This document shows, piece after piece, positions 1 to 64,000 of a stretch of DNA of 64,000 nt. Numbering within the stretch: position 1 is the stretch's first letter; each line of letters begins with the position of its first letter. This stretch comes from Macrotis lagotis (Eukaryota > Chordata > Mammalia > Peramelemorphia > Peramelidae): contig NC_133666.1 in the NCBI RefSeq assembly GCF_037893015.1, forward strand, positions 623,268,104 to 623,332,103. Reading direction: 5' to 3'. The position numbers and the translations under genes are program-made. Below the pieces are notes generated by a model. The model was not told the origin of the DNA. It searched no databases and saw nothing but the letters and a program-made list of their open reading frames with translations.

Positions 1-580
1 TTTTGTGTCTTCTTGGAAGACTTTCCCTTTCAGATCTCTCTCCACTGTACCACTTTGGTGCCTGTGTTCACATAGCCTTCCCTTAGGGTCTAGTCCTCTA
101 AAATAAGTTAGGAAAGGGGCTCTTGGGTTGAAGGAATAATGTTATTCCCTTTCCCCAAGGCAGGAGACCAAGGCTAAATGTGGTGGAATGGCCACCATTA
201 GGCACACTGTCATGGCTTCTTGATCAAAATATACAAAGTTGGACATCACAACTATAGAGCCCTTAATCTGCTCTTAGAGTCTCTTCGGTCAGTCAACTAA
301 ACCAGTTCACTTTCAATGAACACACTTTCACTGTATATCATAATCAAATAGTAAGCAACACAGCAATCCTGAAAAGCCCTAAGTGCCTCGACACAGAGAC
401 CTTTGAAACACCACCCAATCTATTTCCATAATGGAAGTAAGATTAAAGGCTACGGTTGCATTTAGGAACTCAGGAAAGTAGGGGAATCATAATGAGAGAC
501 AGCTACCTCCTCTTTACATTCTAGAAGCAGATTACATTTTACACTTAAAAACATAAGAGAAATCTTTAAAAAGTGAACAA

Positions 581-731
581 GGAGGCAGATAGGTGGCACA
601 GTGGATAGAACATTAGCCCTGGAGTCAGGAGGACCTGAGCTCAAATCTGGCTTCAGACACCTGACACTAGGTATGTGACCTTGGGCAAGTCACTTAACCC
701 CATTACCTTGCAAAAAATAAAAACAAAAAAA
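581..731 (+). mobile_element. tRNA-derived marsupial SINE
   Basis: Head ggcagataggtggcacagtg, core ttgggcaagtcacttaaccc, A-rich tail. Flanked by an aagtgaaca direct repeat (571-579 and 730-738), the target-site duplication. Confidence 0.9.
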
Positions 732-1540
732 GTGAACATAGTGCTCTTCCAATTTCTGCAGTTTTTGTTTTCTTTGGCTTTCTTCATCTGGAGGTGATGT
801 TATTGTCCATAACAAGTCTCCCAGGGTTGTCCTAGTTGTCTGAACTATAAGAAGAACTGCATTTATCAAAATTTATCAGTTCACAATGTGGTTGTTCATA
901 TGTTCAGTGTTCTCTTGCTTTTGCTCCCTTTGCTTGGCATCAGTTTCTGTAATTCTTTCCAAGCTTCTCTGGACTTCGATTATTCATAATTTCTTATACA
1001 ATAATAGTACTACATAACATTCTTATACCATAACTTGTTCAGCTATTCCCTAAATGATTCCTGCAATTTCCAATTCTTTATGACTACAAAAAAGAGCTAT
1101 TATGAACTTTTCAGAACATGTGGAAGTTTTCACATTTTTTAAAATTTCTTCTGGATATAGGACTAGTATTGTTATTCCTGGTCAAAGGGTATAATCAGTT
1201 TTATTGCTCTTTGGGCATAATTACTTTGGTCCTTCAATTATGTTTTAAAAGCAATAATTCTAATCAGTATTAGACATGAAGTATAACATGAGATTAAAGA
1301 AACAAAGTGGGAAATTGAAAGCAAATTTGTCAACAAAATAGATTATCTTGATATGGGAAATAATATTATTCTGCTGTGGGAAAATACTGAATTTATTTGA
1401 AGCTTGCATGATTTTTGATGACTAATTTTTCCTATTTAATAGAAAAAAGATCACTGATATAAACATTATTCCTTCGAACTTTTTCTCATGAGGTGCTTTA
1501 GAACACAGTTAAGGGAGAGTGAGCACAGTATAGTTCAGAA

Positions 1541-1765
1541 GCAGCTGAGTGGTAAAGTAGACACTTAGAGATGGAGTCAGAAAGTTCTGAATTTACTTTC
1601 TTCCTCAGACACTTACTACCTGTATGACCCTGAGCTAGTCCCTTAACTTCTCAGTCTTAATTTGCTCATCTGTAAAATGGGATTAGCAGCAGGATATACC
1701 ATGTAGAATTATTGCTGAGTATCAAGTGAGAAAAAATTCAGTTCTATAAAAATTAAGAAACACTG
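1541..1765 (+). mobile_element. MIR/CORE-SINE-like element
   Basis: Contains tgaccctgagctagtccctt and ctcatctgtaaaatgggatt, the classic CORE/MIR segments. Its paralogue in the duplication is at about 19425-19720. Confidence 0.75.
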
Positions 1766-2010
1766 CCCTCTGAAGGGAAAGGAAGGTTGTTGCTGTTGTT
1801 TCTCCTTCATTCGGGAAGAACACTATGTTTATAAGCAAGATGATGCCATTTCATGAATTGGATGTAAGTGAGATAGAATTGTGCAAATTCTGGTTTAATG
1901 AGACTCATCAGCCTCACTTTCTTTTACATAGTCATCTGGATTCAGTGGAGCGCTATGGATCAGAACCACTGGATATTGCCCTTGGAAGCAGTAGGAGACG
2001 ATGAAATTTT

Positions 2011-2157
2011 ATTTTTTAGGTTTTTGCAAGGCAATGGGCTTGAGTGGCTTGCCCAAGGCCACACAGCTAGGTCATTATTAAGTGTCTGAGGTCGGATTTG
2101 AACTCAGGTACTCCTGATTCCAGGGCGGGTGCTCTATCCACTGTGCCATCTAGGCAC
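2011..2157 (-). mobile_element. tRNA-derived marsupial SINE
   Basis: Complement orientation: taggtttttgcaaggcaatg at the left, ctctatccactgtgccatct at the right. Absent from the paralogous region near 19.8 kb, so inserted after that duplication. Confidence 0.9.
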
Positions 2158-2204
2158 TCAACCATGAACTTTTTTAGCCAAAGTCTTTAACATGTCTCCC
2201 TTTG

Positions 2205-2725
2205 GCTGAGGCAATAGAAAAGAACAGAAGAATGAAAGAAGGGAGGTAGAAGAGCAGAGAAGGACAGAGAGAGAGAGAGAGAAAGGGTAATAAATTAAGA
2301 AGAAAAGGGGATAGGAAGGGAAGGAAGGATACAGGGTGAGAAAAAGGAGGGTGGAAGAAGGAAGGAAATAATGAAAGAAGGAAGGGAGAGTGAAAAAGGA
2401 TCAAAGAAGAATGGGAGAGAGAATTTAAAAAAGGGAGGAAGGAAGGTAGGAAGGAAAGGAGAAAGGGAAAGTGGGAAAGATGAAGTAAAGATGCAAAAGT
2501 GGGAAAAAGGGAGGGAGGAAGGAGGGAGGAAGGAAGGAAGGGAGGGAGAAAAAGAAGTTAGGAAGGGAGGTGGAAAGAGCAGGAGTGAGAGAGGAAAAGA
2601 AGGAACAAAATAGAAAGGTACAATGAGGAAAGAACTGAGAGAGGGTAGAAGCATAGGGAAGTAAGAAGAAAGGGAAAGAAAAAAGAAAGAGGAGGAAGGA
2701 AGGAAGGAAGGAAAGAACTGTTTCC
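2205..2725. repeat. Purine-rich GGAA/GAAA tract
   Basis: Half a kilobase of almost pure A and G on the plus strand. Long open frames on both strands here (serine/proline/leucine- or lysine/glutamate-rich) are artefacts of composition. Confidence 0.95.
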
Positions 2726-3663
2726 TGTTTATTCTCAATATAGCATATCTGCACATAGCTCTTTGCAAGTTGTCTCCCCCATAAGACTATGAACTCCTTA
2801 AGAGCAGAAACTGTCCTTTGCCACTTAGCACAAACCTGACACAGAGTAGGCAATTCATAAATATTTAATTGTTGATTCATTGCCTCCCCAGGATGCACAA
2901 AGCAGCAGCTCTTCAGGCCTCTCACATTAATATACTCTTTGATGCCTCCTCTGTATAGCCTGACTTTATTCTCAATAGATATGCTCTGTCCTACTTAGGG
3001 TAGGAGGGGAGTCATTTGTGGATGAAGAATATGGGTAAGGAATGGAAGAGGGAGCAGTAGCAACAAGAGAGACCCAAGGCTGAGGCTAGTGGTTGGGAAG
3101 CTTAGAGTGTATGGCCATGGGCCCTGTTCTCCACATACTCAGTCAGATCTCCCTCCTCCTCCTGGAATGAAGCTAGGGATGCCACTCTCCTCAGGAAGGA
3201 TACCCCTATGTCTGACCTTCTACTTAGGGAAGAGATTCCAAAAGTCTAAGAAAGTATGCCTTTTCCTGTGCCAGGACAGAAGATGCAGGTCAGATTCTGC
3301 TGAATTGGCATGATGCACTTTAGGTGTGAAAGAAATGATGCCAATAGATGCCAAGGGCAGAGAACTTATTATAGTAAGCTCAGTGAGGCCTTCTACATAT
3401 TGCCATGGCAGTACCCCAGTGTGTTATATGGAGATGTCATTGTGTGGCTCAAAGGGAGGCAAAGTAGACATTTCTATCTTTGTTTCTCTCACCCTTCTTC
3501 AGGAGATACTTTATTCTCTTCTGAGAGGAGAAGCAGAGAGAGACCTCACTTTGTTCTCTTTCAGAGAAAGGAAAATTATGCTATCTATACCTAAATGTTA
3601 TCTGTTTATTCCCTTAAACATTATTAATCTGGAATTCAGGTTAGAGTCAACTTCTTATCTCTT

Positions 3664-3809
3664 TTTTATTTTTCTAATTTCAGTCAGTGGGTTTAAGTGA
3701 CTTGCCCAAAGTCACACAGCATGGATTTAGTGTCTGAAGCAGGATTTGAACCCAGGTTCTCCTGACTCCAGGGCCAGTGCTCTATCCACTGAGCCATCTA
3801 GCTGTCCCT
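3664..3809 (-). mobile_element. tRNA-derived marsupial SINE, older copy
   Basis: Contains gacttgcccaaagtcacaca and ctctatccactgagccatct, with a deletion and a diverged tail. Confidence 0.85.
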
Positions 3810-4199
3810 GATTATTATTTAAATTTGGGGCAGGGGAAAGAGAAGCCTAATAACTGAGACTTGACCCCTTTAGTCCAAATTTCAGTTCCACAATGAATAC
3901 ACATAGTAATTATCAAAGAAAATTCTTTTACCCAAAGCAGTTTCAAATTAGAAACACAAAAAAATTATTCATATGGGAATATATATCAGACAGATATAGA
4001 ATGAAGAAACTTTCCCTTTGACAGCTAAATAAGTCAGTCAAGAGAGAGTCCTGAATGTCATTCAAAGGTAAGTTTCACAAAGTTCTTAGTGTGGGAAAAT
4101 GTGGATATGGACATGAGAGAGACTGCCAGTTCCTCTCAGATCTTCTCAGTCTTTTCCTTTAGGAGCTGCATTCTTGGTATAAATCCTACACTATCATAA

Positions 4200-4970
4200 T
4201 ATATTATAGTAGTGATAAGCTGCTGTAATCACTTTACTAATTTTTTATTTCAAATTTTTACATCCATATTCATTAGGAAAATTTATCTATAATTTTCATT
4301 CTCTGTTTTGACTCTTCCTGATTTAGGTATCAGCATCATATTGGTGTCATACAAGGAATTTGGCAGTATTCTTTCTCTACTTATTTTCCAGGTAGTTTCT
4401 ATAGAATTGGAAGCAATTGCTCCTTGAATATTTGGTGGCATTCACTTGTGAATCCTTCTGGTCCTGTAGATTTTTTCCTAGGGAGTCCGTGAATGGCCTG
4501 TTCAATTTCTTTTTCTGAGATGGGATTATTTAAAGCATTTAATTTCCTTTCCTTTTGAAATAGGCAGTTTATATCTTTGTAAATATTCATCCATTTCACT
4601 TAGATTATCAAATTTATTGTCATATAGTTGGAAAAATAGCTCTGAATTATTTCTTTAGTTTCCTGCTCTTTGGTGATGAGTCACCATTTTCATTTTTGAT
4701 ACTAATGATTTTTGTTTAATTTTTTAAATCAGTTTAACAAAAGGTTTATCTATTTTTATTGTTTTTTCATAAAATCAACTTAGTTTTATTTATTAGTTCA
4801 ATAGTTTTCTTTCAAGTTTTTAAATTCCTCCTTTGATTTTTCAGAATTTCCAATTTGGTATTTAATTGGGAATTTTTAATTTGTTCATTTTCTGATGTTG
4901 TTTTCAATGAATTTCACCAAGATCAAGAACATCATCTTTTTCTGGGACAGCAATAACTGGTAGTGTTGTA
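4200..4970 (-). mobile_element. L1 ORF2 fragment
   Basis: The minus-strand frame at 4599-4399 reads [20 protein letters not shown] then FTSE, the conserved start of the L1 reverse transcriptase domain. Flanking sequence is degenerate ORF2. Confidence 0.85.
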
Positions 4971-5356
4971 CGAAAAGACCAAGCTATGAAATTTGGAAGT
5001 GGAGATTATTTACCCAAGGTTTGCTAGGGGTAAAAGCCCAAAATTGACAACCCCAAGAATAGAATCAGCAAGGTTTTTATACTATTTTGAACGGCAAGGG
5101 TATCGTGAGTAAGTAGGGTACAGAAGCAGAAATAGCAGTTAGATATATTTCCTTTTCAGACTATTTCACACATGTGACATAGTATAGATAAGAGGCCAAC
5201 AAAAGACAGAAGGAGGTCAGGGACTAACATGCTTCCTGGGGAACAGGACAGTCATGTACCAGAGAGAGGGTCAGGGTCTGCCTGTGGTACAGGACAGTCA
5301 CTTACCAGTGAGACTTAGGTTGTATGGAGTTAACTATCTCATAGCTCCAGTTTCAT

Positions 5357-5396
5357 GGGGCAGGGGGCGGGGGAGGGGTGGGGGTGGGGGGAGGGA
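5357..5396 (+). repeat. G-run cluster, possible G-quadruplex
   Basis: At least five runs of four or more G separated by one to three bases (pattern ggggg-c-ggggg-a-gggg). Confidence 0.6.
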
Positions 5397-6004
5397 GGCA
5401 GTTTTAGGAGGGAGCAGGAATATTGCAGAAACAGCAAAAGCATTAGGTTAACAAGAACATTAGGTGAGTCCCAGATAAAATTTATGGTACATCTCGTGAC
5501 TCTCAGGGTCAGCTGTTTTAGCCCTGTTAGGATTTCCCCAGACTTAGGAGTGTTACCCAAACTGAGAAGCTTCTTGGGGCCCAGAATGTCAAGGACCCCC
5601 TTCACACAGAGGTTACACAAGTATTAATATGGTACTTCAGTAGGAAGTTTTTCTTGATGTCAGTCCTAAATATTATTAAAATAATGTACACTATTGATCC
5701 CAGCTACTGAAGAAATTGAATCCTTTATCATAATGACAAACCTTCAAGTAGTTGAACATTGCTATCAAATATTACTATCTCCTTCTAACACTCCCTTCAG
5801 GTACCATCCAGTGGACCCAATTTGCAAAGACATCTTAAGAATAAGGCTTCCCCAAAAGGAAGCAAGGGAAAGCAAAAACTTGAATTCCATAATAGAGTAA
5901 ATAATACAGCCAATTTTTTTAAATCCAGACAACAAAGCAAGAGGATCCATGAATCACTTTAGGAAAGGGAAGAAAAACAAGGTTTCCAAATCCTTTTTAA
6001 AAAA

Positions 6005-6168
6005 ATTTTTTTCAGGTTTTTTTTTGTTTGTTTGTGCAAGACAATGGGGTTAAGTGGCTTGCCCAAGGCCACACAGCTAGGTAATTATTAAATGTCTGAG
6101 GCCAGATTTGAACTCAGGTACTCCTGACTCCAGGGTCAGTGCTTTATCCACTGTGCCACCTAGCCCCC
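6005..6168 (-). mobile_element. tRNA-derived marsupial SINE with target-site duplication
   Basis: Complement orientation with an extended T tract. The direct repeat ggtttccaaatc flanks it (5981 and 6170). Confidence 0.9.
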
Positions 6169-7090
6169 CGGTTTCCAAATCTAAACCATATATTGGCCAA
6201 ATGGCACCATTAATTTTTGAAATAGCTACCTGTTGCTTTTACAATACCTTAATTTCCCATTTTATGTCTTTGTCTGGCCTAGCAAGACATGCCCAGCAGG
6301 AAAGAAGAAGAAAAAAAGAAAAATCACCAGCAAAACTAACCCATACATTAACCTGAATCTCTCTGTAAATGCAAAATTCTGCACCATGAATCAGCAGAGA
6401 ACAGAAAGAAGACTATTATTGTGTCTTTTTTTTAGACCAATTTTCTTCAATAACATTACACTAAGTCCAAGGTTTTATGGTGGCATTTATTGTGTCAATT
6501 TATATCTATAATTGTTGTATATATTGTTTTTTCTAGTTTTTAATTCACTTTGCATCATTCTATGTCTTCTATAACTTCTCTATATTTTTCATATCAATGA
6601 TTTCTAGTCTTATTCCTTTAGGTTCATATGTTGCAATTTTTTTAACCATTCCATAATCAATTATCATCTATTTTGTTTCCTTTTCTTTCCTCTTCCAGAA
6701 TGCTTCTATAAATATCTGGATATTATGTGCTTTCTTTTCTATCTTGACCCTTCTTATTGCATTTGCTCACAGTGCAATTTCTAGATTAAACGCAAAGATA
6801 TGTTAGTCATTTTCACAGCAAGATTTTTTCAGAATACTTGGATTCATTTGCAGATCTCTCAGCAGTATGCCTGTCTTTCCCCAGCTGCTGTAATAGTAAA
6901 TATTCCTAAGTTTTGTCATCTTTGATAATTCGCTGGAACAAATTTTATTTAGAGAAAATTTACGTGGTAGTTAATCAAATTTCACTCCTCTACTCATTTT
7001 CTTTAACCACTTACCCATTAGACAATGCCTCATACAGTTTCTATATATTTTGGATATAATGATCTTTTTTTTTTTTTAAAAAAAGAGACA

Positions 7091-7246
7091 GGGGCGGCTA
7101 GGTGGTGCAGTGGATAAAGTACCAGCCCTGGAGTCGGTCCAGTCTCAGACACTAAATAATTACCTAGCCTTGTGGTCTTAGGCAAGCCACTTAACTCCAT
7201 TTGCCTTGCAAAAAAAAAAAAAAAAAAAAACCCTAAAAAAAAAAAA
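7091..7246 (+). mobile_element. tRNA-derived marsupial SINE
   Basis: ggggcggctaggtggtgcag head and a long poly-A tail. Flanked by aaaaagaga repeats. Confidence 0.9.
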
Positions 7247-8452
7247 GAGAGAGACATCTGATGCAAAATTTTCCCCAGTTGTCCACTTCCTTTCTAATCC
7301 TGGTGATATTCATTTTATTCTCACAAATCTTTTCATATTCATGTAACAGTCACTATCTTTATCTCTGCAGATCAGTGTAATCCACCATTCTCTCTCTCCA
7401 TCTCTGTCCTCTGGATGTCTTTCCTCCCCTCTCTCATCTGTAGCTGTGAACGATACATAGTCCTCATTTTTAATTATATAATCTTTGATATTTAAGTCAA
7501 ATATCTATTTCAAGTTTCTTAGAGCTTAAGGTGTAAGTCAATCTTTTTTTGCTAAATTTCTAAGTTGAATTCCTGTCTTCCTGATTCTAAATCCAGTACT
7601 TTATCTCTCCAATGCAACCTCACCCCCTCTCATAATTTGCTTTTATATAGAATTTTAAGTTTTGCAATGTCCCTGATGACTCCAAAGTTCATGAGACTCT
7701 GTAAAAGCATAGTTTGCAACATTGTGGTCTGAGAATGATCATTTTTCTTGCTTTATCTTCCTCAGACCCAGCTCAGTCCTCACAGCTTTCAAGATGCCTC
7801 CCTGCTCCATGGATTAAAAGAAATGCCCTTCTCCCGAATTCTCATCTCACTGCATGACTTCTCCCAGGTGTTTTTAACACACTCAGTGTGCTACAGGGTT
7901 TTACCTGGACTGTCTACCCATCCATCCTACCTAGCTAGCTGGCTACCTATCTCTCCCATAGCTTAGAAGAAAACCTTTTGTATTTTGGAAATATTTTATT
8001 TGTTTTCCCACTACATTCAATGGTAGCTTCTACCAATCACTTCCTGCAAGGTTTTGAGTTTTACAATTGTTCTCCCTCCCCCAACAGGTCTCTGATGTAG
8101 ATGGTCCATTTGCATCCATGATGAGCACAGATCGAAATTGAATGTTAGGAAAGAGACTCAGATCCAAAAGTAACAGAGAAAACAGTAGAGAAAGCGAAAA
8201 ACTCACATACAGAATGCACCAGAGAATGTTTAAAAGTTGTGGATCAGAAGCTTTGGCCCTGGGCCAGACTCCGCGGTTCCCTCTCTGCTCCAGACAGCCC
8301 AGGACAAGCCTTTTGTACAGAAATCCCTTCCTACACGTGAGTCTTCCTGGAGCTGAAAGCTCTGAAGGGGCCAATCATCTCCCCATAGAGGATCCCCCCG
8401 ACTCTATGTGCCATGTGACTGGGTCTCTATAGAGGCCACTTTCTCAAAGACT

Positions 8453-8665
8453 ATAAAGAGGCACCAGCCAGAGGGAACTTGTGTTCCAGGAGCATGGCCC
8501 GTGGCAGCAGAGACGCAATGCCAGTCCCTGCTTGTGCTAATGCTGCTTCTCATGTCTGCTCTGCTCTTTCCAGCCTCACTTTCAGCTCTTCTACCTCAGG
8601 GCTGGTCACCCTCCAGCCCCCTATGAAGTCACCTTTCTCTCCAGGCTCCTCTGAGCCGGCCCCCT
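8453..8665 (+). other. TATA-like element and short leader-like reading frame, unidentified
   Basis: A ctataaag motif at 8451-8458 is followed about 37 bp later by ATG at 8494. The ATG frame runs to a TGA near 8667 without a clear domain. A neighbouring frame encodes SLLVLMLLLMSALLFPASLS, strongly signal-peptide-like, but without an in-frame ATG close by. This may be a decayed first exon. I do not recognise the gene. Confidence 0.2.
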
Positions 8666-9075
8666 GAATCACCCTCCCCCATGAGCCTCCCCCCCAGTTC
8701 ACAGCCACTTCCTTGTCTTTCTATATATTTCAGTTTCACTTTAGGCAGGACCTGGAATCTATGTTCCTCCCTGGGTGACCTTCCATGAAAGACACAGGAA
8801 AATCGGAGCCACAAATGCCTTCTGTGACCTTCAGTAAGTCTCCTTCTGTCTTTTGACTTTTTCTGTGGAAAATGTGTAGATTGGGTGAATGTGGATTAGG
8901 ATGTAGTGGAAGGGTGGGGAGAAATGTTGCTTTGGGAATCTCCACAATACTGTGATTTCCCACTCTCTTACACCCCCCTCCCCCCAACACTCTATCAGAG
9001 TAAAAGGACCAGAGAACTTGAAGACTTGAGGCAGGAATTCCTGGGAACTCTGTGGGGTCTGCCTGGGAGTGGAAG

Positions 9076-9105
9076 TGTGTGTGTTTGTGTGTGTGTGTGT
9101 GTGTA
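9076..9105. repeat. (GT)n microsatellite
   Basis: Short gt run in the first tandem unit, shortened to gtgtgt in the second. Confidence 0.9.
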
Positions 9106-9666
9106 AATCTGAGGGAGGCGTGCCAGTGAGTGGAGCAGGTGACAAAGTGGAGTTAGAATCAAGTAGATCTGGGCTCCTATGCCACTGGTGACACTGACTC
9201 TGGGTTTACAGAAAAGTCCCTTAAACTCTTTGATATTCAGTTTCCTCTTCTTTCAAATGAGGATAGTAAAACCTGTACTTAGAAAGTTCCTACTAACAAG
9301 CATTCTAATGAGATTTTTTAGAAATGTTGTCTATAAAATCTTTTGCAGTTTTAAAATTGTGATACATAAAGCTTATCATCATTATTATTATTAGAGAGAA
9401 ATGACCAGCTATTAAACTCTTGTTTTGGGGGGACCCAGGGCCACAGCACATTAGATTCCTCCAAATGGATACAAAATTGAAAGTTAAAAACACTTCAGAA
9501 ATAAGATGATTAAAATGACTCAGGAGATGAGAGACTAATATAATAATGCAACAGTGCCCCCTGGAGTTATGAGGTGCAGTTCAGTCCCTGAAAATGTGTT
9601 CAGAAAAAGGAAGGAAAGATGAGACTGTGGAAGGAGTCTGAGAGGGGAAAGAATGAATTAGGATTA

Positions 9667-9830
9667 GGGGCGGCTAGGTGGCATAGTGGATAAAGCACGG
9701 GCCACGGGCCCTGGAGTCAGGAGTACCTGGGTTCAAATCTGGTCTTAGACACTTAATAATTACCTAGCTGTGTGGCCTTGGGCAAGCCACTTAACCCCTT
9801 TTGCCTTGCAAAAACCTAAAAAAAAAAAAA
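9667..9830 (+). mobile_element. tRNA-derived marsupial SINE
   Basis: Complete copy with a small internal duplication (gggccacgggccctgg). Flanked by gaatgaatta direct repeats (9650 and 9831). Present in only one tandem unit. Confidence 0.92.
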
Positions 9831-10438
9831 GAATGAATTAAGATTAGGGAATAATCAGGGCCTGTAGCAAATTAACAGTTGCCAGACCAGTCATTGTGAA
9901 AGCTGAACTCCTGTTGACAAATTGGGGCAATCACACAGAGACTGGAGGCAGGCCACTAACAATGGGACCCTTTCTTGGGCTTCCATCTCCCCTCTTCTGG
10001 GGTGGGGTAGTTTTCACCTTTGAGCTCAATTCTCTCTTCTGGTTTCTAATTCCACCCATGATCAAATATTGCTAGAGGGCGCAGCAGGGACCTGAAGAGA
10101 CTAACCTGAGGGGAGGGGCTTCTCCTGTACTGGGGCACAAGATCTACCGTATGATAACTCTGGGAAGAATTCACTCTTTTCACCTAAGAAGGAGAGAATA
10201 AAGTATCCAATCACCCCATATAGGACACATTCACCCTCCCATACACACATACAAAAGAGGCTGTCACTAAGGGACCCCCTCCTAAAAAAGAAGAGATTAT
10301 GTTATACCCATTTGAAGGTATCTGAATTTTATTGTAAACCTTAAAAGGGAATACAGACGATTTTCCTTCAGTTGGCCATCACCCCAACTTTAACTCAAGC
10401 AGAGAGACCTCAATATAGAGCTCTACTTACTTCTCTGA

Positions 10439-11941
10439 CCTCTGTGGGGTCTGCCTGGGAGTGGAAGTGTGTGTAAATTTGAGGGAGGAATGCCGGTCAT
10501 AGAGGAGAGTTAGAATCAAGTAAATCTGGGCTCCTACTGATGACACAAACTGTATGGAAAAGTCCCTTAAACTCTTTGATACTGTTTCCTCTTCTTTCAT
10601 CTGGGGATAGTAAAACCTGTACTTAGAAGTTCCTACTTCTAAGAATCCTAATGAGATTTGATAGAAATGATGTCTGTAAAATGCTTTGCAGTTTTTAAAT
10701 TGTGATACAAAAAGTTTATCACCATTATTATTAGAGAGAAATGACCAGCTATTAAACTCTTCTCTTTGGGAGTCCCAAGGCCACGCAATATTAGATTCCT
10801 CCAAATGGCTACAAAATAGGAATGCTGACTAGGTTTCAGAATGACCAAAGGCTTCTGGACTAAAACTAGACTATAGGAATTTGAAAGTTAAAAGCTCTTT
10901 AGAACTAGAGGAATTAAGTTGACTCAGGGGATGAGAAATTGAAATAATGATGCAATATTGCCACCCAGAGATATAAAGGTGCAGTCCATTCCCTGAAAAT
11001 GTGTTTAGAAAAAGGAAGGAAAGATAATGAGACTGTAGAAGGAGAATGTGAGGGGAAGGAATAGGGAATAAACAGCGTCAGTAGCAAATTAACAGTTGCC
11101 AGACCAGTCAGTGTGAAAGCTGAACTCCTATTGACAAATGGGATAATCACACAAACACTGGAATCAGGGCATAAGCAATGGAATCCTTTCTTGGGCTTCC
11201 ATCTCCCCTCTTCTGGGGTGGGGTAGTTTTCAGCTTTGAGCTTAATTCTCTTCTGGTTTCTAACCCCGCCCATGATCCATAGGGTGAGGCCAGAATATGA
11301 AGAGCCTAGCCTGAAGGGGAAAGGGTTCCTTCTGTGCCTGGGCACAAGATCTGCCCCATGATAGCTCTAGGAAAAAGAGTTCACTCTTTTTTACCTAAGA
11401 AGGAGAGAATAAAGGATCCAGCTACCCCATATAAGACACATTCCCCCCTCAGAGGAATACAGTCCCCTACTATACACATATACAAAAGAGGTTGCCACTA
11501 AGGGACCCCCTCCTAAAAGGAAGATTATTATATTAATTATAATATATTAATCATATTATATTATATCATATCATGTCATAGCATACCATTATATTACATT
11601 ACATTATATTCTATTACATTACATTTCATATCATATATCATATTATACCATATTAATTACATCATATCATATATTTATTATATAATATCATATTAATTAT
11701 ATTGTATTATGTTGCATTATATTATATTATTTATATTATTAACTTTTTAATATTATTTGTATTATGTTATTTATATTCATACATATATAATATATATTTA
11801 CCCATTTACCTATCTGAACCTTATTGTAAACCTTAAAAAGGAATTCAGATATCTTTCCTTCAGAGGAAACCTTGGACATCACCCCAACTCTAACACAAGC
11901 AGAAAGACCACAGTATACAGCTCTCTCCTTTCCTCTCTGAC
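10439..11941. repeat. Tandem duplication, second unit
   Basis: Direct copy of the preceding 1.4 kb. It lacks the SINE of unit one and instead carries an expanded A/T-only tract (about 11525-11800) before the ttattgtaaaccttaaaa block at 11820. No gene is visible. Confidence 0.85.
11525..11800. repeat. A/T-rich low-complexity tract (ATTAT/TATCA type)
   Basis: Nearly pure A and T with imperfect pentamer and hexamer repeats (attat, atcat, tacat). Likely a degenerate microsatellite that grew inside the second tandem unit. Confidence 0.85.
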
Positions 11942-12720
11942 CCACCCCCATAAGGTCTTATCCTTTCACATTCTATTTCTGAACCCTGAGGAACTGAGCA
12001 TAGTGGAACTAAAGGCAGCTGTATCAATACACTGTGCCCAAAAGGTATCCCTATTACTTTCCCCAAATGTCTTCTCCCTAGACTCATAATCATTAATGCT
12101 ACTGAAATTGGTTTAGAGATGTTTTCTTTAGGTCTCAAACATACCTCTCCTTTATCCCTGGCTCAGTGCTCCTTATCAAATTCTCACAGAATTTCTCCCT
12201 CTATCCTTTGCTCTTTGACTGGATCCCTGTTCAGACATCATTCTCCAGAGGATGTAGCTGATCTTGGTCCAGACCCAAGTCACAATTATTTGCATGTAAG
12301 AGAGAGTCCCCTCTATCCATCCCTTTCTCAATACCTTCTTTTGTCTCCAAGAAAAGTTATTCCAGGTCATTACTGGCATCTACTTGACCCCAGAATTCTA
12401 AGCAATAGATGTGCCCTATTAATTGATACCCACAAATATTGACTTCTTGTGTTCTTTTCACAAGACACAATCCTTCCCATGTCCCTCTTATACTCACTGA
12501 TTCCCTGTGACTATCACTTACTCCACAATGTCCTTACAATAGTCATTAATTTTCCACCCTCTTCCCTATCCTAAACACTAAGCCTCCATTTCCCTGTTAT
12601 AGGCATTGACCTACCTATGTTCCCATCACATTAAATGACACTCCTTCTCCCATCACAAATAGCAACTCTGTATATTCCCATTACATATCTCTTTTTTTCC
12701 TCTCCCTTCTGTTTTCTCCA

Positions 12721-12811
12721 GGCATGATGGAGACCATCAGGTCACCGGGCTTCATTTTCTCATCCTTCTCAGTTTTCTTCCTCCTCCTTGAGATGCCTAC
12801 ATTGACCTCAG
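12721..12811 (+). CDS. Candidate signal-peptide exon of an Ig-superfamily membrane protein
   Basis: A pyrimidine-rich acceptor (cttctgttttctccag) precedes two ATGs at 12724 and 12727. The second gives METIRSPGFIFSSFSVFFLL followed by LEMPTLTS, a hydrophobic signal peptide, and the exon ends in CAG/GTAAGA in phase 1. A phase 1 leader exon behind a 5' UTR intron is the usual structure in butyrophilin-type and other IgSF genes. The next plus-strand exons with matching phase that I can find are the hydrophobic ones at 20.6-22 kb. No V or C domain exon was found between, so the gene is incomplete, degraded, or has exons I missed. Confidence 0.45.
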
Positions 12812-13532
12812 GTAAGACTGTTTGGTCTTGTTCATTGCCCAGGACTTGAAAGGTGGGTCCTGAAGACTGAGGCATGTCCTACCAAGCTATTGTCCTATCC
12901 TCCAGACAGTCACTTATTGCCCAATCCATTCTCTCACTACCAAAAATGCCTCCAAATTTTTCCTTGCTTCCCATCTTTCTTCCTTCACTCCCTTCTGACA
13001 CCTTCTTAGTGCATCGCCTTGTGTGTTAGAATCTTATACAATCGAGTGTCCTTTCTAAATTATCTACTAGGTGGACTCTCCTCAAGTCTCAGGCACAAGC
13101 AGGAAAGATTCTAGGATCCCCCATCAGTCAATAAACATTTCTGAAGTACCTATTATGTATTAGACATTGTGCTAAGCACTGGGGATCCAAGGAAAGGTAA
13201 AAGACACTTTCTGTTCTCAAGGACTTGACAGTCTTAAGGGGAGACAACATATAAATAATTATATACACGCAAATTATATGGGAAATTTAATGGGAATTAA
13301 ATATTCAACAGAGGGAGGGAACAAGAATTAATGGAATAAAGAAAACTTCCTGTAGAAAGCAAGAATTTGAACTGACACTTAAAGGAAGCCAGGAAAAAGG
13401 AGAATGAGCATCTTAGGCATTCAGTCAGAGACAATTCTGAAGTCAGGAGATGGAATGTTTTGTTTGAGGAAGAGCAAGGAGACCTGGGTCCTTGGACTGC
13501 AGAATGTTTGTGTGTTTGTGTGTAAGACAGAG

Positions 13533-13562
13533 TGGGGGTAGGGGTAGGGGTGGGGGTGGGGT
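13533..13562 (+). repeat. GGGGTA/GGGGT tandem G-runs, possible G-quadruplex
   Basis: Runs ggggg-ta-gggg-ta-gggg-t-ggggg-t-gggg, enough for an intramolecular quadruplex. Telomere-like spacing is coincidental or a degenerate repeat. Confidence 0.6.
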
Positions 13563-14114
13563 GGAGGAAGTAGGGAGAGAGGGAGAGACTTTCCAAAAGA
13601 ATAGATCTGGGAGAGGAAAACCCTCAGTGTCTGAGGTCCAAACAGAAAAAAAAAAATGCTATTTGTACTCTCCCTGAGCCATTAAAACCCTAACAATGAG
13701 CAAATGAGACTTGAGCTGGAACCTATTATTCTCCAATCAGTGAGAGCCAGAGTGATTTGAGTGTTAAGGCATAGTTAAGTTACTCTATTTGAATCCCAAT
13801 GGACTTTTTCAAAGTCTGGTTTACCAGAGCTATATTTCAAGAAAGAAGGAATGAAAATTACCTGAGGCAAAAATGTAATTATCCCAGTTTAAAGGGAAGA
13901 TTCAATAAGTAAATGAATAGGAGAGAAGGAAAAAAAGAATTTAGCACCAAACCTCAGGACAGCTTGTGAAGTAAAAGCAATTAAAAATACATCTAAGGAT
14001 ATGACTGCCCATGTGGAAAGTGGAAGGAAAAAAAAGAGGGGAGGAGGAGAAAGATGGAGGAAATAGCAGCATTGCACAACTGGAACTATTCAATTGGGTC
14101 CCCGAGGGGGCAAC

Positions 14115-14295
14115 TACTACTGTTCATCCTTTATTCTTGAAGAGGACCAATGGCATCAAGAGGGTAATGTCATGACTTGCAATTGAATTAGATCTAAGTG
14201 AGGCAGAGCTGTGCAAAATCACCTATCTCATTCTCTCCTTCATAGTTATCATAGTCCACTGACAAGACATAGGTCAGAACAACTAGAGAGGGCCC
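14115..14295 (+). repeat. Interspersed repeat of the 'gaagaggaccaatggcatc' type
   Basis: Resembles 1800-1990 (gatgccatttcatgaattggat, gtgagatagaattgtgcaaa) with gcaattgaattagatctaag and aggcagagctgtgcaaaatc. The family name is not known to me. Confidence 0.5.
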
Positions 14296-15932
14296 CTGCC
14301 TTCTCAAGGACTTTAACCACAAAAGAGAGGAGATAGCAAGGACTGATGTATCATGTGAGAGGTTTTTGAGGATTCGTATTTGTAGACAATAAAGGAGTCA
14401 GTAGACAGAGAATGTTTTAGGATAATTGAGAGAGTAGAGATGATAGAAAGGAACTAGAATAGGATCACTTGCACAAAAAAAGAAATTTACCTTTGCATGG
14501 ACAAGGATAGAGATTTTAGCAGAAGGCATCTGAATAATATGAGAAGAAGAGGAGTGAAAAAGGAGCTAACCATGAATCATCTCAATTTTTTAAAGTAAAA
14601 TGATAGTCAATGTTTTCAGCTAGGGGTGTGGGTGAAGGGGGAGCCATGGAAGATTTGAAGAGGGATAAAAAGGTTTGAAAGAGTCATTGTGGAGAGTGGG
14701 GTGGGGAATTGATAAAGGAGTTGTTAAAAGGATTCCCTTGTTTGAAGCCCTGTTGAGATTTGATAGAATGAATTTGTAGTGAACTAGTAAAGTCCAGTTT
14801 CATAAATTTTCCAACTTCTTTCAACAGAAGTGTATTAGTAGACAAGAAGCCAAGAAAGGGAGTGTTTCAAGACTGGGGGCAAGATTTACAAGAGAATGAA
14901 GGGATTAGGAAAAGAGGACTGTGTAGTCTTAAATCAGTTCAGCACAAGTCAATTTGGGAGGAGAAGGGTGTAGTTAGAGGGGGGTGATTGGGAGAAAACT
15001 GAGGGGTTGAGAGAGTGGGAGTCATGATATGGATGAAGAATAAGTACTGGGGTTATAAAACAGGAGAGATGAAATAATAATAGGCTATGATCAGATAAGG
15101 GGATTTCAAAGTTCATGAACATGGAAGAAATACATCTTTGAATGTGACAAGAACAAGGGTATGATCATTTCTGTGGATGGCTTGGGAAATGAACAAGGTT
15201 AGGAAATAGGAATTTTGGGTATTTGAGGAAATATCAGTATATAGATGTTGAATTCCCCTAGAGTGAAGGCAGGAGCTGAGGAGAAGCTATAATTAAAGCA
15301 TTGAACTTAAGAAATAAAGAAGGGGAATATCCTAGAGCTGAGTAGACAACAAGTACTACCAGTAATGATAGGATGGTAGATATGGATTGAATGAACCTAA
15401 AGGAGGAAAGATGACTGAGTGATAGCAGTAGAGAGAAAAATCTAAAGAAGGCAATGGAGAACAGAGGTAATGCAACTCTCCCATCCTGACCAGTGAGTTG
15501 GAGAAATAAGTGAAAGTGCAGCAAATGTGGGAAAAGGTTGGCCAGGGAGTTTCTGTTATCAAGAGAGAGACAGGCCTCAGTGAGAACCAGAAGTTGGATG
15601 AAGTGGGAAAGGAAAGCTTTGAAGATAAAAGCAAGTTTGTTATCTCTAGAAATATCAGAAAGAAGGAGAAAGAGTGGGAAACTGTAAAATGGGACACTGG
15701 GTGTTGTTGAAGGAAATAGGAATAAGGCATCAGACAGTGGTGGGGGATAGAGATTGGGGTATGAATGATGACCAGGGTTTTAGAATCATTGGGATGAGGG
15801 AGGAGAATGACCAGAGGAGAATTTGTTAATGATTTACCAATAAATTTAGGTAGATTTTCTTTTTCCATAGAAAGGAAGGAAATAAGTATTTTTTAAATAC
15901 CTACTAGGTACCAAACCCTTTGCTAAGCTCTT

Positions 15933-16083
15933 TTTTTTAGGTTTTTTGCAAGGCAATGGGGTTAAGTGGCTTGCCCAAGGCCACACAGCTAGGTAATTAT
16001 TAAATGTCTGAGGCCAAATTTGAACTCAGGTATTCCTGACTCCAGGGCCAGTGCTCTACCCACTGCACCACCTAGCTGCCCCT
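15933..16083 (-). mobile_element. tRNA-derived marsupial SINE with target-site duplication
   Basis: Complement orientation, flanked by tgctaagctctt on both sides. It interrupts an older MIR-like sequence that continues to about 16230. Confidence 0.92.
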
Positions 16084-18649
16084 TGCTAAGCTCTTAAATG
16101 AGACACACAACAATCCTCCAACAATACTGGGAAATTAGTGCTGTCATTAACTCCAATCTAAGTTGAGGGAATTGAGACAGACAAAGGTTAAGTGACCTGC
16201 CCAAATTCACATAGCTAATAACTCTATCAGAAAGATCTGTTTCTTCTTGGAAGTTTTTAGGTCCAGTAATCTCTCCACTGCATTTCTTTGGAGTCCTTTA
16301 GGATGAAGTCCTCTAAAAAGGTTAGGAAAAAAGAGTCCTTAGAGCTGAAGGAATCATGTTATTAACTTCCCCAAAGCAGGAGACTAGGCTGGAGATGTGG
16401 TGAATGGTCAACAATGAGCGCACAGATAAGGCCTCTTGATCCAAATATCCAAAGTTGGACATAACTCTTGAACCCCTATCCTGCTCTTAGAATCTCTTTT
16501 GTCAGTCAAGTAAATCTACTTCTCACATTTAACAGACACAGTGACTCTGTATTGTATTGTTAGCTACACAGCAAAAAGGAAAGGAAAAGCATTAAATGCT
16601 TCTTGATGGAGTCCTCTATCCCCATCCTCCTCAATTTGCTGCACATTTACAGATAGTGAATAAGATTAAAGGCTGGGGTTGCCTTCTAGGACCTTAAGAA
16701 ATTAGAAGATTCACAGTGTGAGAAAGCTCCTTGTCCTTTCATTTCACCAGCTAATGAAATTTTCAAGAGTTGCCAGACCCAGTCAGTCTAATCTTGATTT
16801 CCATGCACATCACATGGAGAGGAATGCTGGGCATGGTCCCAGCTCTTCCTTCCCTAATGCTATACCCAGAAGAAAGGTCTTGAACTAAAGCTCCAGCCCA
16901 GAGGTCTAATGCTAAAATCTCAATCACGTGAGAAGGGCAACTTGATACCTTGATCCAATGGGGTAACTTGATGCCTAGACCCAATGGCACAACTTCAAGG
17001 TGTACAAAATCCAAGGGCACAATAGAGATTGATTTATTTTATTTAGAGAAAGTAGGTTTAAGAGAAAGTAGGTTTAAAACAATCAACTTTAAACATTAAA
17101 GAAGAGTTTACATGGAATAGAAAATTTTGGATTTAATTCAGTGCTCAAAAGGTTTAAAGGGAAGAGGGGAAGAGACAGTGGAAGGAGAAAAAAGACATTT
17201 CTTCAGTCATGTGGTTCCAAGGCAGGTTGTGAGGAGAACATCACTTCAATGATCAGGTTCATCTTCTGCTTTGGTGCTGCCATTCCATCTACCTGGGTTG
17301 AATGAAGATCTTGCTGCCCTAATATCATGCTCAACACCAACTCCACCTCTTCCACCAAAGTCAATGTCTACCTTCCTGAAACTTCTGAAAAACTCATTCA
17401 GGCTATCTTTGGGATTACATCATTCTCATCTCTTAGTTGCCAATAATTTCCCTGGGCAGGAAAATGAGGCAAATTCCAAATCTCAGCATTCTCAGAGACG
17501 TTTTAAAATACTTTCTTCATGAGATTTTCAACACTACCCTTCTAACCAGCCAGAGATCTTATAGATCATTACTTTTTTAATTTGTTTCCTAGAGCCTCAT
17601 TAAGAATTGAGTAAGGTATCACTGAAAGATGAGAAAGTTGAGAGATTCTATTCTTTTATCTTCCCATAATCTTTTAAATCATTCAGTTTCTTATTACCTA
17701 ACAACTTTCCCACTTAACTACTCTTGGTTTCCTACCTTTGTCTTTACTTTCTCTCTCTACCTCTTCACTTACTTATATGGAATTATTATTTTTTTTTGTT
17801 TTCTAAGAAAACTTCAAATATTAGGAAATGATGGTCTCTGGAGTCTTTATGACTCAGAAGGCCTAAAAGACTGTGTGTGATTTTGCTACTGTATAAATCA
17901 AGTGAGAGAAACCAGTTCAATTGGGGAGACCCAGGATTTTTCCCTTCCTATTTCCTCATTCTCTACTAGGTCAAATCAGCCCCTGAAACACAGGGCTGAT
18001 AATGAGTTCGAATTTAATATTCTCCTCAATCTTGTTGAGATCCCACCCACCTGGGAAAGCCTAAGTGCAACCTGGGATAAAATCCCTTGTCTTGATGATC
18101 CAAAACTGAGGTGGTCTGAGAATAAAAGTGATATAATCAAAAGCACATTCCTTAGTATCTCATTAAAATCAGTATAACTCTCATTATAGTATTCATTCTT
18201 CTCATTAATTGTTAACCAGAGTTGATTGTCATCTGTTAGACCACCCACTCTTCCAAATATAAATGTATCAGAGACAGTCAAATGATATCTTTTTATTAAT
18301 TATTTGCTAGCCACAATTAATAATATGATTAACTGCCTAGAAATTATGTCTTGTGAACATTTTATATATGACATGAGATTGGAAAAAAGATTTATTCTGA
18401 TTTCTGATGAGGCAAGACTTTGAATCCTGGGTCTTGGTAGCATGGGGTCACTTGTGATTAGGCCCTTCTGTCCCCACAGGGGAGAAAAAAAAGTGTGCTT
18501 TCACTGTGAGAGAAAATAACAGTATGTTACAGCATAGTTCCAAGGGTAAACAAATCCAAGGGTTTAGACAAGAACTTGTAGCTCTGGTCTGGTCAAAAAA
18601 AAATAGTCCTAAGTAGGTTTGGGAGAACATGTCATAAAGAATATGTTCT

Positions 18650-18758
18650 TTTTTAAAAAAATTTTATTTATTTAAGGCAATAGGGTTAAGTGACTAGTTC
18701 AAGGTCACACAGCTGACTCCAGGGCCTGTGTTCTATCCAATGTGCCACCTAGCTGCCT
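18650..18758 (-). mobile_element. tRNA-derived marsupial SINE with internal deletion
   Basis: About 110 bp. Lacks the central part between cacacagct and gactccagg. Flanked by aagaatatgttct direct repeats. Confidence 0.9.
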
Positions 18759-19474
18759 CAAGAATATGTTCTAAGATGGAAATTTCTCTTATTCCTTATC
18801 TCTATTTGAGACTTCCTACTTATATAAAGGTGACAATCTATTAGCATTTCTTTCTTACCTTTCTATTAGGTTCCAATTTTTCAGGTTTCAATAGAGGAGG
18901 GAAAGAAAGAAAGTAGGAAGATTGAAAGAAAGCAAGACAGAAAAAGGGGAACTAAATGACAAAAGAAGAAAATAGTAAGGGGGGGATATAGAAGAAGTAT
19001 CATTTTTCCTGGGTCCTAGTGATCCAACACACACACACACAAAACTACTATATATTGGCAGCAGAGAGAGGTGCCAAAGACCAAGAATTCCTTATTTTTA
19101 TTTTAGCAAGGAATACTTTGGACTTTTGAATTTATTGTCAGAACCATATTCTAATCAGGATGGGCCATGTCATGTCATTTTGGAATGGGACTAAAGAAGC
19201 ACAATAGTGATTAAGAGTAAATTTGGAAATAAAATAGGCTACCTTGATGCTATTTTGATGAGAGGAAACTACTGCATTTATTTGTCACATACATGATTTT
19301 AATGACTAATAAATTAATAAGAAAAAATCACTGGTGTTAATATTATCCTTTTGAACCCTTCCTTATGAAGTGGCCTAGAACAGAGTTAAGGAAATGAGAC
19401 CCTGAGCCCAGAATGAGCTTGAGTGGCGCAGTGCTGAAAGATCTGAGTTCATTTTCTAGTTCATTCTTTTTGTA

Positions 19475-19619
19475 TGTTTATTTTATTTAAGGCAATGGGG
19501 TTAAGTGATTGCCCAAGGTCACACAGCTAGGCAATTATTGTGTCTGATGCTGCATTTGAACCCAGGTCCTCCTGACTCCAGGGCTAGTGCTTTATCCACT
19601 GTGCTACCTAGCTGCTCCC
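19475..19619 (-). mobile_element. tRNA-derived marsupial SINE inserted in an older MIR-like element
   Basis: Complement orientation. MIR-like sequence continues on both sides (19425-19474 and 19620-19720, with gctcatttgtaaaatggggc). Confidence 0.88.
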
Positions 19620-19809
19620 TAATTCATTGCTTCTAACTGTGTCACCTCAGGCCAGCCCCTTAATCTCTCATCCTCACTCTGCTCATTTGTAAAATGGGGC
19701 TAATAATAACATAATCACAAAGATCACCTGAGGATCACTTTAGGATCACCTGAGACTAATTCAATTCATTAATCATTTATTAACTGTCCTCTAAGGACCA
19801 GGTCTTATG

Positions 19810-20015
19810 CTAAACACTAGGGGAAGAAGGAAGGAAAAAAGGAAAGAGAAAAAAAGAGGGACAGAGGACAGAGGGAGGAAAGAAGAAGGGGAAGGAAGGA
19901 AGGAAGGAAGGAAGGAAGGAAGGAAGGAAGGAAGGAAGGAAGGAAGGAAGGAAGGAAGGGGAGGGAAGGAGAGAGGGAAGGGGGAAGAAGGGAAGGTGAA
20001 AAGAGAAAGGAAGAA
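19810..20015. repeat. (GGAA)n microsatellite and purine tract
   Basis: Perfect ggaa units from about 19891 to 19958 within a longer purine stretch. Paralogue of the tract at 2205-2725. Confidence 0.95.
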
Positions 20016-20591
20016 TTATTTCCTAGTTATCTTCAATCTAGCAGATTTGCACATACTTGTTTACAAATTGTCTCCCTCATTAGACTGTGAGCTCCTTGAG
20101 AACAGACTGCCTTTTGCTTTTTTTTTGTACTTTGCACAATACTTGGCCCATAGAATACACTTAACAAATACACTAACAAATACAATAACACGTTCTTTAC
20201 TCCTATCACACTAATACAATCCTTGTAGCCCTATCTGTATAACATGACTTTATTTTCAATAAATTTTTGAGATTGGAGGAAAGGCAGCTGTGGGTGACGC
20301 ATGGGTGCCAGGAATGGACAAGGGAGCAGCAGCAGTCAACAAGACTCTGGCGGGGGGAGGGGGGGGTGTTGGGAGAAAATACTGGTGGTTGGGAAGCCTG
20401 GAGTGCACAATCATGGTCCCTGTTCTCCCCATGCTGTCAGATCTCCACTCTCCTCCCTGAGCAGGGCCAAGGATGCCCCTCTCCTCAGGAAGAATGGAGG
20501 AGATTCCCAGTGACAAAGATAGAATGTCTTTTCCTGTGCCAGGACAGAGGATGCAGGTCAGATTCTCCTGAGTTGGCATGATGTGTTTCAG

Positions 20592-20705
20592 GTGAAGAAG
20601 AAACAATGTCTTTGGATCCCCAGGTAGAAAATATGATAAGGAGCACCATTGGCTGGTGGACAATGTCAAATATGTTTCTTTTATATCGCATCTCCTTTCA
20701 CAAAG
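20592..20705 (+). CDS. Candidate exon, first of three serial 3' exons of a membrane protein
   Basis: A 114-nt open exon, phase 1 to phase 1, with acceptor gatgtgtttcag and donor AAAG/GTAAGT. It encodes EEETMSLDPQVENM followed by a moderately hydrophobic IRSTIGWWTMSNMFLLYRIS and FHK. It has the same length and phase as the next exon, suggesting internal exon duplication. A diverged copy of the same genomic block starts near 3322 (see duplication). Serial 3' exons of this kind occur in the SKINT/butyrophilin-like group, but I could not confirm the family. Confidence 0.35.
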
Positions 20706-21332
20706 GTAAGTATGATGAAAAGTCAGGGCAAGGAATTGGCTGTGTCCTATAGGCCACTTTCAGCAGGAAAAGTACAAGGATATAGACACTTACTACCTCC
20801 ACTCTTTCCTTAAGCCATATAACCTTACAAAAGCACCAGTAACCCATATAATAAATACCCTTTGGGGTTTTCTGAGCTGCTTTGCTCATAAGCAAACAGA
20901 TAGAAAAGTTACAGGAATACTACACATATTACAATTTCAAAGTTCCTCATTCCATAAAGGTCTGACTGGACCTAAGGAATAGTCTCTGAGTTCCTGGATC
21001 CTCCCACTGCTACTTTCTATCCCTGAGGCTGGTGGCCTCCATCCTCTTCTGGAATGTTTCCTGTATCTGAAAACATGAATGTAAAGAAGTGGTAATGAGC
21101 TGGTTTGGGGAATCACGGGATCACAAGAGATTCACATCTCTCTACTTCAGTCCTTTTCTCTTCAATGAGAGAACTGAGCCAGTGGTCATCTTCTAGGAGA
21201 CAGATTTATTTGGAAAAAATCACCTACATCCAGTTTGTTTGGAGTTCCTGAATTGTTTAGATAGAGCTAGCAGTTCTGAGGGTATGGGAGAGTCTGTGTG
21301 GCCATGTCCTTGTTCCTTGTGTCCTATTTTAG

Positions 21333-21446
21333 AACACTTTCAGAAATGTGGAATTTTCTGGCCGCTGACGGGGATCCTGGCAGTGATTTCTTCATTGGAA
21401 ATAGGTCTTTATATTTGTTATTTGTGGACAAAACACAGTTGTCCAG
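21333..21446 (+). CDS. Candidate transmembrane exon, second of three
   Basis: A 114-nt exon, phase 1 to phase 1, with acceptor gtgtcctattttag and donor CCAG/GTAATG. It encodes HFQKCGIFWPLTG and then ILAVISSLEIGLYICYLW, a convincing membrane helix, followed by basic TKHSCP. It is in frame with the exon before (HK-E-HFQ) and the one after (CP-G-FILQ). This is the best supported of the three. The parent gene is not identified; a multi-pass butyrophilin/SKINT-like protein is one possibility. Confidence 0.45.
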
Positions 21447-21898
21447 GTAATGGAGGGGGATGGAAGGAGGGTACGTGGGCAATATTAAAGAGCAGTCCTT
21501 ATGAAATACTCACTGGATATCAGTTCTCTATCCTCATTCTTTTCTTCAATCTCTAGACAAGGATGAGGCCAAAGCCTTTCAAAGTCAGGTCAGACTCATC
21601 CTAGGTTCCCCCAGCAGTGTGGGATTTCTCTTTTCTTTAATTGCATTGACCCTGGGATCTCCTGGGGTTGGGGACAGGGAGCACTCCTTATCAAGGAACC
21701 AATTGTGTATAATTCAGTGAGTCAAGTAGTCCAGAGGTGATAGAGAATGTCATTTGTAGGCTGGGACTGGGGATGGGGGGGGGGGGGTGAAGAGACAAAC
21801 AGTTCCAGTCATCCTAGGGGAGGGCACTGGGAAGGGAAGCTAGATAGTCTACCTTGGACCAGTTTCTAAGATGTTGCAAACCTTAATCTGTTCTACAG

Positions 21899-22012
21899 GG
21901 TTTATTCTCCAGCAGGGTTGGATGAACTGGTTGGCTTGGAGCCTCATCTTGATCTTCTTCATTCACTTAATGATGATACTTATATTAAAAAAAGCTTTTA
22001 ATTATTTGGTCT
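21899..22012 (+). CDS. Candidate third hydrophobic exon, end uncertain
   Basis: It follows acceptor tctgttctacag in phase 1 and encodes FILQQGWMNWLAWSLILIFF then IHLMMILILKK, another membrane-like stretch. The sequence from about 21985 onward looks like the 3' tail of an old L1, so the true exon end may be replaced or lie earlier. No clear donor or short stop follows, and the end given simply assumes the 114-nt length of its neighbours. Confidence 0.3.
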
Positions 22013-22260
22013 TCTTTTTGATGTTTTCAGCTAATTTCAGCAATTTTGAGGATTTTATTTTTGTACTGCCTTTAGTAAAGTCATTTATTTATAGCATAAT
22101 TTAATTAAAGTTTTGCATTACACATTTTCTCTCCCTCCCTTCCCTTTCTCCCTCCCTAAGAATATGAGCAATATGTTACACATGTGCAATTATGTCAAAT
22201 ATTTTCATATTAGCTATTTTATATAAGAAGAAAATAAAAAAATAGAAGTGGAAAAATGTC
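21985..22260 (+). mobile_element. Old LINE 3'-end-like fragment
   Basis: Contains ttctctccctcccttccc and agcaatatgttacacatgtg, resembling the 3' UTR tail seen in several L1 copies here (compare 35670-35820 in inverted form). It overlaps and may have destroyed the third hydrophobic exon. Confidence 0.5.
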
Positions 22261-24069
22261 ATGCTTCGGTCTGTATTCAATTAAAATCTGTTCTTTTTAT
22301 GGAGGCACATAGTATACTTCCTCATTAATCTTTTGAGATTGTTTTATATTCTTATACTGCTTAGAATAGCTAAGTCATTCATAATCTAAGAATATTTTTG
22401 AGGGGGAGGGGTTCTGTATATTTTTCTTTGATACATTCAGAGTCTTCTTGTTGCTGTCCACTTTCAAGTTAGTCAATATTTTTTCACTTGTGTTCTTCTA
22501 AGGATATTTTTCTATCTTCACAAAATAGTGATTCATGTAATAGGTGGATTGACTGGCATAAAGAAAATGACCAGACTGCCTTTGGGAAAGAGCTAATGAT
22601 AATCTAGGGCTTAATCCAGAGGGTCTCTGAGGCTCAGTTAGGTATGGAATGGGGAAATAGTCACAAGAGAGAAGCTAACAGAGATGAACCCAAGGAAACA
22701 GGATGGCCCATGGAAGAAGGTAGGCCAGGAAACTTAGGACTTGACCTGCAAACACCTAAGGAAAGTGAGGGCTGTGAAAAAAAGTAACACCACAATCCCT
22801 TTTGTCCCCCATCACTACTTCTTTCCTCCTTCCTTTTTCTTTCTCTCCCTTTACTCTCATTGTTTTCTTCTTCTTGTTCACTCTCTCCTTTCCTCTTCCT
22901 CTTTAAAGATGACACTAGCACGCAGCTACCAGAACAGTGCCCCTAATTCCTACATCCTCTTCTGGAGGAAGGGGCATTGCTTCCCACCTTCTGTCCAGTG
23001 ATAGCTGATCCACAACCTCACAATCCCTCTAACCCCCAATGCTTCATGATAGTCATGCATCTTCCCAGGGGAATTTTTCCAAAGGAAAGAGAGAATTGTT
23101 CTTTGCCCTTTCCCCAACCTCAAGAAAACTCCTAATCTCAGTATTCATGCTTCTGGCTCCAATTTATATCAACAATATATAGGAGTTTGTAACCTAGACT
23201 TGACCTCCAAGCAACATACACCTCACATCCCTACCCTTCTTCCCCCAGTGAATTTGCCTCAGTAGATATGACCCCTTGTTAAGACTCTGTCTCCCTTGTT
23301 CATTCTCTTCTCCTCCCATCATCCTTCACAGCCAATATTCCCCTGGTGTCATTGTCAAAGCTAAGACTCTGGAAAGATCTTGGGATAAATCCTGAGGGAT
23401 TCCAAGTCTCATGTTTTTTTTTTTCCTACAAGACAGGTCTGGTTTGCCCATAGCATAGTGCACTGAGATCATTGCTGACATGGGATATCAAACACCTCCT
23501 GCAGTCTACCCTAATTAATTCCTTGCAGTCTGATGTTCTATGAGGATCTTCTGAGTCACAGATTTGGTTCTTTATCACCTTTACTCATTACAAGAAATGA
23601 AGAGAAAGTGAGCCCGAGGGAGCTAGTCCTCTCATTTAACACATAGACTAAAGGGCTAACTGAATGTTCTTCACATTATTATATAATTAGAATAGATGAC
23701 TGCTCTTTGTAATGGGATATGAGTAGGGTCCCCATCCATGTGGCAAAGGAGGCCCAAATCAGCACTCATTAGTATTTATTAGTTCTAGAATTACCATTGT
23801 CACTTAAGTAAGAAGGAGTGAACAACTAAAGGAATCATAACCAATTTAATGACCATCTGAAGGCTCACTGAAAGCAACTTCAGGACACTTCTGGCAGCTC
23901 ACAGAATGATGGAAATTATATGAACTTCATGCTGTTCCCACATGGTTCTTGTTTATTCCATTAGGTCATATTTCACTCCTTTTGGTTTGGATATCATGAG
24001 TATTTAGTGTGATAACATCTATTAAGATTGTTCTTAATTTTACATATCAGTGATTACTAGCATCATCAT

Positions 24070-24240
24070 CATAGAATTTCAGATTTGAAAGTCATGGCCT
24101 GGAGTTCAGATGACCAGATTTGCAATTTGACTTCAGTATGTGACCCTGGACAAGACACTTAACCTGTGTTTGCCTCAGATTCCTCAACTGCAAAATTGGG
24201 GTAGTAATAGCATCTACTTGGCATAATTGTTGTGAGGAGG
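24070..24240 (+). mobile_element. MIR/CORE-SINE-like element
   Basis: Contains tgaccctggacaagacactt and cctcaactgcaaaattgggg. Confidence 0.7.
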
Positions 24241-24684
24241 GAGTGAGCAACTAAAGGAATCATAATCAATTTAATGATGATTTGCAGCTTCATTGTACTG
24301 GCCATGTGTACTTAGATATGCATAGTTTAACCTTTAAGACAAGCATATCTTACTGGCACACCAGTTAAGAACATTTTCATTAATCAAGAATGAAAGTCAG
24401 AGACTTGATACCATCATAGTTCTGACCATAAACAATGCCAACTGGCAGCATTATTCTTACCAGGCAGCTTCCAGGAAACCAAAGCCTTTGGTTTCTAGGG
24501 GGTGTATGGTTGCAGAACTGAAAGGAAAAAACTACTAATGATTAGATCATCCAGAAACAAGTTTGAATATACTGTATTATCACCAATCTGTCACCAGCAA
24601 CTTGCATACTGGAACTTTGTCCAGTTTTGTTGGCTGACAGGGAAGGGAGCCATATCGTGGTCTTCTTCGATTATAAACAAGAAC

Positions 24685-24775
24685 AACCTGTTCTTGTTGT
24701 TCAGTTGTATCTGATACTCCGTGGCCCAGTGGACCTCTCTCCATGGGTTTTCCTGGCAAAGACATGGAGTTTAAA
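24685..24775 (+). repeat. Old SINE fragment
   Basis: Contains ttgttcagttgtatctgata and gttttcctggcaaagacatg, resembling the 5' part of an old mammalian tRNA-SINE. Overlapping frames are not genes. Confidence 0.45.
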
Positions 24776-25254
24776 AAGTTTCAAGAGACATAATTTCTGG
24801 GTAATTTAATCATTTCATTAATAATCCAGCATTTTAATGAAAGGATGACCATTTGCCCATCTCTATGTTAGACCAAAGAGGATCATGGCAAGAGGCTCAT
24901 AGTTTTTATGACCTTGAAAAATAGGTGTTCCCTAGGGTGGCAATCAATGCTAGCAATGAACAATTAATGAGAGAGTGAATATTACAAGGGGCTAAACCTG
25001 AACCTGCTTAATCCCCCCACTCCCACAATTAGGCAATATAGTTAAAGAATTAATGACCTTCCCAAGTCTAAGCATCCCACCCACTCCATCTGGGTGGGAT
25101 CAAGATAGAGAAGACAGCTGAATCTTAAGAAACTAAACTTTTAAAAATCAGGACTTTAGAAAAAAGAAAGAGAACTCTGGATCTCCCTATATCATTGTTT
25201 ATTAATAGTCATTTCTCTTAGACATTGAAAGGATTTTCTTTTTTCTTCATTACT

Positions 25255-25385
25255 CCATAGACAACAAAGATTAAATATCCTTCCCAAAGTTACAGAACTA
25301 GGAAGTTTCTGAAGCTGGATTTCAACTCAAGTCTTCCTGCCTCTGAGCCCCAGTGCTCTATCCAATTGCACCATCTAGTTACCTG
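25255..25385 (-). mobile_element. Older tRNA-derived SINE
   Basis: Complement orientation: ccttcccaaagttacagaac, then gtgctctatccaattgcacc. Confidence 0.7.
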
Positions 25386-25549
25386 TAACTAGAGATGTGC
25401 AAAGACTAATTTCTTTTTCAGGAATGGATTGGACTCTAAAATTCTGTAATGGTGTTTTGTAGTTCAATTGATATCTGAAAAGGAAGCCCTCAGGGAAAAA
25501 AATATCTAACAAGTGATGGGTCTCAAAATTCCCCCATGGAGGGATATTT

Positions 25550-26525
25550 AAGGTTTTTTTCACTAACAAATTCAGTTTATGGCACATTAAATTATTGTTG
25601 ATTTTGTAAACTGATCCAACCTTTCTGGAGATCAATTTTGAATTAAAACCAAAAGGCAGGGGCAGCTAAGTGGTGTAATGGATAGAGCACAGGCCCTGGA
25701 GTCAGGAGGACCTGAGTTCAAATCCAAACTTGGACACTTAATAATTACCTGGCCTTGGGCAAGCCACTTAATTTCATTCACTGCCTTGCAAAATAAAGAA
25801 AAGAAAGAAAACTAAGTCTCAAAAAAAAAATTTTTTTAAAAGGGCAATGGAACTGTGCATATTCGTTGATTCAGCAATACCTGTACTAGATCTGTATCAC
25901 AAAGAAATCACAAAAAAAATGTAAAAATTCACATGTATAAAAATATTGATTGCAGTCCTTTTCTTGCTGGCAAAAACTGAAAATTAAGGGGATGTCCATC
26001 AAGTGGGGAATGACTAAAGAAATTGTGGTATATGAATGTGATGGAACACTATTGTTCTATAAGAAAGCATGAGGGATGGAATTTCAGAATAGCCTGAAAA
26101 GACTTGTATGAAGTGATGCTGAGTAAAATGTGCAGATTCTGAAGAACCTTATGCACATTAATAACAATATTGGGTGATGATCATCCATGATGGAATTGCT
26201 TATTTCAGCAGTACAGTCAAAGAAAAATTCTAAAAGACTTGTGACTGAAAATACATCCATATCTAGAGAAGGAACTGTGGAGTTTAAATTCAGTCCAAAG
26301 CTGAATTTCTTCAAGTTTTAAAAGTTGTCTTATGTATTATATTTTTTCTCTTTAATTTTCTTCTACCATGATTTGAGTCTTCTTTCATAACATGTTAATA
26401 TGGATCTTTCTTTAGCTATATATATAGTCTATATTAGATTGCTTTCTATCCAGGGAAGGGGGATGAAAGGGAAAGCAAAAAAATAATTGTTGAAAACAAC
26501 CATTACATACAGGTAAAAGAAAATA
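25550..26525 (+). mobile_element. L1 3' end interrupted by a SINE
   Basis: Runs from gtaaactgatccaacctttctggag through ctattgttctataagaaagc to a tail with a ggggatgaaaggg block and A-rich end. The SINE at 25658-25830 is inserted into it. Confidence 0.75.
25658..25830 (+). mobile_element. tRNA-derived marsupial SINE inside an L1 tail
   Basis: ggggcagctaagtggtgtaa head, ttgggcaagccacttaattt core and an A-rich tail. It splits the L1 3' end. Confidence 0.9.
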
Positions 26526-26529
26526 AAAT

Positions 26530-29260
26530 ATTAACAATAACAATAAGCAACAAGGGATAAAAGAATCCAATTTTGTATTTTTTTTATCAAAGAAATGAGA
26601 CTGGAGCAAAGATTGATTATATAAGTAGTTTAATTATCAAAATGGACTACTCACACAGAGAAAGCCTAGGACAGCCACAACAATCATGGATCCCCACAAA
26701 GACACCTAAAAATTCAATGGACAATTATAGAAAACAGGCAAAGAAAGGAGGAGCTGCAAAGTAGGTCATTAAGAATTGTCTGATATTTTGAAATTTCCAC
26801 AAGATCTTGGATACCAGTCACCTTGTGTAAAATCCTGTGCTTCCAAAGACATACTGGTCATGCACTGGGAGCCCACATCACGAACTTTGCTGCTAGAGAC
26901 TTTTGCTTGGAAACACATATTTTAACTTTCACTGCTTAAAGGGGTAACATTATTATGACTTTTACAACTTAATGAATCCACTTCCCAGGTTTAAGACCAA
27001 GTGGTACCCTAAAACCCACCCCTCAAAGCTTCCAAATACATTCTTTCAGAGTATTTTCCACAAGTTCCCTGGGGGAAGAGGAGGGGGGATTTTAGCACAG
27101 TCAGAAGGTATTGTTCCTCCTGTGTAAACATAAATTACAAAAGCAACACTAACAGCAATAGTAAAAGAAAAGAACTGCAATAAAAAGAAAAATGGATCCT
27201 AAAATAATACTCCTTTGTCCCAATAAAGATTGGAGCTAGAGGGTAATTGGCAGTGTATCTGGCATATATCTTGTGATAATTCTCTAACCTAGATCATGCC
27301 TTTCTCATCAGCATATAGAGGAAACACTATGTGGTATAAGGATGCATTGTACATGCATCCATCATTTCTATTGACCACTTGCTCAGATTGTAGAAATTTG
27401 CTGTAGAAAAAAGTCTGAAACATGATTATAACAACATCAGATTGGTTCTTCATGGTGCAGCCCTTGTGCAGCCCTTATACAACAGGATCAAACAGGTAAA
27501 AGTCATAGTTAACTTCAGGTAAGAGTCATTCAGGTAAAGGTCATAGTAAACAACCAACCATACAGTCAAAATTCTACTTCATAGCCAGACTCAGGAATAA
27601 CCAGGTGGGATACATTCCTTTTCAGAAGGAGGACAATGGGGAAACTGAACCAGAAGGGATCTACCTTGAACTGAGGTCAAAGTCATCCTTTTCAGTTCAA
27701 GGCCACATTCCTCTGAGTAGCTTGTGGCAATGCTTTCGAATGGTAGATTGCTGATTTAATGATTCAGTCCCAAAGGCTATTATTCCAAATGGCCAATTTC
27801 ATCAGTCTTAGCCAAGGTTAGATACAGTTATTTATTCCTCATGGGTTGCAATATGCAATGGGAAGTTTAGCAGCATTCAAACATATATAAAAAATTTCAC
27901 TTACACTCCTTCAATTCTTTTATTCTTCTCAAGTTTAAATTTGTCCTGCTGTAAAGATCAAATCCTTAGAAAACATTTCTATTCTACAGCTAAATTTGCA
28001 GATCTTTAGCAAGTCACATTCATTATGTAGGAATTTTACAACCTAAACTTGATTCATTTTCCAGGACTAGAGCCCTTGCCCTCACAAGTGGTTTTCAGGA
28101 ACCTGGTAAATTTATAAAATAAGTGAAATCTACAGGGATTCCAGAGAAGGGACTGAATCAATTGTCTGTGCCTTCCCACCCCTCTACTCTGCTGTCAGCC
28201 ATGCTCTTTGACATCCTTCTTATGCTGCGTGGAATAAACTAACCCCACTGGCAGATTCTCAACTCCAAGGCAGACTGCTCAGAATGAGCAGAACAAATCC
28301 AATTAAGGTTTTCATTTCATCTCCTCCTTTTTATGCAGTAATCAATTACTAATTTCAAGTTTCAACATTATGAAAATAACTTCAAATGACATACTTTCAT
28401 AAGTTATACCAAATAGTTGTAGATATAAATTCCTCTTAACTTCAGGTAAAGATAGAAATATTCAGTTTGCTAAATGGGCAGTTACTTACAAAAAAAGGTA
28501 AGATTGATAACATAACTGATTTCAAAATAATTTTTCATTGTATTTTAGTATCTATTACTAAACTACTATGACTACTACTACTAAAAAGTTGTTCAACATA
28601 ATTTGTGCAAAATTTTACCAATTTGTATAATATTACATTATTACTCTGTATTTGAAACTTGAAACAAACCTATTACTGATAACTGACTCCAATTCAGTTT
28701 AATGCACTTCCAAATTTCCTTACAGACAACTTGTTATCATTGGCATCATATACTGTTCATAGTTTTGAAAAATTTCAATTAAAATCATGAAATATGAAGC
28801 ACTTACATCTAATTATGGAAAAATAATAATAGTAGTTAACATTTATAGTGTTTGCTCTGTATCAGGCAGTAAACAAAAGTCACCCAATTAATTTTCAGAA
28901 CCAAACATTTTCTCAATTTGTCTTAATGTCAAATAGTTTAATTTATTCTGACTTATTTTAAACATCAAATTAGGAGACACATTTCACTTAAAATGTGACC
29001 AAAATAAAATCACTTATACCATATCAATATTCCAATGGTATAACATAAAACCTCAATTAATGATTTTAATATTATAATACTATATTTTACACAAATGCTA
29101 CATATTTATTTATATGTGCATATATATATTTACATAAAAATTCCTGATATTTCTTAATAAGAGGCTTATCATTTCCAGGCAATCCACTTCCATAAATATG
29201 CAGAAGTGAACAATTGATATTAAGTTTTTAATTTGACTCCAATCACATTTAAAAGCTCAT
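26530..29260. other. Intergenic AT-rich DNA, no gene or clear repeat seen
   Basis: Largely unique-looking sequence with short frames only. Confidence 0.5.
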
Positions 29261-29263
29261 CTT

Positions 29264-29410
29264 GGGGTGGCTAGGTGTCGTAGTGGATAGAGAACTGGCC
29301 CTGGAGTCAGGAATACCTGAGTCCAAATCTGGCCTCAGACACTTAATAATTACCTAGCTGTGTGGCCTTGGGCAAGCCACTTAACCCCATTTGCTTGCAA
29401 AAAAAAAAAA
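29264..29410 (+). mobile_element. tRNA-derived marsupial SINE with target-site duplication
   Basis: Complete copy with tail a(10+). Flanked by ctcatctt-type direct repeats. Confidence 0.9.
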
Positions 29411-30829
29411 TCTCATCTTATATCAGAGTTCCACAATCCCAGAAGAAATCCATAGTTTAATTATGCAAATATGTTGTGGTTAAACAAATCCACTGACTTA
29501 TTTAAAACCTTTTTTTTCCTAGGTTTATAGTAATTTCAACATTTAAGTGACCAAATTGCTAATTTATGACTTTACTTATCTCACCACAATTCTTTTTCTT
29601 AATTTGTCACAATGCAAATATTCCTTTATCCTTTAAAGATATTTTTGACCCTTTACAAGAATTTTATAAGTTAATAAATACAAAATTAACAAAAATAGCC
29701 ACAAGGCATTTTAAGTTATTTTTCTAATTGAATGATTAGTAGCAAGACATTTCTTAAGATTCAAACTTAGGGAAAAAAAAGAATAGGCACTTCCTATAAA
29801 TCATTTCAAAAATTCCTATTTTTAGAAAAGATATCCCAAGGTCAAAGTTATATTTATTTGTTCTTTGTTTAATTTTTAACCTGTGGAATATTTAAATGGA
29901 ATATTTAAATAGTAAACTAAATATCAATCAAACTCAATTATCTTTCAAAAGTGTCAAATTCACAAAAGAATCTTCTCCTTCCCCCTTTTGTTTTCATAAG
30001 TGTCATCCTTCAAACTTTATTGGCAAGTCCCTAAAACCCGCTATTGTCAGTGATATGTCCTTTCTCTCTAGCAGTGAAATAGTAAATCAATCAGTCCAAT
30101 TGGGGATAGGGATTGGGGAAGATCATTCATGGAAAGAGCCATATTCTGGTTCAAAAATGCAAAGGAAAAGAACAAAATCATTTTAAAAACTTAAATTAAC
30201 TCCAATAAGTAAATGTTTATCAGAGCAGATATCACCTCTGCTTGTTCTTGGAGCTCCAACATATGGTAACAGTCAAATGAGACCTCCAGTCACCACCTAT
30301 AGCCTACAGTAGAGGTGATCTTGGTCATCTCCCTAAGGAAGTGGGCCTGGGAGCATCCACCCCGATACCCCTCTTCTTCTGGGGAAACAGTTGGTTCCTT
30401 CTTGCTTCTCAGGAGTTTCATTCATCCAGTACTTCATTAGGTTGTCTGTCTTTTTCCTCCTGAGAAACCTCTGAAGTCAATTAAACTGTTCATATTCTCC
30501 CATGGTTTACTTCCATGAGCTCTTCTGAATCATCTCTCTTACTATTTCATTTTTTTTTCTCTTTAGAGTGTGTGGTAACAGTTCTCACTTTTTCCTTACT
30601 TCTCTCTGTGTCTCCCAGGTTAGCCAGTACTTACCCCACCTCAAATATCTTAATCTCCACGAGGGAACTTAAGAGAGAAATAAGGGGGCCCTGTCAATCC
30701 CAGGGAGCCTCAGTTAATAATTTTCATGTCCTTTGTAAAGGGGACTCTATCAGGTCTGTTAAAATCTGCAGTATAGATTGCTTGGCACATGATTTTTTTT
30801 TAAAAGAAAGACAAGATCAAAAATGAAAA
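29411..30829. other. Intergenic, no gene seen
   Basis: AT-rich. The frames at 29896-30186 and 30515-30826 have no recognisable domain. The region around 30.2-30.7 kb is less AT-rich but unassigned. Confidence 0.45.
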
Positions 30830-32600
30830 GGGTGAATTCACCACCAGTGAAGAGGAAATTAAAGCAATTATTAGGAAATATTTTCCCTATTTTTTTATGC
30901 CAAGACATCAATCAGAATGAAATCTATGAATATTAATAAAAATATAAGTTGTGAAGATTAATAGAAGAAAAAATTGAATGCCTGAATAATCCCTCCTATA
31001 AAAAGAAATTGAATGAGCCATCAATGAACTGCCTAAGAATGGGTTCACAAGTGAATTCTCCCAAACATTTAAAGAAAAATTAATATCATATAAATTATTT
31101 GGAAATATCAGCAGTGAAGGAATCCTACCAAATACCTTTTCCAGGTGCTGATACCTAAATCAGGAAGAGTTAAAACAGAGAAAGAAATAATTCTCCTGGT
31201 AAATATTAATGCAATAATATTAAATGAAATGCTAGCAAGGAGTTTACAGCAATATATCACAAGCATATTATGATCAGGTAAGATTCAAGATTGGTCAATT
31301 TTTGAATACTATATCAGCATTATTGCTATATAAACTATGAAATCATATGACTATCTCAATGGATATTAAAAGGCTTTTGACAAAATACAGTCCCCAAGCA
31401 AATTAAGATTTCCTAATAATTGCTTTAAGGAATAACAACTTTTAGGAATTAAAGAAGCTTGCCTTAAAATGATAAGTAGTATCTATTTAGAACCATAAGC
31501 AAACATTATGTGCAATAGGGAAACATTAGAAGCCTTATCAATAAGATCAAGGATGAAGCAAGAGTGCCCAATATTACCATTATTCAATATTGTACTAAAA
31601 TGCTAGTTTTAGCAATTTGAAATGAGAAAGAAATTGAAGAAATTAGAACAGGCAAGGAAGAAACAAAACTAACTGTTGATTATATGATAGTAGACTTAGA
31701 AAATGAACAAAAAAGCTACTTGAAACAATTCATATTAGCAAAGTAGAAAAATAGAAAATGATTCCACATATTATCATTTCTATAAATGAACATAAAACCT
31801 AACAGCAAGAGATATAAAGAAAAATTTCATCTAAAATAACTGTACACAACATAAAATTCTTGAGAGTCTACTTGCCAAGAAAAATACAACAAAATGAACA
31901 TAATTATATAATCATTTTCACACAAAGTTAGATCTAAATGAATGAAAAATATCAATTGCTCATGTATAGGTCAAACTAATATAATAAATATGATAGTTCT
32001 GTAGTTCAGTGCCATAACTTATTCAGTGCCCTAAAACTACCAAAAATTATTTGCTTGGGCTAGAAAAAAAAACAAAATTTGGAAGACAAAAAGTCAAGAA
32101 TGAAAGGGAATTCATGTAAAAAACATTCTAAGAAAAGAGGCCTTACTTAAATAGATCTCAAACTATATTATTAAGCAGCAGACAACAAAACTATCTAGTA
32201 CTGGCTAAGTAATAGAGTGATGAATCAGTGCAATAGAATAAGTATACAAAATACAGTAATACATGACCATAATAATCAAGTGTTTGATGAACCTGAAGTT
32301 CCCAACTTCTAGGATAATAACTTACTATTCGACAAAAACTGGAAAAAAAATATGGCAGAAACTAGTTAAAGACCAGTATCTTACACTGTATATTAATATA
32401 AGTTTAAATGATTTAAGCATTAAAGGTCATTCTTTAAGTAAATCAGAAAATCAAGAAATAATTTACCCATCAAATCTATGAGGAAGAGAAGAATTCATGT
32501 TGAGACTAGAAATAGAGAGCATCACAAAGTACAAAGTATATAATTTTGATTATATTAAATTTTAAATGGTTTGGACAAATAAAACCATGTAATCAAGATT
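30830..32600 (+). mobile_element. Decayed L1 ORF2 fragment
   Basis: Degenerate frames match ORF2 order: an [23 protein letters not shown] stretch near 31030, [20 protein letters not shown] near 31155, and the QGCPILPLFNIVL- and EIEEIRTGKEETKLT-like regions near 31560-31670. Many stops. A SINE sits near its 3' end at 32611-32780. Confidence 0.75.
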
Positions 32601-32610
32601 AGAGGGAAAG

Positions 32611-32780
32611 GGGACAGCTAGGTGGTGCAGTGGATAGAGCACTGGCCCGGGAGTCAGGAGTACCTGAGTTCAAATGCAGCCTCAGACACTTAACAATTAC
32701 CGAGTTGTATGGCCTTGGGCAAGCCACTTAACTCCATTTGCCTTGCAAAAACCTAAAAAAAGAAATTAAAAAAAAAAAGA
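32611..32780 (+). mobile_element. tRNA-derived marsupial SINE with target-site duplication
   Basis: Flanked by aagattagagggaaag and aagattagaaggaaag. Confidence 0.92.
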
Positions 32781-32789
32781 TTAGAAGGA

Positions 32790-33480
32790 AAGCAAAGATT
32801 TGGGAAACAATCTATGTATCAAGTAAAGACTTCTGATAAAGAACCAATTTCTCAAATATATAGAGAACTGAGTCAGATTTATAAGACTGTAAACTATTCC
32901 CCAATTGATAAATGGTGAAAGGATTTGAAAAGGCATTTTTCAGACAAAAAAAAAAAAAACAAAGCTACCAACAGTCATAGAAAGAAATGTCCTCATTTTT
33001 TATTAGAGAAATTTAAAGCCCAAGACTCACTGCAGAGCCAGCACCTCTAGGCCAGGCAACCCTAGCAAACCTCTAATTTGGGAGGTCCCAATGCAGAAAA
33101 CTGTGAGCAGGCCCCTTCCCCAGCACAAGCAGTTTGGGACATCACCCCCTGAAGCCCAGGAGCATGGTTCAAAAATGAATAAGGGGAGTAGAAAAGTCAC
33201 AATGATAGAAAGTTATTATGGCAATAAAGAAGATCAGGCCACCATCTCAGAAGAGGATGGCAGAAAAAGGAGTATATGTGAAGACCCAGAGGAGAATATG
33301 AATAGGTCTTCAGCCCAAAAAGATCTCTTGGAAGAGCTCAAAAAGGATTTCAAAAATAAAGTAAAAAAATGAGAAAAGAAATGCAAGAGAAATTCAATAA
33401 CTTGTCAAAGGAAAAACAAAAATTGATTAAATAAAGCAATTCATTTAAAAATACAATTGGGAAAATGGAAAAAATGAAAA
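32790..33480 (+). mobile_element. L1 3'-region piece followed by an ORF1 start fragment
   Basis: From 32790 to 32960 the sequence resembles the ORF2 C-terminal region (SNIQRTESDL and PIDKW-like). From about 33000 it resembles ORF1 and its leader. The frame starting at 33091 includes SAQKDLLEELKKDFKNKVKK, parallel to SAQKDFLEEIRKEFKNQLEN of the L1 at 55.9 kb. It ends at an inverted junction at about 33480. Confidence 0.7.
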
Positions 33481-35330
33481 TATTTATACTTCTCTTGGGG
33501 TGTGATATTACTTGGGGTATGATATTAGAGGTCAAAATTTTGGTTTAAATCTTGAGATTATTCTATTTCATTAAATGACCATTTTTCCTCTTGATATATT
33601 ATGTTTCATTTTGCCAGATCCTTGGTTGTAGTCCTAATTCTTTAGTCTTTTGGAATATTAAGTTTCATGATCTCTGGTGTTTGATATTGTAGCTATCCTG
33701 GTTGTGTTTCCCTGATAATTGAATTCTGTCTGCTCATTTATAGTATTTTTTCCTTCTGAAATTTGACTATAATAATCCTTTGGAATTTTATTTTAGGATC
33801 TCTTCTCTAAGGTGCTCAGTGGATTCTTTTAATGCTTTTTTGCCATCTGGTTCCAGGAATTCAGGACAGCCTTTTTTTCATAATTTCTTGTAAAATGCTG
33901 TCCAGGTCCTCCTTTTGATTATACTTTAGCACAATGATTCTGAGATTTTCTCTCCTGGATCTATTTATCAGGTCAATTGTTTTACCCTGGAGGGAATTTT
34001 ATATTTTCTTCTATTTTTTCATTCTTTTGAATTTGTTTGATTGATTGTTGATGTCTCAGAGAATTATTAGTTTCTACTTGTCCAGTTCTAACTTTTAAGT
34101 TGTTTTCTCCAGCTAGCTTATGAACTTCCTTTTTATTTCACCAATTCTCCTGTTTAAGCAATTGCTTTCTTTTTTTAATCCATTGTTATTACATAATTCT
34201 CATTTCTTTTCCCTATTTTTCTTCTACCCGCTTAAATGTTTTTTAGGATTTTTGCAAGGCAAATGGGGTTAAGTGGCTTGCCCAAGGCCACATAGCTAGG
34301 TAATTATTAAGCGTCTGAGGTTGGATTTGAACTCAGGTACTCCTGACTCCAGGGCTGGTACTTTATCCACTGGGTCACCTAGCCACACCTCCCTCTTAAA
34401 TGTTTTTAACTTTCTTTTTCAGCTCTTCCATGAGTTCTTTCTATGTTTGAGATTACTTCCTATTTTTTTTTTTTTTGTGACTTTGTGTTTTGACAGTTGC
34501 CCTCTTTTGAGTTTGTGTCTTGGTCTTCCCTACCACAAAAATAGCGTTCTATGATCAGATTGTTTTTTGTTAAAGTTTGTTCACTTTTTTTTTTTTGGCC
34601 TTTTCCTTTCTTTTAAATTTGAATTCTTTTAGGATGGAAGTGACATTGTCTCAGGCTTCTTGTTCCAGCAGCAACAGGTTGTGTCTATGCTGATGTGTCC
34701 TTAGGCTGCAATGTGGGATTTTATTGGTTTGTGCTGCATTTCAGGGTAGGGTGGGGAATGGCTTTCACTTCTGGAGGGCATAGGAATCTGGCAGCTTACC
34801 TCATGGTGAACCAGGGTCCTATTGGAGGTGTCTGGCGTGTGCTGAGACCTTGACTGGTAATTCTATGTTTCCTTGGGGAAACAGAAGCACATTGTGGCCT
34901 GGACATTGGAGAATGTCTATTTGCCCATTTGGAGGTCCGGCTGCTAGAGGAAGCCTATTTTCCTGGAGCTACACTATTGCACATGGTGCTTCTTTGGGGG
35001 AATCTAGCAGTTCTCCTATGTTAAGACAGGTGGGTGGCTGCTTGCTCCCCAGTAACTCCCACTGGTTTGCTGAGGTAGGATTTGCTGCTGGCTTGCTAGG
35101 ACACTTCCTGTCCTGGACTGTGCTTCCCTGCTCCCCTTGACTGGAGGGAGATGAACCTTTTCCACAGCTCCTCCAAATTTCCTGAGCTAAAAGATTGTTT
35201 CACTCCAAATCCTTGCTGGTTCTGGGATTTGTTCTGGGGCTGCTCTTATTTTATGGTTGCATAGAGGTGGATATGGGAGAGTTGCACTGACTTACAGCTT
35301 CCTCTGCCATCTTGGATCTCAGAAGCCTCA
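33480..35330 (-). mobile_element. Inverted L1 5' end
   Basis: The right boundary gccatcttggatctcag is the complement of the L1 5' start. Minus-strand 5' UTR and ORF1-like sequence extends leftward to 33480, where it meets a plus-strand L1 piece head-on. A SINE interrupts it at 34239-34390. The 34850-35140 plus-strand frame is 5' UTR antisense, not a gene. Confidence 0.75.
34239..34390 (-). mobile_element. tRNA-derived marsupial SINE with target-site duplication
   Basis: Complement orientation, flanked by cttaaatgttttt on both sides, inside the inverted L1. Confidence 0.92.
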
Positions 35331-35344
35331 ATCCTTCTTGCTTT

Positions 35345-36060
35345 TTTAGCATGATGCTTCAAGTGATGTCATCAGACACCTTCCACAAGGACAAAAATAG
35401 CATCAAAGTCAGCTACTACATTCCTGGTAAATTATTTAGCTTGAAAAGACTCCAAGACAAGACTTAAATGGAGGTACATGGCTTTTTGTTCACAGCCTTT
35501 GAGGCTGAGATGCAGCAAAATATAAATCAATTCTCTGCCACTTGTGCTAATTTTGGCCTGACAATTAACACCAAAACATACAGTGGTTCTCCACCAGCCA
35601 GAACTGCACAATCTGGATGGGGAAACATCAGTTAAAGAAAATGGAGGAATTTTATTTCTTTAGTTTTTTTATGCATTTTTAAAGAAAAAAACATTCATTT
35701 TTTAGAAGATTTTTTGAATTCCAATTTTTTCTTCCTCTTTCCTAAGATAGTGAGCAATTTGATATAGGTTTTTTAATATAAACAATCAAATGGAGAAATT
35801 TTTATTTTGTGGATGAATATACATAGCTTGACAGTATTCATTTCTGGGATATGCACATCAATGATGAGGTTGATGCATTGCCAGATCTAGCTCAGTGTCT
35901 GGAAGACACCAAAGGAAGGTGTAAAAGAAGAGATATTAGATTGTCTTTCAAATGAAGGTCTATAGAGTTATTGTACTGATCTCATTATTCTATTTCTGTG
36001 AAGCCTGGGTAGTCTATCAGCATCATGCCTAAATTTAACAAATAGAATCAGTTCCATAAT
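35345..36060 (+). mobile_element. RTE-type LINE reverse transcriptase fragment
   Basis: Degenerate plus-strand frames read SYYIPGKLFSLKRLQDKT, AFEAEMQQNINQFSATCANF then GLTINTKT, and further on VYRVIVLISLFYFCEAW. This order is typical of RTE-like reverse transcriptases. Stops are present. Confidence 0.65.
35670..35820. mobile_element. Short LINE 3'-end-like fragment inside an RTE fragment
   Basis: Contains aagatagtgagcaatttgat with T-rich flanks, the same tail type as at 21985-22260. It splits the RTE-like sequence on either side. Confidence 0.45.
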
Positions 36061-38263
36061 AATGAAACTAGCAAAGAATTACATTTACAACACAGAACTA
36101 AACAAATGACAAAATTCATAATTAAAAAAAACTCACGAGAAATAATGAAAAAAGTGAGAAGGAATGGGTACTGGTGTTGCCTTGGATCAGATCGCTAATT
36201 TAAGACTGAGAGACCTTGAAAGGTGAAAGAATGTATACACAGTCCTGGGATTTTAAAACTGCTCAGGATTTAATATAAAAGCCTGCAGAGTGTAGAGATT
36301 AAAATCTTTTTTTCCTCCTACAGAAGCAAAAAGCAGCGTGTAACATACTAGAGGGCAGGAGAATAACAAAAATGACCAGGAGAGGTTTGAATGAGAGAAA
36401 GAGGGAGAGACAGAGAGAGAGGGAGAGAGACAGCCAGGAGAACCGACTGGGCTGAGACTGAAGCAAGTTTGCACATGAGGGGAGTCCATGCCAGGCTTTT
36501 ATAGTCTAGTCCATTCTCTGGGTACAGAAGGGTCAGGAGACTCTGGGCAAAGGGGAAATCTCTCCCCTCTATGTGACTGAAACAAGATAAGAGACTGGAA
36601 GGTGGGGACTGAAAATGAGAAGTTAGTAATTTAACAATGAAACAAAAAGAATCAATTTACATCACAGGAACAGATGACATTTTTCTACCTACACAAATAT
36701 TTCCCCCATCTTCCTCCTCTAACAGAATTTAACAGTGTAAAAAATTGCAAAATTTGTTTACAATTACAGCATCACTATGTCCATAACTCCTCGCATCACT
36801 AGACCTCAAAATATACTATTCCAAAGCAGTTACCATCAAAATAATTTGGTACTGATTTTAACAATATGAAAGCTGTTCAATGGAACACATAAGGCAAATA
36901 TGACCTAGAAGTAATTAATCACAACAGTATAATAGGTTTTTTTAAAAACCCAATGATACAAGGACTCTATTAGAAGAAGGCCTCATTATGTAGACATGAA
37001 ATAGAGGCATAATAGATAGAGTGCTGGACTTGGAATCAGGAAGACATGAGTTCAAATCTTCCCCCAAAGACTTTCTTGATATTTGGCCCTAGGCATATCA
37101 CTTAACCTCTCTTAGTCTCAGTGTTTTTATCAGTAAAATGAGGCAATCTATAGCACTTACTCTACAGGGTTGCTAGGAAGATCAAATAAGGTAATATAGA
37201 TAAAGTGCTTTATAAACCTTTAAGAACTATCTGTATCTGTTTGCAAGTATTATTATAGCAAAGGTCATATCATAAACAAATCAGAGAACAATAGAAGGAG
37301 GTGCCTGAGCCCACTTTCCTTTTTCTCTGGAACTGAACTTTGTTTATTTTGCCTCACCCACCACATCAAATCATAGAACTATTCTTCCACCTTCTACTCC
37401 CTGCCTGCCCCCATTATTCCCAAGGACCCTCCTTCAGAAACAGAATTTAGATTTCTTTCTGTCAAACACTCTGGCCAGTACCTCTATGTGAGGAGTCACA
37501 GATTGTCTAGTCTCTGAGGAAAAGATAGATGTGATTATGAATCCTGGAAAGCTTCCTCCATACACATGCACACACACACTCATTCTTATTAATCCTGGAC
37601 ACTATACTGAATTCTGTGTGTAATGTGTAATGTCTTCACTATCTCTGAGCCTTGTGTAATGTCTTCACTATCTCTGAGCCTTGGACACCCCAAGGATGAT
37701 CTAGGACAGATTTTTGAAAGACTTTAAAGAGTCACATAGAGGCAGCTGGGTGCAGGAGGCCCTGGAGTCAGGAGGACTGAGTTCAAATTTGACCAAATGG
37801 AAAAAAGTGGGAAAGAGGTGTAGTTTTCACATTATGAGAACAATTTGCTCTATATGCAATAATAGGTTCTGAGGTTTAGAGTGGGGCTGAGGAAAGAAAT
37901 CTAGGGCTAAGTTGTTTGCCCCACCTCCCCTCAAACATTCATTTGCCACACCTGGTCTGGGGCTGAGTAGGAAATGTGGGCTAGATGAGGGACAAGGAGT
38001 TAAGGTCTAATTGAAGGACTTCAATTACCACTGTCACCCAGTGGCACTGACTGGTCAGGGATTTTTACCTTCAATGATCTCAAAATATGACTGGATTTGG
38101 AATGGCCCTTAATCTCATGTGGTGAGTAAAATTGTCCCACCTACAATAAAAAAGACTGAATCAGAACTCTAAGTCAATGGTTCCCTTAATGAAGTGGACC
38201 TCAGTTCTTTCTCATGAACTGAGATGTCTTCTCTTTCCAGGGCCTTATTTTTATAGAGTTTGA
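36061..38263. other. Intergenic, no gene seen
   Basis: Contains a GA-rich tract near 36395-36435, a long CORE-SINE and a 23-bp local tandem repeat near 37625-37680 (gtgtaatgtcttcactatct, twice). Confidence 0.5.
37001..37262 (+). mobile_element. Long CORE-SINE-like element
   Basis: tRNA-like head (gatagagtgctggacttgga), core, then the 3' part with agataaagtgctttataaac, longer than the common SINE here. Confidence 0.8.
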
Positions 38264-38412
38264 TATTTTTTTTTTGCAAGGCAAGCGGGGTTTAAGTGGC
38301 TTGCCCAAGGCCACACAGCTAGGTAATTATTAAGTGTCTGAGACCGGATTTGAACCCAGGTACTCCTGACTCCAGGGCCGGTGCTTTATCCACTGTGCCA
38401 CCTAGCTGCTCA
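38264..38412 (-). mobile_element. tRNA-derived marsupial SINE with target-site duplication
   Basis: Complement orientation, flanked by agagtttgatatttt direct repeats. Confidence 0.92.
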
Positions 38413-39128
38413 GAGTTTGATATTTTGACATTCAACAACAACTATCTCAAATACAGGATAAGTTGACATATGGCATATAGGCTAAAATAAGATAGAATAA
38501 GAAAAACAATGTTCACAGGGTCACGAGTAGTGCAAAGCAGGAAAGGTCTTTGCTGAGAAGGTGATCATAAGATGAATGGCCTCCTTCTTAAGTTAGGTAG
38601 GAAGTGATGGAATGAACTGTACATATGCTCCAAGAACATATGGGGTGTGGAGGGAAACTTTCCATCTAGTTGAATCACGTCCACCACACTGGGCTTGTTC
38701 ACCAAGGCAAGGAAAAACAAGGATAGAAGGCCTCTAAGTAGCTTCTTATGATTACACAAGTGATTTTATCATCTTAACACTTACATCTTAACTTACATCT
38801 TAACATTTTATCATCTTAACACTTATACTTATAGCTCCAGGACCCAAATATACAGAAGTTATAATCATTAGCCCATGAAATTATATCAGATTGATATAAT
38901 ACTGACTGGAATAAAAGTGATCCAAATGTGTTATTTCTCTCCTCCCCCCTTCAATCCACAAAAAGACCATTGTTTTTCTATCAGTCATTATAATCAAATT
39001 GCATGGAGGGCAGTCCTTCTAGTCCTTCTTTGGTATCACAAAATGAGAAGGAGGAAAGTCCTCTATTGAGGTGCAAAGGTAACAGGTACAACTAATAACA
39101 TACTGATTATGTTCCTTTTTATTAAACA

Positions 39129-39129
39129 G

Positions 39130-39161
<32 letters not shown>
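39129..39161. repeat. (TA)n microsatellite
   Basis: About 16 ta units. Confidence 0.95.
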
Positions 39162-39163
<2 letters not shown>

Positions 39164-39480
39164 TTGTCCTTCATTATCAAAGAAGACCAAAATGACATCA
39201 CTACATTTGAGACAAATTACAGTGTGTACAACTGTGGCTTATCAGATCAATATGAGCTTGGAATGCTCTACCACAGCTCAGGCACAAATAGTCCATGTGA
39301 AAACCTGTGATGGGTACTCTGAACTTATGTATATCACGGTCCTGTGCCAGTGTCTCCCCTGCCTCACAATCAATTCCCAAGTTCTTAAGAAAGATCTTCC
39401 GGGTGTGTCCCTGTCACACTTCATCTGACCTACTTGTGAGCACTTGCCCAGATTGAGCTCTCCATAGAATAGTCTTTTTG
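39160..39480 (+). repeat. Interspersed repeat of the 'tcaaagaagaccaa' type
   Basis: Shares ttcattatcaaagaagacca-like and gatcaatatgagc-like sequence with a second copy at 39600-39760, and more loosely with 1800-1990 and 14120-14290. Probably an old marsupial repeat, possibly linked to the adjacent RTE. Confidence 0.5.
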
Positions 39481-41110
39481 TAAGTGTGCTCCAGGCATTC
39501 TAACAACACATCTAATCCATTGAAGTTGCACTCTCTGTAGTAATATTGGAATGTAGGCAGTTTAGCTTGAGAAAGGGCCTCAATGTCTAGTATCTTATCC
39601 TGCCTGGTGATCTTGGCAATCCTTCTTTTTCAAAGAGGACCAATGATATCACAGGACTGAGTTCAAGACACTATGTCTTCAACTGTGACTGATCAATCCA
39701 ATGAAGTTTGGAAGATTCTATCACAGATTAAGCACATGGAGTACATTTGGAATATTGGAGTGGAGATTTATCTGGATTTGCACAGCTCACTTTTCCTTTG
39801 TGCTCTGTAATTCTGCCTTGCTTATGGAATACAACACCTTCTTTGATGCAGGCACAAAACACTAGAGAGTCCTGTGTTTTCCATGTCTTATAATCAATAT
39901 TAAAGTCCTTCAGAGAGATTTTAGAGTGTCCTTGTATTACTTTTTTCTGACAAATCTCTATAAAATAGTTTCTTAGGTATGTCTATGCTTTTCATTCAGC
40001 CTCTGTGGCCAACCCACCAGCCCTGTGCTCCCTGCCATAGATTTTAAATGCTTGACAATTCAGTGCAAGAGGGGACCTCAGTTTCTTATCTTGCCAAGTG
40101 ATCTCCAGTCTTACTAAGACAATTCAAATAGAAGCACCTCAGTTTTCTGACATGGAACTGAGAGACTGCTCAGATTTCACAGTCATGCAACAATGAAGTC
40201 CACAGAGTGGCTCTGTAGATCTTTAGTATATTAGACAATCTAATAATATCTTTTCTTCCCACATTTCCCATCAGAATCTTCCAAATATTGAACTAGCCCT
40301 ACAACTTCACATTCTGTTGGACATCCCTGGAAAGAATACTGCCAAGGTAAATGAAATTATCCACAGTATTCAAAATTTCTCCATTTACTATGACCAAAGA
40401 TTCCATATATGAATGAAGTGGTGCTGACTAGTGGAGAAGGTCTATCTTCTTGGTGTTAATTTTCAGTCCAAAATTAGCAAATAGCAAGGAGTCAATCCAT
40501 ACTCTTGCAACTCAATCTCAGAGATCACACTGAGTACACCATCATCTTTGAACAAAAAGCTGGGCACCAATCCTCCCTCTATGTTAGTCTTGACCTTTTC
40601 AAGTTAAGTAATTTACCATTTGTGTGGTATCTGACCTTGGGATAACTTTCTCTTGCCATACAATCCAGAAGATTTCAGTCCACTTCCCTAAAAGCAGTTG
40701 ATGCCTGCCATGTAGTTCTCTGCTGGAATACAATCAACACCAGGCACTTTGCCACTTGAGATGAACCTAATACCATTCAATACCTCTTCTTCAGTTGGAA
40801 GTTATGATAGAGAAGGAATTTCAACAATCTGAGGCTTAATAGTCTTTGTCTGTAGAACTGGGTGATGATGGTCTGTTAAGAACATTATTAAAGTGTTCAG
40901 TCCACTTCTCCAGGATCATGTCCTTAACACAGAGCAGTGGGGCTCTACCAGTACTAAATAGTTGAGATACTTAAAAAGTCTTTGGTCCATAAATTATCCT
41001 CAGGGCACTATAGAAGTACTTTGGATTATTGCTGTTGGCATAAAATTAAATATCATCGATCTTCCTGATGAGCCAAGAATCTCATCTCTCTCTAAGTTGT
41101 GGTTGCACTT
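39480..41110 (-). mobile_element. RTE-type LINE reverse transcriptase fragment
   Basis: Minus-strand frames read MILEKWTEHFNNVLNRPSSP (from about 40920), LPTEEEVLNGIRFISSGKVP then GVDCIPAE (from about 40800), and DDGVLSVISEIELQEYG (near 40530). These are the N-terminal and central RT motifs of an RTE-like element, interrupted by stops. Confidence 0.7.
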
Positions 41111-41117
41111 TATTTCT

Positions 41118-41268
41118 TTTTGGTTTTTGGTTTTTGCAAGACAATGGGGTTAAGTGACTTGCCCAAGGTCACACAGCTAGGTAATTATTAAGTGACTGAA
41201 GTCAAATTTGGTCAGGTCCTCCTGACTCCAGGGCCAGTGCTCTATCCACTGCACCACTTAGCTGCCCT
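41118..41268 (-). mobile_element. tRNA-derived marsupial SINE
   Basis: Complement orientation: ttggtttttgcaagacaatg to ccactgcaccacttagctgc. It interrupts RTE-like sequence. Confidence 0.9.
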
Positions 41269-42029
41269 AACACTTTACTTTTGAAGGAGTTAAAGGTTGC
41301 CTTCTTGTGGATATCCAAGAGGTTGCCACATCCCAAAGTTCTTTCCATCTAGTGAGAAGACAACTCAATTTCCTGGTTCACTTTATACAGGATTGTGTCT
41401 ATGGTTCCTAGTGTATCTAGACATACTGCTTCATCACTCACCCGATCCCACAGTACTTCAAGGTTGGTAAAATTTTAAGACAGCAAAATAATAAAGTAGT
41501 CAATAAATAAAATGGAGGATGATGGGTGATATCTTAATTTGGACTTGAAATAGATTTAAGCGGGGCAGAATTAATGTATTTGTGGTTCCAGCAATAATCA
41601 AATGTCAGGTGTTTCCTCAGCATCACCACTGGGAGGCAGGATCACCAAATTAATTTATGCTATAAAAAAGAAAGACTTATTTGGGATTTCAATTAGTCAT
41701 AATTTTACTATCACAAGTGCTTATGGACACAAAGAACCTTTTCTCATTATTGCAGATTCCAAACTCCAATAATACTGATGCTAATATCTTAGATTTCTTC
41801 AGGACTTCAAGGTTTGCAAAGCATTTTTGCAACAACAAACTTTGATTAGTACAGACATTATTGTCCTTCTTTTACAGATGAGGAAAGCTCCTCTTATAAA
41901 TAGTCAGTTCCAGATAAGTTTGAATTTATCCTGGATCTCTCTTTGGATGATCTCGCCAAAACCAATAGGTTCAATTAGTCTCTCTTTGCAGAATATTCTC
42001 GAATTTATATAACAAACCTTAATCTCTTT

Positions 42030-42840
42030 TTTAAAGTCAGTCTCCAGAGATCATCAACATGCATGAAGTACATTTCTACCTGGATATCCAGAATGCATTT
42101 CAAACTCTTTACCTTCTCCCCAAACCTGATTCCTACTCCAAATTTTCCTATTTCTTTTGAGGCACAGTCATTCAAGTTTGTGACTTTTCCGTAGCACTTC
42201 AATACTCTAAATAATTTCACTATCTCATCTAATCACCTATCATATCTTGTCTGTTCCATTTCCCAACATCTTTCACATCCATCACCATTCACAGTCACCC
42301 TTCATATCATGTCCTCTAGAATATTACAAAATTCACCTACTTGATCCCTTTCTTGCCAGTCTCTCCTGTAGACAATCAATTCATGCAGCTGTCAAAATGG
42401 ACCTTGTAAGGTGTACATCTGACCTCACTCAAGAGGCTTTAGTGGGACCCCATTTATCCACGATATAAAACAAATTCTTCACCTTAGCAATCAGTCTATC
42501 AAAATCAGATATATTTACTTCACCTCCCTCTATTCCAGATAAACTGGCTTATTTTCTATTCCCTAACAGAACATTGAATCTCCTACCATGTCTTTGTACA
42601 AATTGTTCTAGGTTCCTTTTCTCCTCAACTCCTAGTCTCAGAGTTCTTTGTATTCTTCAAGGTTTATTTCTTAGGATAAATCTTTCAAATTATTCTATTT
42701 TTAGTATTTTTTTTCCTTGCCTCATAAAAATTTTATCTATGGAATCCTACCTACTCTGTGTGACATTCTTTAGTAAGCTTATATGTTCTATTAAAACAGG
42801 GAGTATTCTTTGTCATTTTTTTGTGTGCCCAGGATTTGGC
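42030..42840 (+). mobile_element. L2-like LINE 3' fragment
   Basis: Similar composition and block order to 45225-45970 (for example the stretch with gttccttttctcctcaactc and ttattcttcaaggtttattt). Highly diverged. No gene. Confidence 0.4.
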
Positions 42841-43181
42841 TAGCTCAGGTTCAAGTCCACATGGTCCCTATTTTTTTCAAAAACCAAGGGAGTTTGATCC
42901 TTCACAGGTTGATCCATGAAGGGACAGAATGAATAAAGGAGATGACAGCCAGTAGTTGCCAATGTTAGAGGGAAGAGAAAGGAATGCTCTCCCAGCCCCC
43001 TAAGCAGGGATCCTTTCTGATGGAGCAGCAGGCTTCATCCTTTGTTAGGTTGTAGTCCTCTATTTGACAGGTATCTAGAAAAGACAAAGACTTCTTGAGA
43101 TAAGGATAAGGATAGAAGAAAAGCTGAGGGAGATAAGAGTTTGATCTCTACAGATGCCTTTGATTCCTTTAAGGACTGTAT

Positions 43182-43183
<2 letters not shown>

Positions 43184-43232
<49 letters not shown>
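43184..43232. repeat. (GT)n microsatellite
   Basis: About 24 uninterrupted tg dinucleotides. Confidence 0.95.
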
Positions 43233-43237
<5 letters not shown>

Positions 43238-43699
43238 GGATGGTGATAGTTTTGTGTTTTTCTGCCTAAATCAAACAAGGTCTAGACCTTGTTGTGGGTA
43301 AAGTCATCAATTCTGGTACAATGATGATATCCACCTAGAAACATCTAAAAAGCAATGAGCAGTGGGAATCAGGAGCCCAGGAGGGAGATCAGGCTCAAGG
43401 ATCATTCCCATTTGTGAGGCAGTTTAGAATCAGCCAGGTACCAGATTGTTCCTTACTGGAGGTGTTTAAGCAAAGACTGGATAATCATTTATTGGATAGG
43501 TTATAGAGATGATTCTTTTTCAGATATTGAACTGAATACTCACTGAATGTTGAATTGAATATACATTCAGTTGTAGCTACTTTCTAGCTCTGGAAGTGAT
43601 TCAATGAGGAAGCACATTGATCTTTCCAGGGACATCAGGAGTCAGACAAGGGATAATGGTAAAGGACACTTTTCACCAGGAGGTTCTCACACTAAGCAG

Positions 43700-43880
43700 C
43701 TACATATGACCTAGTAGTGGATCTGGAATTAGGAAGACAAGCTAGCTGTGTGACACTGGACAAGTCTTTTTGCATCAGTTTCAAAATAAAGACATAATAA
43801 TAGCAACTATCTCCAGGACTGTTGTGAGAAAAAAATGAGATATTTGTAAAGCAATTTGGAAATCTTAAAGGATTAGTAAA
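43700..43880 (+). mobile_element. MIR/CORE-SINE-like element
   Basis: Contains tgacactggacaagtctttt and aaagcaatttggaaatctta. Confidence 0.6.
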
Positions 43881-44124
43881 TATCTGTCATCATCTCATTT
43901 GTTCATATGGTCTCCCTCTTGGTCCACATTGATATCCATGGTCAGGTTCCCATGAGCATGAGTTCATCCCCTTGTTGACCTCAAACAGAGCATACAATAG
44001 AAAAAAATCATGGTGAGGGGTGTGAAAGTATGGTTTCAAGTAGGCTAAGTATTCACAGATACAATTGCTCATGGACCCCCATTATGGTACACAGAATCCC
44101 AGAGCAAGACAAGATTTACTTGTT

Positions 44125-44130
44125 TTTATT
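44125..44130 (-). terminator. Candidate polyadenylation signal for the TCR mu transcript
   Basis: The plus strand reads tttatt, which is AATAAA on the minus strand. It is the only canonical signal I see between the TGA and this point, and would give a 3' UTR of about 0.7 kb. Transcript data would be needed to prove it. Confidence 0.4.
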
Positions 44131-44815
44131 ATAGGATTAAGGGAATGAGGGAAGAAGAGTTTACAGTTCAAGGGAGATTGAATATAATTGGTATGATTAT
44201 GGATCCTCGAGGCCATTCTGGAGTTCTATTGAAGTTATCCACTGATCATTCCAAGAAAACCAGAGAGATCCAGAATCCAAGTCATAGCTTCTTAGAAATT
44301 TTCCCTCAGGTTCTCCTGAAGAAGCAGAAGTTAAAAATCAGAAGTCAGGAAATCAAATGCCAAATCCATTGCTCTATCCCTAGCATTTTCCTCAAGGTCA
44401 AGTCTCAAGAAGGAGAGGCAGTGAGATAAAAGGGATATTAAGAAGACAGAGTTGAGACCAGAGTAAAGGGGAGACTGAAGCAAAGCTGAAAGAGGGGAAA
44501 GGGTATCTAAGAGAAGAGGAGAGACTTGAGCAAAGAGGAGGCTGAAAGGTATATATGGCATAGTGAGTGAGGAGGAAGCCGTGGGGAAATTCTGACAAGT
44601 CAAAGAAGATTCTGTGAGAAATGAACAAAATGAACAGCAAGGAAACTTAGGAGGGGTCTAAGAGACAAAGGGACAAAATGGAAATTGAGGAAAAGGGTGA
44701 GGCTGAGCTATGACTGGAAGTACTGAGGAAAAGCTGAAGGAATAGAAAGAAGACTGTAAATAATAGTCTGAGAGAAGCTAGGAGTGGAAAGATGAACCAA
44801 AGCTAGACATTTACT
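44131..44815 (-). other. TRM: Probable 3' UTR of the TCR mu gene
   Basis: About 685 nt between the TGA and the candidate AATAAA, without recognisable SINE or LINE sequence. On the minus strand it is pyrimidine-rich (tctcc and cttt tracts). Reading frames across it are open by composition only. Confidence 0.45.
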
Positions 44816-44928
44816 TCAGAGGATCAATGTCATGGTGGTGAAGAGGACATTGATGACCACAGTCTTCATGAATAGTAGTCTCAGGCCCAGTACACTGAGG
44901 AATAGCCTGTTCCCCTGCTCAGGTTCTC
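44816..44928 (-). CDS. TRM: TCR mu transmembrane/cytoplasmic exon with stop codon
   Basis: The last coding exon has acceptor tgtcccctgcag and starts in phase 1. It encodes GEPEQGNRLFLS, then the membrane segment VLGLRLLFMKTVVINVLFTT, then MTLIL and a TGA. The Arg and Lys inside the hydrophobic stretch are the basic residues TCR chains use to assemble with CD3. The LGLRxLFxKTVxxNxL pattern closely matches the TCR delta transmembrane region. The cytoplasmic tail is almost absent, as in TCR delta. The 3' UTR continues leftward, and a possible polyadenylation signal lies about 0.69 kb downstream. Confidence 0.92.
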
Positions 44929-47900
44929 CTGCAGGGGACAATGATCAAAGTCAAAGGGAGTCATCCTGGATTCTAGGGACCTACCTAAAGCAGTAGTAAC
45001 ATTAATCCTGGCCAACAATTATGTAGTGCTTCTAAGGTTTACAAAACAATGTACCAAAAAATTCATGAGACTTTCAACAAAATATGAGATTAATTCTTCA
45101 TTTTATCAATGAGAAAACTAGCTCTGAAAGTTTGAGTGACTTACCCACTGTCACATACATAATAGGTATCATGGATGAGATTCAAATTTAGATCTTCTGA
45201 CTCCTTTTAGGTATATCCTAGGCATTCCAAACTGAGCATGACCAAAATGGAACTCATTACCTTTTTACCATTAATTCACCTGTCTTTTCTCTATACTTCC
45301 CTATTTATTGTCAAGAACCATCATCTTTCTACTCATCATATTCACAATCTTGGCACCATCCTTTATTTCTTTCCCCTCCCTGATACCATGTATCCCATCT
45401 GTTAGGTCTTTTTAATTTTGTGGGGTTTTTCCTCTCTTCTATCCTTTCATATGGTCACCCTCCTGGTTTAGGATTCCATCATTTTTTACCTAAACTATGG
45501 CAACAGTCTCCCACTGACCATGTCATTTCCCAGCTCAAGAATCTTCAGTGGCTTCCTATGCCCTATCCAGGATAAATTGCAATCTTTCACAATCTTGGTC
45601 TAATCTATTTTTCCAAGTTTGATGAACATTATTCCACTTTCATAATTCCATGTTCCAACCCATCTAACCTATTTGTTGTTCCCTAAATCTCCCAGATTCT
45701 TTTGCCCCATCTCTGGTTTGAAAGACATTCCATCTTCACCTCCATTCTTAGAATTTCTATTTTCCTTCAAGGCCCAACTCTTGTACCAGTTCAAGCAGGA
45801 AGTCTTGCCTCATCCCCTTATTTACTGGAGTTCTTTTCCTATTCACATTATCCTATATTTAATTATCTATTTATATGCTTTTTTCCTGCCTTTCCGTGGA
45901 ATGTAAGCTCCTTGAAAGCAAGGACTGTCTTTCAATTTTTAACTGAATCCTAATGTCTTGCACAAAGTAAGTGACCAATAAATATTTGTTAGATTATATG
46001 AACTTGATATAAAATTTGAGATGGAAGAATGAAAAATAACTTGAATGATTTGATGGCAAGTGAATGTAACAGTGATCAAAATAGTGATAGAATAACAGAA
46101 AAACAAGTTAACAGAAACTATTTGAAGTAGATGTTGGCTACAATTGTGGAAGTCCAGGGTAGAAAGAGGAGAATAAAGGAGTAATCAGTATGAGGAGTAA
46201 TTATCAAGAGTGAATGCATCATGGAGGAGCATGGAGAACTTAGTTCAATTTATGGAATATCACATTTCCTGAGGCCTGGGTGACTTTATTCACTTTAATT
46301 CTTGAATTATGATACACTCAGACTATAGCTTATCACACTCTATATGTCTGAAGAGACTGTCAAGTTATTTTTCATTCTTCCACCTCATTCAAATGTCATA
46401 CCAAATTCTTTATCAAAGTAGGACACATAGTAGAATCATAGATTCAAAGAATCATATATTCAAAGAACTTCACTTAGAAAGGACTTGAATAGCTAATTGC
46501 TCCAACCGGGCATAGAAGAAATTGCCTCTAAAACATGCCCTTGAATTATGTCAATCATACTTTGTCAAAACAAATTCAATAAGATGGTCTCATGGCCTCC
46601 TCAGACAGTCCACTGCACATTTGAACAGTACTAAAAGTCATAAACTTATTCCCTACATGATCAAACTTAAATATTCCTCTTGATAACTTGTAGGTTTTGT
46701 CAGTTTCCCCTTCCAGTCACGGTTTTATTTTTCTTTCCTATGAAGCTCTCAGTTTCGATTTCATTAACTTTGCCTTCACACTATGAATCTTTAACTCACC
46801 TATAAGATCCTGCTCAGGGCAAGACTGTTTCTGCTCAGAGACAATCCCAGGGTCTGTTCCAGTATAATCTGAAGTCAGAAACAAATTCTCAGACATAGCT
46901 CTGATCCTCAGTGAGCCCAGGATTGGCCTCCCCAGTGCTCCTGATATCAAGAAGCAAGAAGCACCATCCCAGTCTAGGACCATACCCTAATCTTAGCTGT
47001 CCCCCTTCAATCTTGAACCAATTCCCCACAAGATTCCTATCTGAGGATTATAACCTCTTCCTAGGGCACTCCTTTCAAATACAGGTGGATATTCCAATTC
47101 CTGAATCCTTTTCCCTAACTTAAATCTTTACTCAACATCCAGGTATGCCTTGCCCCAGACATAGCCTTGCACCTGTTTTTCAGCATATCTCTTCTCTATG
47201 TTTCTCTGACCAACCTTTGTCAGCTGGGGCTAATCATACCTGGCTTGTGGGATATATGTGTATCCTTCCCACGGTGATTCACTGAGCAGGTTACTGGATC
47301 ATTCTCACCAACTTTGGCAATCTGGACAGCACTGTAGGTGCCATTGGGCATGGGTACCAGCAAAATGTCCTGGGTTGAGATCAAAGTCCCAGAAGAGGAC
47401 AGGGACACATGGAGCTCCTTGGGGTAGAAGTTCCTGATAAGGCAGGCCACAGCATTCTGACTTCTCACCAAAGATATGCTGGGAGATAGGGGAGCTTGAG
47501 ATCCTGCAATCAAATTATGGCTTCCTGTCCTCTATCTGGACCTAGCCCCATATGTAAGAAAGGCACACATAGGAACAGGATATAACTGTGTAAAACAAGC
47601 TTTACCCCAAATTTCCTGTCCTCCTCTTAGCCTCAATTTGACTAAGTTTATGTGGGTAACACATCCATATGACCAAGTATCTGTGAAAAACAAACCTCAG
47701 CCCCATTTCCTACCCTAAGTCTGAGCTTCAGCCTAGTTCCCATTTCACTAAATCACATGCCTGTGTTCCCTCAAACCTCAATTCCTTTGTCCTTTCTGAC
47801 TTCCCTGACTTCTGATTGACGTTGGTATTGACATGGCTTAGAATTTCATAGCTGAAGGTCTCAAGTCCATGGGTCTTATTTTGATGTGACACCCCCCCCA

Positions 47901-49043
47901 TAGACCCATAGACCTTTAATGGCCTATAATAATCCATCCCTTGTAATTATAGCTCAGAGTGAGAATGTTAACTGTGTATAGTCACAGAGTACACTATGAC
48001 AGAGAAAGGGAACTGGGAGATGGAAAACCTCAATTCAACTTTTGGGCCCAACAGTGACTAACCGTGTGACCCTGAAACCTTAGAATTTCCTTAGGACTAG
48101 AATAGAAAAGGCACTCACCAGGCTCCACTGTTACAATTGTCCCAGGACCAAAGATCAACTGATCTGTGTCATCTCCATTGCCCACTCTCCTTACACAGTG
48201 GTATTGGCCAGAGTCTCTGAGGCCAAGATCCTCAATCTCTAAGGAAATTCTACTACTGGTTTCTTCCCTAGAGATGGTAATTCGGTCTTCAGTGGCAACT
48301 GCAGAAATGCTGTCGAGACTAGTCAATGACAGTGGGGCATGACCAGGAGTCCAATGGTACCAGCCAAGTTTGCTTGTCTTGAACTGGAAGCCAGATGTTT
48401 GGCATTTGAGTTTCAGGGTCTTTCCAGTTTGGTGGGGACGTCCTCCTGACTCCATCAACACTGTCTTTTCCACTGAATGAAGCAGATAGAAGTAGAGTAA
48501 GTAGGGGAAATATATCCATGCCTCCTCATGGGACATAGAGCTTAGATTCCCCTAAACTCCCTCACACCCCAACCCTAACCCATCTTCCCAAGAGTAGCAG
48601 GGGAGGCCAAGATTATTTATCAGATCCAGGGTATCCTAGGGATCTAGTTTGGTCTGGTTTCAAAGGAATTGTCCCTGAGTCCAGAGGCAATCCAGATTAG
48701 CAGAGGTTCTAAATGTCAGAAGATTCCCAAGAGTAGGGAGATAAGGGATCATGGGAATGACAAGATAGATGGGATCAAGGATTTCTGGAATGGGAAAGAG
48801 AGGGTTAACTGAAAATAGTGTTGGCTACAGAAACTCACAACCACACTCAGACCATAGGAAGAATGGAAGCAACAACCCAACTCAAAACTCCCCCATATCC
48901 CTGTAGCCCTCTTGGGATCTAATAAAGTAAGATCCTTCTGCTAAACTTTCCCCATATTTGTACACATTCTCCCAAAACATGAAAACTTACATGGCAACAC
49001 GGTCACTTCTGTTCCAGGACCAAAATTTTCCCACTGAGTTACT
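44816..49043 (-). CDS. TRM: TCR mu germline unit: J - pre-joined V - C - connecting peptide - TM
   Basis: This is the translated part of a TCR mu chain, read on the minus strand as five coding blocks: J 49043-48991, Vmu-j 48472-48119, C 47503-47240, Cp 46868-46800 and TM 44928-44816. Each intron has an AG acceptor and a GT donor, and every junction is phase 1, so the frame stays open from the J segment to the TGA. The C domain, the cysteine-bearing connecting peptide and the Arg/Lys transmembrane segment all resemble TCR delta. The extra V domain encoded already joined to a J in the germline is the diagnostic feature of marsupial TCR mu. From the family, the chain sits in the T-cell membrane, probably paired with TCR gamma and associated with CD3. 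The first V domain must come from somatic V-D-J joining upstream. No disabling change is visible in any exon. The V segment is not in the window. Confidence 0.9.
45095..45215 (-). mobile_element. MIR-like element
   Basis: Complement orientation: atgagaaaactagctctgaa and agtgacttacccactgtcac. It lies in the Cp-TM intron of the TCR mu gene. Confidence 0.6.
45225..45970 (+). mobile_element. L2-like LINE 3' fragment in the Cp-TM intron
   Basis: Order of blocks typical of old L2 3' ends: cagtggcttcctatgcccta then ccaggataaattgcaatctt, later ttgaaagcaaggactgtctt and aataaatatttgttaga. Plus-strand frames here are repeat-derived. Confidence 0.6.
46800..46868 (-). CDS. TRM: TCR mu connecting-peptide exon
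   Basis: A short 69-nt exon, phase 1 to phase 1, with acceptor tttctgacttcag and donor ATAG/GTGAGT. It encodes 22 complete codons reading YTGTDPGIVSEQKQSCPEQD and then LI. It is acidic and polar and holds one cysteine in QKQSCPE, placed like the KSC cysteine of the delta connecting peptide that forms the interchain disulphide with gamma. That partner is inferred from the family. The exon was found by its splice sites and frame rather than by length. It joins the C exon across a 371-nt intron and the TM exon across 1871 nt. Confidence 0.85.
   Translation of the reverse strand: MILEQTLGLSLSRNSLALSRIL
47240..47503 (-). CDS. TRM: TCR mu constant Ig domain (C-delta-like C1 domain)
   Basis: This 264-nt exon has acceptor ttgattgcag, donor CCAG/GTATGA and phase 1 at both ends. 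It encodes 87 complete codons of a C1-set Ig domain. It begins SQAPLSPSIS, like the SQPHTKPS start of C-delta. Cys20 lies in VACLIRNFYPKEL and Cys72 in VTCSVNHRGK. The VAC-L-FYPK and VTCSV-H signatures match TCR delta constant domains better than alpha, beta or gamma, as is known for TCR mu. A possible N-glycosylation site (NGT) is at residues 53-55. The domain lies between the pre-joined V domain and the connecting peptide. No stop or frameshift is present. A TRDC gene is the alternative, but the upstream germline-joined V exon and the J that splices onto it point to TCR mu. Confidence 0.92.
48119..48472 (-). CDS. TRM: Pre-joined variable domain exon of TCR mu (Vmu-j)
   Basis: A single 354-nt exon encodes a whole V domain (117 complete codons, phase 1 at both ends). 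Landmarks are Cys23 (KLKCQTSG), Trp37 (GWYHW), the DSGQYHC stretch with Cys92, and an FGPGT J motif at 107-111 followed by IVTVEP. V, the CDR3-like loop (VRRVGNGDDTDQLI) and J are continuous, with no RSS between them, so the domain is already joined in the germline. The acceptor is cttcattcag and the donor is CCTG/GTGAGT. It splices in frame from the J segment 518 nt upstream and to the C exon 615 nt downstream. In the mature protein it should be the second, membrane-proximal V domain with an invariant CDR3. An old intronless leader remnant sits directly upstream in another frame (separate entry). Confidence 0.92.
48473..48536 (-). pseudogene. Intronless leader remnant upstream of the pre-joined V exon
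   Basis: Starting at the ATG at 48519, the minus strand encodes MDIFPLLTLLLSASFSG, a typical V-gene signal peptide. It runs straight into the V domain but is one frame off from it. There is no leader intron. The region now also serves as the polypyrimidine tract and acceptor for splicing from Jmu. An alternative ATG at 48536 is in frame with the V domain and encodes a hydrophobic stretch (WIYFPYLLYFYLLHS) that could act as a weaker leader in an unspliced, single-V transcript. Confidence 0.6.
48991..49043 (-). CDS. TRM: TCR mu joining segment (Jmu)
   Basis: A 53-nt J segment reading VTQWENFGPGTEVTVLP in the functional frame, with the FGPGT motif and a consensus splice donor (CCAT/GTAAGT) directly after it. 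The last codon is split in phase 1, so it joins in frame to the pre-joined V exon (P-L-E-K-T-V). A 12-RSS lies immediately 5' on the gene strand. In TCR mu this J receives the somatic V-D join and supplies the end of the outer V domain. No second J is seen nearby. Confidence 0.88.
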
Positions 49044-49071
49044 CACGGTAACATAGGAAGGAACCTAAACC
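49044..49071 (-). other. 12-bp-spacer recombination signal of Jmu
   Basis: On the plus strand this reads heptamer CACGGTA (49044-49050), a 12-bp spacer (49051-49062) and nonamer ACCTAAACC (49063-49071). The heptamer keeps the essential CAC next to the coding end. The nonamer matches the consensus at 7 of 9 positions and keeps its central A run and final CC. A 12-RSS on J and a 23-RSS on D satisfy the 12/23 rule. Confidence 0.85.
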
Positions 49072-49084
49072 CCTAATCTACAAA

Positions 49085-50057
49085 GAATTGTCTTTTAGGA
49101 AGGGTAGAGAAACAGGAAGGTGACAGGAAGTGAGGTAAGAGTCCCTGAGGCTGAGCACATGAGAACCTATCAAGGACATGAAGTCCAGGGACAGTTTTCA
49201 GATAAATGTGATGGACTTCAGAATATACAGCTAGGTTAATTTCACAGCAAGGCTCCAGTTAGGCTAGACATTAGTGAAAGGCTTCAAGTTTGCAGAGGCT
49301 CAAATCAGTCCACCACATAACTTGTGGGGTGGTTGAAATAATGACTTCTTACACTCCGTCCTTACTAACTCTATTGTATGAGATTAGTTGATCTATCCTT
49401 GAGCAAAGCCAGGTAATATAGGAGGCTGCTTGAAAGGGAAAGTAACCTAGGATTTATTGGATGATCTGATGATGAGTGTCAAAAGCCATCTGGTGCAGTA
49501 ATGTGTCCAATCCCAGAGAAGCTGGCAGGAGCCCTGGGGAGAATTCTCTTTTTTTTTGTAAAGGGTAGGGGTTTGCCCCAGCAGAGAGGACAACATCTTG
49601 AAAAGCACGATGGTTCTGGCAACTTCCAGTGAACTCTAGTAATGTGCATAAAAACTGAGCAGTATTGCACCACAAAAGATAAGTTGATATTGTCCTAGAC
49701 TTAAAGATTTTGTGAAATGATTCAGATTGTTGAGTATTTCATAATTCAAAAGAGGGAGGATTTGAGAGAAAACACCCCACTGAAGATTACCTAATGAGAG
49801 ACAGGTTAGGAGGAACCTAACCATTGTATTCTGCTCCGAGAGGGCAGACCACATTGATGATTAGCCTATCAAGAGATAGGCTAGGACATGTCTGAGTTGT
49901 CACAAACATATAGGACATATTTGTTAATGCCTGGCATTGATAATGTACCAAGGTGCCTTGTTGATGTGGAAGAATCAAAACCATTTAAGATCAAGAGACT
50001 CTTGCAACAGCCAGACCATCTCCAATAGCCATAATTCCAACACATCAGCACCAGGAA
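49085..50057. other. J-proximal part of the D-J interval, no second J or D recognised
   Basis: Scanned for consensus heptamer/nonamer pairs with 12- or 23-bp spacing. A T-rich nonamer-like run near 49551 has no CAC at the right distance. The 49454-49854 minus-strand frames have no Ig features. Confidence 0.45.
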
Positions 50058-51005
50058 TTCACAAAGGAAATATTATTTGAACTTCAAGAAAACATATATA
50101 ATAGTACAATAATATCTCTCTATCGATTTTGGATTCATCTAACAAAAAGAAGCAAAAAAGGAAATTAAACAAATTTCTGAAGAAACTAGTTAAAAGACTT
50201 ACAATGTCTTTTAAATAGTGTTAATCATAATTTCCCTTGGGCTAAAATGAAACAATACAGTTAGTTTTTTAAACGAAGTTTATTTATCTAGGGTCTTATC
50301 AAAACCCATGGGTGAATGTGGATGCTAAAGCATTTGGAGTTAATATAAGTTTATTATTGATATTTATTTTATGCTCCTTTAAGCATAGTATAATTTCTTG
50401 TTTATTCTTTTTTATTTTTTGAATGTTTTTTTGTTTTGGTACCATGATGGCAAATCCTGCTTTTTTTTTTTGGATTCATTAGATGCATATTAATTTTTTC
50501 CAATCTCCTCAATTTTATTTTGTGTTGCCTAGAGTTCACATAGTTATTAAGTTTCTGAGACCAGATTTCAATTGAGGAAGGGGAGTCTTCCTTATTTCAG
50601 GCTTAGGATCCTTTCCATAGGGCCACCAGCTGCTCTGGGTCTAGTATTATTCAAATGACTTTTCTTTTATATTTAAAGGAGCTTTTCCTGATGACTTATT
50701 GGAATTTGTTTTCCTTTTTTGTCTTAGCTTACATACATCATTTCCTTCATTTTCCTTAGCAACAGAAGAAGGAACAATCTGACATCAAGGTGCTTAATGA
50801 AAGGTTGTTCATCTAAAAACTGTAACATCTTGACATAAAAGATAATATATTTACAAAGCACCTGGAAAAATAGTTGTGTTCTTCGCAAACTGAATATTTT
50901 GTCTCAATGCCTCACTTTTGCAGAGTTCCCTTCCAATCCAGGAATGCACCATTATCATCATGCATCAGTATCATAGGATATTGATCCCTTTGCGGCATAT
51001 TGATA
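50058..51005. repeat. Left copy of a duplicated and partly inverted ~0.95-kb module
   Basis: Positions 50058-50320 are a direct copy of 63378-63642 (for example ctatcgattttggattcatc in both). Positions 50322-51005 are the reverse complement of about 62690-63375 (for example gcttacatacatcatttcct here against its complement near 62950). The switch lies at gggtgaatg/tggatgc. A decayed tRNA-type SINE at 50521-50640 is part of the inverted half. Confidence 0.85.
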
Positions 51006-52010
51006 TGGAAAACAGATTTAGGAAAGATAATTTAAAAATTACTGGAATACCTAAAAGTCATGATCAAGAGAAGAGCCTTGACATCATTTTCAAAGAATTA
51101 CTACAGGGAAATTGTGCAGATATCCTAGAAGCAGAGAGCAAAATAGAAATTGAGATAATCCATTGATCTCCGCAAAAAACGAGATCCAAAAAAAAACAAC
51201 CCCCAAGAATATTATAGCAAAGTTCCAGAACTCCCAAGTCAAAGAGAAAATATTACAAGCAGCCAGAAGGACACAATTCAAATATCGTGGAGCTGTAGTC
51301 AGGATCACACAGGACTCAGCAGAAACTACATTAAAAGCTCATAGGACTTGGAACATAATGTTCTGGAAGGCAAATAGCTTAGAATGCAACTGAGAATCAA
51401 CTACCCAGAAAAGCTGAATGTCCTCTTCCAGGGAAAAAGATGGACTTTCAGTGATCCAGGGGAATTATAAATTTTCCTGTTGGAATGGCCAGAGCTGAAC
51501 TGAAGGTTTGATCTTCAAATACAGGGCTCAAGTGAAGCATAGAGAGTGGAGGAGAAGAGGAAAATAGGAGGGACTTAATGATGATGAACTACATGTATTC
51601 CTGTATAGGAATACATGATACTGATAATATTCATATGAACCTTCTCGTTTAATAGAGCAGGCAGAAAGAGCTTTTATAGATGAAGCACAGGAGAAAACTG
51701 AATTTGAAGATATATATTGTGGTATAAAAATGGAGTCAACAGATAAAAGGGAAATATAATGGGAGAAAGAAAAAGGAGAGGAGGAATAGGCTAAGATATT
51801 TCATATAATAAGATATTTTTTTTACTACAGTGAGCTATTGCAATGATATGGAAGGGGGGAAGGCAAGGGGGAATGAGGGAATCTTTGCCCTCATCAGAGG
51901 TGGCTAGGAGAGGAAATACCATATATACTCAATGGGGTATAGACATCTATAGTAAAAAGGAAAGAAGGGGGACAGGGGGAAGGGGGGTATGTGTGTGATG
52001 GAGGAGAGGA
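50990..52010 (+). mobile_element. L1 ORF1 fragment and inter-ORF region
   Basis: Encodes decayed ORF1 C-terminal sequence: NLKITGIPKSHDQEKSLDII, then KEKILQAARRTQFKYRGAVV and ITQDSAETTLKAHRTWNIMF, in two frames. Similar in order to the intact ORF1 at 55.8-56.75 kb. Downstream is purine-rich inter-ORF sequence without coding potential. Confidence 0.8.
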
Positions 52011-52035
52011 TGGACCATGGCTGGAGAGTGGTCAG

Positions 52036-52735
52036 ATATAACACATTTTCTTTTGTACTTCTTGCAAGGGGCTGGAATTGGATGGCCTGTCTGGGACCAA
52101 AGGGCCAGGTGGATGCTGGGTAAGGGGTGGTATGTGGGTTTGGGGCCTCTTGGCCCCAGGGCTGGAGATCTGTCTGCTGAGCGACTCAACTACCCCAAAG
52201 AAGAGACAGAGTGAAAGGAGAGAGAAAATATAGTTCATGGTAGTAGAGAAGTATGAATGGAGTGAGTTGTGATCAGTAATGGCAATGGTGGAAAAATATG
52301 GAAGTAACTTTTGTGATGGACTTATCCTAAAGAACATGATTCACCCACAACAGAGCTGGTGGTGTTGGAACACAGACTGAAACACATTTTTTATTATTAT
52401 TATTTTCTGGGGGGTGTTGCAGGGCACATGGGACTGGGTGGCCTGCCTGGGGTCACACAGCTGGGTGATTGTGGGATATCTGAGGTCAGATTTGGACCTG
52501 GGGGCTCCTGGCTCAAGGGTCAGTGATCTGTCTGCCACCCAGCTGTTATTGTTGCTATTCTATTTTATTTTGAGTCTTTTTTTTTTTTTGGTTTTTGTAG
52601 GGCAATGGGGTTGGGGTGGCTTGCATGGGGTCATACAACTGGGTGATTGTTGGGTATCTGGGGCCGGATTTGAGCTCTGGTGCTCCTGGCTCCAGGGCCA
52701 GTGATCCATCCACTGTGCCACCTGGCCATACCTAC
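52036..52735 (-). mobile_element. Cluster of three diverged SINE copies
   Basis: Three complement-orientation copies at about 52036-52197, 52383-52545 and 52575-52735. They carry G-rich variants (ggcctgcctggggtcacaca, gggtatctggggccgg) that differ from the other SINEs in the window and agree with one another. They may be a separate subfamily. Confidence 0.75.
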
Positions 52736-53029
52736 AATTATTATTATTATTATTTAATTTTAATTTTTTTCTTTCCCCTTTACTTTATCGCTTATACAGG
52801 TCTATATTTTCTTGGGGGGGAGGGGGTATTATGTTTACTCTTAAACAAGAATATTTTAGTAATGTTTAAAAAAACATTATTTGTACAAAATAAGAACAAA
52901 TAATTAATTAAAAAAGGAAATGTTAGCTTCAGCAATAAGAGAAGAAAAAGAAATTGAAGTAATTAGAATTGGGAAGAAAAAGACAAAACTTCCACTCTTT
53001 GCAGATGACGTGATAATGAAGTACAGTAT

Positions 53030-53650
53030 CAATGTTTGTGAAATTCCTGTATAATAGAAAGAGGTCCCTGACATCCTTCTGGGACCTGAGAAAATCCTTA
53101 GAAATATAAATTTGGCTAGGTGCATTTGGGTCTGAAAATAATCTGACAAGACCCAAATGCTTGACTCTGGGTAAGATTCAGAAATCCCCCTTGTTAGCCT
53201 AATTATCTTGCTGTAACTGTAAAATTCCTTCTTCCTCCCAGGACTGCCTCCCCTTCCCCAGATGTCACTGGAACCATAAGATAGTAAATTTCACTCCCTC
53301 AAACTTGTGGGATGCCTATGAATATGTGACTCCTTCTGTCTCTGGAAATATGTTCAGATATAACACAGAGATCCTGACCCTTTTCCTACTCTGTCTAGCC
53401 CCCCTATCTATACTGAACCATATGTTTACATATGTTTGTAGTAGTATGACAAGTCAATATACCTAACTGCTGTCTTTGCTTCTGTGTCCTGCTTGCTCTC
53501 AGTACCCCTCCCCCCAAAAAAAACACTGTAAAAATCCTATCCCCTAAACACTCAGGTACTGTCTGATTTGGGTAGTCATCATCCCCAGGCAGTCTCCAAA
53601 CTTATCAAATTCTGGTCTCCATCTCACTTTTTGGGTTCAACATTGGTATA
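53030..53650. mobile_element. Solo-LTR-like insertion within the L1
   Basis: L1 ORF2 coding similarity stops after the FADD region and resumes at gagaatcccaaaaaatc. The 0.6 kb between has no L1 similarity and an LTR-like composition: C-rich blocks, and a right end at gggttcaaca of the kind seen at retroviral LTR 3' ends. No internal retroviral genes are present, and clean target-site duplications were not identified. The boundaries are approximate. Confidence 0.45.
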
Positions 53651-53738
53651 CCTAGAGAATCCCAAAAAATCATCTAATAATAATTAGCAACTCTAATAAA
53701 GTCATAGGATGTAAAATAAACCCTCATAAATCCTCAAC

Positions 53739-53744
<6 letters not shown>

Positions 53745-53777
<33 letters not shown>
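53745..53777. repeat. (TA)n microsatellite in L1
   Basis: About 16 ta units that expanded inside the L1 ORF2 fragment. Confidence 0.95.
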
Positions 53778-53778
<1 letters not shown>

Positions 53779-56700
53779 CTAGCAAGATACAGAGCAGAAA
53801 GAGCTAGAAAGAGAAATTCCATTCAAAGTAACCTCAGACAGTATAAAATACTTGTGAGTCTATCTGCCAAGGCAGACTCAGAAACTTTTTGAAAACAATT
53901 ACAAAACACTTCTCACACAAATAAAATAACTGGGCAAACATCAACTGCTCATGCTTAGGTCGAGCTAATATAATAAAAATGGCAATACTACCAAACCAAA
54001 CTATACATTTAGTGCCCTACCAATCAAAATTCCAAAAAAATTACTTTAATGAGTTAGAAAAAGTTGTAAGTAAATTCATATGGAGTAATAAAAAGTCAAG
54101 AATTTCCAGGGATTCAATGAAAGTGCAGAAGATGGTGGCTTAGCCTTACCAGATCTAAAATCATATTATAAAACATCAGTCATCAAAACCATTTGGCTAA
54201 GAAATAGAGTGGTGGATCAATGGAATAAACTAGGTGCAATAGCAGGAAATTATTAAAGTAATCTGCTATTTGATAAACCCAAAGAGTCCAACTATTGGGA
54301 TAAAAACTCTCTCTTTGATAAAAATTATTGGGAAAAATGGAAATTAGTATGGAACAACCTTAGATTAGACCAACATTTCACACCCTGTACCAAGATAATA
54401 TCAAAATGGATACAGGACTTAGACATAAAAACATTATTATAAGCAAACTAGAAGATCATATCTATAGAAAGGGAAGCAGTTTATGACCAAGGAAGAGATG
54501 GAGAACATCATTAAAAACAACCTATAAAATTTGATTACATTCAATTAAAAAGTTTTTGCACAGACAAACTCACTGTAACCAAGATCAAAAGAGATGTAAA
54601 TTGGGAAACAACCTTTACAACTAGTATATCTGACAAAGGACTCATTTTTAAAATACACAGAGAACTGAGTCAAATTAAAAAAAAAGACATTCCCCAATTG
54701 ACAAATGGGCAAAGGATATGCAAAGGTAATTTACAAATTATGAAATCAAAGTGATACAAAGTCATATGAAAAATTGCTCTAAATCTTTATTTATTAGAGA
54801 AATGCAAATTAAACCATTTCTGAGATGCCACCTCACACCTCTCAGACTGGCCAACATGACCGGAAAGGACAATGATCCACTTTGGAAGGGATGTGGGAAA
54901 TCTGAGACACTAATACATTGTTGGGTGGAGCTGTGAACTCATCCAACCTTTCTGGAGAGCAATTTGGACTTTCACCCAAAGGGCATCAAGAATGTACATC
55001 CAGAAATACCAGTACTGGATCTATACTCTGAAGAGATTATGAATAGAAGGGACTCCTGGCCAAGATGGCAGAGAGAAGACAGACACGGTTCTAAAGTCTC
55101 CTGATCTCTTCCCCATATATCACATGAAACAAACCTCTTAAAAGAAATTCGACCCATAAAACCCAGAAAGAAAAGCCAGGAGAAAGAACATGTATCTCAG
55201 GATGTGTCTCTGGCAGCAGCTTTGGCCAAATTCAGGTGGGTGAGTCTGGGCTCAGAGGGAGGATCAGCCCCGGATCAGCCACATCAACAGCTGAATTGGA
55301 ACCAGGAGTCTGAGGGTCTGAGGGCCTGAGAGCCGGACCTGCTGGATCAGAGGTGGGGCTGGACCGTGGGTGCCTGAGTTGCTGGGAGAGCGGAGGCACT
55401 GGTGTTGGAACTGTCCCCCAGGGAGATCCTGGACAGGGCTGGGGGGGGGAGAGTTCTGGAGCAGGAAGGGTTCGGACACCATCCCTGGGGTCCTCTGGTC
55501 TGAGTCCCATTACAACTCAGACTTCTTCCCTAACAAACAAATGCAAACTACTTCAGCCTCAGGCCCAGGTGTGTGAGCAGAAGAACCAGCCCAGCTGAGG
55601 AATGACCTCAGGCCAGGGTAAAGCCTACCATTGATTTAAGGCAAAAGAATTCAATAGCTCCAACCCCTCCCTTCAAGGAAAGGGAGAAGGCCTCAACCAA
55701 GGTCATAAACATTCCAGAGAAAGCAACCAGCACCTCCTACTGGCCAGCCAGAGAAAGTGCACTCAGTGAGTAAAGCCTTTAGCGATCCCAAGCCCCTGTG
55801 AACCAGCCCCTCCCCAACTCAGGTCTTAGCAAAATGAAGAAGGGTCAGCAGAAAGGTGGATCCATCGAAAACTTCTTGGAAGGGAAAGACCCTAACTCAG
55901 AGAGACCTGGAACCTCTGAGAATACAATCTGGTCTTCAGCACAGAAAGACTTCCTTGAAGAAATAAGGAAAGAGTTTAAAAATCAACTGGAAAATTTGGG
56001 AAACACAATTAATACATTGCAACAAGAAAACAAAACGTTAGAAAGTACAATTGGACAAATACAAAATGAGAATAAATCTCTCAGATCTTCAAATGGGCAA
56101 ATGCAAAAAGAAATTAATTTTCTCAAAACATCATTTGGTCAAATGGAAAGCTCTTTCAAAAGTAGAACTGACCAATTGGAAAAGGAGTTGCAAAAGGTAA
56201 ATGAAGAAAACTCCTCCCCCCAAAAAAGAATGGAGTCTACAGAAACTAATGACTGCATGAGACAGCAAGAGTCAGTTAAACAAAATCAAAAAATAGAAAA
56301 AATAGAAGCAAATGTAAAATACCTCATCAACAAAGCCACTGACCTTGAGAATAGATCGAGGAGGGGCAACCTGAAAATTATAGGACTTCCTGAAAACATT
56401 GAAGAGAAAAAAAAGCCTGGACTTAATATTACAGGATCTAGTGATGGAAAACTTCCCTGATATCATGGAATCAGAGGGCAAAATAGTTATTGGAAGAGTA
56501 CATCGATCCCCAAGGAATGTTGTGGCCAAACTCCAGAACTATCAGATAAAAGAGAAAATCCTGCAAGCAGCCAGAAAGAAACAATTTAAATATCAGGGAG
56601 CCACAGTAAGGATCACACAGGACCTGTCTGCATCAACATTAAGGGATCGAAGGGCCTGGAATGTGATATTTCGAAGAGCAAGGGAGCTTGGAATGCAGCC

Positions 56701-57399
56701 AAGAATCTACTTTCCTGCAAAGCTGAGCATTCTCTTCCAGGGAAAAAGATGAACATTTAATGAAATGGAAGAATTCCAAAAATTTCTGATGAAAAGACCA
56801 GAGCCAAACAGAAAATTTGGACATCAAACAGGAGATTCAAGAGACACATGAAAAGGTTAAAAAAATGGTGGTGGTAAAAGGAAAAAAAATGTAATCCAAT
56901 AAGTTGAAACTGGCTATATCCCAGCATGGGGGGAAAAAGATTCTCATAAATCTTGAGAATTGTAGCTCTAACAGAGAGAATATACCTAGCCAGAAATGAT
57001 GGATATTCATAACCTATCCATGAGACTGCTATCTAAAGAGATGTAACTGGCTTTAACCCCACTTGGGAGAAAGACCCTAATAACTCTCAGGAATTTTGAC
57101 TCTGTTCGATAGAATATACTGAATTAGAAGGGACAGACACTCAGAATTTTCTATGACTTAGACAGAATGATCTAAAAAACACCACCTCCTTAAAAAGGGG
57201 GACAAGAAAGAGACTGGAGGAGGGAGGGAAGAGAATGGGGTAAATCTCATTATAATAAGAGATACAAAAAACCTATGGTAATAGAGGGGAAGAAGGGAGC
57301 AGAGGAGAAACACCTGAATCTTCTTCTCATAAGACTTGGCTTAAAGTCAACCTACACATACTCAGTTAACTTATAAAACATCTAACCTTTCAAGTATTA

Positions 57400-57640
57400 A
57401 AAGGGGAAAAGGGGAGGGGGGATGGAGAAAGGGAAGGGAAGTGGAGGAAAAACTGGGAAATAACAAAAGGAAGGGAAGGGAAAAAGGGAAAAAGGGAAAG
57501 GGGAAAGAAAGGGGAGGGTGTGATATAGGAGGGCAAATACACTGAAGGGGGTGTTATTCAGAAACAAATTACTGGGGAAAATGGATAAACGGGGGGAGAA
57601 AGGGGGGAAATAGAAATGGAGGGAAGATAGCACGGAGGGC
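57400..57640. repeat. Purine-rich inter-ORF tract of L1
   Basis: A/G-rich stretch between ORF1 and ORF2 of the 55-58.7 kb L1. The minus-strand 87-codon frame here is compositional. Confidence 0.85.
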
Positions 57641-57808
57641 AATAAAGAATTAGTAATCATAACTTTGAATGTGAATGGGATGAACTCTCCCTTAAAATGT
57701 AAGCGAATAGCAGAGTGGATTAAAAACCAGAATCCAACAATATGCTGCTTACAAGAAACTTATTTGAAGTAGAGATACATATAGACTAATGGTAAAAGGT
57801 TGGAGCTA

Positions 57809-57962
57809 GAGGCGGCTAGGTGGTATAGTGGATAAAGCACCAGCCTTGGTGTCAGGAGTACCTGGGTTCAAGTCCGGTCTCAGCCACTTAATAATTACCT
57901 AGCTGTGTGGCCTTGGGCAAGCCACTTAACCCCATTTGCCTTACAAAAAACTAAAAAAAAAG
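57809..57962 (+). mobile_element. tRNA-derived marsupial SINE inside L1 ORF2
   Basis: Complete copy. Flanked by aaaaggttggagc and aaaaagtttggagc. Confidence 0.9.
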
Positions 57963-58734
57963 TTTGGAGCAAAACATATTTTGCTTCAGTTGAAGTAAAA
58001 AAAGCAGGGGTAGCAATCTTTATCTCAAAGCAGCAGCAAAAACAGATAGTGTTAAAAGAGATAAGGAAGGAAACTTCATCCTCCTAAAAGGTACCATAGA
58101 CAATAAAGTCATTTCAATATTGAATATATGTGCACCCAGTGGAACAGCACCCAAATTCTTAGAGGAGAAGATGAAAGAACTACAGGAAGACATGGACAGC
58201 AAAACACTACTAGTGGGAGACCTCAACACTATTGTTCTATTAGAAACCAGGAGGGACGGGATTTCAGGGAAACCTGGAGGGATTTGCATGAACTGATGCT
58301 GAGTGAGATGAGCAGAACCAGAAAAACACTGTACACCCTAACAGCAACATGGGAGTGATGTTTTACCTTGAAGGACTCCCTCATTCCATCAGTGCAACAA
58401 TAAGGAACAATTTTGGGCTGTCTGCAAAGGAGAGTGCCAGCTGTATACAGATTAGGAGCTGTGGAGTTTGAACAAAGTTCAAGGACTATTCTCTTTAATT
58501 TAGAAAAAAACAGATATCTTATTGTCTGATCTTGTCACCTCTTAGACTTTTCTTCTTTAAGGATATGATTTCTCTCTCATCACACCCAATTTGGATAAGG
58601 TACAACATGGAAACAAAGTAAAGACTGACAGCATAATTTCTCTGGGGGGGTGAGGAGAGGGAAGCAAGATTGGGGAAAATTGTAAAACTCAAATAATATC
58701 TTTAATAAAAATTAATTTAAAAAAAAGAAATCAT

Positions 58735-59365
58735 GAATAAGGGTAAAAATATCACTTTAACCTAAATATTCCTAGCAGCCCTGTTTGTGGTGGCAAAGAA
58801 CTGGAAATTAAGTAAACATCCTTCAATTGGGGAATGGCTTAACAAACTGTAGTATATGTATATCATGGAACACTATTGTTCTATTAGAATCCAGGAGTGA
58901 TGGGAATTCAGGTAAGCCTTGAAGGAGTTGTATGAATTGATGCTGAGAAGGATGAACAGAAACAGAGAAACATTCTACACCCTGATAGTGGCATGGAGGT
59001 GATGATCAACCTTGATGGAATTGCTCATTCCATCAGTGCAACATTCAGGGACAATTTTGGACTGTCTGTGATAGAAATTACCTTTGTTTCCAGAGAAAGA
59101 ACTATGGAGTTTAAAAAAAAAAAGACCAAAGGCTATTTAATTTATGGGAAAAAACCATTATCTTGTTATGTAATTTTGCCATCTCTTATACTTTATTTTT
59201 CTTCCTTAAGGGTATGATTTCTCTCTTATCACATTCAACTTAGATTGATGTATACCATGGAAACAATTTAATGACTAACAGACTGCCTTCTGTGGGTGGT
59301 GGGGGGAGGGAAGCAAGATTAGAGGAAAAATTGTAAAACTAGAAATTAATAAAACATTTAAAAAA
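58735..59365 (+). mobile_element. L1 3' tail
   Basis: Shares with the 58230-58730 tail the series cactattgttctattagaa, gatgctgag, ttgctcattccatcagtgca and the terminal ggaagcaagatt near the A-rich end. A second, separate 5'-truncated insertion directly after the first. Confidence 0.8.
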
Positions 59366-59389
59366 TTAAAAAACTCTTGATTTTCATCA

Positions 59390-61170
59390 AGGTTTTTTTT
59401 TGTCTCAAGCAGGGTAATATCATCTTGGACCTCTTCAGTGGAGACAGAAGATTCAACCATACCCATATCTTCTAAGTCCAATCTTTTCAATTATATTCAA
59501 TCCTGTAATTATCCTAAGAGAAGTACAAGTCTCAAGAATTATAAGTATTATATCTTCCCTTTTAGAATTGTATACAATTTGATGGTCCTGACTAAAATTT
59601 GCTTTTCTTTGTTTTGTTTTTTCCTTCCCCTTTTCATTTGCCTTTGGCAATTGAATTTTCAGTTCAGTTCTGGTCTTTTGACCAGGACATTTTGGAAGTC
59701 CTCCATTTTGTTGAACATTCATCTTTTCCCCTGACAATATATGCCTAATTTTTCTGAGTAGTAAATTCTTGGTTGTAATTCCAGGTCTTTTGTCCTCCAA
59801 TATACAGTATTCCAGGTCCTTCTGTCCTTCAGTGTTGAGGCTGCTATGTCCTGTGTGAGTTTGATTGTGTTTCCTTTGTAATTAAATTGCTTCCTTTTTT
59901 GTTGCTTGCAAGAATTTTTCCTTTGAGAATTCTAGAATTTGGCTATAGCAGTCCTTGGAGTTTTGATCCTGGGGTCTCTTTCTGGAGGGGTTCTGTGTAT
60001 TTTTTCAAAGGCTATATTGTCTTCTTGATCTAGCACATTTGGACAGTTTTCCCTGATAATTTCCTACATGATGGTTTTCAGGTTCTTTTTTATTTATCTA
60101 GACTTTCTGGCAATCTGATGATTTGAAAATTATTTCTTCTATATCTATTTTCCAGGAGGTTTGTGATTCCTAAAAGGTACTTAATGTTTTCTTCAATTTT
60201 TTCCATCTTTTTTTTTGTTTGATGGAATCTTGTAGTATCATAGATTCACTTGTTTGTATTTATTCAATTCTAATATTTAGGATTTTATTTTCTTCAATTA
60301 ATTTTTGTGTTTCCTTTTCTAGTTGGCTATTTTTACTTTCAATGGATTTAATTTCTTTGGTAAATTTTTCATAATTTTCTTGCATGACTCTCCTTTCTTT
60401 TTTCCATTTTTCTTCTTCCTCTCTTCTTTGGTTTTTAAATTCTTTTTTAGTCCCTTTTATGAGATTTTGGATTTAAGACCAAGTCAAAGACTCTTTTGAG
60501 ACATTCCCTGTGAGTAATTTTTCACTGATTTCTTCATCCAACATGGCATTATTATCATCTTTATCTGTAAAGTAGTTTTCTATAAGTGAGCATTCTTTTA
60601 GCTATTTTGCTCATCTTTGTTTGTTTTTAACTCTGCTCTTTGGGTATAGGATGTATAGAGCCAAGCTTTTTATGCTGGGGCTGGTGTCTTATCCCTGGTT
60701 TGTCATTGGCCAAGATGTTGCCTGTGCAGTCTAGGCCTTGTCTTTGCAGAGGTTTATTTTCTCCTTTATTTCCAGGTTCTACCTATGCAGTGGTTTGTTC
60801 CCAACCCAGTCCTGTCTTTTGCCCCAGTGTTCCCAGGGATCAGACTTTGTTTGGGGTTAGTTTGCTGTCTAGCTCCCAGGACCTATGCTGTTGTTGAGTT
60901 GTTGGGACCTTGACTGCAAGTGTGGCTTAAAACCTCCCCCTGCCTTTCCCACTCTCCTACCTCCCTTGGATTTACTTCTCCTTTTCCCCCAAAGAGACAG
61001 AACTTCACCAAACATTCTCCACAATGTCTACCATTGAAAACTTCTTTGGATCTTCTCTTTTTCTTGGTGGGATCTGTAATTTTAATGTCAGTGCAGAGGC
61101 TTCATTTATCTTTGGTAGGGAAAAGTTCTAGGAGCATGTTAGCTTCACAGTGCCATCTTGGATGCACCCT
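59390..61170 (-). mobile_element. Inverted L1 5' end (5' UTR and ORF1)
   Basis: Ends on the right with gtgccatcttggatg, the complement of the L1 start motif. Minus-strand sequence continues through the 5' UTR and degenerate ORF1. It stands tail-to-tail with the L1 tail at 58735-59365 and lies between Jmu and Dmu. Confidence 0.75.
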
Positions 61171-61507
61171 GGAAATTCCCTTGCACTATATTTTAAAATG
61201 AAAAAGTGATTATTAGCACCTGGCCTCTGAATTTGGCCTTTAGTTCATAATGCAATAGAGAATCACTTGGAAAAATTGGAATGTGAAGAAAACTTAATGA
61301 GAAACTCTGCTTGAGTTTGGGTTATATGACTAGAAAGGAGGTGATAGAGGAGAAAATTTTAAAATTATTTTGCTAATTAGTAATTATTGATTACCAATTT
61401 TTTCTGTGCTGATGAATAGAAAAGAACCTTCTGCATTACATATACTCCGTGTCTGAAGGTAGTCATAAGTAATCTTATTCAGTCCCAAAGCTCCACCTTT
61501 ACATAGT

Positions 61508-61546
61508 GGTTTTTGTAGTATGAAGTTCAGGAGATGCATCACTGTG
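61508..61546 (-). other. 23-bp-spacer recombination signal, 3' side of Dmu
   Basis: On the plus strand: nonamer GGTTTTTGT (61508-61516, exact consensus), a spacer of exactly 23 bp (61517-61539) and heptamer CACTGTG (61540-61546, exact consensus). A perfect nonamer and heptamer at exactly this spacing is very unlikely by chance. It should recombine with the 12-RSS of Jmu. Confidence 0.93.
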
Positions 61547-61555
61547 TTTCCCCAT
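61547..61555 (-). other. TRM: TCR mu diversity segment (Dmu)
   Basis: A 9-bp D segment, ATGGGGAAA on the minus strand, with recombination signals on both sides: a 12-RSS on its 5' side and a 23-RSS on its 3' side in the minus-strand sense. This is the usual layout for TCR D segments and allows V(23)-(12)D(23)-(12)J joining. The orientation agrees with Jmu, 12.5 kb away. In the three frames it reads MGK, WG or GE, with no stop. It is too short for any open-reading-frame search and was found from the signals. Confidence 0.88.
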
Positions 61556-61583
61556 CACTTTGACTCAGGCCTCAACCAAAACC
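61556..61583 (-). other. 12-bp-spacer recombination signal, 5' side of Dmu
   Basis: On the plus strand: heptamer CACTTTG (61556-61562), a 12-bp spacer (61563-61574) and nonamer ACCAAAACC (61575-61583, 8 of 9 consensus). The CAC abuts the D coding end. It should pair with the 23-RSS of a Vmu segment lying further right, outside the window. Confidence 0.9.
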
Positions 61584-62689
61584 TTGCTCCTCCCAACCTC
61601 TTCTACTCTCTCCCCACTATCCTTAATGTCCTAGGTTGAGTTTTTTGGATCTTTGATCTTAGGGGAAAAGAGGAAGCAACTACCTTTCTTTGATATTGAG
61701 AGGACACCTGTGTCACACAGAACAAGTTATCATCCTGAGAATCTAAATCTCACTACAAAATAGCAAGTGGTTTCCAAGGGTTAGAATTAAACTGTACATT
61801 TCTTTGACTTGCTCTTTTCTACTCATGCCACAACCATTCTAATTCAGGATGGAACTGATCACCTTTTTCCTGAACTTTTGCAAAGATTTCCTAATTGATC
61901 TCCTACGTCAATCCTTTCTCTTCTCCAAAGTATACTCCAAAGAGATGAAAAATTGTTATTGCTAAAGTTCTGACCATTTCCATCTCTGAAAGTTTCATGG
62001 AGCTCCCTCTAGGATAAAAATAAAAATTCCTCTTTGAAGTTTAAAGTTCTTCACAATCTTTCCAGAATGATTGATGATGTAATAATTTTTCTATGTTCCA
62101 ACCAAATTATCCTCCTTGTTCCTTTACATACATAATGTTTCATTTCTCCTAACTCTGTTCCTTATTGAGGATGGTAAGCCTTTAGGTTTCTTATCTTGAA
62201 CAGAATGAAGCGAAGAGAGCCCAGAAAAGAGTTTATATAAATATGTACTAACATCAAAGTAGTGTAAACTTTGAAGGAATTCAGAGCTTCAATGTAGCAT
62301 CCAATCATGACTCTAAAAGACTGAAATGAATTCACCCTCTTTTGTGGCATAGAAAAAATGAACTACAAAAATGTAAAGAAGGATATATTTGAAGATAGTG
62401 AATATGTTGATTTGTTTTATTTACCATATTTATTGATTATAAGGAAAGACTTCTATTTGGGGAAAGGTTGGTGGCCAATGAGAATAATGCAAAAGGGGGG
62501 GGAGAGTAATAGAAGAAAATACCATCAATAAAAGTTTAAAACAATACATAAAAGAGACTTTTTTCTGGAAAGGGAGGAAACCTTTTTTTCTTTATTTTTC
62601 ATTGTTTCTGACCTCAGTTTCTCTCCTATATAGTTTTCATTCCACCTTATTTGAAGTAACCTATAATAGTAGAAATGATTCCCTATCAT
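61584..62689. other. Upstream of Dmu, no V segment recognised
   Basis: No Cys-Trp-YxC pattern or 23-RSS is visible on the minus strand. It holds an L2-like fragment and unique-looking DNA. Vmu is expected further right. Confidence 0.5.
61845..62150 (+). mobile_element. L2-like LINE fragment
   Basis: Contains ggatggaactgatcaccttt, ggataaaaataaaaattcct and gttcttcacaatctttccag, in the order seen at 45.2-45.6 kb. Strongly diverged. Confidence 0.45.
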
Positions 62690-63642
62690 TTCAATATGCC
62701 ACAAAGAGATCAATATCCTATGATACTGATGCATGATGATAATAGTGCATTCCTGGATTGGAAGGGAACTCTGCAAAAGTGAGGCATTGAGACAAAATAT
62801 TCAGTTTGGGAAGAACACAACTATTTTTCCAGGTGCTTTGTGAATATATTATCTGTTATGTCAAGATGTTACAGTGTTTAGATGAGCATCCTCTCATTAA
62901 GTACCTTGATGTCAGATTGTTCCTTCTGTTGCTAATGAAAATGAAGGAAATAACGTATGTAAGCTAAGAAAAAAGGAAAAAAAATTCCAATAAGTCATCA
63001 GGAAAATCTCCTTTAAATATAAAAGAAAAGTCATTTGAATAATACTAGACCCAGAGCAGCTGGTGGCCCTATGGAAAGGATCCTAAGCCTGAAATAAGGA
63101 AGACTCCCCTTCCTCAATTGAAATCTGGTCTCAGAAACTTAATAACTATGTGAACTCTAGGCAATACAAAATAAAAGGGAGGAGATTGGAAAAAATTACT
63201 ATACATCTAATGAATCCAAAAAAAAAAAAAGCAGGATTTGCCATCATGGTACCAAAACAAAAAAACATTCAAAAAATAAAAAAGAATAAACAAGAAATTA
63301 TACTATGCTTAAAGGAGCATAAAATAAATATCAATAATAAACTTATATTAACTCCAAATGCCTTAGCATCCACACTCACAAAGGAAATATTATTTGAACT
63401 TCAAGAAAACATATATAATAGTACAATAATATTCCTCTATCGATTTTGGATTCATCTAACAAAAAGAAGCAAAAAGGAAAAGAGAATTAAACAATTTTCT
63501 GAAGAAACTAGAGTTAAAAGACTTACAATGTCTTTTAAATAGAGTTAACCATAATTTTCCTTGGGTTAAAATGAAACAATACAGTTAGTTTTATAAATGA
63601 AGTTTATTTATCTAGGGTCTTAACAAAATCCATGGGTGAACA
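62690..63642. repeat. Right copy of the duplicated module
   Basis: Partner of 50058-51005, with the halves in a different relative orientation. A 130-codon plus-strand frame at 63150-63542 (Lys-, Ile- and Asn-rich) crosses the two halves and resembles no family I recognise. In the left copy the halves are inverted, so that frame cannot exist there. It is probably not a gene. Confidence 0.8.
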
Positions 63643-64000
63643 GCATCCTTTCCAATGCCAACATTAACACAACATTTTGGAGTCATTTTATACAAATTGA
63701 ACAAAGAAAAATAAAATTCTTGGTGGCCAACCAGTGAGATTTCACATAGATGACATGGCTTTACAATATAAGTCTCTCAAATATTATAAGATTTACTCAA
63801 AATTTCTTTTGACAAGAATTCCAATGTTTACAAATAACAATAGGATTATTTCTCTGCTCATCCAGGATGTTTCTCTTCTCTTAAAGTTTGTTGATCAGCT
63901 ACTAACATTGAAGGTAATCAGATAGTATTGTAACAAGTGAGGCCAACATTGTAAGAGACAGGCCTTACATAGCAAACTGATATTTTATAACCATTAGTTA
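63643..64000. other. Right-end sequence, no feature seen
   Basis: AT-rich DNA beyond the duplicated module, with short frames only. Confidence 0.4.

Follow-up and report, generated by a model that had tools for sequence, protein, structure and literature searches.

What kind of antigen-receptor chain is encoded by a run of short minus-strand exons in the genome of the bilby, Macrotis lagotis, and is this copy still fit for use? TCR mu is a three-domain T-cell receptor chain of marsupials and monotremes, and it defines a third mammalian T-cell lineage. To our knowledge, it is absent from placental mammals. The DNA analysed here (the window) comprises 64,000 nucleotides of the assembly GCF_037893015.1 (contig NC_133666.1, here C9, forward-strand positions 623,268,104 to 623,332,103). 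It is about 95% probable that the window holds the D-J-Vj-C part of a complete TCR mu (TRM) cluster. Five V-to-C sets were found in this genome, this being the 3'-most.

A preliminary description of the window had placed D, J, a germline-joined V (Vj), C, connecting-peptide (CP) and transmembrane (TM) exons on the minus strand in transcription order, and every coordinate was reproduced to the base. The D segment (ATGGGGAAA, window positions 61547..61555) is followed by a recombination signal sequence (RSS) with a 23-bp spacer (61508..61546; CACAGTG/ACAAAAACC), which is a perfect match to the consensus (heptamer 7/7, nonamer 9/9). On its 5' side lies an RSS with a 12-bp spacer (61556..61583; nonamer GGTTTTGGT 8/9, heptamer CAAAGTG 5/7). 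The J segment (VTQWENFGPGTEVTVLP, 48991..49043), with a gt donor at 48990, is preceded by another 12-bp-spacer RSS (49044..49071; nonamer GGTTTAGGT 7/9, heptamer TACCGTG 5/7). All of these elements are on the minus strand, and the spacers follow the 12/23 rule, as had been proposed. The J signal is correct but weak, and is absent from the output of the threshold RSS scan for the window; the neighbouring cluster has the heptamer TACTGTG at the same place. The signals flanking the window D give a composite score of 29. When 60 sequences of 64 kb were generated with a first-order Markov model and one strand of each was scored, none reached this value. The best random element over all 60 scored 22, and chance RSSs were therefore ruled out.

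The 12.5-kb interval between D and J (window 50000-61200) contains many repeat-like stretches and an L1 ORF1-like remnant. This remnant is carried on the plus strand in two overlapping frames (55786..56749), with Transposase_22 and Tnp_22_dsRBD domains above the cut-off in 56384-56749. Only L1 ORF1 domains exceeded the cut-off in a Pfam scan of 8 of the 67 listed window ORFs. The corresponding interval of the neighbouring cluster is longer, and its repeat set is partly different.

Downstream of J, also on the minus strand, the Vj exon (48119..48472, 354 nt) has the C-terminal end FGPGTIVTVEP, its V domain being already joined in frame to FGPGT in the germline. The region directly 5' of it (48473..48536, minus) contains an ATG that is considered below. 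Then follow the C exon (47240..47503, 264 nt), which encodes an Ig C1-set constant domain; the CP exon (46800..46868, 69 nt), with one Cys (QKQSCPEQ); and the TM exon (44816..44928; LGLRLLFMKTVVINVLF), which has an R and a K inside the membrane segment and runs through a stop codon at 44818-44816. Acceptors of the Vj, C, CP and TM exons are cag, and donors of J, Vj, C and CP are gt. The lengths of the Vj, C and CP exons are each divisible by 3. When spliced, J-Vj-C-CP-TM forms a single open frame in which every junction is phase 1, and the earlier reading of stop-free, phase 1 splicing is borne out. The translation runs from VTQWENFGPGTEVTVLP-L-EKTVLMESGG... to ...TTMTLIL-stop.

Several minor features accompany these exons. 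A donor-like gtaaat directly after the TM stop was read from the sequence, as was a candidate 3'-UTR exon (window 44315-44125), with an acceptor ttcag, then GAGAACCTGAG, resembling the start of the TM exon, and further on an AATAAA at 44130-44125. On the 3' side of the cluster, a degraded antisense scrap resembling the Vj end lies at window 37443-37493 (+). An equivalent scrap lies 3' of the neighbouring cluster (C9:623455164-623455217, +), with 29 bp at 96.6% identity to window 48187-48215. A weak Ig-like match at window 28967-29053 was dropped (E 0.064, with stops around it).

The rearranging V of the cluster lies outside the window, within the 200 kb that were read upstream of it. It is located at C9:623386111-623386401, 56 kb 5' of the window D and in the same orientation, and has a leader exon, an intron and a 23-bp-spacer RSS (CACTCTG/ACAAAAACC). 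Between it and the window D are D-like segments at C9:623356722-623356736 (composite score 26), C9:623348358-623348374 (score 25; counterpart at C9:623515387-623515403) and C9:623335767-623335782 (score 28), each with a 12-RSS on the 5' side and a 23-RSS on the 3' side. Together with the window D, which is the 3'-most, the cluster has four D-like segments, all with a counterpart in the neighbouring cluster. A search of the plus strand found no D-like segments.

This arrangement suggests how a receptor chain would be produced. During thymocyte development, V (23), one or more of the four D-like segments (12/23) and J (12) would be brought together by RAG. The rearranged VDJ exon would be spliced to the fixed Vj exon, and then to C, CP and TM. 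Judging from the anatomy and from the opossum receptor, the product would be a V-Vj-C membrane chain with an Arg/Lys TM segment, assembling with TCR gamma and CD3. We infer rearrangement, expression, pairing and signalling in the bilby. Opossum TCR mu pairs with TCR gamma at the cell surface (2021 structure paper, as cited in the available part of PMC7615758). In bandicoot thymus, 6 of 1319 ESTs are TCRM.

The identification as TCR mu, which the preliminary description had proposed, is upheld by structural matches and by a phylogeny of C domains. The best solved relatives of the spliced protein are the opossum TCR mu chains 7k0x (E 7e-108), 7k0z (4e-105) and 7l15, spanning E 7e-108 to 2e-94; the alignments to 7k0x and 7k0z cover domain 2 and C over 204 residues. 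TCR delta chains come next, from E 3e-38. The top protein match is P0002 of Isoodon macrourus (84% over the full length, E 3.7e-140), whose residues are continuous across the predicted Vj/C, C/CP and CP/TM joins, so that it is collinear with the CP and TM exons. There were 33 homologous proteins, 32 of them marsupial by species name, and the weakest match is a falcon protein. By source name, P0002 is a ‘T-cell receptor delta chain’, while many others are ‘Ig heavy chain Mem5-like’ or ‘immunoglobulin alpha-2 heavy chain-like’. In the light of the phylogeny, both kinds of label seem to be misleading.

In the C-domain tree, from which six near-duplicate TRM rows had been removed beforehand and P0042 was left out, 25 TRM rows are separated from 11 TRD rows by one branch with support of 98/89. 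The same split was recovered in 96% of 200 bootstrap trees, the program warning of one long branch, that of the falcon row. In this tree, C of the window falls on the TRM side; it is 70.9% identical to the C domain of opossum TCR mu (7k0x) compared with 32.1% to TRDC of the same genome. The wider organisation is also that of TRM: a rearranging V with a 23-RSS, D and J segments with RSSs, a separate germline-joined Vj and one C. Five V/Vj-C sets are arranged in tandem on C9, all on the minus strand and unlinked to TRDC (C4:183287608). In addition, the V resembles IGHV more than TRAV/TRDV, since the V of the window cluster matches copies at C1 438-440 Mb with E values down to 1.3e-17, compared with a best value of 4.3e-9 for V copies on C4. 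The C1 copies are probably IGH, and those on C4 TRA/TRD.

A piece of an immunoglobulin heavy-chain gene, as the automatic names of many relatives would have it, is highly improbable. In its favour, the V is VH-like and its next-best matches in the genome lie at the presumed IGH copies on C1. Against it, in place of several CH domains there is a single C1-set exon followed in one open spliced frame by a connecting peptide and a TCR-type charged TM, and the solved structures ranking next to TCR mu are TCR delta chains. The automatic names look like mis-annotation. A query with the window C over the window and 200 kb upstream returned only TRM C exons, although such a query would miss a distant CH exon.

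A divergent TRD locus or a TRD duplicate has just as slight a chance of being correct. The source label of P0002, the nearest named relative, and the position of TCR delta chains as the next closest solved structures would fit it. However, the 98/89 branch, the low identity to the bilby's own TRDC and the location of the latter on another contig all speak for TCR mu, as do the germline-joined Vj and the tandem clusters, which are TRM features in the available text of PMC7615758. Clustering of the C domain inside TRDC and linkage to the TRA/TRD locus had been named beforehand as observations against TCR mu, and neither was seen.

The TCR mu cluster in the window is part of a larger array. Genome-wide, five V copies were found on C9 (623838634, 623792391, 623743992, 623537431 and 623386111), and in the same order each has a partner among five open Vj-C sets (623802247, 623761823, 623701659, 623465982 and 623316223). 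All are on the minus strand, and the window cluster is the fifth. The span from the first V to the last TM is approximately 0.53 Mb, with D and J read for clusters 4 and 5. Two decayed Vj-C sets with stops (C9:623557798-623559091 and 623406425-623407690) are 89.8% alike to each other, and a class-III V follows each of them about 21 kb further 3'. Their nearest relative is cluster 2, which they match over 2.4 kb including non-coding DNA, compared with 0.6-0.7 kb for cluster 1, 0.5-0.65 kb for cluster 3 and less than 300 bp for clusters 4 and 5.

A tree of Vj and C sequences, built without the falcon protein P0034 and the partial sequences P0026 and P0029-P0033, divides the clusters into three groups. 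Clusters 3-5 make up one of them, cluster 1 and cluster 2 the others, and all three include other marsupials; the tree has some open forks, and its bootstrap was unsettled according to the program. From position and grouping, the cluster order would be I - II - III - decayed II - III - decayed II - III. Alternating tandem duplication of classes II and III is reported in the opossum (PMC7615758, in the part available). The bilby array suggests that the same type of duplication occurred here, the two final clusters having class II partners that are now decayed. Segments, signals, frames, phylogeny and the order of clusters are established here.

The array also has MOG-like sequences on its 3' side, where 13 V domains of this type are found (C9:622314765-622887342, 0.38-0.95 Mb 3' of the window). 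These are 45-59% matches, two of them with stops, and the best MOG match (86%) lies on C5 instead. The genome contains 81 MOG-like matches, a count that includes other relatives; none is found in the window or in the 200 kb upstream of it. One further MOG-like domain is located inside the TRM locus (C9:623617171), between clusters 3 and 4. For the opossum and the devil, the available texts name a MOG gene at this side and give no array (PMC7615758 for the devil).

A different kind of TCR copy was encountered on C1. The sequence at C1:493600315-493600521 (+) is a processed copy of a TRD transcript (J-C-CP-TM), without introns and open in frame as far as the TM end. It suggests a past germline retroposition of a TCR transcript in this marsupial lineage. 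Read by eye, a weak J-type 12-bp-spacer RSS has apparently been left just 5' of the J of this retrocopy. It is therefore more likely to have originated from an unrearranged J-C transcript, and was rejected as a germline-rearranged TCR and as a precedent for the origin of Vj.

The preliminary description had judged that the window cluster looks intact and expressible, a view that holds with two qualifications. It has no stop, frameshift or broken splice site, but a conserved start is out of frame and the C domain is evolving approximately neutrally and carries the change F11S. The start concerned is that of a Vj-first form, which is implied by proteins whose leader reads directly into Vj. Seven marsupial proteins (P0002, P0005, P0006, P0008, P0009, P0019 and P0026) begin in this way, six with MDGLxLL... 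and one with MNVLSLL...; those other than P0002 look like gene models. In the window the homologous ATG, 49 nt upstream of the first complete Vj codon, does not share the Vj reading frame. The same is true in 5/5 bilby clusters, a comparison that is fair for clusters 3-5 only, since the placed leader proteins are all within the class-III group. Loss of the start is not unique to the bilby, as four dasyurid models (P0010, P0012, P0028 and P0029) have I where that M should be. A second ATG in the window copy, 66 nt upstream of the first complete codon of Vj, is in frame and accompanied by a hydrophobic stretch, so a short form could still be made from this copy.

Selection differs between the domains. 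Comparison of the window cluster with cluster 4 gives dN/dS of 0.27 for V, 0.24 for Vj and 1.0 for C. As these ratios indicate, V and Vj are under purifying selection. For the C exon, dN is 0.15 and dS 0.149, and nearby aligned DNA diverges by ~14-18%. Amino-acid differences between the two copies amount to 13/117 in Vj and 23/86 in C (p 0.005). For an opossum pair, in which the sequences are crystallization constructs, the values are 0/117 and 7/87 (p 0.002). Two changes in the C domain of the window, F11S and G63A, fall where 30/30 other TRM rows show no variation. Presumably, the Phe lost by F11S occupies a position that lies within the CH1-CL contact in antibody CH1. Given these two changes and the dN/dS of 1.0, the window C domain may be under relaxed constraint.

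C-domain changes peculiar to one lineage number 10 in the window copy, 7 in cluster 4 and 2 in the bandicoot, and the count for cluster 4 means that acceleration extends beyond the window copy. Changes on the bilby lineage and the bandicoot lineage stand at 17:2 in C and 11:8 in Vj (p 0.06). A general TRM rule that C always outpaces Vj was rejected, as C has more differences than Vj in only 8/16 pairs compared. Counter-examples are Petaurus (Vj 37/117, C 6/87) and Antechinus c/d (Vj 17/117, C 5/88). Relaxed or divergent selection in the bilby is consequently a hint, not a rule.

These data leave some room, perhaps a minor share of the probability, for a TRM cluster that is decaying although its sequence looks intact. 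Such a cluster would splice and rearrange, but its C domain would fold or pair poorly, and its share of the repertoire would be small. The C dN/dS of 1.0, close to the divergence of adjacent DNA, the changes at two otherwise invariant positions and the weak J heptamer are in keeping with decay, and the same array already contains two decayed Vj-C sets that are class-II-like. Against it stand the undamaged frame and splice sites, the constraint on V and Vj, and the C changes in cluster 4, which make the acceleration wider than the window copy. A complete cluster remains the preferred reading. Slightly more doubtful is the idea that the architecture of TCR mu is changing in the bilby lineage as a whole, with the homologous start of the two-domain, Vj-first form of other marsupials lost in all five clusters, and with class-III C domains, ordinarily the conserved surface for the partner chain, neutral or faster while V and Vj are constrained. 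If true, the C domain may be diverging together with a TCR gamma constant partner particular to this lineage.

TCR mu is indeed an established marsupial receptor: its genes have been identified in the bilby, where 9 TCR constant genes were counted (PMC11239497, in the part available). The window cluster is a further TCR mu copy in a species from which TCR mu was already reported. A literature search found no cluster map of bilby TCR mu, and for bandicoots earlier work inferred only two clusters, according to the available text of PMC2275272. A segment-level map from the bandicoot and bilby order fills the gap left by that inference, and with it transcripts and pairing become simple to test in these animals. 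It leaves the concept of the receptor as it was.

Among known systems, the closest is P0002 of the northern brown bandicoot, which we take to be an order-mate of the bilby. The two share 84% identity across Vj-C-CP-TM and the same splice joins; P0002 differs in having an in-frame leader, MDGLPLLILLLSLLHS, directly before Vj, where the homologous ATG of the window is out of frame. The TRD of the same genome is only distant kin in its C domain (32%), and lies on another contig. TCR mu of Monodelphis domestica (7k0x, 7k0z and 7l15) has the same J-Vj join (TVLP-LEKT) and the same Vj and C domains, with the V-Vj-C architecture in 7k0x and 7k0z, although Vj and C are only ~71-72% identical to those of the window. 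Published opossum clusters have three D segments in class III and two in class II (PMC2275272, in the part available), so the four D-like segments here are one more than published for class III. In the opossum, according to the available text of PMC7615758, six clusters are complete and two partial; in the bilby, V and Vj-C are both present in five, and two further Vj-C sets are decayed. The same text describes the TRM locus of Sarcophilus harrisii, which resembles that of the bilby in its three ancient cluster classes, its mix of complete and partial clusters and the presence of MOG on the 3' side. It differs in containing nine clusters over ~1 Mb, in contrast to the ~0.53 Mb of the bilby locus, and the bilby has several MOG-like matches.
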